Assembly (NCBI RefSeq): GCF_002943105.1
Contig: NZ_PTPZ01000002.1
Span: 211,582 to 275,581 of the forward strand
Reading direction: 5' to 3'
DNA: 64,000 bases
Source of the DNA: Cloacibacterium normanense
Lineage (GTDB): Bacteria; Bacteroidota; Bacteroidia; Flavobacteriales; Weeksellaceae
Below, one piece after another: positions 1-64,000 of this stretch (positions are counted from its first letter, which is position 1; every line of letters begins with the position of its first letter). The position numbers and the translations under genes were made by a program. Below the pieces are notes generated by a model. The model saw nothing but the letters and a program-made list of their open reading frames with translations, was not told where the DNA came from and did no database searches.

Positions 1-184
1 AATCTTTTTTGACGGTTTCTTTTTCTTCAGCCGTAAAAGCATTATTATACTTTTTGGCAAACTCAATTTTCAATAGATTTTCTTGACGATCAAAATGTTG
101 CTTGATAAGTCTAAACTCTTCGTTTTGTTGACCAAAGAGCATATTTCCTGCTAAGAGGAATGCTGTTAAAAGGATAGTTTTCAT
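1..184 (-). CDS. secreted protein of unknown function, N-terminal part only
   Basis: The reading frame starts at the ATG on the minus strand (182-184) and runs off the left edge, so only about 61 residues are visible. It opens with a signal peptide (MKTILLTAFLLAGNMLFGQ) whose hydrophobic core ends in a Bacteroidota-style FGQ cleavage site. After that comes a charged, probably helical stretch rich in Lys, Glu and Asn. I do not recognise the family. It is the first gene of its own unit, running away from the tRNA genes to its right. Confidence 0.6.
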   Translation of the reverse strand, partial: MKTILLTAFLLAGNMLFGQQNEEFRLIKQHFDRQENLLKIEFAKKYNNAFTAEEKETVKKD

Positions 185-269
185 CTGTGTTTTGTTATTA
201 CAAAAATAACAAATTAAAAACAATTACGAAATTTTTATAGATTTTTAACTTTTGAGAAAAGTTTTAAAC

Positions 270-297
270 AAAAAAATCTCACATTTCTGTGAGATTT
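270..297 (-). terminator. Rho-independent terminator after the tRNA-Val pair
   Basis: A 10-bp stem (AAATCTCACA / TGTGAGATTT) with a 4-nt loop is followed on the minus strand by a run of T. It sits about 10 bp downstream of the second tRNA in the direction of transcription, so it should end the tRNA transcript. Confidence 0.75.
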
Positions 298-306
298 CTA
301 TTTCTG

Positions 307-381
307 TGGGTCCTGAGGGATTCGAACCCCCGACCCTCTGGGTGTAAACCAGATGCTCTGAACCAACTGAGCTAAGAACCC
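307..381 (-). tRNA. tRNA-Val (TAC)
   Basis: This 75-nt cloverleaf on the minus strand has acceptor stem GGGTTCT/AGGACCC with discriminator A, D-arm AGCTCAGTTGGTTCAGAGC, anticodon loop TTTACAC (anticodon TAC, valine) and T-arm GGGTTCGAATCCC. The CCA end is not encoded. It appears to be an identical copy of the tRNA 32 bp upstream on the same strand. Confidence 0.95.
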
Positions 382-413
382 GAATTTTTTGAAAAGGTTT
401 CGTTCCTTTTTTG

Positions 414-488
414 TGGGTCCTGAGGGATTCGAACCCCCGACCCTCTGGGTGTAAACCAGATGCTCTGAACCAACTGAGCTAAGAACCC
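414..488 (-). tRNA. tRNA-Val (TAC), second copy
   Basis: This 75-nt tRNA on the minus strand has the same sequence as the copy at 307-381: anticodon TAC, the same acceptor and T-arms, and no encoded CCA. The two copies are 32 bp apart and are probably cotranscribed, this one first. A tandem duplication is the simplest origin. Confidence 0.95.
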
Positions 489-541
489 TCTTTCACGATT
501 TCTCGTTTTGAGTGGTGCAAATATACAACTTATTGCGATTT

Positions 542-1798
542 CTACAAATTTTTTTCTAAAAATTCTCCCACTACAAAGTTACTTCCGCCCACAAAAATCA
601 TTTCTTGGGGTTTACATTTTATTTTAGCTGCCTGAAAACCAGCATCTACTGTTTCAAAAATTTGAAAATCTATTTTTGCGGAAATTAGTAAATTTTCATA
701 CTCTTTTGGACTTCTTCCTCTGCTAATAGACGGCTTTACAAAGTAATATTGAGCATTTTTGGGTAAAATTTTCAATACCTCATCTATTTTTTTATCATTC
801 ACAAAACCAAGGACAATGTGTTTATACTTTTCAATGGCATTCAATTGGGCAAAAACCATTTCTAAACCAGCTTGATTATGAGCGGTATCACAAATAATCA
901 ATGGATTTTCTGAAAACTGAAACCATCTTCCAATGAATTTGGTGTTTTGGTGAACTTTCATCAAGCCATTTTCTACGGACTTTTCAGAGATTTTTATGTT
1001 TTGTTTCCTCAACTCATCTACCAAAGCCAGAACCACTCTTATATTTTTCTTTTGATAATTTCCCTTCAAATCAGTTTCTAAATCAGTAGAAATTTCGGTA
1101 GCATCTATAAACTTTGACTTATTTTCGATGGCTTTTTGTTGAATAATATTTTTAACCAAATCTCTTTCGTCGCCAGAAATAATGGGAATATTAGGCTTTA
1201 CAATTCCTGCTTTTTCTGTGGCAATTTCTTCCAGAGTTTCTCCTAAAATATTCTGGTGATCTAAATCTACATTGGTAATAGCAGAAACCAAAGGTTTTAT
1301 AATATTGGTAGAATCTAATCTACCGCCCAAACCTACTTCTATAATGGCAAAATCTACCTTTTTTTGATAGAAATATTCAAATGACATAATCGTGGTAAAT
1401 TCAAAAAAAGAAGGAAGAATTTCTTCTGGAATATTTCTCAATTTTTGAATAAAATCAAAGACAAATTCTTTCTCACAATTGACTCCATTAATTTTAATTC
1501 TCTCCGTAAAATCAATTAAATGAGGGGAATTATACAAACCAACTTTGTACCCTTGTTCTTGTAAAACTGAAGCCAACATATTACTAGTAGAACCTTTTCC
1601 ATTAGTTCCGCCAATATGAATCATCTTCAGTTTTTCCTGAGGATTCCCGAAAAAATTACAAAGTTTTGTAATATTTTCTAAACCTGGTTTATAAGCTTTT
1701 TGACCGTCAATTTGGTAATTAGGCATTTGTACATAAAGCCAATCTAATGCTTCTTGGTAAGCTTCTAGAGTAAAAGACATTGGATTATTTTTTGTCAC
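542..1798 (-). CDS. folC: bifunctional dihydrofolate/folylpolyglutamate synthase FolC
   Basis: FolC is a cytoplasmic Mur-ligase-fold enzyme that adds L-Glu to dihydropteroate and then gamma-linked Glu residues to reduced folates, using ATP. The 418-aa protein has the usual length. The P-loop GTNGKGS is at about residues 64-70, the family block EVGLGGRLDSTN at about 154-165, and the DTAHN motif that opens the C-terminal domain near 306. The annotated start gives MTKNNPMSFTL; the internal Met at residue 7 is an equally possible start. It lies downstream of tonB on the same strand, separated by a REP-like repeat, and may be the last gene of the exbB-exbD-tonB unit. Confidence 0.93.
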   Translation of the reverse strand: MTKNNPMSFTLEAYQEALDWLYVQMPNYQIDGQKAYKPGLENITKLCNFFGNPQEKLKMIHIGGTNGKGSTSNMLASVLQEQGYKVGLYNSPHLIDFTERIKINGVNCEKEFVFDFIQKLRNIPEEILPSFFEFTTIMSFEYFYQKKVDFAIIEVGLGGRLDSTNIIKPLVSAITNVDLDHQNILGETLEEIATEKAGIVKPNIPIISGDERDLVKNIIQQKAIENKSKFIDATEISTDLETDLKGNYQKKNIRVVLALVDELRKQNIKISEKSVENGLMKVHQNTKFIGRWFQFSENPLIICDTAHNQAGLEMVFAQLNAIEKYKHIVLGFVNDKKIDEVLKILPKNAQYYFVKPSISRGRSPKEYENLLISAKIDFQIFETVDAGFQAAKIKCKPQEMIFVGGSNFVVGEFLEKNL

Positions 1799-1879
1799 AA
1801 AAAAATTTTTTCAAAGATAAATGGAAATCTAGAATTTTAAAAATTTGATTTAAGCAAAACCCGTGTTTCCGTTGCAGAA

Positions 1880-1972
1880 TGGCGCCCCGAGTTGAGCGGA
1901 AATCCTTTTTTGCGCGGCAGCTTCGCTGCCGCGCAAAAAAGATTGGGAGCGGAACGAGGAATTTGGCACCCA
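1880..1972 (+). repeat. GC-rich REP-like intergenic palindrome (copy 1)
   Basis: The core is a stem of about 15 bp with a TTC-type loop (TTTTTTGCGCGGCAG / CTGCCGCGCAAAAAA, about 1906-1940). Outside it lie GCGCCCCGAGTTGAGCGGAA on the left and GGGAGCGGAACGAGG on the right. It is far richer in G+C than the flanking sequence. The 62-codon minus-strand frame crossing it is a by-product of the repeat. A copy in the opposite orientation is at 53733-53832. It lies between tonB and folC and could attenuate transcription between them. Confidence 0.75.
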
Positions 1973-1979
1973 AAAAATT

Positions 1980-2849
1980 CTAAAAAGTAATTTTATATGT
2001 TCCGGTAGAATTGGTGGAGGCTTTTTCGGCTTTTACGTATTTTTTTACCCAAATTACCGCAGCAGTAACGACACATGGATCAGAAATCCCACTGCTTCTG
2101 CGCGCTGAAATCACGTTTCCGGCTTTGTCTACCGTATAAGAAATGGTAATGGTTCCGTTTGCCGTACAGTTATGAGAGGGTTGTTCTCCACCTTTTCCCA
2201 TGGTTCCGGGAATATAAGAAATAAGTTTTCTGTCTACGCCAATTTTGCTATCACCATCTCCTTTTCCACCAAGAGGATCGCCAGAATTTCCAACGGTTCC
2301 ATCTGTTCCTTGCGTTCCAGTCTTCGTTCCTCTTCCTTTGATAAGATTGCCAATTGCGGCGGTCCCTTGTCCGTCACCTTGAGCATTTTTGGCAGTGGTA
2401 TTGCTGGTAGTTGATGTTTTAGAGGTGGTAGATTTGGATGCTGTAGTTTCCGAAGATTTCGTGGATTTTTTTTCGGTTTTCTCTGTTTTTACGGCAATAG
2501 TTTTTTCAGATTTTCCTGTGATGATTTTTTCAGCAGGTTTTTCTACAGCTTTGGGAGTTTCTACAATTTCTTGAGGTTGTGGTTCAGGAGTTTTTAATTC
2601 TTCAGGGATATAAATATCTGCCGAAGCTAAACTTCCTTCTTGATTAGCAGGTTCTTCTGCTCCGTTTCTGCTTCTATTGTCGCCGAAATTAATCAGCATA
2701 GTGGTTACTTTCTCTTCTTTTGGGATTTCTCTCACGAATTGGTAATAAAAAATCAACAAAAACAACAATGCCGAAATCAGCGCAGTAAGTGTTGCACTTT
2801 TTAGCTTGTCTATTCTTTCGTCTCGTTTATGTTGAGTTATCGTTTCCAA
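1980..2849 (-). CDS. tonB: TonB-family energy transducer
   Basis: TonB links the proton-motive force harvested by ExbB/ExbD to outer-membrane receptors. The 289-aa protein has a cytoplasmic N-terminus, one membrane anchor (about 20-40, ALISALLFLLIFYYQFV), a long Pro/Glu/Lys then Ser/Thr/Lys-rich periplasmic linker (about 75-165), a Gly-rich stretch (about 165-215) and a compact C-terminal domain with NGTITISYTVDKAGNV and a final beta strand TGTYKITF. The classical YP motif of enteric TonB is absent and two Cys flank the last domain. It is the third gene of exbB-exbD-tonB, 55 bp after exbD. Confidence 0.85.
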   Translation of the reverse strand: METITQHKRDERIDKLKSATLTALISALLFLLIFYYQFVREIPKEEKVTTMLINFGDNRSRNGAEEPANQEGSLASADIYIPEELKTPEPQPQEIVETPKAVEKPAEKIITGKSEKTIAVKTEKTEKKSTKSSETTASKSTTSKTSTTSNTTAKNAQGDGQGTAAIGNLIKGRGTKTGTQGTDGTVGNSGDPLGGKGDGDSKIGVDRKLISYIPGTMGKGGEQPSHNCTANGTITISYTVDKAGNVISARRSSGISDPCVVTAAVIWVKKYVKAEKASTNSTGTYKITF

Positions 2850-2904
2850 TATAAGTTTGGTCTAAATTTTATTTTTACAAATGGACTAAGTCCATTCCAA
2901 TTGA

Positions 2905-3300
2905 CTATTCTTGAATGGTAGCAATCGCTAAAACATATTTGTGTTTTTCGGCGATTTCCATGGCATAAACTACATCTTTATGCTTGCAATTTTCGTCTGC
3001 TCTAATGGTGAAAGTAGGATTAGGTGAACCCTCTACCAATTTTACAATATTTTGTTCTAATTGTTCTTTTGGCGTTTCTAAATCATTTACAAAATACTTC
3101 CCATCTGCATTTATTGTAACAGTTGTAGGGTCTGTAACGCTAGGATCTTGAGCTGCAGCTTTTGGCAAATTCACATCTATTGCGCTTTGACTGATAGCAG
3201 AACTGGTAATCATAAAGAATATCAATAACAGAAAGATAATATCTGTCATCGAAGCCATACTAAATTCGGCGCTTACTCTATTTCTTCTTTTCAATTCCAT
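2905..3300 (-). CDS. exbD: biopolymer transport protein ExbD
   Basis: ExbD is the single-span subunit of the ExbB-ExbD proton channel that energises TonB. At 131 aa it has normal length. The N-terminus (MELKRRNRVSAEFSMASMTDIIFLL) contains the conserved membrane-entry Asp (about residue 20, SMTDII), one transmembrane helix to about residue 40, and a periplasmic domain. The gene is 33 bp downstream of exbB and upstream of tonB. Confidence 0.9.
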   Translation of the reverse strand: MELKRRNRVSAEFSMASMTDIIFLLLIFFMITSSAISQSAIDVNLPKAAAQDPSVTDPTTVTINADGKYFVNDLETPKEQLEQNIVKLVEGSPNPTFTIRADENCKHKDVVYAMEIAEKHKYVLAIATIQE

Positions 3301-3333
3301 TCTTAAAAAGTTTGAGGTTAGATTTTAGAAGAA

Positions 3334-4017
3334 TTAAAGTGGTTTGTTTAGCGTATCTAAAAACTCATTCACGTGAGTTTGAATTTTCAGAACCAATCTG
3401 TCTACATTGGTCACCAAAATATTATAGAAAAAATATGCTGGGATTCCCACAAATAAACCCACTGCAGTAGTAGCCATCGCAGTATAAATTCCCGATGCCA
3501 AAAGTTTAGGCGAAACTGCTCCCGTAACATTAGAAATTTCGAAAAACGCCATAATCATTCCGACTACCGTTCCCAAAAAACCTAACATAGGTGCAGCTCC
3601 AGAAGCTGAAGCTAGAATATTCAGGTTTTTTTCTAATTTAGAAACTTCTAACTGTCCTTGGTTTTGCATTGCATTTGAAATATCAGAAATGGGTCTTCCT
3701 ATTCTGGTTAAGCCTTTTTCTATCATTCTGGCTTCTGGCGAATCTGTTCTTCTGCATAAATCTATGGCAGATTGTATTCTTCCGTCATGAATGCAGTCTT
3801 TAATATTTTCTAAAAAATTAGGCGTTTCTTTAGAAGCTCTTTTGATGAAAAAATATCTTTCGAAAAAAACATATAATGCTAAAATTCCCAAAAGGAAAAT
3901 GGCAATCATAATGGTATTTCCTATAATTCCTCCGCTGAAAAGTACATCCCAAAGCGAAAATACTTGTTTCTCTGTCACTTTATTGTTAATGATAGTAGTC
4001 GTGGCTTGTAAAAACAT
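3334..4017 (-). CDS. exbB: MotA/TolQ/ExbB proton channel protein
   Basis: This is the polytopic subunit of the TonB motor. The 227-aa protein has a first transmembrane helix at about 33-53, a cytoplasmic loop with conserved small-residue and charge patterns (DGRIQSAIDLC), and two further helices carrying the ExbB signature (APMLGFLGTVVGMIMAF, about 141-157; AMATTAVGLFVGIPAYFFYN, about 180-199). It is the promoter-proximal gene of exbB-exbD-tonB. Confidence 0.9.
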   Translation of the reverse strand: MFLQATTTIINNKVTEKQVFSLWDVLFSGGIIGNTIMIAIFLLGILALYVFFERYFFIKRASKETPNFLENIKDCIHDGRIQSAIDLCRRTDSPEARMIEKGLTRIGRPISDISNAMQNQGQLEVSKLEKNLNILASASGAAPMLGFLGTVVGMIMAFFEISNVTGAVSPKLLASGIYTAMATTAVGLFVGIPAYFFYNILVTNVDRLVLKIQTHVNEFLDTLNKPL

Positions 4018-4177
4018 AATGAAAAATGTTAAGTTCGAATTTCTAAACGATAAATTTAGTGAAAAATTGTAGAATTTCTCGTAGCAATGAATGTTTTTTG
4101 AAAAATACTTTTCAAAAAAACTTTAAAAATAAAATAAGATTCTGATGGTTTTAAACGGGAAAGAAAACAGCAGAAAG

Positions 4178-4636
4178 TTACTCTTCTATTTCGATATCAT
4201 CTGCTTTGAAATGACATTTCAATTTAAAAGGAATTGGTTCATCAGAACCGGTATAGAAATCATCTATTTTCCCTTGCCAGAATAATTGTAGCACATCGTC
4301 CTCGTCTTTAGAAAAACTAAGTTCATTCTCGTAGAGATAGGCTTCTTCGTCGTCATAAAGGTCTACTTCTGTATAAGTTTCTTCCTCTGTATCTTCTATA
4401 CGGAATGTTTTCCCTTCTAATTCATTAGAATCAATAGGAAATTCGAATACGTCTAAGGATAGCTGAGGAAAATTATATTGTAGAGAATCGTCTTCTACAT
4501 GGTCTAAAGAATCATCTGTAATGATTTCTACTTCCAGAAAATTTTTTGAATTGAGATAAACCGCCTTGCAATATGTGCTAGAGATATGGTATTTAAGGGT
4601 TTCTTCTGGGTGATAGATTTTTAAAATCCCTTTCAT
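4178..4636 (-). CDS. acidic conserved hypothetical protein
   Basis: This 152-aa, strongly acidic protein (many Asp/Glu, ending DDIEIEE) has no signal peptide or membrane helix and is therefore probably cytosolic. It begins MKGILKIYHPEETLKYHIS. I do not recognise a domain. It stands alone between exbB and the outer-membrane receptor gene, all on the minus strand, with about 155 bp of AT-rich sequence on each side. Confidence 0.6.
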   Translation of the reverse strand: MKGILKIYHPEETLKYHISSTYCKAVYLNSKNFLEVEIITDDSLDHVEDDSLQYNFPQLSLDVFEFPIDSNELEGKTFRIEDTEEETYTEVDLYDDEEAYLYENELSFSKDEDDVLQLFWQGKIDDFYTGSDEPIPFKLKCHFKADDIEIEE

Positions 4637-4743
4637 GATGGTGTGTTAAAAAGAATGTTTGTTTTTAAGTTTAAAAAAAAATGATTGTCTTTAACAAAGA
4701 TAAAAAATTTATAAAACCATAAAAGGTTTTTCGTTAAAAATCA

Positions 4744-4775
4744 TAAAAAACGCAGTAAAAAAAAATTACTGCGTT
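4744..4775 (-). terminator. terminator after the outer-membrane receptor gene
   Basis: A 9-bp stem ACGCAGTAA/TTACTGCGT with an A/T loop is followed on the minus strand by six T. It lies 17 bp past the stop codon of the gene at 4792-7485. Confidence 0.85.
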
Positions 4776-4791
4776 CGTTATTTTGAAAAAT

Positions 4792-7485
4792 TTATTTGAA
4801 GTTAAACTTCAGCGTGAGTACCACTTGTCTCGGTCTAATGTTTATAGTGGTGTAAGAAGTTTGATTTAAAGTAGGATCAAAAGCTACATTCTCGAATACA
4901 TTATTATTGGTAATATTCAGCACTTTCAGTTCTAAATCTATTTTTTCTTCGGACATAGAATATTGGTAAGAAATGTCAAAGAAAGCATTTTTAGCATTTC
5001 TTTCTTTGTTACTAGAGTGCAATTCGTCCCAAGTGAATCCTAATGTGTGATTTTTGAAAGGATAAACATATGCAGAAAGTGCATGGTTAAATGAATCTGT
5101 TTGATTATTGAATTTTGCATCATCTGGAGATTGCGTTTTACTAAAATTCCAGCTTGCATTATAATCTAAACTTAACCAAGAGAAATAATTGTTATTAAAT
5201 TTAACATTTACCCCTTGATTTCTACGTTCTACATCTATAAAACTAGATTCAGTGGGTGTAGAATTGGCTGGTAATTGCTGATAATTACTCAATGAATAAT
5301 TATATCCTACGGAAGCATTGGTTTTTAACTTAGGAAAATATTTTCCGAGTTCTGTTCTCGCAGAATTGGTTTTACTATTGTTTTCTAAATTATAACCTTC
5401 TAATATAAACTGCTGGCTATCAACATTTAATTTATTAAGATAAGTGATATTACTTGTTCTATCATTAAAGTTATAGCTCACATTAAAGAAAATGTTATTC
5501 AATGGATTTCTGTATTCTAACCTTGAACCCACAAAATTTGACTTTGTTTGCTGAATATCAGTATTTTTTGCAGACAAATTTTTTGCAGACAAAAGAATAA
5601 AACCATTATAAAGGTCATTGATGCTTCCAAATGAATTGGTAATTCCTGCGAAAGTTGAAAATTTCCAGAATGAGGTTAAATCATATCTCATGAAAAACCT
5701 TGGATCATAGGTGATTTTATTCAAAGTTTTATCCAAATTATTGGTTCCAGTTGCAGAAATATTATTAAAATTCACAGGGAAACTTAAATTCACATCTAAA
5801 CCTTCTCTCTTGTAATTTACCATCATTTGTGCATAAGGTTTTAGATTTTTAAAATCAATATCATTTTCCAAAGCAACTCCTTTAAACTGATAATCCTGAA
5901 TGGTGTTTCCTGTAACACCGTTTACATCTGAAAGAAGTTTGTTATTGGTATAATTAAGACCAACTTCTGGGGTAAAAGTCCAATTCTTTTTAGACAAACC
6001 AATTGATGCAGAATGTACCGCTTCGAAAGTTTTCAAATTAAGTAATTGATGCACCACATCACTATTATTTCCACCATCTACATTATCTAAAATCTCTACA
6101 TATTTCGCTGGATTGATGAATAAATCTTGCTTATCATCTCTATAGCTGATGAAAGACATTGCATTTACCAGTCTTTCTTTCCAAGGAATAATGGCACTTA
6201 ATGAGTTTTGAAAACTATTAGACGGTGTTTTAACTTTTTGATTAGCAAAATTATTATTATTGCTCACACTTGAAGCGTCTCCGTTCCAAAGTCCGTTATA
6301 AGTAGTGGTATTTTTAAAGAAACTTTTGTTGGCGTTTTTAGAGAAAATAATTTCACCTTTTGCTTGATTAGTATAATGATTGCTTCTCGCAAAATTAACA
6401 TTTCTCAAAGTATTATCAGCGGTATACACTTTAGTAACACTCTCTTTATCAATTGCATTATTGGCATAACTTGCATTGGCTTTTAACTCCCATTGCTTCG
6501 AAAGATTGGTCAAAACATTAGCAGATAAATAATGTACATTATTAAATAAATATCTTTTTACAGGCACATTTTGAGGCGGAGATGAAGATTCCACAGAAAG
6601 CCAAGAATTTTCAGAAAAATTTCTTCTCATTCCTTCAAATCTATTTCCAAAAGCCAGAATATTATTCTCTTTTTCTACTTCTTCTCCCATATTATTGGTC
6701 TTGTAATTCAAAACCCATTGGTATTTTTGAGTAAAAAGCATCGGAGAGAGTTTTACATTCCAAAGAGATGGCGCCACACCAAGAGAAGTTTCTCCTCTTC
6801 CTGTCATGGTAATAGATTTTTTGAGCTGCACATTAATCGCCGCATTTTCTGAAGAAAGTTTATCCTGAAGAATTTTTACAGGTTGATGATTTTCAAGCAC
6901 TTCTACTTTTTGCACAGCATCTTTTGGGAGAGAATTATTGATTACACCGTAACTTCCTTCCATTAAATCTTTTCCGTTTACATAGAATTTGTTAATCGGT
7001 TCACCTTGATAGAGAATAGAACCATCTTTATTAACTTCAATCCCAGGAATTTTTTTCAAAACATCCGCTAAACTTCTATCTGCTTTGCTTTCGAAAGATT
7101 TTAAATCATAAGAAATGGTATCGCCACGTTTGGTAATGAGTTTAGTTTTCAGTTTTACTTCCTTAATTTCTGTGGCTTTTTCTTGAAGCACAAAATTCAA
7201 AGTCTGAGTTGCGTTATTATAATTTTCGGTGATGGTTTGGTGGTTAAAAGCTTTTACTTTTACAAGAATTTTTTCGTCATTACTCGTAAAAGTTACTTTA
7301 TAATTTCCTTTGGCATCGGTAATTGCATATTCTAAAATGGCATTTTTGCCTATTTCTTCTATGGTTACACTTGCACTTGCAAGCGGTTTTCCATCATCAT
7401 TTTTTACGGTACCAGAAATGGTTTTCTGAGCAAAAATTACAATTGAAAATAATAAAATAAAGGTAAATGAAAGTATTTTTTTCAT
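4792..7485 (-). CDS. TonB-dependent-receptor-like outer-membrane beta-barrel protein
   Basis: This 897-aa protein begins with a signal peptide (ending VIFAQ), then a carboxypeptidase-like regulatory domain of about 80 residues (GTVKNDDGKPLASASVTIEE at about 25-44). A plug-like region follows (SLADVLKKIPGIEVNKDGSI, about 138-157), then a long barrel with alternating aromatic strands and a C-terminal strand ending LTLKFNFK. This is the architecture of Bacteroidota outer-membrane receptors of the SusC/FecA superfamily, but there is no neighbouring SusD-like lipoprotein, so the ligand cannot be inferred. It is monocistronic with its own terminator. Confidence 0.8.
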   Translation of the reverse strand: MKKILSFTFILLFSIVIFAQKTISGTVKNDDGKPLASASVTIEEIGKNAILEYAITDAKGNYKVTFTSNDEKILVKVKAFNHQTITENYNNATQTLNFVLQEKATEIKEVKLKTKLITKRGDTISYDLKSFESKADRSLADVLKKIPGIEVNKDGSILYQGEPINKFYVNGKDLMEGSYGVINNSLPKDAVQKVEVLENHQPVKILQDKLSSENAAINVQLKKSITMTGRGETSLGVAPSLWNVKLSPMLFTQKYQWVLNYKTNNMGEEVEKENNILAFGNRFEGMRRNFSENSWLSVESSSPPQNVPVKRYLFNNVHYLSANVLTNLSKQWELKANASYANNAIDKESVTKVYTADNTLRNVNFARSNHYTNQAKGEIIFSKNANKSFFKNTTTYNGLWNGDASSVSNNNNFANQKVKTPSNSFQNSLSAIIPWKERLVNAMSFISYRDDKQDLFINPAKYVEILDNVDGGNNSDVVHQLLNLKTFEAVHSASIGLSKKNWTFTPEVGLNYTNNKLLSDVNGVTGNTIQDYQFKGVALENDIDFKNLKPYAQMMVNYKREGLDVNLSFPVNFNNISATGTNNLDKTLNKITYDPRFFMRYDLTSFWKFSTFAGITNSFGSINDLYNGFILLSAKNLSAKNTDIQQTKSNFVGSRLEYRNPLNNIFFNVSYNFNDRTSNITYLNKLNVDSQQFILEGYNLENNSKTNSARTELGKYFPKLKTNASVGYNYSLSNYQQLPANSTPTESSFIDVERRNQGVNVKFNNNYFSWLSLDYNASWNFSKTQSPDDAKFNNQTDSFNHALSAYVYPFKNHTLGFTWDELHSSNKERNAKNAFFDISYQYSMSEEKIDLELKVLNITNNNVFENVAFDPTLNQTSYTTINIRPRQVVLTLKFNFK

Positions 7486-7653
7486 GTTTAAAAGTTTATC
7501 ACTAAAGTATTAGTAAAAGAAAAGGATATTGTGTTACAAAAAATTTTAGATAATCATTTCGGATAAATGTTAAAACTAACGTTTGTTGATATTTAAGTAT
7601 ATTGAAAATGGTTTATTTTTCCACAAGAAACATATTCCTGTTGCTAAATTCAG

Positions 7654-7661
7654 TAATTTTG
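7654..7661 (+). promoter_or_regulatory. candidate -7 box for glmM
   Basis: TAATTTTG fits the Bacteroidota TAnnTTTG box and lies 41 bp before the glmM start. No TTTG is found 19-21 bp upstream, so the -33 half is not supported. Confidence 0.4.
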
Positions 7662-7702
7662 CAGAAATTTAATTTTCAAATAAAAATTTATCTTAACATC
7701 AT

Positions 7703-9085
7703 ATGTCTTTAATCAAAAGTATCTCAGGAATCCGTGGAACCATCGGTGGTAAAGTAGATGATAATCTTACACCTGTAGATGTGGTAAAATTTACTGCAGC
7801 TTTCGGAACTTGGCTTCAAAAAAATAAAAATAAAAAAGATTTAACCTTAGTGATTGGTCGTGATGCCAGAATTTCTGGCGCAATGGTTAATTCATTGGTT
7901 ACCGCTACTTTACAAGGTTTAGGAATTCATGTAGTAGATTTAGGACTTTCTACTACGCCAACTGTGGAAGTGATGGTTCCAGAACTCAATGCTGATGGCG
8001 GAATTATCTTAACCGCTTCTCACAACCCAAAACAATGGAACGCGCTGAAATTGCTCAACGAAAAAGGAGAATTTATCAGTGGAAAAGATGGTGCAGAAAT
8101 GCTAGAAATCGCCGAAAAAGAAGATTTCAACTTTGCCGAAGTAGACGATTTAGGAAAATACGAAATCAGAACAGACGCTTTTGACATTCATATTCAGAAG
8201 ATTCTAGATTTACCAATGGTAGATGTAGAAGCTGTAAAAGCTAAAAAATTCAAAGTCGTTCTTGATGCGGTAAATTCTACCGGTGGAATTTCGCTTCCGC
8301 CACTTTTAGAAAAATTAGGTTGCGAAGTCGTGAAGTTATACTGCGAACCAAACGGACAGTTTCCGCACAATCCAGAACCTTTGAAAGAGCATTTAACAGA
8401 CATTTGCGATTTAATCAAAAAAGAAGGTGCAGATGTAGGAATTGTAGTGGACCCAGATGTTGACAGATTGGCATTAATTGACGAAAATGGCGAAATGTTC
8501 GGCGAAGAATACACTTTGGTAGCTGTGGCAGACTATTTGCTGAGACATAAGAAAGGAGTTGCCGTTTCTAACCTTTCTTCGAGCCGAGCTTTAAGAGATG
8601 TAGCAAGAAATCTAGATTCTGAATATTTTGCAAGTGCTGTAGGAGAAGTAAATGTGGTGACTTTAATGAAAGAAAAAAATGCAGTCATTGGTGGAGAAGG
8701 AAATGGCGGAATTATTTATCCAGATTTGCATTACGGAAGAGATTCTTTAGTTGGCGTTGCATTATTTTTAACACATTTGGCTAAAGAAAACAAAACTGTT
8801 TCTGAGTTAAGAGCTACATATCCAGCGTATTACATGGGTAAAAAGAAGATAGAACTTACTCCAGAAATAGATGTAGATGCGCTATTGGTGAAAATGCAGG
8901 AAGAATATAGAAACGAAGAAATTTCTACGATAGACGGTGTGAAAATTGATTTTCCAGAAAATTGGGTTCACCTCAGAAAATCAAACACAGAACCTATTAT
9001 TAGAATTTATACAGAAGCCTTTTCTCAGCAAGAAGCAGATGAACTGGCAGACAAAATGATAGCAAAAATTAAAAGTTTGATTTAA
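7703..9085 (+). CDS. glmM: phosphoglucosamine mutase (alpha-D-phosphohexomutase family)
   Basis: This enzyme interconverts glucosamine-6-phosphate and glucosamine-1-phosphate on the way to UDP-GlcNAc for peptidoglycan and lipid A. The 460-aa protein shows all four phosphohexomutase landmarks: the phosphoserine loop TASHNP (Ser at about 106), the metal loop DPDVDR (about 250-255), the sugar loop GEGNGG (about 334-339) and the phosphate-binding loop RKSNTEP near the C-terminus. GlmM and phosphomannomutases of this family are hard to separate by motif. The GlmM assignment rests on length and on it being the common Flavobacteriia annotation. Confidence 0.85.
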   Translation: MSLIKSISGIRGTIGGKVDDNLTPVDVVKFTAAFGTWLQKNKNKKDLTLVIGRDARISGAMVNSLVTATLQGLGIHVVDLGLSTTPTVEVMVPELNADGGIILTASHNPKQWNALKLLNEKGEFISGKDGAEMLEIAEKEDFNFAEVDDLGKYEIRTDAFDIHIQKILDLPMVDVEAVKAKKFKVVLDAVNSTGGISLPPLLEKLGCEVVKLYCEPNGQFPHNPEPLKEHLTDICDLIKKEGADVGIVVDPDVDRLALIDENGEMFGEEYTLVAVADYLLRHKKGVAVSNLSSSRALRDVARNLDSEYFASAVGEVNVVTLMKEKNAVIGGEGNGGIIYPDLHYGRDSLVGVALFLTHLAKENKTVSELRATYPAYYMGKKKIELTPEIDVDALLVKMQEEYRNEEISTIDGVKIDFPENWVHLRKSNTEPIIRIYTEAFSQQEADELADKMIAKIKSLI

Positions 9086-9269
9086 TTGCTGGATGATGGA
9101 AGTCAGAAGATGGAAGTTTTAAAAATTTTCTTTGAAACCCAAATACCTGACACATCAAATAAAGCATTGAAAATCAATTTAAAATATTAAAATTCGATTT
9201 CTGAAACAAGAATTCAGACCAATAAAAGTCTAAAATCTTGAATCTAAAATCTAATATCTATAAAATAAT
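9086..9269. repeat. intergenic element with reiterated short words
   Basis: The left end holds GATGATGGAAGTCAGAAG followed by ATGGAAG. The right end holds an array of related words (TCTAAAATC, TTGAATC, TAAAATC, TAATATCT). The interior is AT-rich with no gene. It resembles other elements in this window whose ends consist of imperfect repeats of about 9 nt. Related right-end words recur at about 26345-26380 and 61365-61400. Confidence 0.5.
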
Positions 9270-10640
9270 TTGGAAGAATTTTTTGAAAATGAGCTTGCTA
9301 AAAAGTTCGAAGACATGATAGAAAATAACGAACAGTTCTACTTTGACACAGAAGAAGTAGAAGATATTGTTATTTTTTATTTAGAAATGGGAGACATCAA
9401 TTTTGCAGAAATGGCTGTGAATTATGGCTTAAATCTTCACCCTAATTCTATCGAACTAAAAGTTAAGCAATTAGAAGTCTTTTTAGAACTCGAAAAATAC
9501 GTTCAAGCTCGTCAATTAATTGAAGAGTTGAAACCTTCATGTTCAGAAAGCACCGACTTTTTGGTTTGTTGTGCCAAATACTATTCTAACAACGGAAATC
9601 CCAGAAAATCAATAGAATTTTGCGAAAAAGCATTAGAACTAGAAGAGGAAGAAAGTTTCTTGCATAATTTCATTGCAGATGAATATTACAATCTTCAAGA
9701 CCCTTTTAATGCATTGAAAAATTACAAATTAGCATTAAAACACGATCCTCAAGATGAATATGCACTAGAAAGTGCGATGATGTGTTATGGCGAAATGACT
9801 CGTCATGCTGAAGCAGAAGAATTTTTACAAAATTATATCAATCAGTTTCCTTTTTCAGAAACCGCTTGGTTTGAGATGGGACAATTCTATTTTAACCGAA
9901 AAAACTACGAAAAAGCAATTCAGTCTTTCGATTATTTACTCGCGATTAATTCTGATGCAGCTGGAGTTTATGCCAATAAAGCAGCGTGTTATGAAGCGAT
10001 GGAACAATGGGAAAAAGCGATTGAGGTTTACGAAGAACAGCTGGAATTAGAATATACCAAAGCTTTTACTTTTTACAAAATTGGATTGTGCTACAAAGCG
10101 TCCAAAAAAAATATGGAAGCGCTTCGTGCTTTTCAGAAATCTTTAAGAGAAGATCCGCAGTTTTATCTTTCGATGATGGAGCAGAGTGACCTTTATTTGG
10201 AAATGGGAAGTATGAAAGAAGCCTTACATTTTGCTAAAGAAGCTGTTGCATTGAATGAAAACAACTTAGAATTTCAGAAGAAATTAGCTTTTCTTTACAT
10301 AGATTCTGGCAGATTCGAAGAATCGCTTTCTTGTCTTAAAAAATTAGTAGATGTTGAGCCAAAAAGATTTTACAATTGGTATGCATATAGTGAAGTAATC
10401 ATGCTTATTGGTGAATATGAAGACGCAATTACTGTTTTAGAACAAGCTACCAAAATTCACCAGAGAGCAGAATTGTATTATCAGCTCAGCAATTCTTATC
10501 TTCACTTAAATGATGAAGAAAACGGACAAAAAGCATTGCAAAAAGCCCTAGAGTTAGACGAAAGTCTTTCGAGCGACATGCAAGAAAAATACCCTTTTAT
10601 TAAGGAGCAAATTTCTAAAGAAAAGAGTAAAAATAAATAG
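9270..10640 (+). CDS. tetratricopeptide repeat protein, TTG start
   Basis: This soluble 456-aa protein is built almost entirely of TPR helices. Typical repeats include AWFEMGQFYFNRKNYEKAIQ at about 195-214 and VYANKAACYEAMEQWEKAIE at about 230-249, continuing to about residue 430 before a Lys-rich tail. TPR proteins are scaffolds, so no specific function can be given. The start is TTG at 9270, with an in-frame stop 9 bp upstream. The first ATG in frame is residue 16 (MIENNEQFYFD). The TTG start is preferred because it retains an acidic N-terminal helix that I recall in related proteins. Confidence 0.75.
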   Translation: MEEFFENELAKKFEDMIENNEQFYFDTEEVEDIVIFYLEMGDINFAEMAVNYGLNLHPNSIELKVKQLEVFLELEKYVQARQLIEELKPSCSESTDFLVCCAKYYSNNGNPRKSIEFCEKALELEEEESFLHNFIADEYYNLQDPFNALKNYKLALKHDPQDEYALESAMMCYGEMTRHAEAEEFLQNYINQFPFSETAWFEMGQFYFNRKNYEKAIQSFDYLLAINSDAAGVYANKAACYEAMEQWEKAIEVYEEQLELEYTKAFTFYKIGLCYKASKKNMEALRAFQKSLREDPQFYLSMMEQSDLYLEMGSMKEALHFAKEAVALNENNLEFQKKLAFLYIDSGRFEESLSCLKKLVDVEPKRFYNWYAYSEVIMLIGEYEDAITVLEQATKIHQRAELYYQLSNSYLHLNDEENGQKALQKALELDESLSSDMQEKYPFIKEQISKEKSKNK

Positions 10641-10642
10641 CA

Positions 10643-10671
10643 AATCCCGAGAATTTCTCGGGATTTTTTTT
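10643..10671 (+). terminator. terminator after the TPR gene
   Basis: An 11-bp stem AATCCCGAGAA/TTCTCGGGATT is followed by eight T. It overlaps the stop codon of the convergent membrane-protein gene. Confidence 0.85.
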
Positions 10672-11935
10672 ATTTATAATTCTGTTCTAAAAACCAAAAG
10701 AACTCTTCCATTCTATACACATTATTCGCAATTAAGAAAACGAATAAAATTCCTACAAAAACCGTCAGAAAAGAAAGCATTTTTGGAGAGTTTTTATACC
10801 CGAAAAACAACCAACCCAACATCATCGGAACTATAAAAATGAAATGTCCACCGTAAATGTAAGAAGTATGCAAACCAAACTTCAATACGCAATGAATAAT
10901 GATATCTACAAAAAATGAAAGCATTAAAATCTGAACGAATTTGTTTTTGAAATTTTTAAAATAACTCCAAAAAACAAGAACTAGAACTGCGCCAACAAAA
11001 ATATACGGAGCTACAGATGTGAAAACATCCATAAATAGGGCATTGTAATGGAAACCCTTTTTATTGTGATAATCTCTCACCACAAAATTTGAAAAAATCA
11101 CATTTCCTCCGAAAAACCAAGACGAAATCATGTCCCAAAGTGGCGTTACTTTCGGTTTTGAAAATTTTTCGTATTGTTCACCCGTTTTGGTAAAAATCCT
11201 CATGTAATCCCAATCTAATCGGTACAAAAACAACAAAACGAAAACCGCTGCTGAAATCACAACTCTAATCGCGGCATTGAAAAAGTTTTTAAAATTCTTG
11301 AATAGACCTTTTTCAAAAAGGATAGGAATGTAGACTTTTACAATATTCGTAATCGTTAAACCGCCTACCAAAACCGAAGCAAAAGTGAGCGGAAATAGAG
11401 AAATTTTCTTTTCTTTTTTGAGTTTTGCCGCTGCATAATAATTAAAAGCTACCAAAAAAAGCAAAGTATAAGTATAAGTTTCTGGCGTAAACGAAAGCAG
11501 AATTGGAGTGGTGAAAAAAGCAAAGAAAAACGTAATTAACACATTGATTTTCAGTGGAATTCTAACAATATTTCTTAAATATTTAAACAACTGAACCAAA
11601 GCCAAACTTACGGCAAAATTACTGCACCAAGCCAAAACCAAACGGAAAATTTCATTCTTTTTACCCTCTGAAATCCAAAGCGCAAATTCTCTGATAAAAT
11701 CGAAGAAATAATTAGAAAGCGGATGTCTCTCGAAACCACCACCTGTCATTACAATCGAGCGATTATCAAAACTGAAATAAGCGTCCCAAGGAATTCTATC
11801 ATCAAATATAATTCTGTAATTCAGAGCGATATAGCTTCCTAAAATTCCGTAAGAAGTGAGGAAAATGATGAACAAAATCCATTCAATCCCATTGCTTGGA
11901 AAAATGAGTTTTAAAGTGTCTTTGAATTTTTTCAA
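10670..11935 (-). CDS. polytopic membrane protein, probably DUF6080-like
   Basis: This 421-aa integral membrane protein has about ten hydrophobic helices; the first is at about 18-40. A conserved-looking luminal stretch between helices 1 and 2 reads DDRIPWDAYFSFDN and then GGGFERHPLSNYFFD. The overall plan resembles GT39/GT-C-type membrane glycosyltransferases, and I recall similar Chryseobacterium proteins annotated as DUF6080, but no catalytic motif can be assigned. It is convergent with the TPR gene and downstream of selO on the same strand. Confidence 0.65.
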   Translation of the reverse strand: MKKFKDTLKLIFPSNGIEWILFIIFLTSYGILGSYIALNYRIIFDDRIPWDAYFSFDNRSIVMTGGGFERHPLSNYFFDFIREFALWISEGKKNEIFRLVLAWCSNFAVSLALVQLFKYLRNIVRIPLKINVLITFFFAFFTTPILLSFTPETYTYTLLFLVAFNYYAAAKLKKEKKISLFPLTFASVLVGGLTITNIVKVYIPILFEKGLFKNFKNFFNAAIRVVISAAVFVLLFLYRLDWDYMRIFTKTGEQYEKFSKPKVTPLWDMISSWFFGGNVIFSNFVVRDYHNKKGFHYNALFMDVFTSVAPYIFVGAVLVLVFWSYFKNFKNKFVQILMLSFFVDIIIHCVLKFGLHTSYIYGGHFIFIVPMMLGWLFFGYKNSPKMLSFLTVFVGILFVFLIANNVYRMEEFFWFLEQNYK

Positions 11936-12144
11936 GGATAAAATTTTTGCAAAAGTATTGGTTTCTCACAGATTACACAGATTTTCACAGAAATTTTTTT
12001 CTAAAAATATTTTTACGACAAGAGCGAAAAAAGATAAAATTCGTTTTAAGCCATCCAAAAGTAAAAAAACTAAAAAAAATCTTTTTTTTACTTTTGAAAT
12101 TCTTGTTTTCAAACCATTCTTTTGTCTCTTTTGTGTTTAGATTC
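11936..12144. repeat. intergenic repeat element between selO and the membrane-protein gene
   Basis: One end (about 11966-11995) carries the iterated words CACAGATTA, CACAGATTT, TCACAGAAA. The other end (about 12116-12139), read on the minus strand, carries ACACAAAAG and GACAAAAG. The interior is AT-rich. Open frames across this stretch on the plus strand are composition artefacts. The word structure matches elements at 29734, 36177, 44236 and 63084. Confidence 0.55.
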
Positions 12145-13689
12145 TTATGAAGAACAAGAAAGGGAACTGCAACCCACTACTCCTTCATATTTTTCTGGTC
12201 TTTTTACCGAAAATTCTGGGTAGATTTCTTCGTAAGGATTTTGAAGAGCGTTCCAAAGTTTGTCAAACAATTCTGTTTTACCTTCTTCCATTTCTGCAAT
12301 GCAATCGTACAGCAAATAGTTTCTCAAGACAAATTTCGGATTGGCTTTTTGCATGATTTTTCGGCTATCTTCTTTTGAAATTTGATTGTAAGATAGTCTT
12401 TGTCTGTAATTTTCTACAAATTCAATCACCAAAGTTTCTTGCTCTTTATTCAAGTTTTGATAGAAAGAATTTTTGAAATGTTCTATAATATCTGAACCTT
12501 CTTCAAGACTTTCTAACAGACTGAAAAACAGTGTGTAATCTGTAGAAATTTCTTCCATCAATTTTTGCCAAGAAGTAAAGAAATCTGCATCATATCTTTC
12601 TAATTTTTCGAACCCGAATTTCTTCGCCATCATTTCATCATGCTTTTTCCAAAACATTTCGCTGTAATCAATTAAGATTTTTTCTAGCGCAGCTTCATCT
12701 TTAATTAAAGGGAAAAGTGCGTTCGCTAATTGCATTAAATTCCAATGAGCAATGTGCGCTTGTTTACCGAAAGCGTATCTTCTTCCTGGTAAATCGGTTG
12801 TATTTGAAGTAAAATTCAAATTGTATTCATCTAAAAATGAGAATGGGCCGTAATCTATCGTATTACCAATAATGCTCATATTATCGGTATTCATTACGCC
12901 ATGTGTAAATCCTACTCTAATCCATTCTACAATCATATCGGCGGTTTTTTCGCCCACTATTTTGAAAAATTCCAGATATTTTTCGAGTGAATTTTTATCA
13001 ATTTCAGTAAAGTAATTTTCGATGGTAAAATCTGCTAATTTTTGTAAAGTATCGAGTTCATTTCTTGCTGCTAACAACTCAAAATGCCCAAAACGAAGAA
13101 ACGTTTCCGAAGTTCTAATAATTACCGCACCTTGTTCGAAATCTACATTTCCGTTGTACATGATATCTCGTGCCACTTTTTCGCCAGAAAGCGAAAGAGA
13201 AAGCGCTCTTGTAGTAGGAATTCCTAAGTGAAACATGGCTTCACTCATGAGATATTCTCTGATTGATGAACGCAAAACGGCTCTTCCATCTGCATGACGA
13301 GAGTAAGGAGTTGCTCCTGCTCCTTTCCATTGAATTTCTGTTGATTCTCCTTCTTTATTTTCAATTTCTCCTGCATAAATAGCTCTTCCATCACCTAATT
13401 GACCAGCCCATTGTCCGAACTGATGACCTGCATAAGCGGTAGAAAAAGTTTTCACATTTTCTGGAAGTTTGGTAGCGTTTAAAAAATCTGTATCCTCTTG
13501 GTTTTCAATTTTTCCAAAGCCTATTTCTTCGGCTAAATTTTCGTTAAAGTGCAATAACTGCGCTTTTTTGAATCCATAAATATCGGTAAGTGCAAAAAAG
13601 AAATTGGGCGTTTGTCTTTGTACAGGATTTCCTGAAAAATCTCCTGGAAAAAGGTCAAAATATCTCTGTGTAATTTTATCTAAATTCAT
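12145..13689 (-). CDS. selO: protein adenylyltransferase SelO (YdiU family)
   Basis: SelO is a pseudokinase-fold enzyme that transfers AMP from ATP to Ser/Thr/Tyr of target proteins, with a role in redox stress known from E. coli. The 514-aa protein has family length. Visible blocks are AYAGHQFGQWAGQLGDGRA (about 85-103), GAGATPYSRHADGRAVLRSS (about 122-141), the metal/nucleotide segment VMNTDNMSI (about 265-273) and DYGPFSF. The C-terminus GCSSLSCSS keeps the CxxxxC pair of non-selenium SelO proteins. It is a single gene on the minus strand. Confidence 0.93.
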   Translation of the reverse strand: MNLDKITQRYFDLFPGDFSGNPVQRQTPNFFFALTDIYGFKKAQLLHFNENLAEEIGFGKIENQEDTDFLNATKLPENVKTFSTAYAGHQFGQWAGQLGDGRAIYAGEIENKEGESTEIQWKGAGATPYSRHADGRAVLRSSIREYLMSEAMFHLGIPTTRALSLSLSGEKVARDIMYNGNVDFEQGAVIIRTSETFLRFGHFELLAARNELDTLQKLADFTIENYFTEIDKNSLEKYLEFFKIVGEKTADMIVEWIRVGFTHGVMNTDNMSIIGNTIDYGPFSFLDEYNLNFTSNTTDLPGRRYAFGKQAHIAHWNLMQLANALFPLIKDEAALEKILIDYSEMFWKKHDEMMAKKFGFEKLERYDADFFTSWQKLMEEISTDYTLFFSLLESLEEGSDIIEHFKNSFYQNLNKEQETLVIEFVENYRQRLSYNQISKEDSRKIMQKANPKFVLRNYLLYDCIAEMEEGKTELFDKLWNALQNPYEEIYPEFSVKRPEKYEGVVGCSSLSCSS

Positions 13690-13713
13690 TTTGCAAAACT
13701 AAATGATTTTCAA

Positions 13714-13748
13714 GAAAAAACCGCTTCAAATAAGATTGAAACGGTTTA
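13714..13748 (-). terminator. terminator after PBP1A
   Basis: An 11-bp stem AACCGCTTCAA/TTGAAACGGTT with one mismatch is followed by T residues on the minus strand. It lies just past the PBP1A stop codon. Confidence 0.75.
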
Positions 13749-13754
13749 TCATTT

Positions 13755-16118
13755 TTATTGATTGAAATCTACTTCGTCTTTATTAAGATTTTCGTTGAGA
13801 TTCTCATCTTTCGGCTTATTATTTTTAGGCTGATTGTCTTTCGGTTTAGGATTTTTGATTTGGTCTATGGTTTGTAATCCTCCATCGTCTCCATAACCTC
13901 CAAGTCCTTGTAAATCTGCACAATCTCCCGTCCAATTAGAAGGTTTGGCAAATTTATCATCTTGTGTAATCCCGAGTTCTCTATCTGCCCAAATTTTCTT
14001 CATAAAAATTCCCCAAATTGGCAATGCCATTCTCGCACCTTGACCTTCACCTGTACTCCAGAAGTGCGTTGCTCTGTCTTCCCAACCTACCCAAACTCCA
14101 GTTGCTAGATTAGGCGTAATTCCCATGAACCAACCATCTGAGTTGTTCTGAGTAGTACCAGTTTTACCAGCTATTTCTACAGTATCAGGAATTCCCATTC
14201 TTCTTAACTGACCAGAAGCTGTACCAAATCTTGCAACACCTTTCATCAAGTCTATCATGGTATAAGCGTACATTTCGTTCATGACTTCTTTGGTTTCGTT
14301 TTTCACTTCTTTAATTACTCTACCATTAGCATCTTCTATACGCCAAACCATTTCTGGTTTAATGTAATTTCCATAATTTGCAAAAGAACTATAAGCTCCC
14401 AACATTTCGTAAATGGTAATATCAGAAGAACCTAGAGCGATTGCATATTCATTTGGCATTTCTTCTGTTACTCCTAAATCTCTAGCCAATTGGATTACTT
14501 TTTTAGGACTTACAGATTCTATTAATCTTACAGCAACAGGGTTTTTAGAATGTGCTAAAGCGTCTCTCAAAGTAAGATTACCACCATTACCTTCTACTAC
14601 CCAATCTCCTTTGGTATAAGTAGCATTAGAAACGGTAGAACAAGGAGTCATTCCTAAATTCATGATTGCTGTAGCATATACAAACGGTTTAAATGTAGAA
14701 CCAACTTGTCTTTTTCCTTGTTTTACGTGGTCATATTGAAAATGCTTCCAATCGATTCCTCCTACCCAAGCTTTGATATCACCCGTTGCAGGTTCCATAG
14801 ACATTAAGCCAGCTTGTGCAATTTGCTTATGGTATCTGATAGAATCATACGGAGACATTTCGGTTTCTTTTTCTCCTTCCCAAGTAAAGATGGTGGTTTT
14901 GGTAGGCGTTTTGAAATCCATCATAATAGAATCTTCTGAAACCCCTTCTGCAGCCAATTGTTTATATCTGCCTGTTCTTTTCATTGCAGCTAGCATAATA
15001 TCATCTATTTGCTTTTTCTTCAAGAAATAGAAAGGTCTATTAGGATTTCTGCGTTGTTCATCATCAAAACTTTTCTGAAGACTGGTCATGTGTTCCTTAA
15101 TGGCTTCTTCTGCATATTTCTGCATTTTAGAATCTAAGGTTACAAAGATTTTAAGACCATCTCTGTAAATATTTACATCTTTACCAGTCTCTTTCTCGTA
15201 TTCTTCTAAATAGCTATTAATTTCTTTTCTCAAATAATGCTTATAATAAGCAGAATATCCTTCGTCTACAGATTCTACAGGATGGAAATCTACTACGATG
15301 GGTTCCGCTACTACTTTGTCATAAGTAGCTTGGTCTATATAGTTGGTTTTAAGCATTTGCTCTAAAACCACATTTCTTCTTTCCTTAGCTCGTTCAGGAT
15401 TTCTAATGGGATTATTTCTAATTGGAGCCTCTAGCATTGCTACAAAAGTTGCGGCTTCTGAAAGAGTTAAGTCTTTAGTAGATTTATTAAAATAAATGCG
15501 TGAAGCTAATTCAATACCCTTGGAATTATAATTAAAATCCATTTTGTTAAAATACATCGTGATGATTTCTTCTTTGGTATATCTTTTCTCCAAACTTACC
15601 GCAACTGACCATTCTTTTAATTTTTGAATGCCTCTCATTAAAGAATTTGTTGCGGGTTTTTTCGTAAACAATAGTTTTGCCAACTGCTGAGAAATAGTAG
15701 AACCACCACCTCTTTTACCACGGAATGCTACCGCTCTTGCAAAAGCTTGCAAATCAATTCCTGAGTGCTCACGGAAACGTTCATCTTCTTTTGCCATTAA
15801 TGCATATACTAAATGCGGCGGCAAATCTTTATAGGTAACCGGAATGGTTTTTTCTTTCTCGAATTTCCCTAAGGTAACGCCATCAGAAGAAATAATCTCT
15901 GAAGCCACGTAAATATCTGGATTTTCTAATTCTTTTACATCTGGCATATCTCCCAAAAATCCTTGAGATACAGCAAAAAACAAAAATGCTGTTCCTAGAA
16001 TTATTCCTCCTAAGCCAAGCCAAATGAATTTGACCCATTTTTTATAACCGAAGTTTTTTTGCTTTTTGGGTGGCAACGGAAAATTAAGTGTGCTGCCTTG
16101 TTTTACAGTGTTTTCCAT
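13755..16118 (-). CDS. class A penicillin-binding protein (PBP1A-like)
   Basis: This bifunctional peptidoglycan synthase polymerises glycan strands from lipid II and cross-links peptides. The 787-aa protein has a cytoplasmic tail, a membrane anchor at about 30-50 and a GT51 domain with the catalytic-Glu motif KEDERF (about 110-115) and GGGSTISQQLAK (about 137-148). The transpeptidase domain carries GSTFKPF (SxxK), HSKN (SxN) and KTGTTQ. It ends in a low-complexity Asn/Lys/Asp tail. It is last in the ricT-gldH-PBP1A unit, 7 bp after gldH. That order is common in Flavobacteriia. Confidence 0.93.
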   Translation of the reverse strand: MENTVKQGSTLNFPLPPKKQKNFGYKKWVKFIWLGLGGIILGTAFLFFAVSQGFLGDMPDVKELENPDIYVASEIISSDGVTLGKFEKEKTIPVTYKDLPPHLVYALMAKEDERFREHSGIDLQAFARAVAFRGKRGGGSTISQQLAKLLFTKKPATNSLMRGIQKLKEWSVAVSLEKRYTKEEIITMYFNKMDFNYNSKGIELASRIYFNKSTKDLTLSEAATFVAMLEAPIRNNPIRNPERAKERRNVVLEQMLKTNYIDQATYDKVVAEPIVVDFHPVESVDEGYSAYYKHYLRKEINSYLEEYEKETGKDVNIYRDGLKIFVTLDSKMQKYAEEAIKEHMTSLQKSFDDEQRRNPNRPFYFLKKKQIDDIMLAAMKRTGRYKQLAAEGVSEDSIMMDFKTPTKTTIFTWEGEKETEMSPYDSIRYHKQIAQAGLMSMEPATGDIKAWVGGIDWKHFQYDHVKQGKRQVGSTFKPFVYATAIMNLGMTPCSTVSNATYTKGDWVVEGNGGNLTLRDALAHSKNPVAVRLIESVSPKKVIQLARDLGVTEEMPNEYAIALGSSDITIYEMLGAYSSFANYGNYIKPEMVWRIEDANGRVIKEVKNETKEVMNEMYAYTMIDLMKGVARFGTASGQLRRMGIPDTVEIAGKTGTTQNNSDGWFMGITPNLATGVWVGWEDRATHFWSTGEGQGARMALPIWGIFMKKIWADRELGITQDDKFAKPSNWTGDCADLQGLGGYGDDGGLQTIDQIKNPKPKDNQPKNNKPKDENLNENLNKDEVDFNQ

Positions 16119-16125
16119 ATAATGA

Positions 16126-16593
16126 TTATGGTTGTGTTGAATTTTCTAATTTTACGCCCAAATCTTCAATCCCTACCAGACTATTGGTTCTCATTCCTTG
16201 TTTTACACCAATAATATATTTTCCTTTTTTCGGGAATTTATATTGGTTTTTATATTGAAACAATATTTCTTTAGTCTCGCCAAAACCTTTTCCTAACCAT
16301 TCTCCATTAGGTTTTGCCATGATGTAGTTAAGCGTATCTATTTTAAAATTTTTCTCATTTTCAGCTTTGAGGTAAGTAATTAAAAACAGATTACTATAAG
16401 GATAATCGTTATTATTTCTTACAACAAATATAATATTTTTAGGAGTGCTGGTGTCTTCTATATTCATAGTAAACAGCAGTTCCTTTTTCTTATCCCAAGT
16501 TCCGTTTACTTCATTCATAGAAACCACTTCATTATTATAGGAACATGAAATAAGCATTATAGAAACGAAAAATATCTGAAAATATTTAATCAT
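16126..16593 (-). CDS. gldH: gliding-motility lipoprotein GldH
   Basis: GldH is a lipoprotein required for Bacteroidota gliding and, indirectly, for the type IX secretion apparatus in Flavobacterium johnsoniae. The chosen start (16593) gives MIKYFQIFFVSIMLISC, a short signal with lipobox LISC. A longer frame adds 19 hydrophilic residues and would bury the signal. The 155-aa protein contains the family's GTWDKKKELLF and FVVRNNNDYPYSNLFL segments. Its start overlaps the ricT stop by 8 bp, which suggests translational coupling. No other gld/spr genes are visible here. Confidence 0.85.
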   Translation of the reverse strand: MIKYFQIFFVSIMLISCSYNNEVVSMNEVNGTWDKKKELLFTMNIEDTSTPKNIIFVVRNNNDYPYSNLFLITYLKAENEKNFKIDTLNYIMAKPNGEWLGKGFGETKEILFQYKNQYKFPKKGKYIIGVKQGMRTNSLVGIEDLGVKLENSTQP

Positions 16594-17845
16594 TATTATT
16601 TCTTTTTGGAGGAAATCTTTTTTTGTTTTTATTAAACTTTTTAGGAGCATTGGTTTTTTCAGGTTTATTATTATCCTTTTGAGCTTCTGGCTCTTTGGTT
16701 ACCTGCTCTGCTCTATTATTTCCTGTATTTTTATTTCTATGCTTGTTCGGTTTCTTTTTCTCAAACCTATCCAGATTATTCTCCTGAATTAAATCTACAG
16801 TTTCCACTTTATCTGCTCCTGTGAAGGTTTTCAATTCTTCTAATGGGATAGATTTTTGACCTTTGCTATTGATTTTCATCATTTTTTTAACCTCAGCAAC
16901 GTCTAAATCATACCAAGCCATAGAATTATCTACATAGGCAAACCACATTTTCTTTTTGAAAACGTCTATTTTAATGCAAAAAGCTCTTCCTTTTTCGGTT
17001 TCTAGAATAGTATTAGAAGAAGGAAAATCTGATAATGCATCTACATAACTGTCTAATTCAAAGTTAAGGCAGCATTTTAATTTACCACATTGTCCTGCTA
17101 ATTTCAGCGGATTGATACTTAACTGCTGATATCTTGCCGCATTGGTATTTACTGAACGGAAGTCTGTAAGCCAAGTCGAACAGCATAATTCTCTACCACA
17201 AGAACCTATTCCACCTACTTTGGCAGATTCTTGTCTATAGCCTATTTGCTTCATATCAATCTTTGTTTTGAAAGATGAAGCGTATTCTTTAATCAATTGA
17301 CGGAAATCTACTCTCCCTTCTGCTGTATAATAAAAAGTAGCTTTCGAGCCATCACCTTGATATTCTACATCGGTGATTTTCATTTCCAAACCTAGATTTT
17401 TAGCAATTTTTCTTGCCTGAATCTTCGTTTGGTCTTCTTTTTTTCTGGCATCTTGCCAAATCTCTACATCTTTTTGTGTAGCGACTCTATAAATTTTGAG
17501 GGCAGCATCTTCTGAAAAATGTTTCTTTTTCATCTGAATTTTAACAAGTTCTCCTGTTAAACTTACTACTCCTATATCGTGACCCGGATTAGATTCTACT
17601 GTAACTACGCTACCAATATGAAGCGGCAACTGGTTTACATTATTGAAATAGCATTTTCTATCGTTCTTAAATCTAACTTCTACAAAATTGCACTTATTCT
17701 GTTTAGGTGCTTGTATTGTAGATAGCCAATCAAAGACGCTTAATTTATAACTATTCCCACAGGTATTGACATTTTCGCAACCCGTAGCGCTCTTAGTAGC
17801 ACAAGAATGTTTAGAATCTCCGGATGAATTACATCCACAACTCAT
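16586..17845 (-). CDS. ricT: RicT/YaaT-like PSP1-domain protein
   Basis: In Bacillus the RicA-RicF-RicT complex binds Fe-S clusters and promotes RNA maturation. Homologues in Bacteroidota are annotated as PSP1-domain proteins. The 419-aa protein has a Cys-rich N-terminus (MSCGCNSSG, then CATKSATGCENVNTC), a PSP1 region (about 150-240) with GSCGRELCCS, and a second cluster GQCGKLKCCLNFE (about 254-266). These are plausible Fe-S ligands. The last 70 residues are a basic Lys/Asn tail, possibly RNA-binding. It is the first gene of the ricT-gldH-PBP1A operon. The Ric function is inferred from the family. Confidence 0.8.
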   Translation of the reverse strand: MSCGCNSSGDSKHSCATKSATGCENVNTCGNSYKLSVFDWLSTIQAPKQNKCNFVEVRFKNDRKCYFNNVNQLPLHIGSVVTVESNPGHDIGVVSLTGELVKIQMKKKHFSEDAALKIYRVATQKDVEIWQDARKKEDQTKIQARKIAKNLGLEMKITDVEYQGDGSKATFYYTAEGRVDFRQLIKEYASSFKTKIDMKQIGYRQESAKVGGIGSCGRELCCSTWLTDFRSVNTNAARYQQLSINPLKLAGQCGKLKCCLNFELDSYVDALSDFPSSNTILETEKGRAFCIKIDVFKKKMWFAYVDNSMAWYDLDVAEVKKMMKINSKGQKSIPLEELKTFTGADKVETVDLIQENNLDRFEKKKPNKHRNKNTGNNRAEQVTKEPEAQKDNNKPEKTNAPKKFNKNKKRFPPKRNNND

Positions 17846-18252
17846 AATAATATTTTAATTCTTGCAAATTTAGTATAATTTTTAAACAATATGACATAAA
17901 ACAATAAGTCTATCATCAGGAACTCTAAATTATCATATTTTCACATTAAAATTAAATTTTGATATAAAATTAATAGAAATTATATAATACTATTAAATTA
18001 TTCACATTTTATTTTTCTAGCTTTACATGCAATACATAATTATTGTTTAACATTGTTTTAATTAAACAAACGTTTAAAAATTTACTTTAAAAAGTTTATT
18101 AAGTTATTGATTTACATATATTTATTTTTTTTAATTCAAAAAAAAAATCATAAACAATAAAATAAATTTAATTTTTGTTTAATTTTTTTAATATAATTTT
18201 AACATTTATATATAAATAAATTCTATATTTGGCGCAATAATTATTAATTAAC
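17846..18252. promoter_or_regulatory. 407-bp very AT-rich divergent promoter region
   Basis: No gene is visible. On the minus strand TAAATTTG (17865-17872) is a -7 box 20 bp before ricT. On the plus strand TATATTTG (18224-18231) is a -7 box 21 bp before the OmpP1 gene. Neither has a TTTG at the right distance. The middle is almost pure A/T with a small AAACGTTTG-type palindrome near 18066-18076, which may be an operator or simply curved DNA. Confidence 0.5.
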
Positions 18253-19494
18253 ATGAAAAGAATTTTAATAACTACAGCTCTTTTAGCTGGCGTATTTTCT
18301 TACGCAGGAGGTTTTAGAGTATCATTACAAGGTGTAAAACAGCTTGCAATGGCTCACACTAGCGCGCATACAGAAGATGCGAGTGTAGCTTTTTTTAACC
18401 CTGCAGGTATCTCTTTTATTCCGAGCAAATTGAGTGTTGCAGTGGGTGGTTTTGGTGCTATTTCTGAAGTAGAATACCAAAGTCTAGAAACTTTACAGTC
18501 TTACAAAACAGAAAATCCTGTGGGAACTCCACTTTATGCAGCAATTGCATATAAAGTTACAAATAATGTTTCTGTAGGCTTAAGTGTAACTACACCATTC
18601 GGAAGTACTGTAAAGTGGGCAAATGATTGGGCAGGCAAGGAAATTGTCCAAAAAATGGAGCTGAAAAGTTTCTTTTTTCAGCCAATGATTTCATTTAAAC
18701 TAAATGATTGGGTATCTATTGGTGCAAGTTATATCTATGCTAAAGGTTTAGTAGATTGGGACAAATCAGTAACAAACTTAGGAGGAACTCTTAATATTAA
18801 TGATGAAAAAGCTACGGGTTCTGGATTTGGCCTAGGATTTTACTTTAAACCAGATGATAAATTAGATGTAAGTATCGCTTATCGCTCTCAGGTTACTATG
18901 AAAGCTGAAAATGGAGTTGCTACATTTAGTGGGGTGTCTTCTTCAATCTTAACTTCTCCGCAATTAAATGTTGGAGCAGATGGACAAGATGCATTTACTG
19001 CGGAATTACCACTTGTTGACGAATATACTATTGGTCTTACTTATAAAATCACACCAAAATGGTTAGTTTCAGCTGATTTCAATTATCATGGATGGGAGAA
19101 ATACAACAAATTAACACTAGACTTTGAGAATGCGCAGGTTGGAAATCAGACAGACAAAACCATCTTAGTATCCCCTAAAAACTTTCATAATGCCAAAACA
19201 TTTAGAATAGGAACACAATATATGCTTACCAATAATTTAGCGGGTAGGCTTGGATATTATTATGATGAATCACCGTATACCGACCAAAAATTTATCCCAG
19301 AAACCCCTTCATTTAATGCAAATGTTTTAACTGCAGGTTTAGGGTATAAATTTGGTAAATTAGGAGTGGATTTAGCTGCTGCATTATCATTCCCAGAAGC
19401 TAGAAAAGTAAATAACTACAATCTGAATTTATTTGGCCAAGCAAAAGCTAAGGCAACATATTTAGGCTTAGGTTTCTCTTACAATGCATTTTAA
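18253..19494 (+). CDS. OmpP1/FadL/TodX-family outer-membrane protein
   Basis: FadL-type barrels let hydrophobic molecules such as long-chain fatty acids cross the outer membrane. The 413-aa protein has a signal peptide (MKRILITTALLAGVFSYAGG). Next is the family's N-terminal region (QGVKQLAMAHTSAHTEDASVAFFNPAGISF at about 26-55, with the conserved NPAG), then alternating barrel strands such as KITPKWLVSADFNYHGW, and a final strand LGLGFSYNAF. It is 11 bp upstream of the SGNH lipoprotein gene. The two form an operon seen in many Flavobacteriia, suggesting uptake coupled to ester hydrolysis. The substrate is unknown. Confidence 0.88.
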   Translation: MKRILITTALLAGVFSYAGGFRVSLQGVKQLAMAHTSAHTEDASVAFFNPAGISFIPSKLSVAVGGFGAISEVEYQSLETLQSYKTENPVGTPLYAAIAYKVTNNVSVGLSVTTPFGSTVKWANDWAGKEIVQKMELKSFFFQPMISFKLNDWVSIGASYIYAKGLVDWDKSVTNLGGTLNINDEKATGSGFGLGFYFKPDDKLDVSIAYRSQVTMKAENGVATFSGVSSSILTSPQLNVGADGQDAFTAELPLVDEYTIGLTYKITPKWLVSADFNYHGWEKYNKLTLDFENAQVGNQTDKTILVSPKNFHNAKTFRIGTQYMLTNNLAGRLGYYYDESPYTDQKFIPETPSFNANVLTAGLGYKFGKLGVDLAAALSFPEARKVNNYNLNLFGQAKAKATYLGLGFSYNAF

Positions 19495-19505
19495 TTTAAA
19501 AAATT

Positions 19506-20987
19506 ATGAAAAAAATAATAATATCAGCTTTCGCAATTTCAACTTTAACTTTAATAAGTTGTAATACAGACTTCGAAAGAGACGTAAATAACGTGACAGT
19601 CTCTACAGGTAATGCAGATTTTAAGACATATGTATCTATAGGAAATTCTTTAACTTCTGGCTACAGAGATGGAGCACTATATTTAGATGGTCAAAAAGAA
19701 TCATTCCCTTCTATGCTTGCAAAACAAATGGCTCTTGCTGGAGGCACTCAAACCTTCAATCAACCTCTTATGCCAAATAATGCTGGAGGTTTTACAGATT
19801 TATTTACCGCTTCGGGAGGAACAGATTTTTATGGAAAACTAACATTAAATACTGCACTTTCTCCTGCGCCTTCTGCGCCAGGCGCAAATCTTGATATAAT
19901 CGGAGGAGCAGGAAAATATTTTAACAATATGGGAGTTCCTGGAGCTAAATCTTTTCATCTTATATCTTCAGGATATGGCAGCGCTGCTAATTTAGCTACA
20001 GGAAAAGCTAATCCTTACTTTGTAAGATTCGCTACATCAGCTACTACAACCGTTTTAGCTGATGCTGCAGCTCAAAAACCAAGTTTCTATACATTATGGA
20101 TTGGTAATAATGACGTTCTTTCTTATGCAACTTCAGGAGGTTCTGGAGTAGACCAAAAGGGAAATTTAGACCCATCAACTTATGGCTCTAATGATATCTC
20201 TGACCCTAACGTTGTAGCTAATGTTATTAAGACAGTCATTACAAGTTTAAAAACAGCAAATACTACATCTAAAGGCGCTATTGCAAACATTCCGTATGTT
20301 ACTTCAATACCTTACTTCACAACTGTACCTGCAACTCCTATTGCTGGACTAACAACTACACAAGTGTCACAATTAAACGCAGCTTATGCAACTTACAATG
20401 GAGGCTTACTTACGCTTAAAAACCTTGGAGCAATAACTACTGCGGAATACAATGCTAGACTTATTAAGTTTTCTGAAAATGGAGTAAATGGAGCTGTTAT
20501 CGTAGATAAAGACCTCACAAACTTATCTGCTTATAACCTGCCTTCTCTTAGACAGACAACTTCAAAAGATTACATACTTCTTCCTGCACTATCTGTAATT
20601 AGAGATACAAATATCAAAGGAGGAACAGCTACTCCACTTGCCGATAAATATGTATTAACAGAAAAAGAAGCTGGAAGAGTTATTACAGCTACAGATGCTT
20701 ACAATAGTGCTATTACTAGTTTAGCAACAACGAATGGGCTTGCATTAGTAGACACAAATACAAAAATGAAAGAACTTGCAACAACTTCAGGTATTCAATA
20801 TAATGGTGTAAGATATACTGCATCATTCATTACTGGAGGAGCATTTTCTCTAGACGGAGTCCATCCTAATGGAAGAGGATATGCAATTATTGCTAATACT
20901 TTTATTGCGGCAATTAACAACACATACTTTTCTACTCTTCCTTATGTAGACATCAATGCTTATTCTGGAGTAACATTCCCAAAATAA
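19506..20987 (+). CDS. SGNH/GDSL-family hydrolase lipoprotein
   Basis: The 493-aa protein has a lipoprotein signal with lipobox LISC (Cys at about residue 19), so it should be anchored to a membrane. Three SGNH blocks are visible: SIGNSLTSG (block I, Ser nucleophile near residue 48), IGNNDVL (block III, oxyanion Asn) and LDGVHPNGRGY (block V, Asp-His). The long Ala/Thr-rich region between blocks III and V is an insertion relative to minimal esterases. It is cotranscribed with the FadL-like barrel gene 11 bp upstream and is probably an esterase or lipase acting near that channel. Confidence 0.85.
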   Translation: MKKIIISAFAISTLTLISCNTDFERDVNNVTVSTGNADFKTYVSIGNSLTSGYRDGALYLDGQKESFPSMLAKQMALAGGTQTFNQPLMPNNAGGFTDLFTASGGTDFYGKLTLNTALSPAPSAPGANLDIIGGAGKYFNNMGVPGAKSFHLISSGYGSAANLATGKANPYFVRFATSATTTVLADAAAQKPSFYTLWIGNNDVLSYATSGGSGVDQKGNLDPSTYGSNDISDPNVVANVIKTVITSLKTANTTSKGAIANIPYVTSIPYFTTVPATPIAGLTTTQVSQLNAAYATYNGGLLTLKNLGAITTAEYNARLIKFSENGVNGAVIVDKDLTNLSAYNLPSLRQTTSKDYILLPALSVIRDTNIKGGTATPLADKYVLTEKEAGRVITATDAYNSAITSLATTNGLALVDTNTKMKELATTSGIQYNGVRYTASFITGGAFSLDGVHPNGRGYAIIANTFIAAINNTYFSTLPYVDINAYSGVTFPK

Positions 20988-21010
20988 GAATAAAAAAATA
21001 ATTTTTATAA

Positions 21011-21048
21011 AAACCACCTGATATTTTTCAGGTGGTTTTATTTTTTTT
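21011..21048 (+). terminator. terminator after the OmpP1-SGNH operon
   Basis: An 11-bp perfect stem AAACCACCTGA/TCAGGTGGTTT with a 6-nt loop is followed by a long T run. The T run abuts the prs -7 box. Confidence 0.9.
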
Positions 21049-21055
21049 AAATTTG
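21048..21055 (+). promoter_or_regulatory. candidate -7 box for prs
   Basis: TAAATTTG matches TAnnTTTG and lies 20 bp before the prs ATG, immediately after the upstream terminator. No -33 TTTG is visible. Confidence 0.45.
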
Positions 21056-21075
21056 CAAAACCAAAAAAAGTAAAA

Positions 21076-22014
21076 ATGGCTGATCAAGCAACCTATTTGT
21101 TTTGCACCAGAACAAGTCGAGATTTAGCAGAAAAAATCGCTAATCATTATGGGCAAGAATTAGGGAAAATTAATTTCCAAGAATTTAGTGACGGAGAATT
21201 CGAACCCGTATTAGATCAATCTGTAAGAGGAGGAAGAGTTTTTCTTATTGGCTCTACCTTTCCACCAGCAGACAATCTTCTAGAACTTCTTTTAATGATT
21301 GATGCAGCAAAAAGAGCATCAGCAAAGAGTATTACCGTAGTGATTCCATATTTTGGATTGGCTAGACAAGACAGAAAAGATAAGCCTAGAGCACCAATCG
21401 GAGCAAAATTAGTAGCTAATCTTTTAACTGCAGCAGGCGCTACAAGAATCATGACTATTGATTTACACGCAGACCAAATTCAAGGTTTCTTCGAAATTCC
21501 TGTAGACCATCTTTATGCTTCTACCATCTTTGTAGATCATATTAAGTCTTTAAACTTAGACAATCTTACCATTGCTTCACCAGACATGGGTGGCGCAAAA
21601 AGAGCGAAAAATTACGCAGGATACCTAAGTGCAGAAGTAGTAATTGCTTATAAAGAAAGAAAAAAAGCAAATGTAGTAGAAGAAATGTTCTTGATTGGTG
21701 ATGTAAAAGACAGAAACGTGATCCTCATTGATGACATGATAGACACGGCAGGAACACTTTGCAAAGCAGCAGAAATTCTAATGAAAAACGGAGCAAAATC
21801 AGTAAGAGCTATGGCAACTCACCCCGTTCTTTCTGGTAAAGCTTATGAAAATATAGAAAACTCACAGATTAGCGAGGTAATTGTAACTGATACGATTCCA
21901 GTAAAATCTGAGCTCTCTTCTAAAATCAAGGTTTTATCTTGTGCAGCACTTTTTGCAGACGTAATGAAAATGGTACACGAGCACAAATCAATTAGCGATA
22001 AGTTTATTATATAA
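21076..22014 (+). CDS. prs: ribose-phosphate pyrophosphokinase
   Basis: Prs makes PRPP from ribose-5-phosphate and ATP for purine, pyrimidine, His and Trp synthesis. The 312-aa protein is of standard length. It shows the ATP/ribose segments SDGEFEPVL (about 38-46) and YFGLARQDRKDKPR (about 94-107), the metal loop TIDLHADQIQGFF (about 128-140) and the PRPP-binding loop VILIDDMIDTAGT (about 215-227). It sits alone, 55 bp before rplY. Confidence 0.96.
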   Translation: MADQATYLFCTRTSRDLAEKIANHYGQELGKINFQEFSDGEFEPVLDQSVRGGRVFLIGSTFPPADNLLELLLMIDAAKRASAKSITVVIPYFGLARQDRKDKPRAPIGAKLVANLLTAAGATRIMTIDLHADQIQGFFEIPVDHLYASTIFVDHIKSLNLDNLTIASPDMGGAKRAKNYAGYLSAEVVIAYKERKKANVVEEMFLIGDVKDRNVILIDDMIDTAGTLCKAAEILMKNGAKSVRAMATHPVLSGKAYENIENSQISEVIVTDTIPVKSELSSKIKVLSCAALFADVMKMVHEHKSISDKFII

Positions 22015-22024
22015 TTTTTTTCAC

Positions 22025-22032
22025 TATATTTG
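22025..22032 (+). promoter_or_regulatory. candidate -7 box for rplY
   Basis: TATATTTG fits TAnnTTTG and lies 37 bp before the rplY ATG. GTTT, not TTTG, is at the -33 position, so only the -7 half is supported. Confidence 0.45.
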
Positions 22033-22069
22033 CAGCCTGAAAAATTTAACACACTTAAATATTTTTTAA

Positions 22070-22711
22070 ATGAAATCTATTACAATTCAAGGTACAAAAA
22101 GAGAAAGCGTGGGCAAAAAGTCTACCAAAGCTCTACGTGATGCTGAATTAGTTCCTTGTGTTGTTTATGGAGGTGAGCAACCAATCAATTTCTCTTCTAC
22201 TGAGAAATCTTTCAAAGACTTGGTTTACACTCCAGATGCACACACGGTAGTAATTGAGCTAGATGGTCAAAAAATTGATGCTGTTTTACAAGACATCCAA
22301 TTTCACCCAATTACAGACAAAATTCTTCACGCAGACTTCTATCAATTAAGCGCTGATAAACCAGTGGTTATGGAAGTTCCTGTAAGAATTACCGGTCGTG
22401 CAAAAGGTGTTTTAGCGGGTGGTGTTTTAAGACAATCTTTCAGAAAATTAAGATTGAAAGCTATTCCTGCTAACTTACCAGACGAAATCGTAGTAGATGT
22501 TACTCCACTTAAAATTGGTAACAAATTATATGTAGGAGACATCAAAAACGATCAATACACTTTCTTACATCCAGATAACGCAGTAGTAGCTGCTGTGAAG
22601 ATGTCTAGAAATGCTATGAAAAATGCTGGTGCAATGGTAGAAGATGATGAAGATGAAGAAGAAGTAGCAACTGATGCAGCTCCAGAAGCAGAAGCTCCTG
22701 CAGCAGAATAA
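22070..22711 (+). CDS. rplY: 50S ribosomal protein L25/Ctc
   Basis: This is the 5S-rRNA-binding ribosomal protein of the long (Ctc/TL5) type. The 213-aa protein has an N-terminal L25 domain (about 1-92; [17 protein letters not shown], then PCVVYGG), a C-terminal TL5-like domain (about 95-185; [15 protein letters not shown]) and a very acidic Glu/Ala tail. prs followed by rplY is a common bacterial order. A strong terminator follows 25 bp after the stop. Confidence 0.95.
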
Positions 22712-22736
22712 TTAGAGAATCTTTTTTCTACATATA

Positions 22737-22767
22737 AAACCATTCCGAATATCGGGATGGTTTTTTT
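22737..22767 (+). terminator. terminator after rplY
   Basis: An 11-bp stem AAACCATTCCG/CGGGATGGTTT (one T-G pair) is followed by seven T. Confidence 0.85.
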
Positions 22768-22779
22768 ATTTTATAAACT

Positions 22780-22811
22780 TTTGTAATTTTTTATTTTTAA
22801 ATTTAACTTTC
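22780..22811 (+). promoter_or_regulatory. candidate promoter of the ECF sigma operon
   Basis: TTTG (22780-22783), 20 bp, then TAACTTTC (22804-22811). This is one mismatch from the Bacteroidota housekeeping consensus and lies 36 bp before the sigma-factor ATG. Spacing is ideal, but the region is AT-rich, so chance matches are likely. Confidence 0.4.
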
Positions 22812-22847
22812 CTTAAAAAGAACAATCAAACCATTGAAAACTAAATT

Positions 22848-23399
22848 ATGAAGTGTAAAGACGACGAAATCATCAGCCTGATGCTACAGCCCAATTCTTC
22901 GGAAAAAGGACTTCGTGCGATGATGGATACCTACCAAAGTCGGCTTTATTGGCATATCAGAAGGTTAATTGTGCAACATGATCTTGCGCAAGATGTGTTG
23001 CAAGACACTTTTATTAAGGCATATAACAATTTTGGGCAATTCAAGCAAGACAGTAAACTGTACACTTGGCTCTACAGAATCGCTACCAATGAAGCGCTTC
23101 AGCAATTGGCAAAATTGAAAAAAATGCAAAAAACAGACGAAGATGCAGAGTATTACATGCAAAACCTAGTCGCCCAAAATGCAGAACATGACGCAGAAGA
23201 AATTCAAGTTTTATTGCAGAAAGCCATTCAAACATTGCCAGAAAAACAAAAATTAGTTTTCAATATTAGATATTATGACGAATTGCCTTTCGAAGAAATA
23301 AGTAATATTCTAGAAATGAGCGTAAGTACTTGCAAAACCAATTACCACTACGCCAAAGAAAAAATAGAAAACTACATCAGAGAAAACTACGAATCATAA
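22848..23399 (+). CDS. ECF-type RNA polymerase sigma factor
   Basis: This 183-aa protein has only sigma regions 2 and 4. Region 2 spans about 25-95 (DLAQDVLQDTFIKAYNNF, then KLYTWLYRIATNEAL, the core-binding and -10 recognition helices). Region 4 spans about 123-178 (LPEKQKLVFNIRYYDELPFEEISNILEMSV, a helix-turn-helix). It is the first of three tightly spaced genes. The next encodes a single-span membrane protein and the third a secreted Spy-like protein, which is the arrangement of an envelope-stress sigma factor with its anti-sigma factor. The stimulus is unknown. Confidence 0.9.
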   Translation: MKCKDDEIISLMLQPNSSEKGLRAMMDTYQSRLYWHIRRLIVQHDLAQDVLQDTFIKAYNNFGQFKQDSKLYTWLYRIATNEALQQLAKLKKMQKTDEDAEYYMQNLVAQNAEHDAEEIQVLLQKAIQTLPEKQKLVFNIRYYDELPFEEISNILEMSVSTCKTNYHYAKEKIENYIRENYES

Positions 23400-23421
23400 G
23401 AAAATTTAAAAATTTTAGAAA

Positions 23422-23925
23422 ATGAAAGATTTTAATATAGAACAATTAGCTAAAAAAATTCCCTACAAAATTCCCGAAAACACCTTCGAGGAAATGCAGG
23501 AAAACGTGCTTAATAAAACAGTAAGAAAAAAAGAACATCAACCGAAGATTTTTAAAATCAATTTTTCTATGGTGACTTCTATTGCTGCCGCTTTAGCATT
23601 AATTTTTGGCTTTACTTTCTTATGGAAAACCAACCAAACAGAATTTTCTAAACCAAGTCAAGATTCAGTGCAATCCATAACCAAAGTAGAAACTATACAG
23701 CCAAAACCTGAACAAAATAACACCCAAAATTCATTACAAAATATTGTCAAAGAAAACAATAGTGAAGTTGCTCATACCCCAAACCCAGAAATTACAGAAC
23801 AGATTGTGAATTCTAAAAACACTGCTGAAAATTATGAGCAACTTCTTAATTCATTGACTCAAGAAGAATTGGCAGAATTATCAAAAAATACCACTCACGA
23901 CATCTATTTAGACCTTTATAACTAA
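23422..23925 (+). CDS. probable anti-sigma factor, single membrane span
   Basis: This 167-aa protein has a short cytoplasmic part (about 1-48: FNIEQLAKKIPYKIPENTFEEM), one transmembrane helix (about 52-70: VTSIAAALALIFGFTFLW) and a Gln/Asn/Glu-rich extracytoplasmic tail. The gene begins 22 bp after the sigma gene and ends 7 bp before the Spy-like gene. No zinc-anti-sigma HxxxCxxC motif is present, so the anti-sigma role rests on position and topology. Confidence 0.6.
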   Translation: MKDFNIEQLAKKIPYKIPENTFEEMQENVLNKTVRKKEHQPKIFKINFSMVTSIAAALALIFGFTFLWKTNQTEFSKPSQDSVQSITKVETIQPKPEQNNTQNSLQNIVKENNSEVAHTPNPEITEQIVNSKNTAENYEQLLNSLTQEELAELSKNTTHDIYLDLYN

Positions 23926-23932
23926 ATCAATT

Positions 23933-24445
23933 ATGAAAAATTTTATCTATATCCTTCTATTTTTTGGAACCTTTATGAGTTTTAAAGCTCAAGAAAAACC
24001 AAGTTTCAGAGACATGACACCAGAACAGCGCAAAGAATACATTAAACAAATGTCTCCTGAGCAAAGAAAACAATTGATGGAAGATGCCGCTACCATGATG
24101 GCCATCAAAAACTTACAGGTTCCTGCCGAAAAACAAGAAGCTTTTAAATCCCTTCTCAAGGAATATCTAGAAAGTCAAAAAACCATCAAAAATAAATTCA
24201 GAGCAGATTTCTCTCAAGAAAACCTTTCTGATGCAGAAGCCAAGAAAATGCTGAACCAAAGCTTTGACTTAGGCCAACAACTGCTTAACAACAGAAAAGT
24301 CTATGCCGATAAGTTTCTCAAAATTTTAACACCTCAACAAGTGCTGAAACTTTTTAATCAAGAAGGAAGAATGCGCGAAAAATTTATGGAACGCAGACAA
24401 AAAATGGGACCACCAAAAGGTCGCGAACCGATGCCAAATCCTTAA
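23933..24445 (+). CDS. secreted Spy/CpxP-like helical protein
   Basis: This 170-aa protein has a signal peptide (about 1-20, ending SFKAQ). The mature part is charged and all-helical, with two repeats of the Spy-type motif: RDMTPEQRKEYIKQMSPEQRKQLM at about 27-50 is the LTxxQ-like signature in duplicate, and KILTPQQVLKLFNQ comes at about 128-141. The tail is basic and Pro-rich. In other bacteria such periplasmic proteins act as chaperones or as inhibitors of stress sensors. Third gene of the sigma unit; a terminator follows. Confidence 0.65.
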   Translation: MKNFIYILLFFGTFMSFKAQEKPSFRDMTPEQRKEYIKQMSPEQRKQLMEDAATMMAIKNLQVPAEKQEAFKSLLKEYLESQKTIKNKFRADFSQENLSDAEAKKMLNQSFDLGQQLLNNRKVYADKFLKILTPQQVLKLFNQEGRMREKFMERRQKMGPPKGREPMPNP

Positions 24446-24459
24446 AATCTTTAAAATAT

Positions 24460-24490
24460 ACTCCGAAAGTCAATTCGGAGTTTTTTATTT
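24460..24490 (+). terminator. terminator after the sigma-factor operon
   Basis: An 8-bp stem ACTCCGAA/TTCGGAGT with a 6-nt loop is followed by TTTTTT. Confidence 0.85.
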
Positions 24491-24513
24491 TTAGGATTTT
24501 ACCTTAAAATCAA

Positions 24514-24521
24514 TATCTTTG
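24514..24521 (+). promoter_or_regulatory. candidate -7 box for lepA
   Basis: TATCTTTG fits TAnnTTTG and lies 20 bp before the lepA ATG. The -33 half is not recognisable. Confidence 0.45.
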
Positions 24522-24541
24522 CAAATCATTGAAAAAGAAGA

Positions 24542-26338
24542 ATGAAGAACATTAGAAATTTTTGTATAATCGCACATATCGACCACGGGAAATCTACCCT
24601 TGCTGACAGACTTTTAGAATATACCAATACGGTTTCTCAAAGAGAGTTGCAAGCGCAAACTCTTGACGATATGGATTTGGAAAAAGAGCGTGGAATTACC
24701 ATAAAATCTCACGCCATTCAAATGGATTATGAATATAAAGGCGAAAAATATATTCTCAACCTGATCGATACACCGGGACACGTAGATTTTTCTTACGAAG
24801 TATCTCGTTCTATCGCTGCTTGTGAAGGTGCACTTCTGATTGTAGACGCTGCACAAAGTATTCAAGCACAGACAATTAGCAACTTATATTTAGCGCTAGA
24901 AAACGATTTAGAGATTATTCCAATCTTGAATAAAATAGACTTACCTTCTGCTAATCCTGAAGAAGTTACCGATGAAATCGTAAATCTTTTGGGTTGTAAA
25001 CCAGAAGATGTATTGCGTGTTTCTGGGAAAACTGGAGCTGGCGTTCATGAATTGCTTGAACAAATTGTAGAAAGAATTCCTGCCCCAAAAGGTGACGAAA
25101 ATGCACCGCTTCAAGCATTGATTTTTGACTCAGTTTACAATCCTTTCCGTGGAATTGAAGCTTACTTTAAAGTCGTAAACGGTAAAATTTCTAAAGGTGA
25201 GAAAGTAAAATTCATGGCGACGGATAAAGTCTATGAAGCAGATGAAGTAGGAACGCTAAAACTAAAACAAGCTCCAAAATCTGAAATCAAATGCGGAGAT
25301 GTAGGCTATATTATTTCTGGGATTAAAGATGCTAGAGAAGTAAAAGTAGGTGATACCATTACTTCTATGGCAAATCCTGCAACCGAAGCAATTGATGGTT
25401 TCGAAGATGTAAAACCAATGGTTTTCGCGGGAATTTATCCTATAGAATCAGAAGATTTTGAAGAATTAAGATTTTCTCTAGAAAAGTTAAGATTGAATGA
25501 TGCTTCTTTGGTTTTCGAGCCAGAAAGTTCTGCAGCACTTGGTTTCGGTTTCCGTTGTGGTTTCTTAGGAATGCTTCACATGGAAATTGTACAAGAACGT
25601 CTCGACAGAGAGTTTAATATGAACGTAATTACTACGGTTCCTAACGTTTCTTACTACGGATATTCTAAAAAAGAACCGAATGTTCCGATTTTGATTAATA
25701 ACCCGTCAGAAATGATGGATCCTATTGCTCTAGATCGTGTAGAAGAACCTTATATCAAAGCTACCATTATTACAAAATCAGATTTTGTGGGTGCTGTAAT
25801 GACGCTTTGTATCGAAAAACGTGGCGAAATTGTAAACCAATCTTATTTGACTTCAGACCGTGTAGAATTGGTATTTAACATGCCGCTTTCAGAAGTTGTT
25901 TTTGATTTTTATGACAGATTAAAATCAATTTCTAAAGGTTATGCTTCTTTTGATTACCATCCAATTGGTTTTAGAGCTTCTAAATTGGTGAAAATGGATA
26001 TTTTAATTAATGGAGATATGGTAGATGCACTTTCTTCGTTAATTCACGATAGCAACGCGTTTTACATTGGTAAAAAAATGTGCGAAAAATTGAGAGAATT
26101 AATTCCTCGTCAACAATTTGACATTGCAATTCAAGCAGCTCTTGGTGCGAAAGTTATCGCTCGTGAAAACGTAAAAGCGTTGAGAAAAGACGTTACCGCA
26201 AAATGTTATGGTGGTGATATTTCCAGAAAACGTAAACTCCTAGAAAAGCAGAAAGAAGGAAAGAAAAAGATGAAACAAATTGGTAGAGTCGAAGTTCCAC
26301 AATCTGCATTTATGGCAGTTTTGAAATTGAATGATTAA
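24542..26338 (+). CDS. lepA: elongation factor 4 (LepA)
   Basis: LepA is a translational GTPase that acts on ribosomes during initiation or stalled elongation. The 598-aa protein has the standard length and order: G1 AHIDHGKST (about 10-18), switch [16 protein letters not shown] (about 76-89), G4 NKIDLP (about 130-135), then domains II, III, V and the LepA-specific C-terminal domain ([15 protein letters not shown], later [22 protein letters not shown]). It is a single gene with its own terminator. Confidence 0.97.
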
Positions 26339-26381
26339 ATAAAATAGATTCAAGATTTTAGATACAAGAATCAAGATAAAT

Positions 26382-26411
26382 AAAATCCACAGAAAATTCT
26401 GTGGATTTTTT
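26382..26411 (+). terminator. terminator after lepA
   Basis: A perfect 13-bp stem AAAATCCACAGAA/TTCTGTGGATTTT is followed by T. Just before it (26345-26381) are AT-rich words (AGATTCAAGATTTTAGATAC) like those at 9220-9260. Confidence 0.85.
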
Positions 26412-26442
26412 GTACTTTTATAAAAACTAAAAATTGATAAAT

Positions 26443-27933
26443 ATGAAACACTTTTTTATATTGCTTTTTGCAATTTTCTTCCATGGAATTAACGCTCAAA
26501 CATATGTAGTTCCTAAATCTACAGGAGAATTAATCGGATTTAATTCACTTTGGGATAAAGATAAATTTTTTGGATACATAGAAATTCATAAAGATGAATT
26601 AATTGACAAAACTCAAAAATTTAGTTTTATTGTACTCGACCCAGATTTTAAAAAAATTTCAGAAGGAAAATTTTCCCTTAACAAAATTACAAATGGAACT
26701 CCGCACATAGGAAGAACTCTTTATAATAATGGTAAAATTATCATAAATTTAGATGAATATAATTTTGGGAAAGGATTTTATTTGAATGACACATTTGTAA
26801 TACTTGATGTGGCTACTGGTTTAGCAACAGAATCAAAAACAATTCAAAATAATAATATTGTCAATCCAAAAGATTTTGTGTTAAAGAATCAAGATTCTCC
26901 ATTTCTCAATTATGGTTTTAGGATTTCAAGAATTCCAAATTCAGGGTTTATTATAAATGAAGTAGAGAAAAAAGGATCTTATGGCTACTATAAAAATGCC
27001 ATTTTCATAAATTTAAATGGCGAAAAAATTTGGCAAAACAAAGAAATAGCCACTGAAAGTAAAGATCATTTTTATGAATACACTCCTTTGGTAAGTGATG
27101 AAAAAGTAACATTATTATATTTAGAATATTACAAGAATAAAAGAAGTATTTCTGACAATATGTTAATTCTTGATACAAAAACGGGTGAACAACTTTCTTT
27201 TAAGCCTATTGAAGAAAATGATTACTTGTTAAATTACATAGAAGCAAAAATAGTAGATGATTATATATTTCTGATTGGAGAGTATTTTAAAAAAAATCAA
27301 GATAAAAACAACAAAAGTCCATTTATAGATAATAAACTAGGCCTTTATCGATATAAAATTAATAAGACCACAGGAGAAATTATTTCTAAAAATTATCTCC
27401 CGTTTACAGAAATGTCAAAATTTGTGGACATAAATGAGAACGGAAGAATTAAAAAAGAAGGTATCTTATTAATAAGAAGTTTTGAGATTCGTCCAGATGG
27501 TAATAATGTAATAACAGCAGAAACCTATAGACCAGAATCTATTTTGGCCATCAATACTTACACAGAATTATTTTCTATTCAGCTCAATGGCGATTTCAAA
27601 CTTGAAAAAATGCAATCACATAATGTAAACAATTCCGCAGGAAGTAAGTATGCATATACCCAAGTGCTTTCTGACAATTCGGGGATTAGTTCTATTTTTA
27701 TTACAAATGAAGTAAACCAAGAAAAAATGATTTTCCTAAACGAAATCATTTACAATGATAATGACAAATCTTTTGTAACAAGAAAGATGCAAATCCAAAA
27801 AAATGATGAAGACAAATATTTTATGGCTGCTAAACCTGGCTATATAGTTTTAAAAGAACAATTTTATTGGGGGAAAGCAAAAAAACTAAACAAACAAGCA
27901 GAATTTACGCTCAAGAAAATAGAAACTAATTAA
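26443..27933 (+). CDS. secreted protein of unknown function
   Basis: This 496-aa protein starts at the ATG at 26443 (MKHFFILLFAIFFHGINAQ), a clear signal peptide; an in-frame TTG nine bases upstream is rejected as the start. The mature part is beta-rich, with many short Asn/Lys/Asp-rich strands (for example AIFINLNGEKIWQNKEIATES near 185). This hints at a beta-propeller-like fold, but no family motif is recognised. There is no lipobox, membrane helix or T9SS-type sorting domain that I can see. It is monocistronic, between two near-identical terminator hairpins. Confidence 0.65.
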   Translation: MKHFFILLFAIFFHGINAQTYVVPKSTGELIGFNSLWDKDKFFGYIEIHKDELIDKTQKFSFIVLDPDFKKISEGKFSLNKITNGTPHIGRTLYNNGKIIINLDEYNFGKGFYLNDTFVILDVATGLATESKTIQNNNIVNPKDFVLKNQDSPFLNYGFRISRIPNSGFIINEVEKKGSYGYYKNAIFINLNGEKIWQNKEIATESKDHFYEYTPLVSDEKVTLLYLEYYKNKRSISDNMLILDTKTGEQLSFKPIEENDYLLNYIEAKIVDDYIFLIGEYFKKNQDKNNKSPFIDNKLGLYRYKINKTTGEIISKNYLPFTEMSKFVDINENGRIKKEGILLIRSFEIRPDGNNVITAETYRPESILAINTYTELFSIQLNGDFKLEKMQSHNVNNSAGSKYAYTQVLSDNSGISSIFITNEVNQEKMIFLNEIIYNDNDKSFVTRKMQIQKNDEDKYFMAAKPGYIVLKEQFYWGKAKKLNKQAEFTLKKIETN

Positions 27934-27939
27934 TTAGCC

Positions 27940-27968
27940 ATCCACAGAAATTTCTGTGGATTTTTTTT
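27940..27968 (+). terminator. terminator after the secreted orphan
   Basis: The palindrome ATCCACAGAAA/TTTCTGTGGAT is followed by eight T. Its stem is almost the same as the lepA terminator 1.56 kb upstream. Confidence 0.85.
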
Positions 27969-27992
27969 ATCTTCGTTTAAATTTTCCTCTCA

Positions 27993-29705
27993 ATGAAAAA
28001 AATCACACTACTATTCCTCGTTCAAACCGTATTTTCTTTTGCTCAAGATTTCAAAACACCTTACGAAAAAGGCAACGGAAACCAAACCACCAGCTACGAA
28101 GAAATGGTGAAATTTTATGAAGATTTAGACAAAAACTTCGAAAGCATTTCTGTTGTAGAAAAAGGAAAAGATGACAACGGAGAACCAATTAAAGTAGTGA
28201 TTTTTAGCACCTCTAAAACAAGGAGTAAATTTACTTATCTAAATCCTGTAATTTTTATTAACAACGGAATTCATCCTGGTGAACCAGACGGAATTGATGC
28301 CACGATGATGCTAATGCGAGATTTGGCTTTAGGAAAAATAAAAGTTCCACAAAATACCAAAGTTGCAGCAATTGAAGCATACAATATTTCTGGAATGCAG
28401 AGACGAGGAAAATTTTCAAGAGCTAATCAAAACGGACCGGAAGAACACGGTTTCCGAGGGAATGCCAGAAATTTTGATTTGAACAGAGATTTTATCAAAA
28501 ATGATACAGAAAATGCCAAAGCTTTTCAAGAGATTTTTCATTGGCTAAAACCGATTTATTTTATTGATAATCATGTAAGTAACGGCGCAGATTATCAATA
28601 CACTTTTACCTATATTTCTACCAATAAAGAAAGATTAGGAAGCTATCTCGGAACGTATTTTCATCAAGAAATGCAACCGAAACTGATTCAAAATATGGAG
28701 AAATCTAAAATTTTGAACGTTCCTTACGTCAATATTCACGGAGATTCTCCAGATGAAGGTTTTCCTGCTTTTATGGATTCTCCACGTTATGCAACGGGTT
28801 ACACTACCCTTTTCAACATTCCGGGAACGGTGGCAGAAACGCACATGCTAAAACCTTACAAAGACCGCGTAAAAGCAACGTATGAATACATGAGACATTC
28901 CATCAATTTTGTAGATGAAAATTACACAGAAATTTCTAAAAAAATGATGGAAGAATTCACGAATTATTTGCCAAATAAAAAATACGCAATTCGTTGGAAA
29001 TTAGACAGTACCAAATACAGTTATATTGATTTCAAAGGTTATGAAGCTGGGAAAAAGCCTAGTGAAATTTCAGGGAAACCAAGACTTTTCTACGACAGAA
29101 ATAAACCTTTCACCAGAAAAGTAAAATTCTTTGACACTTACAAAGCTGACAAAGAAATTGTAATCCCAAGTTACTATGTGATTCCAAAATCTGAAGGGAA
29201 AATCATAGAAAATTTAAAACGCAATCAAATCAAATTCAAAGAATTACAATCTGATTCTTTAATCACAGTTGAATCTTATAAAATTGTAGATTTTAAAACC
29301 GTAAAAAATCCTTATGAAGGTCATTACTTGCATTTTGATACTCAAGTTTCATCAGAATTAAAGACTAAAAAATTCAGAAAAGGAGATTGTTTGGTTTCTA
29401 CAACACAATCTGGCGTGAAATTCCTCTTAGAAACGCTAGAACCAGAAGCAGTAGACTCTTACTTCAACTGGAACTTTTTTGATGGAATTTTGGGACAAAA
29501 AGAGTATTTTTCTGACTACGTTTTCGAAGATACTGCCGCCGAATTATTGAAAACCAACAAAGCGTTAAAAACCGCTTTTGAACTGAAAAAAGCTTCGGAT
29601 GCTAAATTTGCAGAAGATGGAGCAGCACAATTAGATTGGGTATATAAAAATTCAGAATATTACGAAGGTACTGTAAATCAATATCCTATTTATAGAATTC
29701 GATAA
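27993..29705 (+). CDS. M14-family zinc carboxypeptidase, secreted
   Basis: This 570-aa protein has a signal peptide (ending FSFAQ) and a peptidase M14 catalytic domain. The zinc ligands HxxE are in NNGIHPGEPDG (His about 94, Glu about 97). RGNARNFDLNRDF contains the substrate-binding Arg/Asn pair, and DNHVSNGADYQ supplies the third ligand His. AETHML near 282 may carry the catalytic Glu. A C-terminal region of about 250 residues follows the catalytic domain. It probably trims peptides in the periplasm or at the cell surface. Monocistronic. Confidence 0.85.
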   Translation: MKKITLLFLVQTVFSFAQDFKTPYEKGNGNQTTSYEEMVKFYEDLDKNFESISVVEKGKDDNGEPIKVVIFSTSKTRSKFTYLNPVIFINNGIHPGEPDGIDATMMLMRDLALGKIKVPQNTKVAAIEAYNISGMQRRGKFSRANQNGPEEHGFRGNARNFDLNRDFIKNDTENAKAFQEIFHWLKPIYFIDNHVSNGADYQYTFTYISTNKERLGSYLGTYFHQEMQPKLIQNMEKSKILNVPYVNIHGDSPDEGFPAFMDSPRYATGYTTLFNIPGTVAETHMLKPYKDRVKATYEYMRHSINFVDENYTEISKKMMEEFTNYLPNKKYAIRWKLDSTKYSYIDFKGYEAGKKPSEISGKPRLFYDRNKPFTRKVKFFDTYKADKEIVIPSYYVIPKSEGKIIENLKRNQIKFKELQSDSLITVESYKIVDFKTVKNPYEGHYLHFDTQVSSELKTKKFRKGDCLVSTTQSGVKFLLETLEPEAVDSYFNWNFFDGILGQKEYFSDYVFEDTAAELLKTNKALKTAFELKKASDAKFAEDGAAQLDWVYKNSEYYEGTVNQYPIYRIR

Positions 29706-29733
29706 TTTTAGTCATTTGTATATTTAGGATTTT

Positions 29734-29879
29734 AACGCAAAGACGCAAATCACTAATTTTTAATATTTTATGTTTTTAAGACGCAAAATTTAACTTCGTT
29801 AAAAAATTGAAAATCTCTGATTTTCTTGCGCCTTATTAATTCAGTATTTGTTAATTAATTTGATTTGCGCCTTTGCGTT
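29734..29879. repeat. 146-bp imperfect palindromic element (ACGCAAAGACGCAAA type)
   Basis: The outer arms of 19 bp (AACGCAAAGACGCAAATCA and TGATTTGCGCCTTTGCGTT) match with one mismatch. A second inner pair (TAAGACGCAAA / TTGCGCCTTA) and a central hairpin TTTAAC-TTC-GTTAAA lie between them. The arms are themselves tandem ACGCAAA words. No gene lies inside. It fills most of the gap between the M14 peptidase and the FeoB-associated gene and may end either transcript. Confidence 0.75.
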
Positions 29880-29934
29880 TCAATTAATTATCAGTCTTTT
29901 TTAATAAGAAGCACAACCCATATTTTTTTAAATA

Positions 29935-30084
29935 TTAAGAACATCCACAATCTTTGTCGCAATGCGTTCTTTTACTATCAAATTTTTTTGGAGAAAAAGT
30001 TTTTTTGATAATTTTATAAATAGAATAAGATGCCGCTAATAAAGCTGCAAAAATGATAACGTATTGAAGGACTAAACTTTCCAT
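29935..30084 (-). CDS. FeoB-associated Cys-rich membrane mini-protein
   Basis: This 49-aa protein is MESLVLQYVIIFAALLAASY followed by a short basic segment and the tail HCDKDCGCS. It has one membrane helix (about 5-24) and a Cys-rich C-terminus, the plan of the FeoB-associated Cys-rich membrane protein family (PF12669), which is thought to help FeoB-mediated ferrous iron uptake. Here it is not adjacent to feoB: the Cys-rich mini-gene and ferritin gene lie between, on the other strand. A TAATTTTG box (minus strand, 30101-30108) precedes it. Confidence 0.75.
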   Translation of the reverse strand: MESLVLQYVIIFAALLAASYSIYKIIKKTFSPKKFDSKRTHCDKDCGCS

Positions 30085-30100
30085 GACAAAAATCTTATTA

Positions 30101-30108
30101 CAAAATTA
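30101..30108 (-). promoter_or_regulatory. candidate -7 box for the FeoB-associated gene
   Basis: On the minus strand TAATTTTG matches TAnnTTTG and lies 16 bp before the ATG. No -33 TTTG is at the expected distance. Confidence 0.4.
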
Positions 30109-30117
30109 CATAATTAT

Positions 30118-30148
30118 TTTGAACTATTCTAAATAAAGATTAATTTTG
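30118..30148 (+). promoter_or_regulatory. Bacteroidota-type promoter for the Cys-rich mini-gene
   Basis: TTTG (30118-30121), 19 bp, then TAATTTTG (30141-30148) is an exact match to the consensus. The ATG at 30153 follows after only four bases, so the transcript should be leaderless or nearly so. Confidence 0.65.
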
Positions 30149-30152
30149 TCTC

Positions 30153-30305
30153 ATGGATTTCAGAACTAACCCTTATTTCAATCTTGTTGTTCCAACTTTG
30201 GAGAGCAAAAACTACGAGCAATATTGTGGTAAAAAGAAATGTTGCAAGAAATTTAAGAAAGGGAAAAGATGTAAAAAATGCCCAGGAAGAGATAAAATTT
30301 CATAA
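30153..30305 (+). CDS. 50-aa Cys- and Lys-rich protein of unknown function
   Basis: This short frame begins MDFRTNPYFNLVVPTLESKN and continues with YCGKKKCCKKFKKGKRCKKC. Five Cys lie in the basic C-terminal half (C..CC, then C..C). Such a cluster could bind a metal or Fe-S centre; that is inference. No signal peptide is present. An exact consensus promoter immediately upstream, and position between the FeoB-associated gene and ferritin, argue that it is real. I do not know a family name. Confidence 0.6.
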   Translation: MDFRTNPYFNLVVPTLESKNYEQYCGKKKCCKKFKKGKRCKKCPGRDKIS

Positions 30306-30326
30306 ACCTAAATCACATTTCTTTCT

Positions 30327-30334
30327 TATCTTTG
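30327..30334 (+). promoter_or_regulatory. candidate -7 box for ferritin
   Basis: TATCTTTG fits TAnnTTTG and lies 16 bp before the ferritin ATG, just after the mini-gene stop. The -33 half is not visible. Confidence 0.4.
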
Positions 30335-30350
30335 AATAAATTCATTTATC

Positions 30351-30851
30351 ATGAACAGAGATTATATATTTGATTTGCTGAATCAGCAAATTGCAAAAGA
30401 ACAATATGCGGCGCAATTGTACCTATCTATGAGCGCTTGGTTTTTAGAACAAGATTTAGACGGAATTGCCAATTATTTCAGAGTTCAATCTAAAGAAGAA
30501 CTGATGCATTCAGAAAAATTCTTTGATTATTTGAATGATATCGGTGGAAAAATTGTGCTACAAGAAGTAAAACAACCTCCTCATGATTTCAAAGATGCTT
30601 TAGAAATTTTTGAAAAAGCTTTAGAGCACGAAAAATTAGTAACCAAAAGTATTTTTGACATTGTAAAAGCTGCTAATGATGCAGGAGATTACTCTACTGC
30701 TGCTTTCTTACAATGGTTCGTGAATGAACAGGTAGAAGAAGAAGCCAATGCTTCTCAATTGATTTCGAAAATTAAAATGGTGAAAGACAATCCTTCTGCT
30801 TTGTATCTTTTTGATCAAGAATTGGCGAAACGCGTTTTCGTAGCTGAATAA
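30351..30851 (+). CDS. ftnA: ferritin
   Basis: This 24-subunit iron-storage protein oxidises Fe2+ and stores ferric mineral. The 166-aa four-helix protein shows ferroxidase-site residues Glu17 (AKEQYAAQLYL), Glu50 and His53 (SKEELMHSEKFF), Glu94 region (EHEKLV) and the helix-4 segment QWFVNEQVEEE. It is non-haem ferritin (FtnA type), not bacterioferritin, since the haem Met is absent. It is convergent with feoB and shares a bidirectional terminator with it. Uptake, mini-proteins and storage therefore form one iron block. Confidence 0.93.
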   Translation: MNRDYIFDLLNQQIAKEQYAAQLYLSMSAWFLEQDLDGIANYFRVQSKEELMHSEKFFDYLNDIGGKIVLQEVKQPPHDFKDALEIFEKALEHEKLVTKSIFDIVKAANDAGDYSTAAFLQWFVNEQVEEEANASQLISKIKMVKDNPSALYLFDQELAKRVFVAE

Positions 30852-30856
30852 AATGA

Positions 30857-30884
30857 AAAACTGCTTTTAAAAGCAGTTTTTTTT
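30857..30884. terminator. bidirectional terminator between ferritin and feoB
   Basis: A perfect 24-bp palindrome (AAAACTGCTTTT/AAAAGCAGTTTT) has T runs on both strands. It overlaps the feoB stop codon. Confidence 0.85.
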
Positions 30885-32937
30885 ATTTGAAAAATTGGTA
30901 AACCAACATGGAAGCTAGATAAGCTAAACCAGACATGAAAACCAACTGAATCGCCGTCCATTTCCAAGATTTTGTTTCTCTGTAGACTACAGCAATCGTA
31001 GAGATACATTGCATCGCAAAAGCGTAAAATATAAGAATGGAAAGTCCTGTTGCAAAACTGAAGACTTTTTCGCCATTCGGTTTTACATCACTTCTCATTT
31101 TTTCGATGACCGATTTTTCTGGAGCATCATCATCAAGACTGTAAAGCGTTGACATTGTGCCAACAAACACTTCTCTCGCTGCAAAACTGGTAAGAATTCC
31201 TACTCCCATTTTCCAATCATAACCCAATGGTGAAATCACAGGTTCCATTTGCTTCCCGATTTTAGCCAAATAAGAATTTTCTAACTTTACATCTGAATGA
31301 TGTTCTAAAATATGGAAATCATCTTTCGGTCCGAAATAACTTAAAAACCAAAGAATTACACTTACTGCCAAAATAATTTTTCCAGCGCCTGTAATAAATT
31401 CCCAAACTTTACCTAAAACCAATTTGAAATCATATTTCCAAAGCGGCATTTTATACGTTGGCAAATCCATTACCAAGAAGGTTTTTCCTTTATTTTTAAT
31501 GAAATATTTTAAAATAAATGCAGCTATAAGCGAAGTCGCAAATCCTAAGAAATACATTCCCAGAAGCGCAATCGCTTTATATTTTACACCAAAGAAAGTT
31601 CCATCAGTAAAAATAAGCGCAATAATAATACTGTAAACCGGAAGTCTTGCAGAACACGTCATAAAAGGCGTAATGAGAATCGTGATGAGTCGCTCTTTTA
31701 CGTTTTCGATGTTTCTGGTACTCATAATTGCAGGAATGGCACAAGCTGTTCCCGAAACGAGCGGAACAATACTTTTTCCGTTTAATCCAAAAGGTCGTAA
31801 GAATCTGTCCATCAAGAAAATAACTCTTGCCATGTAACCAGAATCTTCTAATAAATACAAGAAATATAAAAGAATCCCGATTTGTGGGGCAAAAATCACA
31901 ATTCCGCCAATTCCTGGAATAATTCCGTCTGAAATTAACGAATTCAAAGGACCTTCTGGAAGCCAAGTTCTGGAAGTTTCAGACAACCAAGCAAAAGCAG
32001 CATCAATCCAATTCATAGGATATTCTGCAATGAAAAATACACTTTGGAAAATGGTGAGTAAAATAATCCCAAAAACCAAATATCCTAAAACAGGATGTAC
32101 TAAAACTTTGTCTAATTTTTCGGTGAGTAGTTCCTTGAACTGAGGTTTTTTAGAAATGGTTTGGGTGATAATTCCGTCAATTTGTTGGTATCTTCTGATG
32201 GTTTCCTGCACTTGTAAACGTTTCGGAACCATACATTTTCTGTCTTCTTGATTCAGTTGTGTTTTTACACTTTCTAATTTGCCGAGATAAGTATCTGCAG
32301 CAATGAGCGTCCACACTTTATAGAAATTATTCTCTTCGATTTGTCTTGAAATCTTGAAAACCAATCCTAAATTTTCTGAAGGAATATCAAAATAAGGCTT
32401 ATCCGAAACTGAAAATTCAACTTTAAAAATAGATTCTCTTATTTCTTCAATACCGATATTTTTTTTGGCATTGGTTTCTAGAATATTTTGACCTAGAAGT
32501 TCGCTCAGTTTTTTAGAATCGATGTGTAAACCTCTTTTCTCCGCCAAATCTACTTGGTTAATCACCATCAAAACAGGAATTCCCAAATCTTTGATTTGCT
32601 GATAAAGCAGTAAACTTCTTTTGAGATTCAGCGCATCTGCAATGTAAATTACACCGCTGTATTTTTCTTGTTCTTCAATCAAATATTTGGTGAAAATAGC
32701 TTCGTCTTCAGAAGTGGGATAAATGCTGTAAGAACCTGGCAAATCTACAATTTCTACTTCTTCGTCTTTGTATAGGTAAGTTCCTTCGTGTGAAGCAACG
32801 GTAACGCCAGCGTAATTGCCGGTTTTTTGGTTTTTGTTACAAAGCAAATTGAAGATGGTAGATTTTCCTACATTAGGATTTCCTACCAAAAGAATATGTT
32901 TTTGTTTTTTTGCTGAGTTCGGCATATAATTTTCCAA
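30883..32937 (-). CDS. feoB: ferrous iron transport protein FeoB
   Basis: FeoB is an inner-membrane Fe2+ transporter with an N-terminal G domain. The 684-aa protein has G1 GNPNVGKST (about 19-27), G2/G3 region GVTVASHEG and DLPGSYSIYPTS, and G4 NQVD. The membrane domain from about residue 280 carries two Gate-like motifs (FAPQIGILLYFLYLLEDSGYMAR and GTACAIPAIMSTR, later SFAAREVFVGTMSTLY). Another Met at residue 5 is a possible start. It is 20 bp downstream of feoA. Confidence 0.95.
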   Translation of the reverse strand: MENYMPNSAKKQKHILLVGNPNVGKSTIFNLLCNKNQKTGNYAGVTVASHEGTYLYKDEEVEIVDLPGSYSIYPTSEDEAIFTKYLIEEQEKYSGVIYIADALNLKRSLLLYQQIKDLGIPVLMVINQVDLAEKRGLHIDSKKLSELLGQNILETNAKKNIGIEEIRESIFKVEFSVSDKPYFDIPSENLGLVFKISRQIEENNFYKVWTLIAADTYLGKLESVKTQLNQEDRKCMVPKRLQVQETIRRYQQIDGIITQTISKKPQFKELLTEKLDKVLVHPVLGYLVFGIILLTIFQSVFFIAEYPMNWIDAAFAWLSETSRTWLPEGPLNSLISDGIIPGIGGIVIFAPQIGILLYFLYLLEDSGYMARVIFLMDRFLRPFGLNGKSIVPLVSGTACAIPAIMSTRNIENVKERLITILITPFMTCSARLPVYSIIIALIFTDGTFFGVKYKAIALLGMYFLGFATSLIAAFILKYFIKNKGKTFLVMDLPTYKMPLWKYDFKLVLGKVWEFITGAGKIILAVSVILWFLSYFGPKDDFHILEHHSDVKLENSYLAKIGKQMEPVISPLGYDWKMGVGILTSFAAREVFVGTMSTLYSLDDDAPEKSVIEKMRSDVKPNGEKVFSFATGLSILIFYAFAMQCISTIAVVYRETKSWKWTAIQLVFMSGLAYLASMLVYQFFK

Positions 32938-32957
32938 ATTTCAGTAGAAATTTTGGT

Positions 32958-33212
32958 TTAATTTTCTGGTTCTACGAAAATAAATCTCGCTTCTTCTTCA
33001 CGAAGGGCAACTCTCGTTTTTTCTTCTCCGTATTCTATGTAAAGAGGACCGCTAAAAGGCGCTTGATGTAAGATGACGAATGATGTTTCTGGCAATAATC
33101 CCATTTCGATAATCTTATTGGGCATCTGCAAGTTTTCGTTATCATAACCTTTGATTTTCCCCTTTTTATTTCGAGGAAAACAGCACAATTTATTTGAAAT
33201 ATTTGTCTGCAA
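32958..33212 (-). CDS. feoA: FeoA-family protein
   Basis: FeoA is a small SH3-fold cytoplasmic protein that supports FeoB. The 84-aa protein has KGKIKGYDNENLQMPNKIIEMGLLPETSF, in which the MGLLPGT-like turn (about 56-63) is diagnostic, followed by PLYIEYGEEKTRVALREEEA. It is the first gene of feoA-feoB. A TATATTTG box is 23 bp upstream. I cannot identify a Fur site with confidence. Confidence 0.9.
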   Translation of the reverse strand: MQTNISNKLCCFPRNKKGKIKGYDNENLQMPNKIIEMGLLPETSFVILHQAPFSGPLYIEYGEEKTRVALREEEARFIFVEPEN

Positions 33213-33235
33213 GATTTCTATAATTAATTGAGGAG

Positions 33236-33243
33236 CAAATATA
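33236..33243 (-). promoter_or_regulatory. candidate -7 box for feoAB
   Basis: TATATTTG on the minus strand, 23 bp before the feoA start. No exact -33 TTTG is present. Confidence 0.45.
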
Positions 33244-33393
33244 CTTTATTTATTTTAATTCTAAATAAGACTTCAATAGTTTTTTTCAAAAGAATTGCTG
33301 ATTAAAAACATATTCTCACGAAAAACGATTCTCAAATTGATGAAATGAAAAAGTATTTTAAAAATTAAACCTTCTTTTCGTAAAAATTCTTCC

Positions 33394-33401
33394 TAAATTT
33401 G
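33394..33401 (+). promoter_or_regulatory. candidate -7 box for ogt
   Basis: TAAATTTG, 17 bp before the ogt ATG. The -33 half is not visible at standard spacing. Confidence 0.4.
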
Positions 33402-33418
33402 TTGAAAACTCATTCATT

Positions 33419-33931
33419 ATGAATATGCTGTACACCAAATCATACGAAACTCCTCTAGGTAAAATGGTGGCTTTTGCCAATCAAAATGCCTTGCTTCTTC
33501 TCGATTTTGAAGATTCTAAATATTTTGAAAAGCACATGGAAGAAATTTCGCAAGGTTATGGCGTCATCAAAACATCTAATAACAGAATTTTAAAACTTCT
33601 GGAAAAGGAGTTGAGCCAATATTTCAAAGGAAAATTGACAAAATTTACCGTTCCTGTAGAATTTACTGGTACAGATTTTCAGAAAAAAGTTTGGGAAGAA
33701 TTGCAGAACATCAGTTTTGGAGAGTACAGAAGTTATCAATCTCAAGCCGATGCAATGAATCGCCCAAAATCGGTAAGAGCAGTTGCCAATGCCAATTCTA
33801 GAAATAAATTATGCTTAGTGGTTCCTTGTCACCGAGTAATTGGCAAAAACCTTTCATTAACGGGTTATGCAGGTGGTGTCGATAGAAAAGCCACCCTTTT
33901 AAAACTTGAAGGAATTGAATTAAAGTTCTAA
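33419..33931 (+). CDS. ogt: methylated-DNA-[protein]-cysteine S-methyltransferase
   Basis: This suicide repair enzyme transfers alkyl groups from O6-alkylguanine to its own Cys. The 170-aa protein has an N-terminal RNase-H-like domain (about 1-80) and the C-terminal DNA-binding/active-site domain: DFQKKVWEELQNISFGEYRSY (about 86-106), RAVANANSRN and the acceptor motif VVPCHRVIG (Cys about 137). A second Met at residue 3 is another possible start. Monocistronic. Confidence 0.93.
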   Translation: MNMLYTKSYETPLGKMVAFANQNALLLLDFEDSKYFEKHMEEISQGYGVIKTSNNRILKLLEKELSQYFKGKLTKFTVPVEFTGTDFQKKVWEELQNISFGEYRSYQSQADAMNRPKSVRAVANANSRNKLCLVVPCHRVIGKNLSLTGYAGGVDRKATLLKLEGIELKF

Positions 33932-33933
33932 AT

Positions 33934-33964
33934 AAAAAAACTCCTCCAAAAGTTTGGAGGAGTT
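33934..33964 (-). terminator. terminator after the Prc-type protease gene
   Basis: A 12-bp perfect stem AACTCCTCCAAA/TTTGGAGGAGTT is followed by a T run on the minus strand. It also separates the convergent ogt gene, for which there is no T run. Confidence 0.85.
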
Positions 33965-33983
33965 ATAAATACATCAAAGATGT

Positions 33984-36104
33984 TTATTTTAGTTCAGAGA
34001 TAATATTTACGGTTTCTTGTAGGTAAATATCTCTTTTCAAATTTTTCATCCAGTTTTCAGATTTTTTAGCGAAAACCTCATCGGTTTTTCCTCTGGCAAC
34101 TTCGTCTGCATGAAGCGCGAAGTTTAATCCGTTATTGTATTTAATCAATGGTTTGAATTTATCAATCTGTGCTTTTCTAGTTTTCATCACCGCTTCAAAA
34201 TCTTTTAGATTAAGAGAAATCTTTTCTTCTTTGTCTAATTTTTCTCTCCACTGTGCAGATTCTAGCAATAATTGATAAAATTTATTTTGAGCCATTCTTG
34301 ACTGACTGTTTTTAGCCAAATTTGCAACATTTATTGGATTACTCACCGTAAAACTGCTTGAGTTAACTTGATCCCAAGGTAAAGCATAATTGTCAAATCT
34401 TTCACCGATTTCTTCATAAGAGAACACATCTTTCATCGGGATGTCAGACTCAACTCCTTTTAACTGGGTAGATTTTCCGTTGATTCTATAAAATTTCTGA
34501 ATGGTTAATTTCAGTGAACCAAAATCATCCGTACTGTTTAAAAATCTATTCAGTTCTACGAAAGTTTGCACCGTACCTTTTCCAAACGAATTAGGCGAAC
34601 CAACAATCACTGCTCTTCCGTAATCTTTCATCGCACCTGCTAAAATTTCAGAAGCCGAAGCCGAAAGTTCGTTTTGCATGATTACCAAAGGCCCAGTCCA
34701 AATTGGGTCATTTTGTTTGTTTCTCATCACCTGAACTCTACCGTTTCCGTCTTTTACCTGAACAACTGGTCCGTTATTCATGAAAAGTCCCATAATATCT
34801 ACCACTTCGGTAAGAGAACCACCTCCGTTATTTCTTAAATCAAGGATAATTCCTTCTACATTTTGTGCTTTTAGTTTAATGAGTTCTGCTTTTATGTCGT
34901 CTGAAGCATTTCTTCCTTTAGCATCTTCAAAATCTGCATTGAAACTTGGCAAATTGATGAATCCATATTTTTTACCATTCGCTCCATTGATGATGATACT
35001 TCTCGCAAAAGTGTCTTCTATCGCTACTTCTTCACGAATCATTTTCACTTCTTTGATGGTTCCGTCTTTTTTCTTGAGCGTAAGAACTACTTCTGTTCCT
35101 TTTTCGCCACGGATAAAACGCACCGCTTCATCTACCAACATTCCTGTTACATTAATTGGCTCTTCTCCTTTTTTAGACTGAACTTTTAGAATTTCGTCTC
35201 CTTCTGAAATCTGTTTCGATTTCCAAGCTGGAGCGCCAACTACCAATGTTCCGATTTTTATTTTTCCTTTGCTTTCTTGAATCGTTGCCCCAATTCCAAT
35301 GACTTTTCCTACGAAATTCACATCAAAATCTTCTTTGTCTTGAGGTGAAAAATAATTGGTATGCGGATCAAAAACTTCTGTGTAAGCGTTCATGTAAACC
35401 GAGAACCAATCCATTTTTTTACGTTTTTGGAATCTCTTAAACATAGAAGTCATTAAATCTTTTACTTCTTCCGTAGCTTTTACTTGTTTCTGCGCTGGTG
35501 TAAGAATTTCTAACTTGATGGTATCTTTCAGTTTCAGACGGTTTACACTGTCTTTTTTCTCACGTTGCGTTTCTTCTTTTGCATTCAGTGTTTCTATTTC
35601 TTGAAGAATATTGTACTTGATGAATTTTTTCCACTCGTTTTTTAATTCTTCTTGATTCTGAGGATATTTCTTCAGTTTTGGCTCCAGAATTAATTCATCA
35701 TTTTCTTCAAAATTAATCGGTTTGCTCAAGATTTCCTGAGAATATTTTTCGATTTCTGCGGTTCTGTCGTACAATTTATCAACCGTCAACTTATAAAAAG
35801 TTAAGTCACCTCTGTTCAGATAATCGTCTAACTTGGTTCTGTGTTTGCTGAATTCATCTACTTCTGACTGCAAGAAAAATCTTTTTCCTGGGTCTATCAT
35901 TTCCATATATTTATCATAAACATCAGCAGAATACGCATCATTAATCGGTTTAGGCGAATAATGCAGATAAGAAAGCGTATTTTTTACACTTATCATAATC
36001 GTTTGCATCTTCTCTTCATCATTCTGCGGTGCATTAAAACAGAACATGAGCGTGATTAACGGTGCGAAAAATAATAATTTATTGAGTTTGAAATTTTTGA
36101 ACAT
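33984..36104 (-). CDS. prc: carboxy-terminal processing protease (Prc/Tsp, S41)
   Basis: This periplasmic Ser-Lys protease degrades or matures proteins from their C-terminus, affecting peptidoglycan enzymes in other bacteria. The 706-aa protein has a signal peptide (about 1-24), a long N-terminal helical domain, a PDZ domain (about 260-350; GIGATIQESKGKIKIGTLVVGAPAW) and the S41 core with LDLRNNGGGSL (about 421-431). The nucleophile lies in NELSASASE (Ser about 483) and the base in NSFGKGTVQT (Lys about 509), then the tail-specific C-terminal domain. Length matches E. coli Prc more than short CtpA. Confidence 0.93.
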   Translation of the reverse strand: MFKNFKLNKLLFFAPLITLMFCFNAPQNDEEKMQTIMISVKNTLSYLHYSPKPINDAYSADVYDKYMEMIDPGKRFFLQSEVDEFSKHRTKLDDYLNRGDLTFYKLTVDKLYDRTAEIEKYSQEILSKPINFEENDELILEPKLKKYPQNQEELKNEWKKFIKYNILQEIETLNAKEETQREKKDSVNRLKLKDTIKLEILTPAQKQVKATEEVKDLMTSMFKRFQKRKKMDWFSVYMNAYTEVFDPHTNYFSPQDKEDFDVNFVGKVIGIGATIQESKGKIKIGTLVVGAPAWKSKQISEGDEILKVQSKKGEEPINVTGMLVDEAVRFIRGEKGTEVVLTLKKKDGTIKEVKMIREEVAIEDTFARSIIINGANGKKYGFINLPSFNADFEDAKGRNASDDIKAELIKLKAQNVEGIILDLRNNGGGSLTEVVDIMGLFMNNGPVVQVKDGNGRVQVMRNKQNDPIWTGPLVIMQNELSASASEILAGAMKDYGRAVIVGSPNSFGKGTVQTFVELNRFLNSTDDFGSLKLTIQKFYRINGKSTQLKGVESDIPMKDVFSYEEIGERFDNYALPWDQVNSSSFTVSNPINVANLAKNSQSRMAQNKFYQLLLESAQWREKLDKEEKISLNLKDFEAVMKTRKAQIDKFKPLIKYNNGLNFALHADEVARGKTDEVFAKKSENWMKNLKRDIYLQETVNIISELK

Positions 36105-36176
36105 ATTGTTAAAAGTATTATTGGGTATAAGTTATATATTGATAAAGTTTGTTACAATGATTTAATGAGCATTTTT

Positions 36177-36574
36177 TTAACACATAAGTCACATAAAGAT
36201 TTAACATTGAAAATATACAATAGAACAAATAAGAAGAAAATCAAAGATTTTCAAAAACTAATGTGCTCTCATGTTTCTTTGTCCTGTTTTTTAATCAACT
36301 CATGTGTTTTATTTTTTCAAGCATTTTTTTCTTTAACACATAAGTCACATAAAGATTTAAAATTGAAAATATACAATAGAACAAATAAGAAGAAAATCAA
36401 AGATTTTCAAAAACTATTGTGTTCTCATGTTTCTTTATCCTGTTTTTTTAATCAACTTATGTGTTTTAAATAAAATATTTTTTTCCTTAACACATAAGTC
36501 ACATAAAGATTTTCAAAAACTAATGTGCTCTTATGTTTCTTTATCCTGTTTTTTTTAATCAACTCATGTGTTAA
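36177..36574 (+). repeat. three tandem copies of a palindrome-ended intergenic element
   Basis: Units begin with TTAACACATAAGTCACATAA at 36177, 36333 and 36487 and end with AATCAACTCATGTGTT-like sequence, so the unit ends are inverted repeats (ACACATAAG / CTCATGTGT). Units 1 and 2 are about 155 bp. Unit 3 is about 88 bp and lacks an internal block of about 50 bp (ATTGAAAATATACAATAGAA onward). The 102-codon plus-strand frame here follows the repeat and is not a gene. Nothing else is seen between prc and surE. Confidence 0.85.
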
Positions 36575-36658
36575 GAAATAAATTTTTTACTGGTAAATTT
36601 ATAACAAAATAAGCACCAAATTTAATGCCTTATTCAAAAATAGCGCTAATTTTTTAAT

Positions 36659-36666
36659 TAAATTTG
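36659..36666 (+). promoter_or_regulatory. candidate -7 box for surE
   Basis: TAAATTTG fits TAnnTTTG and lies 18 bp before the surE ATG. The -33 half is not visible. Confidence 0.4.
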
Positions 36667-36684
36667 TCTAAAATTAAAATTTAT

Positions 36685-37452
36685 ATGAAAAAACCTTTGA
36701 TATTGGTAACCAATGATGACGGAATTACCGCTCCAGGAATTAGAAATTTGGTGAATTTTATGAACGAAATAGGCGAAGTAGTTGTAGTTGCGCCTAATTC
36801 ACCTCAATCTGGAAAAGGACATGCCATTACCATCAATTCTACCCTTACTTTCGAAGAAATAAATTTAGAAGGACCTCAGCGTGATTATTCACTGAGCGGA
36901 ACTCCTGTAGATTGCGTAAAATTTGCCCTAGATAAAGTCTTGACCAGAAAACCAGATTTAGTGGTTTCGGGAATTAATCACGGTGCCAATTCTTCGATTA
37001 ATGTCATTTATTCTGGTACCATGTCTGCCGCAGTAGAAGCAGGTGTAGAAGGTTTACAGTCTATAGGATTTTCTCTGCTGGATTTTGCGTGGGATGCAGA
37101 TTTCTCACAATGCAAAGACTATATCCAAAATATTGTGAAAAAAGTTTTAGAAAATCCATTGCCAAAAGGAATTGTGCTGAATGTGAACATTCCGAAACTG
37201 AAAAAAGAAGAAATAAAAGGCATCAAAGTTTGCAGACAAGCCAATGCAAAATGGGAAGAAAGCTTTGACGAACGTGTAAATCCTCATGGTAAAAAATACT
37301 ATTGGCTCACAGGTTATTTTAACAACCAAGACGAAGGAAAAGATGCCGATGAAAACGCACTTGCCGATGGTTACATCTCTGTAGTTCCCGTGAAATTTGA
37401 TTTAACTGCCCACGAATATTTACAGGAATTGGGAGAGGTTTTGAATGGGTAA
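36685..37452 (+). CDS. surE: 5'-nucleotidase SurE
   Basis: SurE is a metal-dependent nucleoside monophosphate phosphatase linked to stationary-phase survival. The start at 36685 (MKKPLILVTNDDGITAPGI) places the catalytic NDDG near residue 10; an upstream in-frame TTG falls within the promoter box and is rejected. The 255-aa protein has SGTPVDCV (about 86-93), SGINHGAN (about 107-114) and YSGTMSAAVEA (about 120-130). The C-terminus VKFDLTAHEYLQELGEVLNG is of interest because a similar tail is found at 39010-39078. Confidence 0.94.
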   Translation: MKKPLILVTNDDGITAPGIRNLVNFMNEIGEVVVVAPNSPQSGKGHAITINSTLTFEEINLEGPQRDYSLSGTPVDCVKFALDKVLTRKPDLVVSGINHGANSSINVIYSGTMSAAVEAGVEGLQSIGFSLLDFAWDADFSQCKDYIQNIVKKVLENPLPKGIVLNVNIPKLKKEEIKGIKVCRQANAKWEESFDERVNPHGKKYYWLTGYFNNQDEGKDADENALADGYISVVPVKFDLTAHEYLQELGEVLNG

Positions 37453-37548
37453 GATAAAAGTTTTTAAAGCAAAAACTTTTGTATATTTGATAATTGGTTT
37501 ACATTTTATAAAAATGAAATCGTTCAGTCCAATGTGTGAAAATTTGTT

Positions 37549-37556
37549 TATTTTTG
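37549..37556 (+). promoter_or_regulatory. candidate -7 box for the PIN module
   Basis: TATTTTTG fits TAnnTTTG and ends four bases before the GTG start of the first gene, the same gap as at 30141-30148. No -33 TTTG is at standard spacing. A second possible box, TATATTTG, is at 37482-37489. Confidence 0.3.
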
Positions 37557-37560
37557 TCAA

Positions 37561-38343
37561 GTGGAAAAAAATGGTCAAATAGAAATAAGAGTTTCTGGTA
37601 AAATTGGAAATGTTGATATAAATCCTGATAACTTTGATATCAGGGAAATTATTTCTATTCTTGAAAATGTTGACGACCTTTTATATAATGGCGACAAAAA
37701 AAATAGACCATTAATTTCATACGACATTCAAGAAGGTTCCGTTAGAAACATTTTTAAAACAGGGATACAATATATAGTTAGTTTTAATGCAATCTTAGGT
37801 CTTATTACAACAACAAATTCAATTGATTATTTAGATTTAGGAACAGCAAGAGCAATCGAAAACTTACAAGAATTAGCCAAAAAAAAGGATTTTATTTTTG
37901 AAATTAACACATCTGTCAAAGGAACTAATTCAATAAGAATAGATAAAAATTCTGACTACAGAAGAAGCGAAGTAATTTGGTCTGAAGCAGAATTTTATTT
38001 TTACGGAAAAATTACAAATGCTGGTGGAAAAGATAAAGCGAACATTCATTTGCTTACTGATGAATATGGAACCGTAAGAATACAGACGCCTATTACATTT
38101 CTTGAGCATCAAGAAGAAAATATTTTATATAAGCATTTAGGAATCCGAGCAAAAGGGAAACAACATTCGGAAAATGGAGATATTGACTTTTCTAATTTAG
38201 ATTTTATAGAATTAATAGATTATAGCCCTATATATGATGAAAATTATTTGAAAAGCTTAAGAACCAAAGCAAAAAAATCTTGGCTTTCAAATATAAATGC
38301 AGATGAATGGTTAAGACAAATAAGAGGAAGTTATGAAAGTTAA
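37561..38343 (+). CDS. 260-aa protein of unknown function, partner of a PIN-domain nuclease
   Basis: The GTG start is required because an in-frame TGA lies 24 bp upstream and no ATG is available near the conserved-looking N-terminus. The protein has no signal peptide. It has an N-terminal alpha/beta region (GQIEIRVSGKIGNVDINPDN), a segment SYDIQEGSVRNIFKTGIQYI (about 53-72) followed by a hydrophobic stretch FNAILGLITTTNSIDYL, a beta-rich middle and a basic helical C-terminus (KSLRTKAKKSWLSNINADEW). I recall similar uncharacterised proteins next to PIN genes but no domain name. It overlaps the PIN gene by 11 bp, so the two are translationally coupled. An antitoxin or sensor role is inference. 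Confidence 0.7.
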   Translation: MEKNGQIEIRVSGKIGNVDINPDNFDIREIISILENVDDLLYNGDKKNRPLISYDIQEGSVRNIFKTGIQYIVSFNAILGLITTTNSIDYLDLGTARAIENLQELAKKKDFIFEINTSVKGTNSIRIDKNSDYRRSEVIWSEAEFYFYGKITNAGGKDKANIHLLTDEYGTVRIQTPITFLEHQEENILYKHLGIRAKGKQHSENGDIDFSNLDFIELIDYSPIYDENYLKSLRTKAKKSWLSNINADEWLRQIRGSYES

Positions 38344-38818
38344 TGGTGTTCTATTAGATACAAGTTTTTTTATACGCTTTCTGAACGATGATGATCCATT
38401 ATTCGAAAACGCTCTAGAATATTACAAATATTTTCTACGTGAAGAAATTAAAATGTATATTTCTACAATTTCAGTTGCCGAGTATTGTGTTGGTGGCTCA
38501 ATCACAGAATTACCCTTGAGAAATTTGGCAATTCTTCCATTTAATTTGAATCATTCAGTAAAAACTGGGGAAATAGCAAGTGTAGTTTTCACAAAAAAAG
38601 GGAAACTCAAATTAAAAGAAAGAAATCTTATACCAAATGATTCTAAATTATTTTCACAAGCTGATGTTGAAAATACAATTTCTTTCTATTTATCTTCCGA
38701 TTCTGAAAGTAACAAAATTTATAAATTGTTGGAAGATGAAAATCACAAATTGAAATTTAAATTTATTGATTTAAAAATTCCTCCAAATGAATATTTTGGA
38801 TTTTTAGATTTGAGATAA
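38333..38818 (+). CDS. PIN-domain protein, probable ribonuclease
   Basis: PIN domains are Mg2+-dependent RNases, often the toxin of VapBC systems. The 161-aa protein opens with VNGVLLDTSFFIRFL (Asp about 9). It has STISVAEYCVGG (Glu about 50), PNDSKLFSQADV (Asp about 103, with Asp111) and FYLSSDSE (Asp about 123), so the expected acidic cluster is complete. It lacks a VapB-like small antitoxin upstream. Instead it overlaps the 260-aa gene by 11 bp. A repeat with a hairpin terminator (38846-39007) follows. Confidence 0.75.
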   Translation: MKVNGVLLDTSFFIRFLNDDDPLFENALEYYKYFLREEIKMYISTISVAEYCVGGSITELPLRNLAILPFNLNHSVKTGEIASVVFTKKGKLKLKERNLIPNDSKLFSQADVENTISFYLSSDSESNKIYKLLEDENHKLKFKFIDLKIPPNEYFGFLDLR

Positions 38819-38845
38819 AAAATAAAAGCATTTCACAAATTTATA

Positions 38846-39007
38846 ACCCAATCTCTCGGATTTGTAATCCGTGACTACAATAAAAATATAAACTCTAAAA
38901 TCCGCAAAAAGCGGATTTTTTTATGGGCAATTCTTTGAGTTTTCTAGGAGTGAAATAGGAGTTTTCCTTCGTGTTTACTCGTGGTTTGTTCGTGTTTCCT
39001 TCGAATC
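38846..39007 (+). repeat. 162-bp direct repeat, copy A
   Basis: This runs from ACCCAATCTCTCGGATTTGT to GTGTTTCCTTCGAATC and aligns without length difference to 40134-40295. It contains the hairpin CGGATT-TGT-AATCCG, a terminator-like hairpin (AAAATCCGC-AAAAA-GCGGATTTTTT, about 38896-38922) and the reiterated words GTTTACTCG, GTTTGTTCG. The copies flank a 1.1-kb cassette. Confidence 0.9.
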
Positions 39008-39009
39008 TC

Positions 39010-39078
39010 GTAAAATTTGATTTGACTGACTACGCCTCAATTACAATATTATCAACGATTCTATATAAAACAAAATAA
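39010..39078 (+). pseudogene. possible remnant of a surE 3' end
   Basis: Read in frame from 39010 the sequence gives VKFDLTDYASITILSTILYK and then TK and a stop. The first six residues equal the SurE tail VKFDLT (position 37390 region), and the underlying DNA is similar for about 20 bp. It immediately follows repeat copy A. It could be the displaced original end of surE, but the match is short. Confidence 0.35.
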
Positions 39079-39098
39079 TTTTTTATTTTTTTTGAATA

Positions 39099-39130
39099 TT
39101 TGCATAATTAAAAATGACATTTTATATTTG
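39099..39130 (+). promoter_or_regulatory. exact Bacteroidota-type promoter
   Basis: TTTG (39099-39102), 20 bp, then TATATTTG (39123-39130): both boxes and spacing are ideal. It lies 27 bp before the ATG of the decayed lipoprotein gene and would also serve the downstream small membrane protein. Confidence 0.65.
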
Positions 39131-39157
39131 TAATAATAAACATTAAAAATAAAATTT

Positions 39158-39887
39158 ATGAAAAATTTACTATTGTAAGCATTTATTTTATTACTTGTAT
39201 CTTGTTCAAGAGACTCTGTTTCAATTACTGATACGAGTTCTTTAACGGTATCCAAGACAAATTACAAAATTTTTAAAGGAAAAGACAAATCTTTATATTA
39301 AGATAAGTATTTGAAATATTTAGAGAAAGTAAGAAAGAAGTTAAGCTTAAAAAATAGTATGACCTATCGTATAGATGGAAACTCATTTGAACAATTAATG
39401 CCCGCAGATGAATTTACTTATTATTTAACAGGAGAATATGTTGGTGACCCATATGATGATGTTTTGTTGGCGGATGGAGAAATGTTTATGCTGCTAATAG
39501 TCTTGAAGAAGCCGAAGCTAAAAATGAACTTTCAGAATCTATCGAATCTGCCAAAAACTATTTACTTTCTCACCAATTAGATTTTTCTGATGAATGGTCT
39601 GCTGCCAGCCCCAATTATATTAATGCTGCTAATATTGTAATTGAGATGGAACAAAAATTAGGTATCCCTACTTATGATGGTTATTCTTCTAATTTAAATG
39701 TAAGTCGCTCTGTTGGTGAATGCTTTCTTGAGGCAACAGGTATACATCTTTATATGATGGTTGGTATGGCAAATTTGCAACAAAAAGAATGTTAATAGCT
39801 GCTGTTGGAAAAGTTGCAACAAGGTTTCTAGGATATGTTGGTGCAGTAATTGCAGTTGCAGACTTTTCATATTGTATGTGGGGTTAA
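39158..39887 (+). pseudogene. decayed lipoprotein gene (two in-frame stops, at least two frameshifts)
   Basis: Joined across the lesions, the product would be a lipoprotein: MKNLLL-stop-AFILLLVSCSRDS (lipobox VSCS), then a second stop after KGKDKSLY. A readable region follows (YRIDGNSFEQLMPADEFTYY, to about 39480), then a frameshift into NVYAANSLEEAEAKNELSES and on to SVGECFLEATG. A second shift near 39745-39765 leads into a hydrophobic Gly-rich tail (KVATRFLGYVGAVIAVADFS, ending YCMWG-stop). The promoter is intact. I do not know the family. Confidence 0.7.
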
Positions 39888-39897
39888 ATAAATAATT

Positions 39898-40083
39898 ATG
39901 GAAACGATATTTAATTTATTAGTAATTTTTATTTGCTTGCTAGGTTTATATTCGTTAGCAAAAGAGACAATTTCTTACTACAAAAAGAAAAAAAAGTTAT
40001 CACTTTATGACAAAAACTATCGTATCTTTTTATTTACTATTGGAATTTATATTATAGTAAGTAAATTGTCTACTATTTTATAA
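39898..40083 (+). CDS. 61-aa membrane protein downstream of the lipoprotein pseudogene
   Basis: It starts 10 bp after the pseudogene stop and looks like its operon partner. There are two transmembrane helices (about 3-21, IFNLLVIFICLLGLYSLA, and about 43-58, IFLFTIGIYIIVSKL) separated by a Lys-rich loop (YYKKKKKLSLYDKNYR). No signal peptidase site is obvious. Pairing a small two-span protein with a lipoprotein that has a Gly-rich hydrophobic tail recalls immunity-effector pairs, but this is speculation. Confidence 0.5.
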   Translation: METIFNLLVIFICLLGLYSLAKETISYYKKKKKLSLYDKNYRIFLFTIGIYIIVSKLSTIL

Positions 40084-40133
40084 TTATTAAGAATATATAA
40101 TGATAATATTACACTATATTAGACCTATATAAA

Positions 40134-40295
40134 ACCCGATGTCTCGGATTTGTAATCCGTGACTACAATAAAAATATAAACCCTAAAATCCGCTTTTTGC
40201 GGTTTTTTTTATGGGAAATTCTTTGAGTTTTCTTGGAGTCAAATAAGAGTTTTGCTTGGGGTTTGTTCGTGGTTTGTTCGTGTTTCCTTCGAATC
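40134..40295 (+). repeat. 162-bp direct repeat, copy B
   Basis: This runs from ACCCGATGTCTCGGATTTGT to TTTCCTTCGAATC with the same length as copy A and about 90% identity by eye. The terminator-like hairpin is AATCCGC-TTTTT-GCGG plus T8 (about 40186-40210). The following bases (about 40325-40365) contain words complementary to its right half (AATAAACCAGGAACAAACG, then ACTTGAGTCAAC), so copy B is one arm of a longer imperfect palindrome that copy A lacks. Confidence 0.9.
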
Positions 40296-40482
40296 AGCCT
40301 CGGAAAAGTACCCTAAATTACGAATAAACCAGGAACAAACGTAAAACTTGAGTCAACTTTAACCCGAATGAAACTAAAGAGAATTACTCTATTTTCTAAA
40401 TCATTTTGAAATATAAATTAGTTCTATTTTTCTTCTCAATAAATGTAAAAATTCCTTATTTTTAACAAAATAATTTTACCAA
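40296..40482. other. intergenic, right arm of copy B plus guaC leader
   Basis: The first 70 bp complete the imperfect palindrome of repeat copy B. The rest is AT-rich leader to guaC. I see no gene and no recognisable riboswitch. Confidence 0.4.
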
Positions 40483-41526
40483 ATGCGCATAGAATATGAT
40501 ATAAAATTGGGCTTCAAAGACGTGATGTTTCGCCCAAAACGTTCTACTCTTAAATCTCGTTCACAAGTAAGTCTAGAAAGAGAATTTATCTTTAGAAATT
40601 CTAAAAAAACTTGGCGAGGTGTTCCCATTATCGCTGCTAATATGGATACGGTAGGAACTTTTGAAATGGCTTTAGAATTGGCAAAAGAAAAAATCATTAC
40701 CGCTATTCATAAGCATTACACGCTAGAAGAATGGTCGGCATTTCTAGAAAATTCTCCAGAAAGCATTTACCAATATATCGCCATCAGCTCTGGAACAGGA
40801 AGCAGTGACGAAGAAAAAATTAAAGAAATCATCAGCAAATTCCCGAAAATAGATTTCATCTGCATCGATGTAGCCAATGGTTATTCGGAACATTTTGTGA
40901 ATTTTGTGAAAAAAGTTCGCGCAGATTTTCCAGATAAAACCATTATCGCAGGAAATGTAGTGACTGGCGAAATGGTAGAAGAACTCATTTTAGCCGGTGC
41001 TGATATTATAAAAGTAGGAATTGGCCCTGGTTCTGTGTGTACTACCCGAGTAAAAACAGGAGTGGGTTATCCTCAACTTTCGGCGATTATAGAATGTGCA
41101 GATGCAGCGCATGGTTTGGGTGGACATATCATTGGTGATGGTGGTTGCAAAGTTCCGGGAGATGTAGCCAAAGCTTTTGGTGGAGGCGCAGATTTTGTAA
41201 TGCTAGGCGGAATGTTTGCTGGTCACGACGAAAGTGGCGGTGAAATGGTAGAAGAAAACGGTAAAAAATTCAGATTGTTCTACGGAATGAGTTCTAAAAC
41301 CGCTATGGAAAAACACAGTGGTGGCGTTGCAGAATATCGTGCTTCTGAAGGGAAAACTGTAAAGGTAAAATACAAAGGGCCAGTTGCCGAAACCGTGAAA
41401 GATATTTTAGGCGGAGTACGCTCTACTTGTACGTATGTTGGCGCTTCTCAACTCAAGGAATTATCGAAAAGAACGACCTTTATCAGAGTACAAGAACAGC
41501 ATAACGAAGTATTTGGAAACGAATAG
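40483..41526 (+). CDS. guaC: GMP reductase
   Basis: This enzyme reduces GMP to IMP with NADPH, recycling guanine nucleotides. The 347-aa protein belongs to the IMPDH/GMPR fold. Motifs: [10 protein letters not shown] (about 51-60), the catalytic loop [11 protein letters not shown] (Cys about 186, the same position as in animal GMPR), [14 protein letters not shown], and no CBS insert, which separates it from IMPDH. The C-terminus includes [13 protein letters not shown]. Monocistronic. Confidence 0.94.
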
Positions 41527-41641
41527 CTTAGATAAAAAAACTTTTTATTTATGTTAATGCAATTATTTTATTTGTAATAGCTAATTGAAATGGCAACCAT
41601 TATCTAAACTACTGTAAATCAAGCGATTTCTAAACAATTTT

Positions 41642-41673
41642 TTTGGAGATAAAAAATATTATTTTTATATTTG
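41642..41673 (+). promoter_or_regulatory. exact Bacteroidota-type promoter with no gene downstream
   Basis: TTTG (41642-41645), 20 bp, then TATATTTG (41666-41673). The next plus-strand ATG opens a two-codon frame, so the promoter most likely drives a small RNA ending at the hairpin at 41729-41751. Confidence 0.65.
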
Positions 41674-41679
41674 CACCCG

Positions 41680-41757
41680 AAAACACAAGTGCTCCAATAA
41701 AATATAATTCTTTGAATTATAATGGCTTAATCCTCGAATTACTCGAGGATTTTCTAT
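41680..41757 (+). ncRNA. candidate small RNA of about 78 nt
   Basis: The segment lies between an exact consensus promoter and a Rho-independent terminator (AATCCTCGA/TCGAGGATT then TTTCTATTTT). Internally it can form CAC-AA-GTG and an 8-bp stem TATAATTC-TTT-GAATTATA. No open frame of useful length is present. Its 3' end overlaps the stop codon of the convergent mtnN gene, so it could also pair with the mtnN mRNA 3' end. The exact start is estimated from the -7 box. Confidence 0.5.
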
Positions 41758-41760
41758 TTT
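41729..41760 (+). terminator. terminator of the candidate small RNA
   Basis: A 9-bp stem AATCCTCGA/TCGAGGATT with a 5-nt loop is followed by a T-rich tail on the plus strand only. Confidence 0.75.
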
Positions 41761-42332
41761 AGAAGGGTTTCTCTGAGTTTTTGTGCGGCTTTTTTTACTT
41801 CTGTACTCCAATCATCTACTGCGTTTCCATCTGCTCCATCAGAAATATATTTAAGACACAAAAATGGTAATTTTTCTTCTTTGCACACTTTAGCCAAAGC
41901 AAAAGCTTCCATTTCTATCACGTTGTATTCAGTATTATTGTGTTCCATTTCGAACTGGTCTCCGCTTCCGCAAATTCCACTCGGAAAATCTTGTAAAGAG
42001 ATGCCGTGTTCTAGAATAATTTCTCCATTTGCAAAAGGCGTTTCGAATTTTTGAAAACCGAGTGCCATCACATCCATATCTCTTTGGATAAATTGGGTAC
42101 AACACACCACATTTCCCTTATTAAAAGCCGTGCTTCCTGCAGTTCCCAGATTAATGATAATATCGGGATTATACTTTTCTATGCCTTTAAAAAGATGATA
42201 CGCTGCATTAATCTTCCCTACTCCAGTAAAAATTTTCTGAAAATCATTAAACTCTTCTTGCGCTTCTACTTCTAAAGCAAAAACCAGAAGTGGATTTTGG
42301 TAAATGGTTCCGTTGATATTTATTTCTTTCAT
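41754..42332 (-). CDS. nucleosidase (MTA/SAH nucleosidase-like)
   Basis: This 192-aa protein of the PNP/UDP phosphorylase fold starts at MKEININGTIYQ; a longer frame adds 11 residues from an AT-rich leader and is rejected. Visible motifs: VFALEVEAQEEF, GVGKINAAYH (about 46-55), LGTAGS (about 71-76), NVIEMEAFALAKVC (about 146-159, the nucleoside-binding ME and catalytic region) and YISDGADGNAVDDW (catalytic Asp about 174). It is shorter than classical MtnN (about 230 aa), so substrate preference is uncertain. Confidence 0.8.
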   Translation of the reverse strand: MKEININGTIYQNPLLVFALEVEAQEEFNDFQKIFTGVGKINAAYHLFKGIEKYNPDIIINLGTAGSTAFNKGNVVCCTQFIQRDMDVMALGFQKFETPFANGEIILEHGISLQDFPSGICGSGDQFEMEHNNTEYNVIEMEAFALAKVCKEEKLPFLCLKYISDGADGNAVDDWSTEVKKAAQKLRETLLK

Positions 42333-42388
42333 TTTACTTATTTTTTTAAACGCAAAGAATATCATCTATCCTATCGTTTTTAAAAATG

Positions 42389-42412
42389 AAAAGACTTCCG
42401 AAGAAGCCTTTT
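42389..42412 (-). terminator. terminator after fabG
   Basis: On the minus strand AAAAGGCTTC-TTCG-GAAGTCTTTT forms a 10-bp stem with a stable C(UUCG)G tetraloop, followed by a T-rich tail. Confidence 0.8.
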
Positions 42413-42439
42413 TATGTTTATTTATTGATTTTCAATATT

Positions 42440-43183
42440 TTAAGTAAGCATTCCGCCATCTACATTCATGACTTGACCGGTAACATAGGCAGACATTTCG
42501 CTTCCGAAGAATACACATGCATTTGCTACATCTTCTGGAGTTCCGCCACGTTTTAAAGGAATAGCATCTCTCCAACCTTGTACGGTTTTCTCGTCTAAAA
42601 CAGCCGTCATTTCAGTTTCTATAAATCCTGGCGCAATTGCATTACATCTGATATTTCTAGAACCCAATTCCAAAGCTACAGATTTTGTAAAACCAATTAC
42701 TCCAGCTTTAGAAGCCGCATAATTCGCTTGTCCTGCGTTTCCTTTTACCCCAACTACAGAAGTCATGTTAATAATAGAACCGCTTCTTGCCTTCATCATG
42801 GGTTTAATCACGGCTTTTGTCAAGTTGAAAACAGAATCTAGATTTACTTTGATAATCGTATCCCAATCTTCTTTTGACATTCTGAGCATCAAATTATCTC
42901 TGGTAATTCCAGCGTTATTGATTAAAATATCGATTTTTCCAAATTCTGTCATTACATCATCTACCAATTTCTGAGCTGCTTCGTGGTCTGAAGCATCTGA
43001 TTGATAACCTTTGATTTGGGTAACAGAACTTAATGATTTTTCTAATTCTTGTGCTTTTTCTACAGAACCTGCATAAGTAAAAGCCACTTTCGCACCTTGT
43101 GCTGCAAAAACTTCTACAATTCCTTTTCCGATTCCGCGAGTTCCTCCTGTGATAAGAGCCACCTTTCCTTCAAGTAGTTTCAT
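42440..43183 (-). CDS. fabG: 3-oxoacyl-[acyl-carrier-protein] reductase
   Basis: FabG reduces beta-ketoacyl-ACP with NADPH in fatty-acid elongation. The 247-aa SDR protein has TGGTRGIGKG (about 12-21), NNAG (about 89-92), the catalytic Ser about 142 (INMTSVVG), YAASK (Tyr about 155, Lys about 159) and the FabG-type ending YVTGQVMNVDGGM. No other fab genes are adjacent. Confidence 0.93.
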   Translation of the reverse strand: MKLLEGKVALITGGTRGIGKGIVEVFAAQGAKVAFTYAGSVEKAQELEKSLSSVTQIKGYQSDASDHEAAQKLVDDVMTEFGKIDILINNAGITRDNLMLRMSKEDWDTIIKVNLDSVFNLTKAVIKPMMKARSGSIINMTSVVGVKGNAGQANYAASKAGVIGFTKSVALELGSRNIRCNAIAPGFIETEMTAVLDEKTVQGWRDAIPLKRGGTPEDVANACVFFGSEMSAYVTGQVMNVDGGMLT

Positions 43184-43249
43184 AACAATTGTTTATTTTT
43201 TTAATTTGTGCTATGGATTTCGCTTTCGCTTAATTCATAAATAATTTGT

Positions 43250-43257
43250 CAAAGATA
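43250..43257 (-). promoter_or_regulatory. candidate -7 box for fabG
   Basis: TATCTTTG on the minus strand, 66 bp before the fabG ATG and just past the stop of the upstream gene. No -33 TTTG. Confidence 0.4.
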
Positions 43258-43258
43258 A

Positions 43259-43648
43259 TTAATTTGGAATTTCCTCCACTAAAATTTCATGGTCAGATTG
43301 ATCATAGTAAGTACAAGTCATCTGATTTAAATCTACTTTCCACTTCTCAATTCCCGCTTCTGCACAATCTTTACAGAAGGTAAAATAATCCGTTTTTCCT
43401 TGTTGATGCAATTTTAGTTGTGCCATAAATTTATGTGCATCTGTAATTTCTGCAATGTATAATTCCTCATATTGAGGATGAGAATTTATGCTAAAATTAT
43501 TCTCTCCAAAATATTGAGTATGGCTATCTTTTACAAAAGTTTCAAAAGCAATCACTCCCAATTCTTTAATGTCTTGGATATATTTAGGAAAATCCGCACC
43601 AGTTTTTACTTTTTCGTGAGCTAATTCTATTTGTTGTACTGTAAACAT
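43259..43648 (-). CDS. DUF1398-like protein
   Basis: This 129-aa soluble protein begins MFTVQQIELAHEKVKTGADFPKYIQDIKEL and contains GVIAFETFVKDSHTQYFG and the C-terminal FCKDCAEAGIEKWKVDLNQMTCTYYD. This pattern is typical of the DUF1398 (YbcV-like) family. No function is known. It begins 3 bp after the upstream YdeI-like gene ends, suggesting an operon. Confidence 0.75.
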   Translation of the reverse strand: MFTVQQIELAHEKVKTGADFPKYIQDIKELGVIAFETFVKDSHTQYFGENNFSINSHPQYEELYIAEITDAHKFMAQLKLHQQGKTDYFTFCKDCAEAGIEKWKVDLNQMTCTYYDQSDHEILVEEIPN

Positions 43649-43651
43649 TTT

Positions 43652-44230
43652 TTAATCATTTAAACCTTTTCCTTCAAATATTTTTGGTTTTAGTTTTTCT
43701 ATTCTTGAAATTCTAGTTCTCGATTGTTTTGCTGAAGAAAAATGCAGTAAATATGCGCGTTGTCTTCCTGGAGTTAAAGATTTAAACGCCTTTTCAAAAT
43801 CTTTATCTTGGCTAAAAATTTCTTCTAATTCTTCGGGTAATTTTTGTTCTTCTATTGTTTTGAAAGTAACTTTTGCTCCAGATTTTTCGAGGGCAATCAT
43901 TTCTTTGATGTAGTCTTTCAAAATAGATTCTAATCCAATGATTTGATGTAGATTAGTAAACTTTACGATTTTTGCTGATTGTGTGTTTTGACCTGCAAAT
44001 TCTAAGATTTTATGTTCGTCTTTCAGCAAAACTCCTTTGAAAAAACTCAACGTACAAAAGTCTTTGAAACTCCCCAAAATAATGAGATTGCTTCCATTAA
44101 AAGAATAACACGGTTGATACCATTTTACCTCCTCCGCTAAACCACAATCCAAAACAATGGAACGAAGTTTTGCAAGTTCTTCTTTCCAGTTTTTATTTTT
44201 GGCAATAAGTTCTTCTACGGTGGGTTTCAT
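43652..44230 (-). CDS. YdeI/OmpD-associated family protein with DUF1801 domain
   Basis: This 192-aa cytosolic protein starts at MKPTVEELIAKNKNWKEELA; the upstream in-frame Met lies inside a repeat and is rejected. The N-terminal part (about 20-110) is a DUF1801 fold with EEVKWYQPCYSFNGSNLI and LSFFKGVLL. The C-terminal part (about 130-190) is YdeI-like with EELEEIF and SLTPGRQRAYLLHFSSAKQSRTRISRIEK. Function is unknown. It is cotranscribed with the DUF1398 gene. Confidence 0.8.
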   Translation of the reverse strand: MKPTVEELIAKNKNWKEELAKLRSIVLDCGLAEEVKWYQPCYSFNGSNLIILGSFKDFCTLSFFKGVLLKDEHKILEFAGQNTQSAKIVKFTNLHQIIGLESILKDYIKEMIALEKSGAKVTFKTIEEQKLPEELEEIFSQDKDFEKAFKSLTPGRQRAYLLHFSSAKQSRTRISRIEKLKPKIFEGKGLND

Positions 44231-44235
44231 TTTAA

Positions 44236-44327
44236 TAATATTCTCTCGCAGATTTAGCAAATTAAGCAGATTTTTAAATTTAAAATCAATTTCATTTGTA
44301 CAATCAGCCTAATCAGCGAGAATTAAA
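44236..44327. repeat. intergenic element with inverted ends (CTCGCAGATTTAGCA type)
   Basis: The left end is TTCTCTCGCAGATTTAGCAA followed by ATTAAGCAGATTT, three related 9-nt words. The right end, AATCAGCCTAATCAGCGAGAA, is their inverted counterpart. It fills the gap between rsmI and the YdeI-like gene and reaches into the last codon of rsmI. Confidence 0.65.
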
Positions 44328-44997
44328 TGGTGTTATTCACAATTAAAACAATTTCGCCTTTCAGTGTTTTACTTTTTGAAAAAGCAATGAGTTCATCAAT
44401 GGTTCCGCGCTTGGTTTCCTCGAATTTTTTAGAGATTTCTCGGCTTAAACTTACTTTGGTATTTTCTCCGAAAAATTCTTTAATCTGTTCTAAAGTCGTA
44501 TTAATTTTATGCGGACTTTCGTATAAAACGATGGTTTTTTTCTCTTCAGCAAGTTGTTTTAGTTTGGTTTGTCTGCCTTTTTTTTGAGGTAAAAACCCTG
44601 CGAAATAAAAATCGTGATTCGGTAAACCCGAAACCACCAAAGCCGGAACAAAAGCAGTTGCTCCCGGCAAACAAATCATCTCCAAATCTTCATCCGCACA
44701 AGCTTTCCCAAGCAAATATCCAGGATCTGAAATTCCAGGAGTTCCTGCATCGGTAATAATGGCAATGCTTTGTCCAGATTTTAAATCTGCAATTACTTTT
44801 TCGGTTGCAGCGTGTTCATTATGAAGATGATACGATTTTAGAGGTTTAGAAATTTCGTAGTGCTTTAATAAAATTCCCGAAGTTCTGGTGTCTTCACAAA
44901 GGATATAATCTACTTCTTTCAGCACTTTTATCGCTCTGAAAGTCATGTCTTCTAGGTTTCCAATCGGTGTTGGAACAAAATATAGGATTCCGCTCAT
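44323..44997 (-). CDS. rsmI: 16S rRNA (cytidine-1402-2'-O)-methyltransferase
   Basis: RsmI 2'-O-methylates C1402 in the ribosomal P site using SAM. The 224-aa protein has the tetrapyrrole-methylase fold: LYFVPTPIGNLEDMTFRA (about 5-22), CEDTRTSGILL (about 34-44), IITDAGTPGISDPG (about 79-92) and LPGATAFVPALVVSGL (about 108-123). It is shorter than E. coli RsmI (286 aa) because the C-terminal HTH extension is absent, as in other Bacteroidota. It abuts the next upstream gene (1-bp gap). Confidence 0.93.
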   Translation of the reverse strand: MSGILYFVPTPIGNLEDMTFRAIKVLKEVDYILCEDTRTSGILLKHYEISKPLKSYHLHNEHAATEKVIADLKSGQSIAIITDAGTPGISDPGYLLGKACADEDLEMICLPGATAFVPALVVSGLPNHDFYFAGFLPQKKGRQTKLKQLAEEKKTIVLYESPHKINTTLEQIKEFFGENTKVSLSREISKKFEETKRGTIDELIAFSKSKTLKGEIVLIVNNTI

Positions 44998-44998
44998 T

Positions 44999-45553
44999 TT
45001 ATTTTTTTATCCAGCCTACTTTACTATCATTTTTCACATTCGGAAAAATATCATCTTTTGTTTTAGCAACTCCATCTAACCCAACAGAATAAAGTGAATA
45101 TTTATCTCCCAAATTTTCATAAATAAAGATATCTTTTTCACTTGAATTTAAGCCTTTTATGGGATCCTGAATATTAACAATAGTATCTCCATTTTGAAGC
45201 TGTTTTAAACTATCTGGATATTTTCCATTTTCTAACTTAAAATATTCAATATCTTTAACTAATTCATTAACTTGATATTGTGATAATTCTGCCCAACTTT
45301 CTCTTACTTTACTAGACTTTTCAATTCCGAAATACATGAAAGAATACACGAAAACGGTAAAAACCATGCATAAAACTCCGATAATAATTAGCTTTTTGTC
45401 TTTGTATTTAATTAATCCATAAAGAGTTAAACCAATTCCAACAAAAAAACCAACTAAAGGAATAAAACCTAATAAACCTAACAAATAAGGAGGTTTATTC
45501 ATTTCTTTTGAAACATTCTTTGGATTTGGATTTGCATTTTCAAATTCTAACAT
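44999..45553 (-). CDS. membrane protein with a GspG-like C-terminal domain
   Basis: This 184-aa protein has two transmembrane helices (about 22-46 and 54-74) and then a soluble domain. That domain contains VNELVKDIEYFKLENGKYPDSLKQL and SLYSVGLDGVAKTKDDI, the pattern of the type II secretion pseudopilin GspG C-terminal domain, including its Ca-site-like DGVAKTKDD. There is no pseudopilin prepilin signal and no other T2SS gene nearby, so the domain is probably reused here. It lies in a minus-strand run with rsmI and the Mur ligase. Confidence 0.65.
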   Translation of the reverse strand: MLEFENANPNPKNVSKEMNKPPYLLGLLGFIPLVGFFVGIGLTLYGLIKYKDKKLIIIGVLCMVFTVFVYSFMYFGIEKSSKVRESWAELSQYQVNELVKDIEYFKLENGKYPDSLKQLQNGDTIVNIQDPIKGLNSSEKDIFIYENLGDKYSLYSVGLDGVAKTKDDIFPNVKNDSKVGWIKK

Positions 45554-45562
45554 ATCAAAATT

Positions 45563-46930
45563 TTACAATTTCTCATACAAATCTTTACAAAATTCCTCCA
45601 AGCTAGGATCTCTCGCTCCCATCAACAATAAAACCGAATTTTCTGATAATGAAGGCTTTACCTTTTCTAAAAACTGATTTCTATCTTCTACAAAAAAAGC
45701 TTTTTTGCCTTTCGCTTTTATGTCTTCAATTAAATCATTCGCAGAAATATCTTTCACAGCGGTTCCGCCTGCGTAAAAAATTTCGCTCATCCAGATTTCA
45801 TCATTTTCACGAAGTGTATTCGAGATTTCTTCTACAAAATCTTGTCTCAAAAATCTTGTCGGTCCATAACCATGCGGTTGAAACCAAGCCACCACTTTTT
45901 CTGCCAAAGGTTGACAAGCCTTAATACTTGCTGCACATTTTGCAGGATTGTGAGCATAATCATCAATCACCCAAACTCCATTTTTTTGTCCTAAAATCTG
46001 ATGACGACGATAAATTCCTTCATATTTTGATAAACTTTCGGCACAAGTTTTTAAATCAACCCCAATTTGATTGGCTACCGCAACTGCAGCCGTAGCATTT
46101 TCTACAGTGTGCTGTCCGATTGCGTTCATTGTAAACTCTTGATTGTCAATTTTAAAGCTTAATTTAAAACCTTCTTGTTTGAAGTTTTTAGCTGTAAAAC
46201 CTGCCTCAGTTTCAAAACCGAAATCGTTATTTATATTCGCCGACAAATTTTTTGCTAATGCATTCGATTGATTTACAATAAATAAGCTATTCGTATTATT
46301 TTTAAAAATGGTAAAAAGTTCTATCAATTCATCAATTTCTTGATGGTCTTTATCTACGTTAAGTAAAAGTCCAATTTCTGGTTCGTATTGAACAACCGAA
46401 CCATCGCTTTCATCAGCTTCTATAATGAGCCAATCTCCTTTCCCAACGTAAGCATTGCCAATTTTTCCTTGTTTGATAATGCTCGTTAAACCCGCTCCAG
46501 AAATAATAGACGGTTCTAAACCTGCATCCAACAAAATTTGAAAAAGCATTGCCGAAGTGGTTGATTTTCCAGAAGTTCCCGCAACTGCAACCGTTTTTTT
46601 ACTTTTCGCAATCATAGCGAGAAGTTGACTTCTTTTAATAATCGGAATTCCTAATTCTTTGGCTTTTTTAACTTCGTAAACGGTGTCTTCAATCGCAGTA
46701 GAAACTACTACCAAATCGGTTTCAGCAGTAATTCCGCTTCCGTCTTGTAGAAAACACTTTATTCCTTCATTTTCAAGTTGTTCCTTAGTTTTATTGTATT
46801 CATCAGGATGAAAATATCTATCGCTTCCCGATACATTTTTGCCAATTCCTTGCAAGTATTGAGCAATTGCACTCATCCCAACTCCTGCAACTCCTATGAA
46901 AAAAGGATTTTTAAAATCTGAAATATTCAT
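45563..46930 (-). CDS. Mur ligase, MurC/Mpl type
   Basis: This ATP-dependent ligase has the MurC/Mpl domain order: an N-terminal UDP-binding Rossmann domain (GVAGVGMSAIAQYLQ, about 13-27), the P-loop AGTSGKST (about 117-124), IEADESDGS, and the C-terminal motif WVIDDYAHNPAKCAASI. The DDYAHNP motif and 455-aa length are closer to Mpl (recycling of murein tripeptide onto UDP-MurNAc) than to MurC of the dcw cluster, and no division genes are nearby. I cannot decide between MurC and Mpl. A repeat separates it from the next gene upstream. Confidence 0.8.
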   Translation of the reverse strand: MNISDFKNPFFIGVAGVGMSAIAQYLQGIGKNVSGSDRYFHPDEYNKTKEQLENEGIKCFLQDGSGITAETDLVVVSTAIEDTVYEVKKAKELGIPIIKRSQLLAMIAKSKKTVAVAGTSGKSTTSAMLFQILLDAGLEPSIISGAGLTSIIKQGKIGNAYVGKGDWLIIEADESDGSVVQYEPEIGLLLNVDKDHQEIDELIELFTIFKNNTNSLFIVNQSNALAKNLSANINNDFGFETEAGFTAKNFKQEGFKLSFKIDNQEFTMNAIGQHTVENATAAVAVANQIGVDLKTCAESLSKYEGIYRRHQILGQKNGVWVIDDYAHNPAKCAASIKACQPLAEKVVAWFQPHGYGPTRFLRQDFVEEISNTLRENDEIWMSEIFYAGGTAVKDISANDLIEDIKAKGKKAFFVEDRNQFLEKVKPSLSENSVLLLMGARDPSLEEFCKDLYEKL

Positions 46931-46939
46931 TATTTTTTA

Positions 46940-47008
46940 GTTGATGGTTAATGGTTGATGGTTGTTGGAATTCTTCTATCAACTAACAACCGCCAACAGA
47001 CAACCAAT
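46940..47008. repeat. intergenic element (GTTGATGGTTAATGG type)
   Basis: The left end is GTTGATGGTTAATGGTTGAT followed by GGTTGTTGG. The right end is TCAACTAACAACCGCCAACA followed by GACAACC, its inverted and degenerate counterpart. It fits the same design as the other word-repeat elements and resembles the left end of the one at 9086. Confidence 0.6.
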
Positions 47009-47009
47009 T

Positions 47010-48017
47010 TTACATAAATTTATTTTCTACTAAGCTCCACAATCTCTGTGCATATTCATCTACTTTTTCCCAGCCTTTTTCATAATAAACTTCGCTGAGA
47101 TATTCTTTTGCTTGTTCTAGAGTAGCATAAGAATTCAGACGATTCACCACTTGATTCAGTTCTACCTGACTTCCGTTAAAAAGAACTTTTGTAAAAGCAA
47201 TTCTGTCATTAATGTCTAACTTAAAATCTGGAAGTGTTTTTTCTGCTTCCATATAATCTGTAGGAAGATTAGTTTTCAGTAAACTTGGTGCTTTTTTCTC
47301 TTCTGGAAGATGAGTAACGTCTATTTTTTCTTGAATATGTTCTAAAGGATCATCATCAAAAAGGCTTTGAACAGTAGCTTTCAGTCCTTTAATATGCGCC
47401 AATTTAAATTTCTTCTCATGATGTTCTTTGGTTTCGTGATGAGATTCTTCTTGGTTCACGGTTTTTTCTTCAGAAGTTGGCTCAGATTTTTCTTCGTGAT
47501 GATGAACAGGAGCAGGAATATCTATAATTTTTCTTCTTTCTTCATGAAGCCTTTCTTCTTCATCTTTTTTCTCCATTTCTTCTTTAACCAAAGTAATCTC
47601 AGAAATTTCTTGCTCTTTTTCTTTTTCTATATTTTCAGCTAATTCATTGATATTCTGTTCTTTTTCAATAAAATATTCTTCGTCAAGTTTTTCTGCCACT
47701 GCATTTTCTTCAACTAAAGGTTCCTCTTCTAGTTCTTCTTCAATATCTACAACTGGTTGACTGAAATCATCTAATTTTTTAGTATCAATTTCAAAGTTTA
47801 TTACCTGTCTTTCAACATCTTGTTCTACATTTTCTTCGGCACGAATAACAGAAAGCATCTCTGAATAATTTTTAAAAGAAATAACCTTTTCCTGAAGTTC
47901 TGTGAAAACTCCTACTTCTGCTATAAAATCTTCTTCATTTGAAAAAGATGAAATCTTTGAAATCAATTCTTTAATTTCAGCGAATAATCTTTCTTGTGTT
48001 TCTTGTAATTTTTGCAT
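47010..48017 (-). CDS. acidic coiled-coil protein of unknown function
   Basis: This 335-aa protein starts at MQKLQETQERLFAEIKELIS; a longer frame crossing the divergent promoter is rejected. The N-terminus is helical. The middle (about 95-210) is a very acidic Glu/Lys low-complexity region with a His-rich patch (HHHEEKSEP). The last 75 residues form a conserved-looking module, KLDINDRIAFTKVLFNGSQV to WSLVENKFM, which I recall as the shared end of a Bacteroidota protein family without a known role. It is divergent from tdk. Confidence 0.65.
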   Translation of the reverse strand: MQKLQETQERLFAEIKELISKISSFSNEEDFIAEVGVFTELQEKVISFKNYSEMLSVIRAEENVEQDVERQVINFEIDTKKLDDFSQPVVDIEEELEEEPLVEENAVAEKLDEEYFIEKEQNINELAENIEKEKEQEISEITLVKEEMEKKDEEERLHEERRKIIDIPAPVHHHEEKSEPTSEEKTVNQEESHHETKEHHEKKFKLAHIKGLKATVQSLFDDDPLEHIQEKIDVTHLPEEKKAPSLLKTNLPTDYMEAEKTLPDFKLDINDRIAFTKVLFNGSQVELNQVVNRLNSYATLEQAKEYLSEVYYEKGWEKVDEYAQRLWSLVENKFM

Positions 48018-48076
48018 GGCAAATCTTTTAATTTTTGCGTAAATTTGAAACTTATTTATATCTGCTAATTTAGACA

Positions 48077-48661
48077 ATGTTTTTAGAAAATACAATAAAC
48101 CACTCAAAACAAAGTGGATGGATGGAAGTAATTTGTGGCTCAATGTTTTCGGGAAAAACCGAAGAACTGATTCGCAGATTGCGCAGAGCTGAAATGGCTG
48201 GACAAAAAGTAGAAATTTTCAAACCGAAGATAGATACTCGCTATGATGAGGAAGAAGTTGTTTCTCACAATCACAACAAAATTAGAAGTACTCCTGTAGA
48301 AAGTTCAAACGAAATTTTACTATTGGGTTCTACTTGTGATGTGGTAGGAATAGATGAAGCACAGTTTTTTGATGATGGAATTGTAGAAGTAGCTAATCAA
48401 TTGGCTAATAACGGAATACGAGTAGTAATTGCCGGTCTAGATATGGATTTCTTAGGAAGACCTTTCGGACCGATGCCTTTTTTAATGGCAACCGCAGAAT
48501 ACGTGACAAAAGTACACGCGATTTGTAAAACCACAGGAAACTTGGCCAACTATTCTATGAGAACTTCTAACAGCAAAGACTTGGTACAACTTGGGGAAAC
48601 CGATAGTTACGAAGCCGTAAGCAGAAGAATTTTTATAGACGAAGTTTTGAATAAAAAATAA
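48077..48661 (+). CDS. tdk: thymidine kinase
   Basis: Tdk phosphorylates thymidine with ATP in the salvage pathway. The 194-aa type II enzyme has the P-loop [16 protein letters not shown] (about 19-34), the Walker B segment [12 protein letters not shown] (about 89-100) and the lasso region [15 protein letters not shown] (about 148-162). The structural zinc site is degenerate: only one of the usual four Cys remains. This is common in Bacteroidota. Its stop codon overlaps the murF-alr start (TAATG). Confidence 0.94.
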
Positions 48662-51108
48662 TGAATTACACCACAAAAGAAATAGCAGAAATTACTCAAT
48701 CTCAAATCATTGGGGATAAAAATCTGCAAATTCATCATATTGCTTTTGACAGCAGAAATATTTATTCTACCCTCAAAACCGCATTTATCGCCATCAATAC
48801 TCACAAAAATTCTGGTGAGAAATACATTTCGCAAGCGATAGAAAAAGGAATTAAAGTCATTATTTCGGAAAATTTTTATTCAGAATACGACGGAATTACA
48901 TGGATTATTGTAGAAAATTCTGTAAAATTTTTACAAGATTTAGCACATTATCATATTGAAAATCAACCTATTAAAACCATAGGAATTACGGGAAGTAACG
49001 GAAAAACCATCGTGAAAGAATGGTTATACCAATGTTTATGGAATGAATTTCCAACGGTGAAATCCCCAAAAAGTTTCAACTCACAGATTGGTTTACCTAT
49101 TTCTCTATTGCAAACTTCGGAAAAACATCAAGTAGGAATTTTCGAAGTGGGGATTTCTAAACCACAAGAAATGAAGACTTTAGAGGAAATTTTTTCTCCT
49201 AAAATTGGAATTTTGACTCACATTGGAACGGCGCACTCTTCTAATTTCGAAAATGAACTTCAACTGATTAAAGAAAAACTGATTCTTTTCAAAAATTCAG
49301 AAATTATTATCTATAATGGTGATAATGAGCAAGTTTGTAAAGAAATAAAAACACAATATTCTGATAAAAAACTGATTAGCTTTGGTCTAAAAGCTCATAA
49401 TGATGTAAAAATTGTCTGTGATTATAAAGATAGAAATCAAGAAATTTTAGTTCAATATTTCTCAGAAAAATTCAGTTTTCCTGCGAACCAAAGAGACGAA
49501 GCTACATTGACCAATGCTTTGGCTGTAATTTGTATTTTAAAAGAATTTGGTTTTACCAACGAAAAAATAGTTGAAAAAATCAACAATCTGAAAGCGGTAG
49601 AAATGCGCTTAGAAAGTGTAAATGGAGTTCGTAATAATTTGATTATCAATGACTCTTTTAACTTAGATTTAGACTCGCTCATTATTGCTTATCAGTTTAT
49701 TAATCAGTATAATAGAGAAGAAAAAACCTTAGTTCTTTCGGATATTTTTGATGTAAAAAATGACGATGTTTCGCTGTATCATAAAGTCGCAGAAATTACG
49801 AATCAGCAAAATTTCAAACAGATATTTTTAGTTGGCAATCAAATTTCTAGATTTCAAGAAAAATTTAATGCTAAAACATATACTTTTTCTACCACAAGAG
49901 AATTATTAGAAAGTCAACAGCTCAATTCCCTTGAAAATCAATTAATTCTACTGAAAGGAGCAAGAATTTTTGAATTTGAGAAAATAAAATCTCATTTAGA
50001 ACTTCAAAAACACGATACTGTTTTAGAAATAAATCTCAACGCTATTCTGCATAATATCAATGTTCATAAATCATTGCTAAAACCAGAAACCAAAATGTGT
50101 GCGATGGTAAAAGCCTATTCTTATGGTCTTGGCGGTTATGAAATTGCCGAATTTTTACAACATCATCATATTGATTATCTGGGAGTTGCATACGCGGATG
50201 AAGGCGTAGACCTTAGAAAAAATGGAATCACTACACCCATTTTGGTCATGAATCCTGAACAAGGCAGTTATGATGTAATCATAGATTATAATCTCGAGCC
50301 AGAAATTTACAGTTTAAGAGTATTAGAACTTTTTGCTAATCAATTGCAATTAAAGGGAATTCAGCAGAAATATCCTATTCATATCAAGGTAGAAACTGGG
50401 ATGCATCGTCTTGGTTTTAAGGAACATGAAATAGATGAATTGGTAGAAAATCTTAAAAAATACAATGTAAAAGTTGCCAGTATTTTTAGCCATCTTTCTT
50501 CTGCAGACGCTCCCGAAGAAGATGATTACACGATGGAGCAAATTCACACGTTCCAAAGAGTTTCTTCTAAAATTTCTGAAGCTTTGGGTTATCAACCCAT
50601 CAGACATATTTTAAATACTGCTGGAATTACCTATTATTCTGATTATCAGTTTGAAATGGTAAGAATTGGAATTGGAATGGTAGGAATTTCTGCCAATCCA
50701 AAAGTGAAAAAACAATTACAAAGTGCTGTAACTTTTAAAACCGTAATTTCACAAATTTCTGAGGTAAAACAAGGAGATTCAATAGGTTACAACAGAAAGT
50801 ACAAAGCAGAAAAAGACACCAGAATTGCTACTATTCCTGTAGGTTATGCAGACGGAATTCCAAGATTAATTGGTAATAAAAAAGGATTTGTAGGCATTCA
50901 AAACCAAAAAGTATCCATCGTAGGAAATATTTGCATGGATATGTTAATGGTTGATTTACAGAATATTAAAGCTAAAGAAGGAGATGAAGTGATTATTTTT
51001 AACGGTAATCCTACTTTGGAAGAATTCTCTGGATATTGCCAAACCATTCCTTATGAAGTGCTTACTTCTATTTCTAGAAGAGTCAAAAGAATCTACATAA
51101 AAGATTAA
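48661..51108 (+). CDS. murF-alr: fused MurF ligase-alanine racemase
   Basis: The 815-aa protein joins two cell-wall enzymes. Residues about 1-450 are MurF-like (GITGSNGKT, about 108-116; INDSFNLDLDSL, about 329-340), which adds D-Ala-D-Ala to UDP-MurNAc-tripeptide. Residues about 455-815 are a PLP alanine racemase: the Schiff-base Lys about 484 in MVKAYSYG, HIKVETGMHRLGF, and the catalytic Tyr about 710 in SIGYNRKY. The fusion supplies D-Ala to its own pathway and is typical of Bacteroidota. It overlaps tdk by one base (TAATG). Confidence 0.93.
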   Translation: MNYTTKEIAEITQSQIIGDKNLQIHHIAFDSRNIYSTLKTAFIAINTHKNSGEKYISQAIEKGIKVIISENFYSEYDGITWIIVENSVKFLQDLAHYHIENQPIKTIGITGSNGKTIVKEWLYQCLWNEFPTVKSPKSFNSQIGLPISLLQTSEKHQVGIFEVGISKPQEMKTLEEIFSPKIGILTHIGTAHSSNFENELQLIKEKLILFKNSEIIIYNGDNEQVCKEIKTQYSDKKLISFGLKAHNDVKIVCDYKDRNQEILVQYFSEKFSFPANQRDEATLTNALAVICILKEFGFTNEKIVEKINNLKAVEMRLESVNGVRNNLIINDSFNLDLDSLIIAYQFINQYNREEKTLVLSDIFDVKNDDVSLYHKVAEITNQQNFKQIFLVGNQISRFQEKFNAKTYTFSTTRELLESQQLNSLENQLILLKGARIFEFEKIKSHLELQKHDTVLEINLNAILHNINVHKSLLKPETKMCAMVKAYSYGLGGYEIAEFLQHHHIDYLGVAYADEGVDLRKNGITTPILVMNPEQGSYDVIIDYNLEPEIYSLRVLELFANQLQLKGIQQKYPIHIKVETGMHRLGFKEHEIDELVENLKKYNVKVASIFSHLSSADAPEEDDYTMEQIHTFQRVSSKISEALGYQPIRHILNTAGITYYSDYQFEMVRIGIGMVGISANPKVKKQLQSAVTFKTVISQISEVKQGDSIGYNRKYKAEKDTRIATIPVGYADGIPRLIGNKKGFVGIQNQKVSIVGNICMDMLMVDLQNIKAKEGDEVIIFNGNPTLEEFSGYCQTIPYEVLTSISRRVKRIYIKD

Positions 51109-51143
51109 AACACCACACCAAAACACCCAAATATTACTCACCA

Positions 51144-53300
51144 ATGAAAAAATTAATATTTTATATATTATTGATTTTATTCACTTTACATGCAAATGCT
51201 CAAGTGAAAGAAAATCTAAAAATTCCCAAAAATCCTAAAATTGGATTGTCGCTTTCTGGTGGCGGAGCAAAAGGATTTGCACATGTAGGCGTTCTAAAAG
51301 TGCTTGATTCTCTAGGTGTAAAAGTAGATTACATCTCTGGAACTAGTATGGGAGCGATTGTAGGCGGTTTATACGCTTCTGGTTACACCGGAAAAGATAT
51401 TGAAAAAATTATTTTAGACACCGATTTTTATAATTTGATTTCTAATCAAAATAACCGCGCCGAAAGTACTTTTTTCAATAAATCCGTTGATAAATATCTA
51501 CTAAAAGTTCCCATAAAAAATGGAAAAGCTACACTTCCCACTTCTATTTCTTCTGGGCAAAAGAATCTATACTTGCTCAAAGAATTATTCAAAAATGTAT
51601 CTAACATAAACGATTTCAGTAAGTTACCGATTCCATTCATGTGTGTAGCGACCAATTTAGAATCTGGAAAAATTAAAATTTTTGAAAACGGAGATCTCTC
51701 AGAATCTATTTTGGCAAGTTCTGCGTTTCCTTCATTGATGGATCCTGTGAAAATAGGCGATAGTATTTATGTAGACGGAGCAATGACGGTGAATTATCCT
51801 TCAGAATTTCTTAAGAAAAAAGGAATAGACATTGTAATCGGTGTAGATTTAAATCAAGGACTTAATAAAAGAGATAAAATTAACAGTATTGTAGATATTT
51901 TGAATCAAATCATTGATTTTGGAATTGTAGAAGAGACTAAGAATCAATTAAAATTTACAGATGTAAATATCAAGCCTAATCTTGAAGGTTTAGGAGTTAC
52001 CAGTTTTGATGATAAAGCCAAAATTCTAAAATCTGGCTACACAGAAGCGATGAAATATGTAGAAGTTTTTGATAAACTTCCTAAAAAAGTCTACGAATAT
52101 CTTAGAATTCCTATCAATCCTATTTATTCTAATATCTATAAAATTGATGCATTAGAATTAGAAAATAATAAAATTTACAGCAAATATTACGTACAAGGAA
52201 AAATGAGCCTTCTTATTCCTTCTGTACAAACCTATGGAAAGATTAATAAAATGGTAGACAAGCTCTACGCTACTAACAATTATAAAATCATTAATTACGA
52301 TATAATACAACGCGATAATAAGAACATTCTTAAACTTAATGTTAGCGAAGATGACACAAGGTTTTTCTTAAAATTCGGTCTGCATTATGATGAGATTTTC
52401 AAATCTGGATTATTGGCTAATATTACCATTAAAAGACTCGTTTTTAAGAACTCTAACATCTCTATAGATGGTGTTTTCGGGGATAAACCTAGATACTACA
52501 TCAATTATTTCATTGATAACGGTTATATTCCAGGATTTGGCTTCTATGCTTCTGGAATGAGTTTTGACTTAGAAAATGCGGAAGGAACTGCTGTTAATAA
52601 ATGGAATTGGTACAGAAATGAAGCGTTTATACAATCCATTTGGAAAGATAAATTTGCTTTTGGTCTAGGTTTAAGTCATGATAATTTTTCTACTACAGAA
52701 ATTATCACTAATGATGAAAAATTCGGGAATTATTTCAACCCTTTCATGTTTATGAGAGCGGATAATCAAGACAGTAAATCTTTCCCAAAAAGAGGATTTT
52801 ATACCAATATAGAAGCCAAAATTTACAATATTTTTGATGACGAACAGAATAAAAGAGCTTTCCAAATCAAAGCAGATTTAAGAGGAAATTTTCCTATCAC
52901 CAAATGGTTAACCTACCGCTTGTCTACTTTTTATGGAATTTCTATCAATCCTGTTAATGATTTTTACCAATATCATTTAGGTGGAGTTTTTGAACAAAGA
53001 ATCGTTAATTTTGTAAGATTTAACGGGTATAACCTTGGCGAAGAAAAAGGAAATAATATTTTTACGGTTTCCAATAACTTTCAGTTTAATTTTTACAGAA
53101 ATTTTTATGTGATTGCAGGAATTAATTCAGCCAATATTTTTGAAAACTTTGATGATTCTAAATTTCTTGATTTGAAATATAATTCAGCCGCAATTACACT
53201 AGGATACGACTCACCTTTTGGTCAGGTAAAACTTAATTACAGTCACGCATTTAAATCTAAACCTGGAATTTTCTCTGTTGTTCTTGGTCACTGGTTCTAA
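51144..53300 (+). CDS. patatin-like phospholipase with BamA-like barrel
   Basis: This 718-aa protein has a signal peptide (ending HANAQ) and a patatin domain (about 33-240) with the oxyanion loop GGGAKG (about 39-44), nucleophile elbow GTSMG (Ser about 68) and the catalytic Asp in VDGAMTVNYPSEFL (about 212). A POTRA-like linker (about 345-420) leads to a C-terminal beta barrel (SYDSPFG-like strands, ending FSVVLGHWF). The order is that of PlpD-type type Vd proteins, which display or release a phospholipase at the surface. In Bacteroidota the domain is usually kept attached. Confidence 0.88.
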   Translation: MKKLIFYILLILFTLHANAQVKENLKIPKNPKIGLSLSGGGAKGFAHVGVLKVLDSLGVKVDYISGTSMGAIVGGLYASGYTGKDIEKIILDTDFYNLISNQNNRAESTFFNKSVDKYLLKVPIKNGKATLPTSISSGQKNLYLLKELFKNVSNINDFSKLPIPFMCVATNLESGKIKIFENGDLSESILASSAFPSLMDPVKIGDSIYVDGAMTVNYPSEFLKKKGIDIVIGVDLNQGLNKRDKINSIVDILNQIIDFGIVEETKNQLKFTDVNIKPNLEGLGVTSFDDKAKILKSGYTEAMKYVEVFDKLPKKVYEYLRIPINPIYSNIYKIDALELENNKIYSKYYVQGKMSLLIPSVQTYGKINKMVDKLYATNNYKIINYDIIQRDNKNILKLNVSEDDTRFFLKFGLHYDEIFKSGLLANITIKRLVFKNSNISIDGVFGDKPRYYINYFIDNGYIPGFGFYASGMSFDLENAEGTAVNKWNWYRNEAFIQSIWKDKFAFGLGLSHDNFSTTEIITNDEKFGNYFNPFMFMRADNQDSKSFPKRGFYTNIEAKIYNIFDDEQNKRAFQIKADLRGNFPITKWLTYRLSTFYGISINPVNDFYQYHLGGVFEQRIVNFVRFNGYNLGEEKGNNIFTVSNNFQFNFYRNFYVIAGINSANIFENFDDSKFLDLKYNSAAITLGYDSPFGQVKLNYSHAFKSKPGIFSVVLGHWF

Positions 53301-53312
53301 AAATATAAATTA

Positions 53313-53723
53313 ATGATACATTTTTTTTACGAAAATATAGACGAAAATATAGACGAAAATCTTAAAAATTGGATAGAAAATATCATTATTTCCGAAGGAA
53401 AAAAACTCGGAGAAATCAATTATATTTTCTGTGATGATGAATATTTGCTCAAAATCAATCAAGATTTTCTAGACCATGATTATTATACAGACATCATTAC
53501 TTTCGACCAAGTTCGTGGAAAAACCATTTCAGGAGAGATTTTTGTATCTTTGCAGCGAATTAAGGACAATGCTAGTCTTATTTCAAAAAATTACGAAGAA
53601 GAAAAGAAAAGAGTAATTGCACATGGCATTCTTCACCTTTGTGGTTATAAAGATAAAACCGAAGAAGAACAAAAAACAATGCGTGCAAAAGAAGATTTTT
53701 ATTTGTCATTAAAAACAGAATAA
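53313..53723 (+). CDS. ybeY: endoribonuclease YbeY
   Basis: YbeY is a metal-dependent RNase of 16S rRNA 3' maturation and ribosome quality control. The 136-aa protein has the family's TDIITFD (about 63-69) and the metal motif HGILHLCGYKDK (about 108-119). In the classical form this is HxxxHxxxxxH; here the third ligand position is Asp, a variant I recall in Flavobacteriia. It is 12 bp after the patatin gene. Confidence 0.9.
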   Translation: MIHFFYENIDENIDENLKNWIENIIISEGKKLGEINYIFCDDEYLLKINQDFLDHDYYTDIITFDQVRGKTISGEIFVSLQRIKDNASLISKNYEEEKKRVIAHGILHLCGYKDKTEEEQKTMRAKEDFYLSLKTE

Positions 53724-53732
53724 AATTTTCAG

Positions 53733-53832
53733 AAGCCATTCCCGCTTTCCGCACTCGCTTTTTATATTTTCCAGACGCTTTTTGTCCATACAAAAAATAT
53801 AAAAAGAGCTCAAAAAAATGCTATAATCGGGA
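53733..53832 (-). repeat. GC-rich REP-like intergenic palindrome (copy 2, inverted)
   Basis: On the minus strand the element reads TAGTCCCGATTATAGC ... GCGGAAAGCGGGAATGG. It matches in order the motif words of the element at 1880-1972 (CCCCGAGTTGAGCGG ... GGGAGCGGAACGAGG). Its central stem is 14 bp (GCTTTTTATATTTT / AAAATATAAAAAG-AGC). It sits between ybeY and the first parS site. Confidence 0.7.
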
Positions 53833-53869
53833 CTAATTATACTCCGTAATTTGTAGAAAATTTATACAA

Positions 53870-53885
53870 TGTTTCACGTGAAACA
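53870..53885. promoter_or_regulatory. parS centromere site 1
   Basis: TGTTTCACGTGAAACA is a perfect 16-bp palindrome identical to the bacterial ParB-binding parS consensus, extended to 20 bp by flanking AA/TT. It lies 38 bp before mnmG. In most bacteria parS sites cluster near the replication origin. Confidence 0.9.
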
Positions 53886-53922
53886 TTTGAAAAATAGAAA
53901 ATTTATAAATAAATAGATATAA

Positions 53923-55788
53923 ATGTTATTCAACGAAACATATGATGTAATCGTAGTAGGAGCTGGTCACGCTGGTTGCGAAGCTGCTGCTGCTGCTGCT
54001 AATCTGGGTTCTAAAACCATGCTTATTACCATGAATATGCAAACCATCGGACAAATGTCTTGTAATCCAGCAATGGGTGGTATTGCAAAAGGACAAATTG
54101 TAAGAGAAATAGATGCAATGGGTGGTTTTAGCGGAATTGTAGCTGATAAATCTGCTATTCAATTCAAGATGCTTAACCTTTCAAAAGGACCTGCAATGTG
54201 GTCTCCTAGAACACAAAATGATAGAATGAAATTCGCAGAAGAATGGCGATATGTACTAGAAAATACACCAAATCTTGACTTTTTTCAGGATATGGTTAAA
54301 TCTTTAATCATCAATAATGGCAAAGTAGAAGGCGTAATAACTTCTTTAGGCATAGAAATCAAAGGAAAATCCGTGGTTTTAACCAATGGAACTTTCCTAA
54401 ATGGACTCATTCACGTTGGTGATAAACAGTTAGGAGGAGGAAGAATGGGAGAACCAAAAGCTTATGGAATTACCGAACAATTGGTAGATTTAGGCTTTGA
54501 AGCTGGTAGAATGAAGACAGGAACTCCAGTTCGTGTAGACGGAAGAAGCCTTGATTATTCTAAGATGGAAGAACAAGCTGGAGACAAAAATCCACAAAAA
54601 TTCAGCTATTTAGATACTCCTAAATTAACGAAACAACGCAGTTGTTACATTACTTATACCAATGATACCGTTCACGAAATTTTAAGAACTGGATTTGATA
54701 AATCTCCAATGTTTAATGGTACTATCCAAAGTATTGGACCAAGATATTGCCCAAGTATTGAAGATAAAATCAATCGTTTTGCGGAAAGAAATCGTCATCA
54801 ATTATTTGCTGAACCTGAAGGTTGGAATACGGTAGAAGTTTATGTAAATGGTTTCAGTTCTTCATTACCAGAAGATGTTCAATTGAAAGCATTACATCAT
54901 GTTCCTGGCTTTGAAAAAGCTAAAATTTTCAGACCTGGTTATGCTATAGAATATGATTACTTCCCTCCTACTCAATTAAAGCATACTTTGGAAACTAAAT
55001 TGATAGAAAACCTTTATTTTGCTGGTCAAATTAATGGAACTACTGGTTACGAAGAAGCTGCAGGACAAGGTTTAATGGCTGGAATTAATGCTCATAATAA
55101 AGTTCACGAAAAAGATGAATTCATACTTAGCAGAGACGAGGCATATATTGGAGTTTTAATAGATGATTTAATTACCAAAGGAACCGAAGAACCATACAGA
55201 ATGTTTACTTCTAGAGCAGAATACAGACTGCTTTTAAGACAAGATAATGCTGATATTAGACTTACAGAAAAAGCTTATAATCTTGGTCTAGCTAAAGAAG
55301 AAAGGTTAAAAAATATGGAAGAAAAAGTTGCTAAATCTTCTGAACTTGAAGAATTTTTGAGAGAAACTTCTTTAAAGCCTGGTATTATCAATCCTATCTT
55401 AGAAGCTAATGAAAGTTCACCGGTAGACCAAGCGTACAGAGCTGCACAAATTCTTACCAGACCTAATCTTTCCTTAGAAAAATTAACTGCAATCGATTTC
55501 ATCAAAGAAAAAGTAGAACAGTATAATGAAGAGCAAAAAGAACAGGCGGAAATCAATATCAAGTATAAAGGTTATATAGAAAAAGAAAGAGATAATGTAG
55601 CCAAATTACAAAGATTAGAAACCATTAGAATCCCAGAAGATTTTGATTATTCTAAAATTTCATCTCTTTCTGCTGAAGCAAAACAAAAGCTCAATAAAAT
55701 TCAACCTAAAACCATTGCGCAAGCTGGAAGAATTTCTGGTGTTTCTCCAGCAGATATTAATGTACTACTTATTTATTTAGGAAGATAA
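53923..55788 (+). CDS. mnmG: tRNA uridine-5-carboxymethylaminomethyl(34) synthesis enzyme MnmG
   Basis: MnmG (GidA) with MnmE modifies U34 of several tRNAs using FAD, NADH, methylene-THF and glycine or ammonium. The 621-aa protein has the FAD motif VVGAGHAGCEAA (about 11-22), the signature CNPAMGGIAKGQIVREIDAMGG (about 47-68), GTFLNGLIHVG and the C-terminal MnmE-binding domain (AGRISGVSPADINVLL near the end). It is flanked on both sides by parS sites. gidA is also a frequent neighbour of bacterial origins. Confidence 0.96.
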   Translation: MLFNETYDVIVVGAGHAGCEAAAAAANLGSKTMLITMNMQTIGQMSCNPAMGGIAKGQIVREIDAMGGFSGIVADKSAIQFKMLNLSKGPAMWSPRTQNDRMKFAEEWRYVLENTPNLDFFQDMVKSLIINNGKVEGVITSLGIEIKGKSVVLTNGTFLNGLIHVGDKQLGGGRMGEPKAYGITEQLVDLGFEAGRMKTGTPVRVDGRSLDYSKMEEQAGDKNPQKFSYLDTPKLTKQRSCYITYTNDTVHEILRTGFDKSPMFNGTIQSIGPRYCPSIEDKINRFAERNRHQLFAEPEGWNTVEVYVNGFSSSLPEDVQLKALHHVPGFEKAKIFRPGYAIEYDYFPPTQLKHTLETKLIENLYFAGQINGTTGYEEAAGQGLMAGINAHNKVHEKDEFILSRDEAYIGVLIDDLITKGTEEPYRMFTSRAEYRLLLRQDNADIRLTEKAYNLGLAKEERLKNMEEKVAKSSELEEFLRETSLKPGIINPILEANESSPVDQAYRAAQILTRPNLSLEKLTAIDFIKEKVEQYNEEQKEQAEINIKYKGYIEKERDNVAKLQRLETIRIPEDFDYSKISSLSAEAKQKLNKIQPKTIAQAGRISGVSPADINVLLIYLGR

Positions 55789-55796
55789 AAGTAAAA

Positions 55797-55812
55797 TGTT
55801 TCACGTGAAACA
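55797..55812. promoter_or_regulatory. parS centromere site 2
   Basis: A second copy of TGTTTCACGTGAAACA, within a 24-bp perfect palindrome (four extra A/T pairs on each side). It starts 8 bp after the mnmG stop and is 1.93 kb from site 1. Confidence 0.9.
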
Positions 55813-55858
55813 TTTTAGAAATTTATATCAAATTTAGATTGGACTTAGCAAATTAAAT

Positions 55859-56677
55859 ATGAAAATAAAAGATCATTTTTTAAGCAAAGAAATTTTTGAA
55901 ATTAAAGAAACCGAAATAGAAGGAATTTTTAAAACTTACCCTATTCCAGAAAATTTAGGTAAGTATTATGAGAGTAAAGATTACATTTCTCATCACCAAG
56001 ATTCTAATTCTTTAAAAGAAAAAATTTACAAATTTGCTCAATCTTTTAATTTAAATTATAAAAGAAATATTCTTTCTTCTGTAAGTTTTGAAAATGCTAA
56101 AGTTCTAGATTATGGTTGCGGTGCTGGTGAATTTTTGAAACATATAGAAAATGATGTTCAAACTTTCGGATATGAACCAAGTGACGCTGCCAGAAATTTT
56201 GCCAAACAAAAAAATACCAAAACAAAGTTTATAAAAGACTTAAATGAAATAGAAAACGGCAGTTTAGATGTTATTACACTTTGGCATGTTTTTGAACATA
56301 TCGAAAATCAGACTGAAATACTCTCATTATTTTATGACAAATTAAAATCAAACGGTCATTTAATAATTGCAGTTCCCAACTGTACTTCTTACGATGCAAA
56401 ATATTATAAAGATTTTTGGGCAGCTTATGATGTACCTCGTCATATTTTTCATTTCTCAAAAAAAGGAATGGAAAAATTTTTCAACACCGAAAATTGGAAA
56501 TTAGAAAAAATAAAACCTCTCCTACTCGATTCTTATTATATTTCAATTTTGAGTGAAAAATATAAGAAAAATCCATTTTTTTGGATTTTTGGAGGAATTC
56601 TTGGATCTATTTCTAACATAAAAGCATCAAAAACCGGAGAATTTTCAAGTTTGGTATATATAATCAAAAAAATATAG
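55859..56677 (+). CDS. class I SAM-dependent methyltransferase
   Basis: This 272-aa protein has the Rossmann methyltransferase motifs VLDYGCGAGEFL (about 81-92, motif I), FGYEPSDAARNFA (about 101-113, motif II), SLDVITLWHVFEHI (about 136-149, motif IV) and LKSNGHLIIAVPN (about 161-173, motif VI). The N-terminal 60 residues resemble the leader of methyltransferases that act on quinones, polysaccharides or lipids (YYESKDYISHH). The substrate cannot be named. It follows parS site 2. Confidence 0.85.
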   Translation: MKIKDHFLSKEIFEIKETEIEGIFKTYPIPENLGKYYESKDYISHHQDSNSLKEKIYKFAQSFNLNYKRNILSSVSFENAKVLDYGCGAGEFLKHIENDVQTFGYEPSDAARNFAKQKNTKTKFIKDLNEIENGSLDVITLWHVFEHIENQTEILSLFYDKLKSNGHLIIAVPNCTSYDAKYYKDFWAAYDVPRHIFHFSKKGMEKFFNTENWKLEKIKPLLLDSYYISILSEKYKKNPFFWIFGGILGSISNIKASKTGEFSSLVYIIKKI

Positions 56678-56784
56678 AAAATCGATTTTTAAGCTATTTA
56701 TGAAAGTCAATTTTCAGCTATTTTGATTAAAATTTCAAGTTTTTGGAAATTTAATACTTTAAAAAAACTTCTCTTTTAATAAAA

Positions 56785-56821
56785 CAAAAAAATCTTCAGA
56801 AAATTTTCTGAAGATTTTTTT
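56785..56821. terminator. bidirectional terminator between the methyltransferase gene and pgk
   Basis: A perfect 17-bp stem (AAAAAATCTTCAGAAAA and its complement) has A/T runs on both sides and ends 40 bp before the pgk stop and 144 bp after the methyltransferase stop. Confidence 0.85.
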
Positions 56822-56860
56822 TAAACCTTTAAACTTAGATAAAGTTTAAATCAAAATTTT

Positions 56861-58051
56861 TTAATTATTAATCGCAGCAACTCCTGGAAGTTCTAAACCT
56901 TCTAAAGATTCTAACATAGCACCTCCTCCTGTTGAAACATAAGAAACTTTGTCTGCATATCCGTTTTGTTTTACAAAAGCAACAGAATCTCCACCTCCAA
57001 CTAAAGAGAAAGCTCCTAATTGTGTAGCTTCGTCTATACTGTCTCCTAAAGCTTTAGTTCCAGCTGAGAAATTATCCATTTCAAAAACTCCAATCGGTCC
57101 GTTCCAAAGGATAGTTCTTGAATTCATAATCACATCATGGAAGATTTCTCTAGTTTTAGAACCTGCATCCATTCCCATCATATTTTCTGGAATGTGATAA
57201 ATATCTACCTCTTCTCTATGCGCATCATTATTAAATTCATCTGCAGCAATTACGTCTACAGGTAAGAAAACTTTTACATTATTTAATTTAGCTTTTTCTA
57301 AAATTTCTAAAGCCAAATCCATTTTATCTGCTTCTAATAAAGAAGTTCCGATATTTCCGCCTAAAGCTTTAATAAAAGTAAAAGACATTCCACCTCCGAT
57401 AATTAAATTATCTACAGCTGGTAAAATATTTTCAATAATGGTAATTTTAGTAGAAACTTTAGAACCACCCAATATTGCAGTTACTGGTTTTTCTCCACTT
57501 CCTAATACTTTATCTATCGCTTCTAATTCTTTAGCCATCAATAAACCGAAAAATTTAGTTGAAGGGAAAAATTTAGCAATTACAGCAGTAGAAGCATGTG
57601 CTCTGTGAGCCGTACCAAAAGCATCATTTACATAAACATCACCTAATTTTGCTAATTTTCCTGCAAATTCTTCATCACCAGCTTCTTCTTCATTATAAAA
57701 TCTAAGGTTTTCTAACAATAGAATTTCTCCTGGTTGAAGATCAGCAGCTGCTTTTTCTGCAACTTCACCTATACAATCAGAAGCAAATTTCACTTCTTTT
57801 CCTAGAACTTTAGAAACTTCATCTACTATCTGAGAAAGAGAAAACTCTGGATTTACTTTGCCTTTTGGTCTACCAAGATGCGTCATGATAATTACAGAAC
57901 CTCCATCATTTAAGATTTTATCAATCGTTGGTTTTGCAGCAACTATTCTGGTATTATCGGTTACTTTTTTATTTTCATCTTGAGGTACATTGAAATCTAC
58001 TCTAATTAATGCTTTTTTTCCAGCGAAACTAATATCATTAATGGTTTTCAT
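56861..58051 (-). CDS. pgk: phosphoglycerate kinase
   Basis: Pgk transfers phosphate between 1,3-bisphosphoglycerate and ADP in glycolysis. The 396-aa protein is of standard length: [11 protein letters not shown] (about 15-25), THLGRPKG (about 57-64), [28 protein letters not shown] (about 139-153), [10 protein letters not shown] (about 192-201) and the C-terminal nucleotide loop [13 protein letters not shown]. It is transcribed away from the gene-free 58052-58708 interval, with a TAAATTTG box on the minus strand at 58104-58111. Confidence 0.96.
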
Positions 58052-58708
58052 AAATTTTTTCTTTTTAAAGTTTTTAGATTATACTGCTTTTTTTAAAGCT
58101 TTACAAATTTAAGATTTCTAAAATGGCAAAAAGAAAAATCCTGAGAAAAATTTCCACAAACTGACGAAAAACATTTTCTAACATATTTTCTTCTTTTTAA
58201 TAAAAAAAGAAATGAATACTATTGTTGTAGTTGTGAATAATGGGGAAAACTATTTTCTAATTTTTTTACGGAAAGAGTTGTAGTACAATTCATAAGTTTT
58301 CCATATTATAATAGATTAATAATCAAATAAATAATAAGTTTACTAACAATTGTGAATATCTCTTATTTCATGCATATATTGAAAAACATGTTATGGAAAA
58401 ACTAAAGAATTTGACCTCAAAAAAATAGATAAACAAAATCTATAATCTTGCAAGATTTTTTCTATTACACAAAAATTCTTTAACTTTTTATTTTATTTAG
58501 CAGAAGTTTTAAACATAGTAATTAACATTCTGTTAATAATTGTGTAACATTCTCTTAAAATACTGTAAATTAGTATGATACAATTAAAAGTAATTTGCCA
58601 AGATTTTCTTAAACACTTGATTTTAAAGCTCATTTAAAAAATCGATTTTAAAATTTAATCCACAATTCACATTTAAAGTGTTAATTTTGTAGAAATAATA
58701 AGAATAAA
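58052..58708. other. 657-bp gene-free AT-rich interval, candidate replication origin
   Basis: No gene is seen between the divergent pgk and rpiB. DnaA-box-like words (consensus TTATNCACA) occur as TTATTCACA (minus, 58232-58240), ATATTCACA (minus, 58351-58359), TATTACACA (plus, 58463-58471), TGTTACACA (minus, 58541-58549), TAATCCACA (plus, 58656-58664) and CAATTCACA (plus, 58663-58671). Only the first matches perfectly. Extremely AT-rich stretches separate them. Two parS sites lie within 5 kb. Ordinary divergent promoter DNA is the alternative. Confidence 0.4.
58682..58689 (+). promoter_or_regulatory. candidate -7 box for rpiB
   Basis: TAATTTTG, 19 bp before the rpiB ATG. No -33 TTTG is visible. 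Confidence 0.4.
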
Positions 58709-59140
58709 ATGAAAAAAATAGCAATCGCCGCAGATCACGCAGGCTATGAATACAAGGAATTTGCAAAGAAACAATTAGAAGGAAAATATGAATTGGTAGA
58801 TTTTGGAACCCATGGTTTAGATTCTGTAGATTATCCAGATTTTGTACATCCTGCTGCAAGTGCTGTAGAAAACGGAGATTGTGAATTTGGAATTTTATTT
58901 TGTGGAAGCGGACAAGGTGTACAATTAAGTGCTAATAAACACCAAGGAATAAGATGTGCTCTAGCTTGGATGCCAGAAATTGCAGAATTATCTCGCCAAC
59001 ATAACAATTGTAATATGGTAGCAATGCCTGCCAGATTTATTGCCAAAGAATTGGCGCTAGAAATCATAGAGAAATTTCTCACCACCGATTTCGAAGGAGG
59101 AAGACATCAAAACAGAGTAGATAAAATCACTTGTAAATAA
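58709..59140 (+). CDS. rpiB: ribose-5-phosphate isomerase B
   Basis: RpiB interconverts ribose-5-phosphate and ribulose-5-phosphate. The 143-aa RpiB/LacAB-fold protein has AADHAGYEYKE (about 7-17), DFGTHGLDSVDYPDF, the catalytic Cys in FGILFCGSGQGVQLSANKH (about 60-78, Cys about 65) and QHNNCNMVAMPARF. Its own terminator follows. Confidence 0.94.
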   Translation: MKKIAIAADHAGYEYKEFAKKQLEGKYELVDFGTHGLDSVDYPDFVHPAASAVENGDCEFGILFCGSGQGVQLSANKHQGIRCALAWMPEIAELSRQHNNCNMVAMPARFIAKELALEIIEKFLTTDFEGGRHQNRVDKITCK

Positions 59141-59144
59141 AACC

Positions 59145-59170
59145 ATCTCCGACGAAAGTTGGAGATTTTT
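59145..59170 (+). terminator. terminator after rpiB
   Basis: A 9-bp stem ATCTCCGAC/GTTGGAGAT with a GAAA (GNRA) loop is followed by TTTTT. Confidence 0.85.
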
Positions 59171-59209
59171 ATTTAAATTTATAAAAATAAAAAAAACACT
59201 AAAACATAT

Positions 59210-61357
59210 ATGAAACAACAACATAAATCACAAAAACAAGATCAGAAACTTCGCGATATTGGGAAGCTCATTCTGCGTTTTATGAATAAAAAAGCGTCTA
59301 AAATCTATAATTACAAACAGATTGCTGACGGAATAGAATATAAAAATCCTAGACAAAGAGAACTCGTTATTCAGGCACTTCATAAATTGAAAGCCGAAGA
59401 TAAAATTAAAGAAACAGAGAAGAATAAATACATTGTAAACCTTCAAATTACCGATACGTTAACAGGAGTTATCGATTTTGCAGCCAATGGAAATGCCTAT
59501 GTAAAAGTAGAAGGAATAGAAGATGATGTTTTTATTCATCAAAAAAATGTAAAAGATGCGTTGCAAGGAGACACGGTTCTTATCGTCACCTATCATTTTA
59601 AAGGTAAAAAATTAGAAGGCTCAGTTTTAGAAGTTCTAGAACGGGCTAATGATACTTTTGTAGGGACTTTTCAGTTTGTTCCGCATAAAGATTTTGGATT
59701 TGTAGTCATTGATAAAAAACAAATTAATAATGACTTCTTTATCCCAAAAAATAAAATAAATGGTGCTAAAGATGGCGAAAAAGTTGTGGTAAAAATGCTG
59801 AATTGGGATGCGAATTCTAAAAATCCAGAAGGCGAAATTATTCAAGTTTTGGGACTTTCTGGTGAACATGAAACTGAAATCCACTCTATTCTAGCAGAAT
59901 ATGGTTTGCCTTATGAGTTTCCACCAGAAGTAGAAGCTGAAGCAGATAAAATTGATAGAAAAATTACCGCTGCAGAAGTGAAAAAACGCAGAGATATGCG
60001 TAAAGTTCTCACATTTACTATTGACCCAAAAGATGCAAAAGATTTTGATGATGCTCTTTCTTTACAGAAATTAGAAAATGGAAACTGGGAAATTGGTGTT
60101 CACATTGCAGACGTTTCGCATTACGTAAGACCGGGAACTATTTTAGATGATGAAGCTTATAACAGAGCCACTTCTGTGTATTTGGTAGACAGAGTTGTTC
60201 CTATGCTTCCTGAAGTTTTGAGTAATGATGTTTGTTCACTTCGTCCCAATGAAGATAAATTCACATTTTCAGCAGTTTTTGAACTCAATGACAAAGCTGA
60301 AGTTCAAAATCAATGGTTTGGAAGAACGGTTATTCATTCAGACAGAAGATTTACCTATGAAGAAGCGCAAGAACGAATTGAAACGAAAACAGGAGAATTA
60401 GCAGAAGAAATACTGGTATTAGATAAACTCGCTAAAATTCTAAGAAAAAATAGAATTAAAAATGGAGCAATTACTTTTGACAGAAGTGAAGTAAGATTCA
60501 ATTTAGACGAAAATAATGAACCTATTGGTGTTTATTTTAAAATTAGCAAAGATTCTAATCATTTGATTGAAGAATTCATGCTTTTAGCCAATAGAAAAGT
60601 ATCTGAATTTGTTTCACTAACTAGAAAAGGAGAAACTACTGGAAATACTTTTGTGTATAGAGTTCACGATGATCCTAATCCTACAAAATTAGAAGCATTG
60701 CGAGAATTCGTAGGAACTTTCGGGTATAAAATGAACCTTGCTAATTCTAAAAAAGTAGCAGAATCACTCAATAATTTATTACGAGATGTAAAAGGAAAAG
60801 GCGAAGAAAACATGATTGAAACTCTAGCCATGCGAAGCATGAGCAAAGCAGTCTATTCTACCAATCCTATTGGACATTACGGTTTAGGATTCGAATATTA
60901 CTCGCACTTTACCTCTCCTATTCGTAGATATCCAGATTTAATAGCTCACCGTTTGTTACAACACTATTTAGATGGCGGAAAATCTCCTTTTGCTGCTGAA
61001 TACGAAGAATATTGCAAACATTGCAGTGATATGGAACGTCTCGCATCAGATGCAGAAAGAGATTCTATTAAATTTATGCAAGTAAAATTCATGGAAAAAC
61101 ACGTAGGAGAATTTTTCGAAGGTGTGATTTCTGGAACTGCAGACTTCGGATTCTGGGTAGAAATTCCAGAAAACGGCGCAGAAGGTTTAATAAAATTGCG
61201 TGATTTAATGGATGATTCTTACTTCCACGAACCAAAAACACATTCTATTGTAGGAATGAGAACAGGTAAAACCTATCAATTGGGAGACACCATAAAAATT
61301 AAAGTGGTGAAAGCGAATTTGGTGGCTAAACAATTAGATTTTAAAGTGGTGGATTAA
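59210..61357 (+). CDS. rnr: ribonuclease R
   Basis: RNase R is a 3'-5' exoribonuclease able to degrade structured RNA. The 715-aa protein has an N-terminal winged helix (about 13-60), cold-shock domains (about 70-220), the RNB catalytic core with TIDPKDAKDFDDALS (about 271-285, the Asp cluster), HIADVSHYVRPG and HFTSPIRRYPDLIAHR (about 566-581), and a C-terminal S1 domain (FFEGVISGTADFGFWVE). Length excludes the RNase II subtype. Confidence 0.95.
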   Translation: MKQQHKSQKQDQKLRDIGKLILRFMNKKASKIYNYKQIADGIEYKNPRQRELVIQALHKLKAEDKIKETEKNKYIVNLQITDTLTGVIDFAANGNAYVKVEGIEDDVFIHQKNVKDALQGDTVLIVTYHFKGKKLEGSVLEVLERANDTFVGTFQFVPHKDFGFVVIDKKQINNDFFIPKNKINGAKDGEKVVVKMLNWDANSKNPEGEIIQVLGLSGEHETEIHSILAEYGLPYEFPPEVEAEADKIDRKITAAEVKKRRDMRKVLTFTIDPKDAKDFDDALSLQKLENGNWEIGVHIADVSHYVRPGTILDDEAYNRATSVYLVDRVVPMLPEVLSNDVCSLRPNEDKFTFSAVFELNDKAEVQNQWFGRTVIHSDRRFTYEEAQERIETKTGELAEEILVLDKLAKILRKNRIKNGAITFDRSEVRFNLDENNEPIGVYFKISKDSNHLIEEFMLLANRKVSEFVSLTRKGETTGNTFVYRVHDDPNPTKLEALREFVGTFGYKMNLANSKKVAESLNNLLRDVKGKGEENMIETLAMRSMSKAVYSTNPIGHYGLGFEYYSHFTSPIRRYPDLIAHRLLQHYLDGGKSPFAAEYEEYCKHCSDMERLASDAERDSIKFMQVKFMEKHVGEFFEGVISGTADFGFWVEIPENGAEGLIKLRDLMDDSYFHEPKTHSIVGMRTGKTYQLGDTIKIKVVKANLVAKQLDFKVVD

Positions 61358-61454
61358 AAATTATTTAAAGATTTAAGAATTTAAAATTTGTAAGATTTTA
61401 GTTCAAACAACAAGCAAAGTTTTAAAAAATATTAATCTTTAAATACTTATTTCT
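61358..61454. repeat. short AT-rich word repeat before the LysE-family gene
   Basis: AAAGATTTAAGAATTTAAAA followed by TTTGTAAGATTTTAG consists of near-repeats of GATTTAAGAATT-like words. They are similar to the right end of the element at 9086 and to 26345-26380. No gene is seen. Confidence 0.35.
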
Positions 61455-61462
61455 TACCTTTG
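61455..61462 (+). promoter_or_regulatory. candidate -7 box, four bases before an ATG
   Basis: TACCTTTG fits TAnnTTTG and ends four bases before the start of the LysE-family gene. This suggests a leaderless transcript like that predicted at 30153. No -33 TTTG at standard spacing. Confidence 0.35.
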
Positions 61463-61466
61463 TTAA

Positions 61467-62153
61467 ATGCTTGAACTTATACTTTCGGCAATCGGATTAG
61501 GATTTATGTTGAGTCTTGTTTTTATAGGACCAATATTCTTTTTATTGATTGAGACTAGTTTTTGTAGAGGTCACCGTCATGCTTTGGCATTAGATTTAGG
61601 CGTGATTACTGCAGATATTTTGTGTATTGTAGCTGCTTATTTTGCCAGCGCAGACTTGGTAGAACTTATAGACAAACATCCAGGATTTTACAGAATTACA
61701 GCGCTTATTATTTTGGTTTACGGAATTTTTATGATGCTTACCAAAACTCAAATGCACGTTGCTAATGAGAAAAAAATCATCAGTCAAAATTATTTCAAAA
61801 CTTTTGTAAATGGCTTCTTGTTCAATATTTTGAATGTAGGAGTTATTTTATTTTGGCTGGTTACCGTAATTTCGGTGAGAAATGAATATCCAGATTTGCA
61901 GAATTTCCTGCTTTACATCAGTTTAGTGATTGCGACTTATCTTGTGATAGATTTACTCAAAATATTGTTAGCCAAGCAATTTCACTATAAATTGACTCAA
62001 AATTTAGCTAATAAAATCAGAAAAACTGTAGGAATTATTCTGATTATTTTTAGTTTTTTCATCTTTCTGCAGAGTTATAAAAAATTCAATCAATTTGATA
62101 AACGTTTAGAAGAAGCAGAAAGCAAAGAAATACTCTACCAAAAAGCAAAATGA
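61467..62153 (+). CDS. LysE-family exporter
   Basis: LysE/RhtB proteins export amino acids or related small molecules. The 228-aa protein has six predicted helices. The family signature near the N-terminus is GLGFMLSLVFIGPIFFLLIETSFCRG (about 11-36), followed by ALALDLGVITADILCI. The C-terminus is a hydrophilic charged tail. The substrate is unknown. It overlaps the S66 carboxypeptidase gene by 4 bp (ATGA). Confidence 0.8.
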   Translation: MLELILSAIGLGFMLSLVFIGPIFFLLIETSFCRGHRHALALDLGVITADILCIVAAYFASADLVELIDKHPGFYRITALIILVYGIFMMLTKTQMHVANEKKIISQNYFKTFVNGFLFNILNVGVILFWLVTVISVRNEYPDLQNFLLYISLVIATYLVIDLLKILLAKQFHYKLTQNLANKIRKTVGIILIIFSFFIFLQSYKKFNQFDKRLEEAESKEILYQKAK

Positions 62154-63082
62154 AAAATATTATTTTTCCTAAAAATTTAAAAAAAGGTGACCAAATAGCC
62201 ATTATTTCTCCTGCAGGATTTGTGGAAGAAACATCACTTCAGAGCACCATCAATTTGATAAAATCAAAAGGCTACGAACCTATTCTTGGTAAAAATACTC
62301 TTGGAAAATTTGAAAACGGTTACAATTATTCAGGAACCGAAAAAGAAAGAATTCAGGATTTAAATTGGGCTTTCAATAATCCAGAAATTTCAGCAATTTG
62401 GGCTTCTAGAGGTGGTTATGGTTGTCAGCATTTATTGAGACACCTCAAACTTTCAGAATTCAGACAAAATCCGAAATGGTATATTGGTTATTCTGATAAT
62501 ACAGTGATTAACAGTTATTTACTTAAAAATAATTTCTCTTCTATTCACGGACAAACCATTAAAACAGCAAGTTTCGGGGTTTCTGAAGGAAGCTATGAAG
62601 ACATTTTCAAAATTTTAGAAGGAAAAAAAATTCAATATTCCGTAGAAAAACATCAACTTAATAAAAATGGAAAAGCTGAAGGAGAACTCATTGGTGGAAA
62701 TTTAGCTTTGATTTATGCCCTTTTAGGAACGCCATATTCATTTGATTTCAAAGATAAAATTCTTTTCATAGAAGACATTGGCGAGAATTTTTATGCACTC
62801 GATAGAATGTTAATAAGTCTTGATTTAGCAGGAGTTTTCAGAAAAATTAAGGGATTAATCATCGGCGGAATGACCAATATGGGCGATGCAAAAGAAAACA
62901 AAAACTATGATGAACCTTTCGATGAATTTGCCTATGAAATCATTGCTCAAAGAATAAAAAAATACAACTTCCCTACTCTTTTTGGCTTTCCAAATGGACA
63001 TATTTTTGATAACAGACCTTTAATTATAGGAAGTAAGGTAAAGATGGAAGTTGAGGAAAAAGGATTAGTAAAAATTTTATAA
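62150..63082 (+). CDS. S66-family LD-carboxypeptidase
   Basis: This cytoplasmic serine peptidase removes the terminal D-Ala from recycled murein tetrapeptide. The 310-aa protein has IAIISPAGFVEE (about 16-27), WASRGGYGCQHLL (about 84-96), the nucleophile in YIGYSDNTV (Ser about 108), the Glu in LFIEDIGE (about 206-213) and the His near FPNGHIFDNRPL. It is translationally coupled to the LysE-family gene. With the MurC/Mpl-type ligase at 45563 it could serve peptidoglycan recycling. Confidence 0.88.
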   Translation: MKNIIFPKNLKKGDQIAIISPAGFVEETSLQSTINLIKSKGYEPILGKNTLGKFENGYNYSGTEKERIQDLNWAFNNPEISAIWASRGGYGCQHLLRHLKLSEFRQNPKWYIGYSDNTVINSYLLKNNFSSIHGQTIKTASFGVSEGSYEDIFKILEGKKIQYSVEKHQLNKNGKAEGELIGGNLALIYALLGTPYSFDFKDKILFIEDIGENFYALDRMLISLDLAGVFRKIKGLIIGGMTNMGDAKENKNYDEPFDEFAYEIIAQRIKKYNFPTLFGFPNGHIFDNRPLIIGSKVKMEVEEKGLVKIL

Positions 63083-63083
63083 A

Positions 63084-63143
63084 CCACAGTGAAACAGAGA
63101 ATTCACATTGTTCACAGTGAAAACTCGGAGCTCTCTGTGTTTA
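63084..63143. repeat. intergenic element (CACAGTGAAACAGAG type)
   Basis: The left end ACCACAGTGAAACAGAGAAT and the right end GAGCTCTCTGTGTTTA are inverted partners (AAACAGAGA / TCTCTGTGTTT). CACAGTGAA occurs twice. It separates the S66 gene from the YraN gene, and the longer YraN frame starting inside it is an artefact. Confidence 0.6.
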
Positions 63144-63149
63144 AATATT

Positions 63150-63521
63150 ATGGCAGAACACAATGATTTTGGCAAACTCGCAGAAGAATTGGCAGAGCAA
63201 TTTTTAGTCGAAAAAAACTATAAAATCTTAGCCAAAAACTTTCGTTTTCAAAAAGCAGAAGTAGATATCATTACAGAATTTGATGGGAAAATCGTAGTGA
63301 TAGAAGTAAAAGCGAGAGGAACAGATATTTTTATGGAACCTCATGAAGCGGTGACCAAAAAGAAAATTAAATCCATCGTTTCTGCCACAGACGAATACCT
63401 AAAATCTCTAAATATAGACAAAGAAGTGAGGTTTGATATTATTTCTGTCCTTCCAGACGAAACAGGAAAACTTAAAATTTCACATTTAGAAGACGCTTTT
63501 GAAGCATTTGATGCAAATTAA
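63150..63521 (+). CDS. YraN-family (UPF0102) putative nuclease
   Basis: This 123-aa protein with a PD-(D/E)xK-like fold has DFGKLAEELAEQFLVEKNYK (about 5-24), then AEVDIITEFDGKIVVIEVKARG (about 37-58), with Asp and ExK as the putative nuclease motif. The ATG at 63150 (MAEHNDFGK) is chosen because the upstream alternative lies in a repeat and begins with TTG. Function is unproven. Family members are often linked to DNA uptake or ribosomal genes. Confidence 0.88.
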   Translation: MAEHNDFGKLAEELAEQFLVEKNYKILAKNFRFQKAEVDIITEFDGKIVVIEVKARGTDIFMEPHEAVTKKKIKSIVSATDEYLKSLNIDKEVRFDIISVLPDETGKLKISHLEDAFEAFDAN

Positions 63522-63543
63522 AAATAAATCTATCAACTATAAA

Positions 63544-64000
63544 ATGAAAACAATATTCATCACCGGTGCAACTTCAGGAATTGGAAAAGCTACCGCAGAA
63601 ACTTTTGCTAAACAAGGTCATAGATTAATCATTTGTGGTCGTAGAAAAGAAGTTTTAGAGCAATTACAAATCGAATTAAGCAATATTACAGAAGTGTACA
63701 GTTTGGTTTTTGATGTAAGAAACCAAGAAGAAGTAGAAAATGCCATCCATTCACTTCCAGAAGAATGGAAAAACATAGATGTTTTGGTGAATAATGCAGG
63801 AAATGCTCATGGTTTAGAATCTATTTCCGAAGGAAATATTGCAGATTGGGATGCGATGATGGACGGAAATGTAAAAGGACTGCTTTATGTTTCTCAACCG
63901 ATTATTAAAATCATGAAAGCGAGAAATACAGGACATATTATCAATATTTCTTCGGTTGCTGCGAGACAAACGTATGCAAATGGTGTGGTATATTGTGCAT
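63544..64000 (+). CDS. SDR-family oxidoreductase, C-terminus beyond the window
   Basis: The frame is open from the ATG at 63544 to the window edge (about 152 residues). It shows TGATSGIGKATAETFAKQGH (about 7-26, the NAD(P)-binding loop), VLVNNAGNAHG (NNAG) and ISSVAA, with the catalytic YxxxK expected just past the edge (GVVYCA is the last readable segment). ICGRRKEVLEQL, with Arg after the second strand, suggests NADPH preference. It resembles the YdfG serine/3-hydroxypropionate dehydrogenase group. Confidence 0.88.
   Translation, partial: MKTIFITGATSGIGKATAETFAKQGHRLIICGRRKEVLEQLQIELSNITEVYSLVFDVRNQEEVENAIHSLPEEWKNIDVLVNNAGNAHGLESISEGNIADWDAMMDGNVKGLLYVSQPIIKIMKARNTGHIINISSVAARQTYANGVVYCA

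Follow-up and report, generated by a model that had tools for sequence, protein, structure and literature searches.

What does a PIN-domain nuclease do when the gene that precedes it does not encode a VapB-type antitoxin? This question is raised by two overlapping genes in the window, the stretch of 64,000 nucleotides analysed here. Few bacterial toxins are as common as those of the PIN/VapC type, for which a handful of antitoxin classes is recognised, the antitoxins being small and mostly DNA-binding. An earlier note on this DNA had described, ahead of the PIN gene, a GTG-started gene for a 260-aa protein with an overlap of 11 bp between both genes, and the ORF coordinates agree with that description (overlap at 38333-38343). 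The partner gene does not start at 37549, where the note had placed it; the true start is 37561, and 37549 is the first base of a promoter box. The host genome carries a single copy of the pair. The features are collected in Table 1.

Table 1. Coordinates of the gene pair, its predicted parts and its flanks in the window.
Feature	Positions	Strand	Basis or remark
surE, left flank	36664..37452	+	PF01975, E = 7.9e-66; each of the 7 genomes of the genus has it
Inserted unit holding just the two genes	37491..38829 (boundaries approximate)	+	Sister-genome breakpoints; homology limits
-7 box TATTTTTG, Bacteroidota TAnnTTTG	37549..37556	+	Ends 4 nt before the GTG
Partner gene, 260 aa, predicted antitoxin	37561..38343	+	GTG start; without Pfam, NCBIfam, PADLOC or PHROG match
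Predicted OB-fold, residues 139-225	codons 37975..38235	+	AlphaFold, block pLDDT mostly 83-95; structural matches with Z up to 8.5
Two-helix C-terminal tail, residues 227-256	codons 38239..38328	+	AlphaFold model; alignment
PIN gene, 161 aa, predicted RNase toxin	38333..38818	+	ATG start; D9, E50, D103, D123; PF01850; AlphaFold pLDDT 90.6; VapC-like model
guaC-like gene (GMP reductase/IMP dehydrogenase-like), right flank	40483..41526	+	Named by sequence reading; downstream of surE in 5 congeners

The PIN protein matched Pfam PF01850 with E = 1.9e-5, above the gathering score, and the same profile was matched at E <= 1 by 54 of the 55 PIN proteins of the family. Its AlphaFold model was structurally similar to VapC2, VapC11, VapC15 and FitB (Z 12-13.6), the best match being VapC2 with Z 13.6 and FitB having Z 12.5, so that the model and the profile both gave a PIN fold. 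The acidic cluster Asp9, Glu50, Asp103 and Asp123, already pointed out in the earlier note, is present and is kept among the relatives, D9 in 70/71 and each of the other three in 71/71. Also conserved were S11, a serine near the first Asp (70/71), and S44, R97 and K105 (71/71); the acidic tetrad with a nearby Ser/Thr that defines the PIN superfamily was thus found. Considering that the active-site residues are so constrained, the nuclease site is presumably in use, and from sequence and model we infer that the protein would be a metal-dependent endoribonuclease. None of the NCBIfam VapC models reached E 0.001 against the 55 PIN proteins (best 0.044), which places them outside the VapC families named in that library. 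Sequence searches of solved structures gave nothing credible for the PIN protein or for its partner.

The partner in the window had no credible family in Pfam, NCBIfam, PADLOC or PHROG, and neither had 56 partner relatives in Pfam and NCBIfam. RHH, AbrB, Phd or HTH antitoxin domains were found in none of these 56 proteins with the two libraries, in line with the earlier statement that the partner is not of the VapB type. It had been described as a protein with no recognised domain; this stands for the sequence, and not for the predicted structure, in which an OB-fold was detected. The AlphaFold model (pLDDT 84, pTM 0.54, the domain arrangement being therefore uncertain) consists of an N-terminal beta-alpha region, the OB-fold strands plus a helix (140-219) and two helices at 227-240 and 247-254. 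The predicted strand order b1-b2-b3-a-b4-b5, a five-stranded barrel with the helix between strands 3 and 4, is that of an OB-fold. Over residues 139-225 the structural matches were SSB, RecO, ExoVII and class II tRNA synthetase anticodon domains with Z 6.4-8.5, values that for some models, as the tool warns, are hardly above the general background; nearly all the leading matches were OB-folds. The body of the partner is thus predicted to be an OB-fold. The C-terminal tail was modelled with low confidence (block pLDDT 57-73), and it contains two nearly invariant residues, W250 and R/K255, each in 55/56 partners; the basic residue at 255 was found in 12/12 sequences of the widest partner alignment.

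Partner genes were sought in several sets of genomes. The family scan detected the partner in 10/197 genomes, at unrelated chromosomal sites and with the PIN gene next to it in each; a search of species representatives, one genome each, yielded 73 loci, a search of viral contigs 3, and 12 carriers turned up among 395 sampled Bacteroidota genomes searched with the partner. With profiles of both proteins the PIN gene was found beside the partner in nearly all loci, of which 87 were left after removal of duplicates. Both frames were scored as intact in 71 of these distinct loci, or 70 once a frameshift in L026 was seen in the DNA. The pair was distributed among Bacteroidota, Ignavibacteria MAGs, Bordetella and phage-like contigs; the Bordetella loci come from an isolate and a plasmid, and the loci of Acidobacteria and some Burkholderiales are MAGs, possibly misbinned. 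In plasmid and phage record collections there was one plasmid, of Bordetella bronchiseptica (NZ_CP132331), where the pair is annotated as two "hypothetical proteins". A draw of 299 Pseudomonadota genomes contained no carrier beyond the seed genome.

The linkage was also examined from the side of the PIN gene. With PIN as bait, 13 carriers were found among 395 Bacteroidota genomes, 11 of which also matched the partner profile; of the remaining two, G470 has a divergent partner and G442 a 5'-truncated PIN relic. The partner was beside 10/10 PIN genes in 395 genomes of the order and accompanied 6/7 in viral contigs, the seventh (L150) being a fragmentary PIN gene, upstream of terminase-like genes. 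Divergent members were recovered too: in L100 the partner was detected only by its profile and a divergent PIN gene lies behind it, whereas L114 was detected only by its PIN and has a divergent partner before it; both PIN proteins were confirmed by Pfam. No intact PIN gene without partner was present among the PIN-seeded matches from Bacteroidota, the order or viral contigs. The conserved pairing across phyla that the earlier note had named as support was found as near-total linkage.

The layout is equally constant. Partner and PIN genes are spaced by -11, -8 or -4 nt in 66/71 pairs, and among the 71 two-frame loci the partner starts with GTG in 49 and with ATG in 19. Two linked genes, the antitoxin usually first, with a short overlap, are the arrangement of toxin-antitoxin modules, and the recurrence of this order and spacing in about 70 distinct loci is more than expected by chance. 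The distance matrices of partner and PIN proteins were correlated (Spearman 0.90, and 0.74 and 0.84 within two clades), values reached by 0/500 permutations. A three-gene system was considered and rejected, the neighbours varying by locus and being mostly housekeeping genes. It is well supported that the locus is a mobile module made up of a PIN gene and a partner that is not of the VapB type, and an undescribed one: no published description of the pair was found in the open-access literature, subscription journals and preprints lying mostly outside the scope of that search.

Such obligate pairing and co-evolution would also fit a two-subunit RNA-processing enzyme with a nontoxic housekeeping or stress role, where RNA would be brought by the OB-fold partner to a PIN subunit that needs it; OB-fold and PIN are a sensible combination for this purpose. 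The two possibilities differ in what they predict for damaged copies, because an enzyme of two necessary subunits should suffer damage in both genes in proportion to their length. Intact partners were found beside PIN genes with frameshifts (L026, L045, L059, where the 5' end of the partner lies off the contig, L068, L082 and L085), with internal deletions (L033 and L043), with a disruption at about codon 37 (L051) or with a break near a contig end (L054), and in one case (L101, genome G306) the PIN gene is missing. The frameshift in L082 falls exactly at the catalytic D103; this locus and L085 are from isolate genomes. Both genes are damaged, or the PIN gene is lost, in L039, L055 and L062, and the lesion in L030 is ambiguous, at a contig end. 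A broken partner beside an intact PIN gene was found in none of the loci. Were gene length alone to decide where lesions fall, all 7 of the clearest would lie in the PIN gene with a probability of 1.2e-3, and all 11 with 2.6e-5. Several lesions come from metagenome assemblies, and assembly errors do not explain the skew because these too would spread by gene length. For most loci the search had started from the partner, a design that misses deletions of the whole partner with a surviving PIN; the 13 and 10 carriers of the PIN-seeded searches cover this gap only in part. As a separate observation, L101 lies near an addiction-module-like ORF on the opposite strand and a gene resembling type I restriction specificity genes, and G306 has a second, complete pair.

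This asymmetry is as expected, at the level of sequence, if the partner restrains a harmful PIN protein. A toxin never kept without its antitoxin is the mark of toxin-antitoxin modules, and the PIN-seeded searches and the lesions together gave this picture. The earlier note had proposed that the large protein "senses or restrains" the RNase; restraining is favoured over sensing. Taking into account also that a patchy, horizontal and phage-borne spread is unlike that of housekeeping genes, we regard the RNA-processing enzyme as highly unlikely.

The mobility of the pair was evident from the boundaries of its homology. The match between sister genomes and the window breaks off at 37489/37490 and resumes at 38845-38848, and copies at different sites are homologous from 37517/37539 to 38811/38822, that is, over the two genes plus 20-45 bp upstream. 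From these homology limits and the continuity of the sister genomes, what entered the stretch between surE and the guaC-like gene was about 1.3 kb long and carried the two genes alone. What had been read as a surE-like tail is a complete surE. The interval between surE and guaC is hypervariable across the genus (L129-L133): restriction-modification genes occupy it in G056 (an N6-methylase set) and G070 (an HTH-methylase set), G080 has a ParDE-like pair of toxin (ParE) and partner together with a lipoprotein, and there is an esterase-like gene in G039 and a membrane protein in G010. At other sites most neighbours are housekeeping genes without relation to the pair, and defence genes such as DndC/D, DarG and an MTase are only scattered among them; on phage-like contigs (L086, L087, L088, L147 and L148) the pair lies amid head, baseplate, terminase, holin and integrase-like genes, named from reading the sequences. 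Judged from sequence, the pair is patchily distributed and moves horizontally, passed among bacteria and prophages.

The long repeats that had been said to border the module are real (121 and 178 nt), and no matched repeat pair frames the two genes. The 121-nt repeat is in three copies at 36172-36554, between a prc-like protease gene and surE. The 178-nt direct repeat (38830-39007 and 40118-40295, 87% identity) is guaC-upstream sequence with a terminator-like stem and brackets a lipoprotein segment; cassettes may enter the hotspot by recombination at this repeat, because congeners without the lipoprotein segment have one copy. The stretch 38848-40193, with the lipoprotein gene, is 97% identical to that of congener G080 (L132). 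The lipoprotein gene itself (about 39158-39884) is a 243-aa open frame in G080 and is frameshifted into two frames in the window, so that the hotspot does decay, and the pair could be a decaying remnant or selfish cassette with no present function in this genome. Against this, both frames are open, the catalytic residues and the promoter box are intact and the proteins are 93% identical to those of a copy at another site; we give this explanation only a very slight chance.

The company of phage genes and the restriction-modification genes in the hotspot of sister genomes bear on another explanation, that of an anti-phage abortive-infection pair whose selected function is defence. Here the OB-fold partner would be mainly a sensor of phage nucleic acid or protein and would switch the PIN protein on; the mechanism would overlap with that of a toxin-antitoxin pair. 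Binding of single-stranded nucleic acid is common among OB-folds, which suits the predicted fold. In addition, the full-length partner model matched structurally a 370-aa phage protein named DUF6575 (E 7.5e-8, TM 0.43), and a DUF6575 protein was reported among the anti-phage systems of an E. coli screen (PMC9519451). Both are suggestive only, as clues to kinship or defence; the PF20215 (DUF6575) profile matched 0/56 partners. With this profile there were two partial matches among 150 genomes of Pseudomonadota, and 148 of Bacteroidota gave none, which is no sign of absence. The PADLOC 2.0.0 models matched neither protein, and the defence genes near other copies are scattered among mostly housekeeping neighbours. 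Residence in defence islands was dropped as a main argument, since PADLOC gave few matches for 128 neighbours. Altogether we assign to abortive infection a low but appreciable probability.

The position of the promoter box was also informative. TAnnTTTG ending at most 12 nt from the start codon was found in 42/80 partner loci, compared with 13/532 control ORFs, which were the other ORFs of the same loci (Fisher p 3e-31), and its end lies most commonly 4 nt before the partner start codon. This placement is about 20 times commoner at partner genes than at neighbouring genes. The usual spacing from the -7 box to the first transcribed base is established knowledge. Considering the position of the box and this spacing, the mRNA would begin at or next to the GTG, and judging from the consensus it is probably leaderless or near-leaderless. 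An operator role was rejected for a 10-bp inverted repeat at about 37456-37480, which is host DNA and is present in sister genomes lacking the pair.

The reading we prefer, and consider likely, is that the pair is a mobile type II-like toxin-antitoxin module in which the PIN protein is the toxin and the partner a large antitoxin that binds and blocks it. Two features were counted against it: the partner is about three times the size of a typical VapB, and it has no recognised DNA-binding antitoxin domain. The earlier proposal of an undescribed toxin-antitoxin or defence pair holds as far as an undescribed, linked PIN module with a non-VapB partner is concerned, as linkage, compact mobility and lesions on the PIN side alone indicate. 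Toxicity, neutralisation and release trigger are what we infer for such a module. The antitoxin would be made first, from an mRNA whose first bases are probably the GTG, and with the start of the PIN gene overlapping the partner stop the toxin would be translated only behind the antitoxin. The free PIN endoribonuclease would harm the cell; the partner would bind and block it, the tail (227-256) with its conserved Trp and basic residue wrapping the PIN protein and filling the acidic pocket as VapB tails do. The OB-fold body may bind nucleic acid or a partner and so set when the toxin is freed, and release might occur by proteolysis of the antitoxin or by its capture by phage nucleic acid. A more specific version, a phage-moved PIN defence module whose OB-fold antitoxin is a nucleic-acid-sensing lock with a VapB-like tail, released on invading single-stranded nucleic acid, and whose leaderless GTG mRNA stays translated when normal initiation fails, seems to us quite unlikely.

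What is new in this toxin-antitoxin candidate is the conserved mobile pairing, a partner unnamed in four family libraries and a predicted OB-fold where a DNA-binding domain was expected. Should the partner be an antitoxin, a new antitoxin class is represented by it; there would be a direct route to test the OB-fold as a release switch, and several dozen pairs of "hypothetical proteins" could be named.

By comparison with known systems, two-gene toxin-antitoxin or defence pairs with a large, structured neutralising partner are represented by DarTG and HEPN-MNT, whose toxin and partner folds we take to be unrelated to those of the PIN/OB-fold pair. The mobile two-gene modules with a PIN RNase described by Makarova et al. 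2009 (PMC2701414) and by NetFlax (PMC10440598) are closer; the PIN partners given in the former include RHH, AbrB, Phd, COG2442, COG2886, COG2856, MerR, Xre and others, and a 260-aa OB-fold partner is not named among the PIN pairs in the portions of both works available to us. The pair resembles VapBC and FitAB in the fold of the PIN toxin, the gene in the antitoxin position coming first, the short overlap and the mobility. It differs from VapBC in the partner, which has 260 aa compared with about 70-90 aa in VapB and a predicted OB-fold body in place of RHH, AbrB, Phd or HTH, and in the toxin, of 161 aa and without an NCBIfam VapC model at E 0.001. VapB11 wraps its PIN toxin with two linker-joined C-terminal helices, of which the final one sits at the active site (PMC6265470), and the two-helix tail of the partner could serve in the same way, an analogy drawn from the model that is a lead and not a test. 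The pair works most like VapBC, yet on the antitoxin side it falls outside that family.
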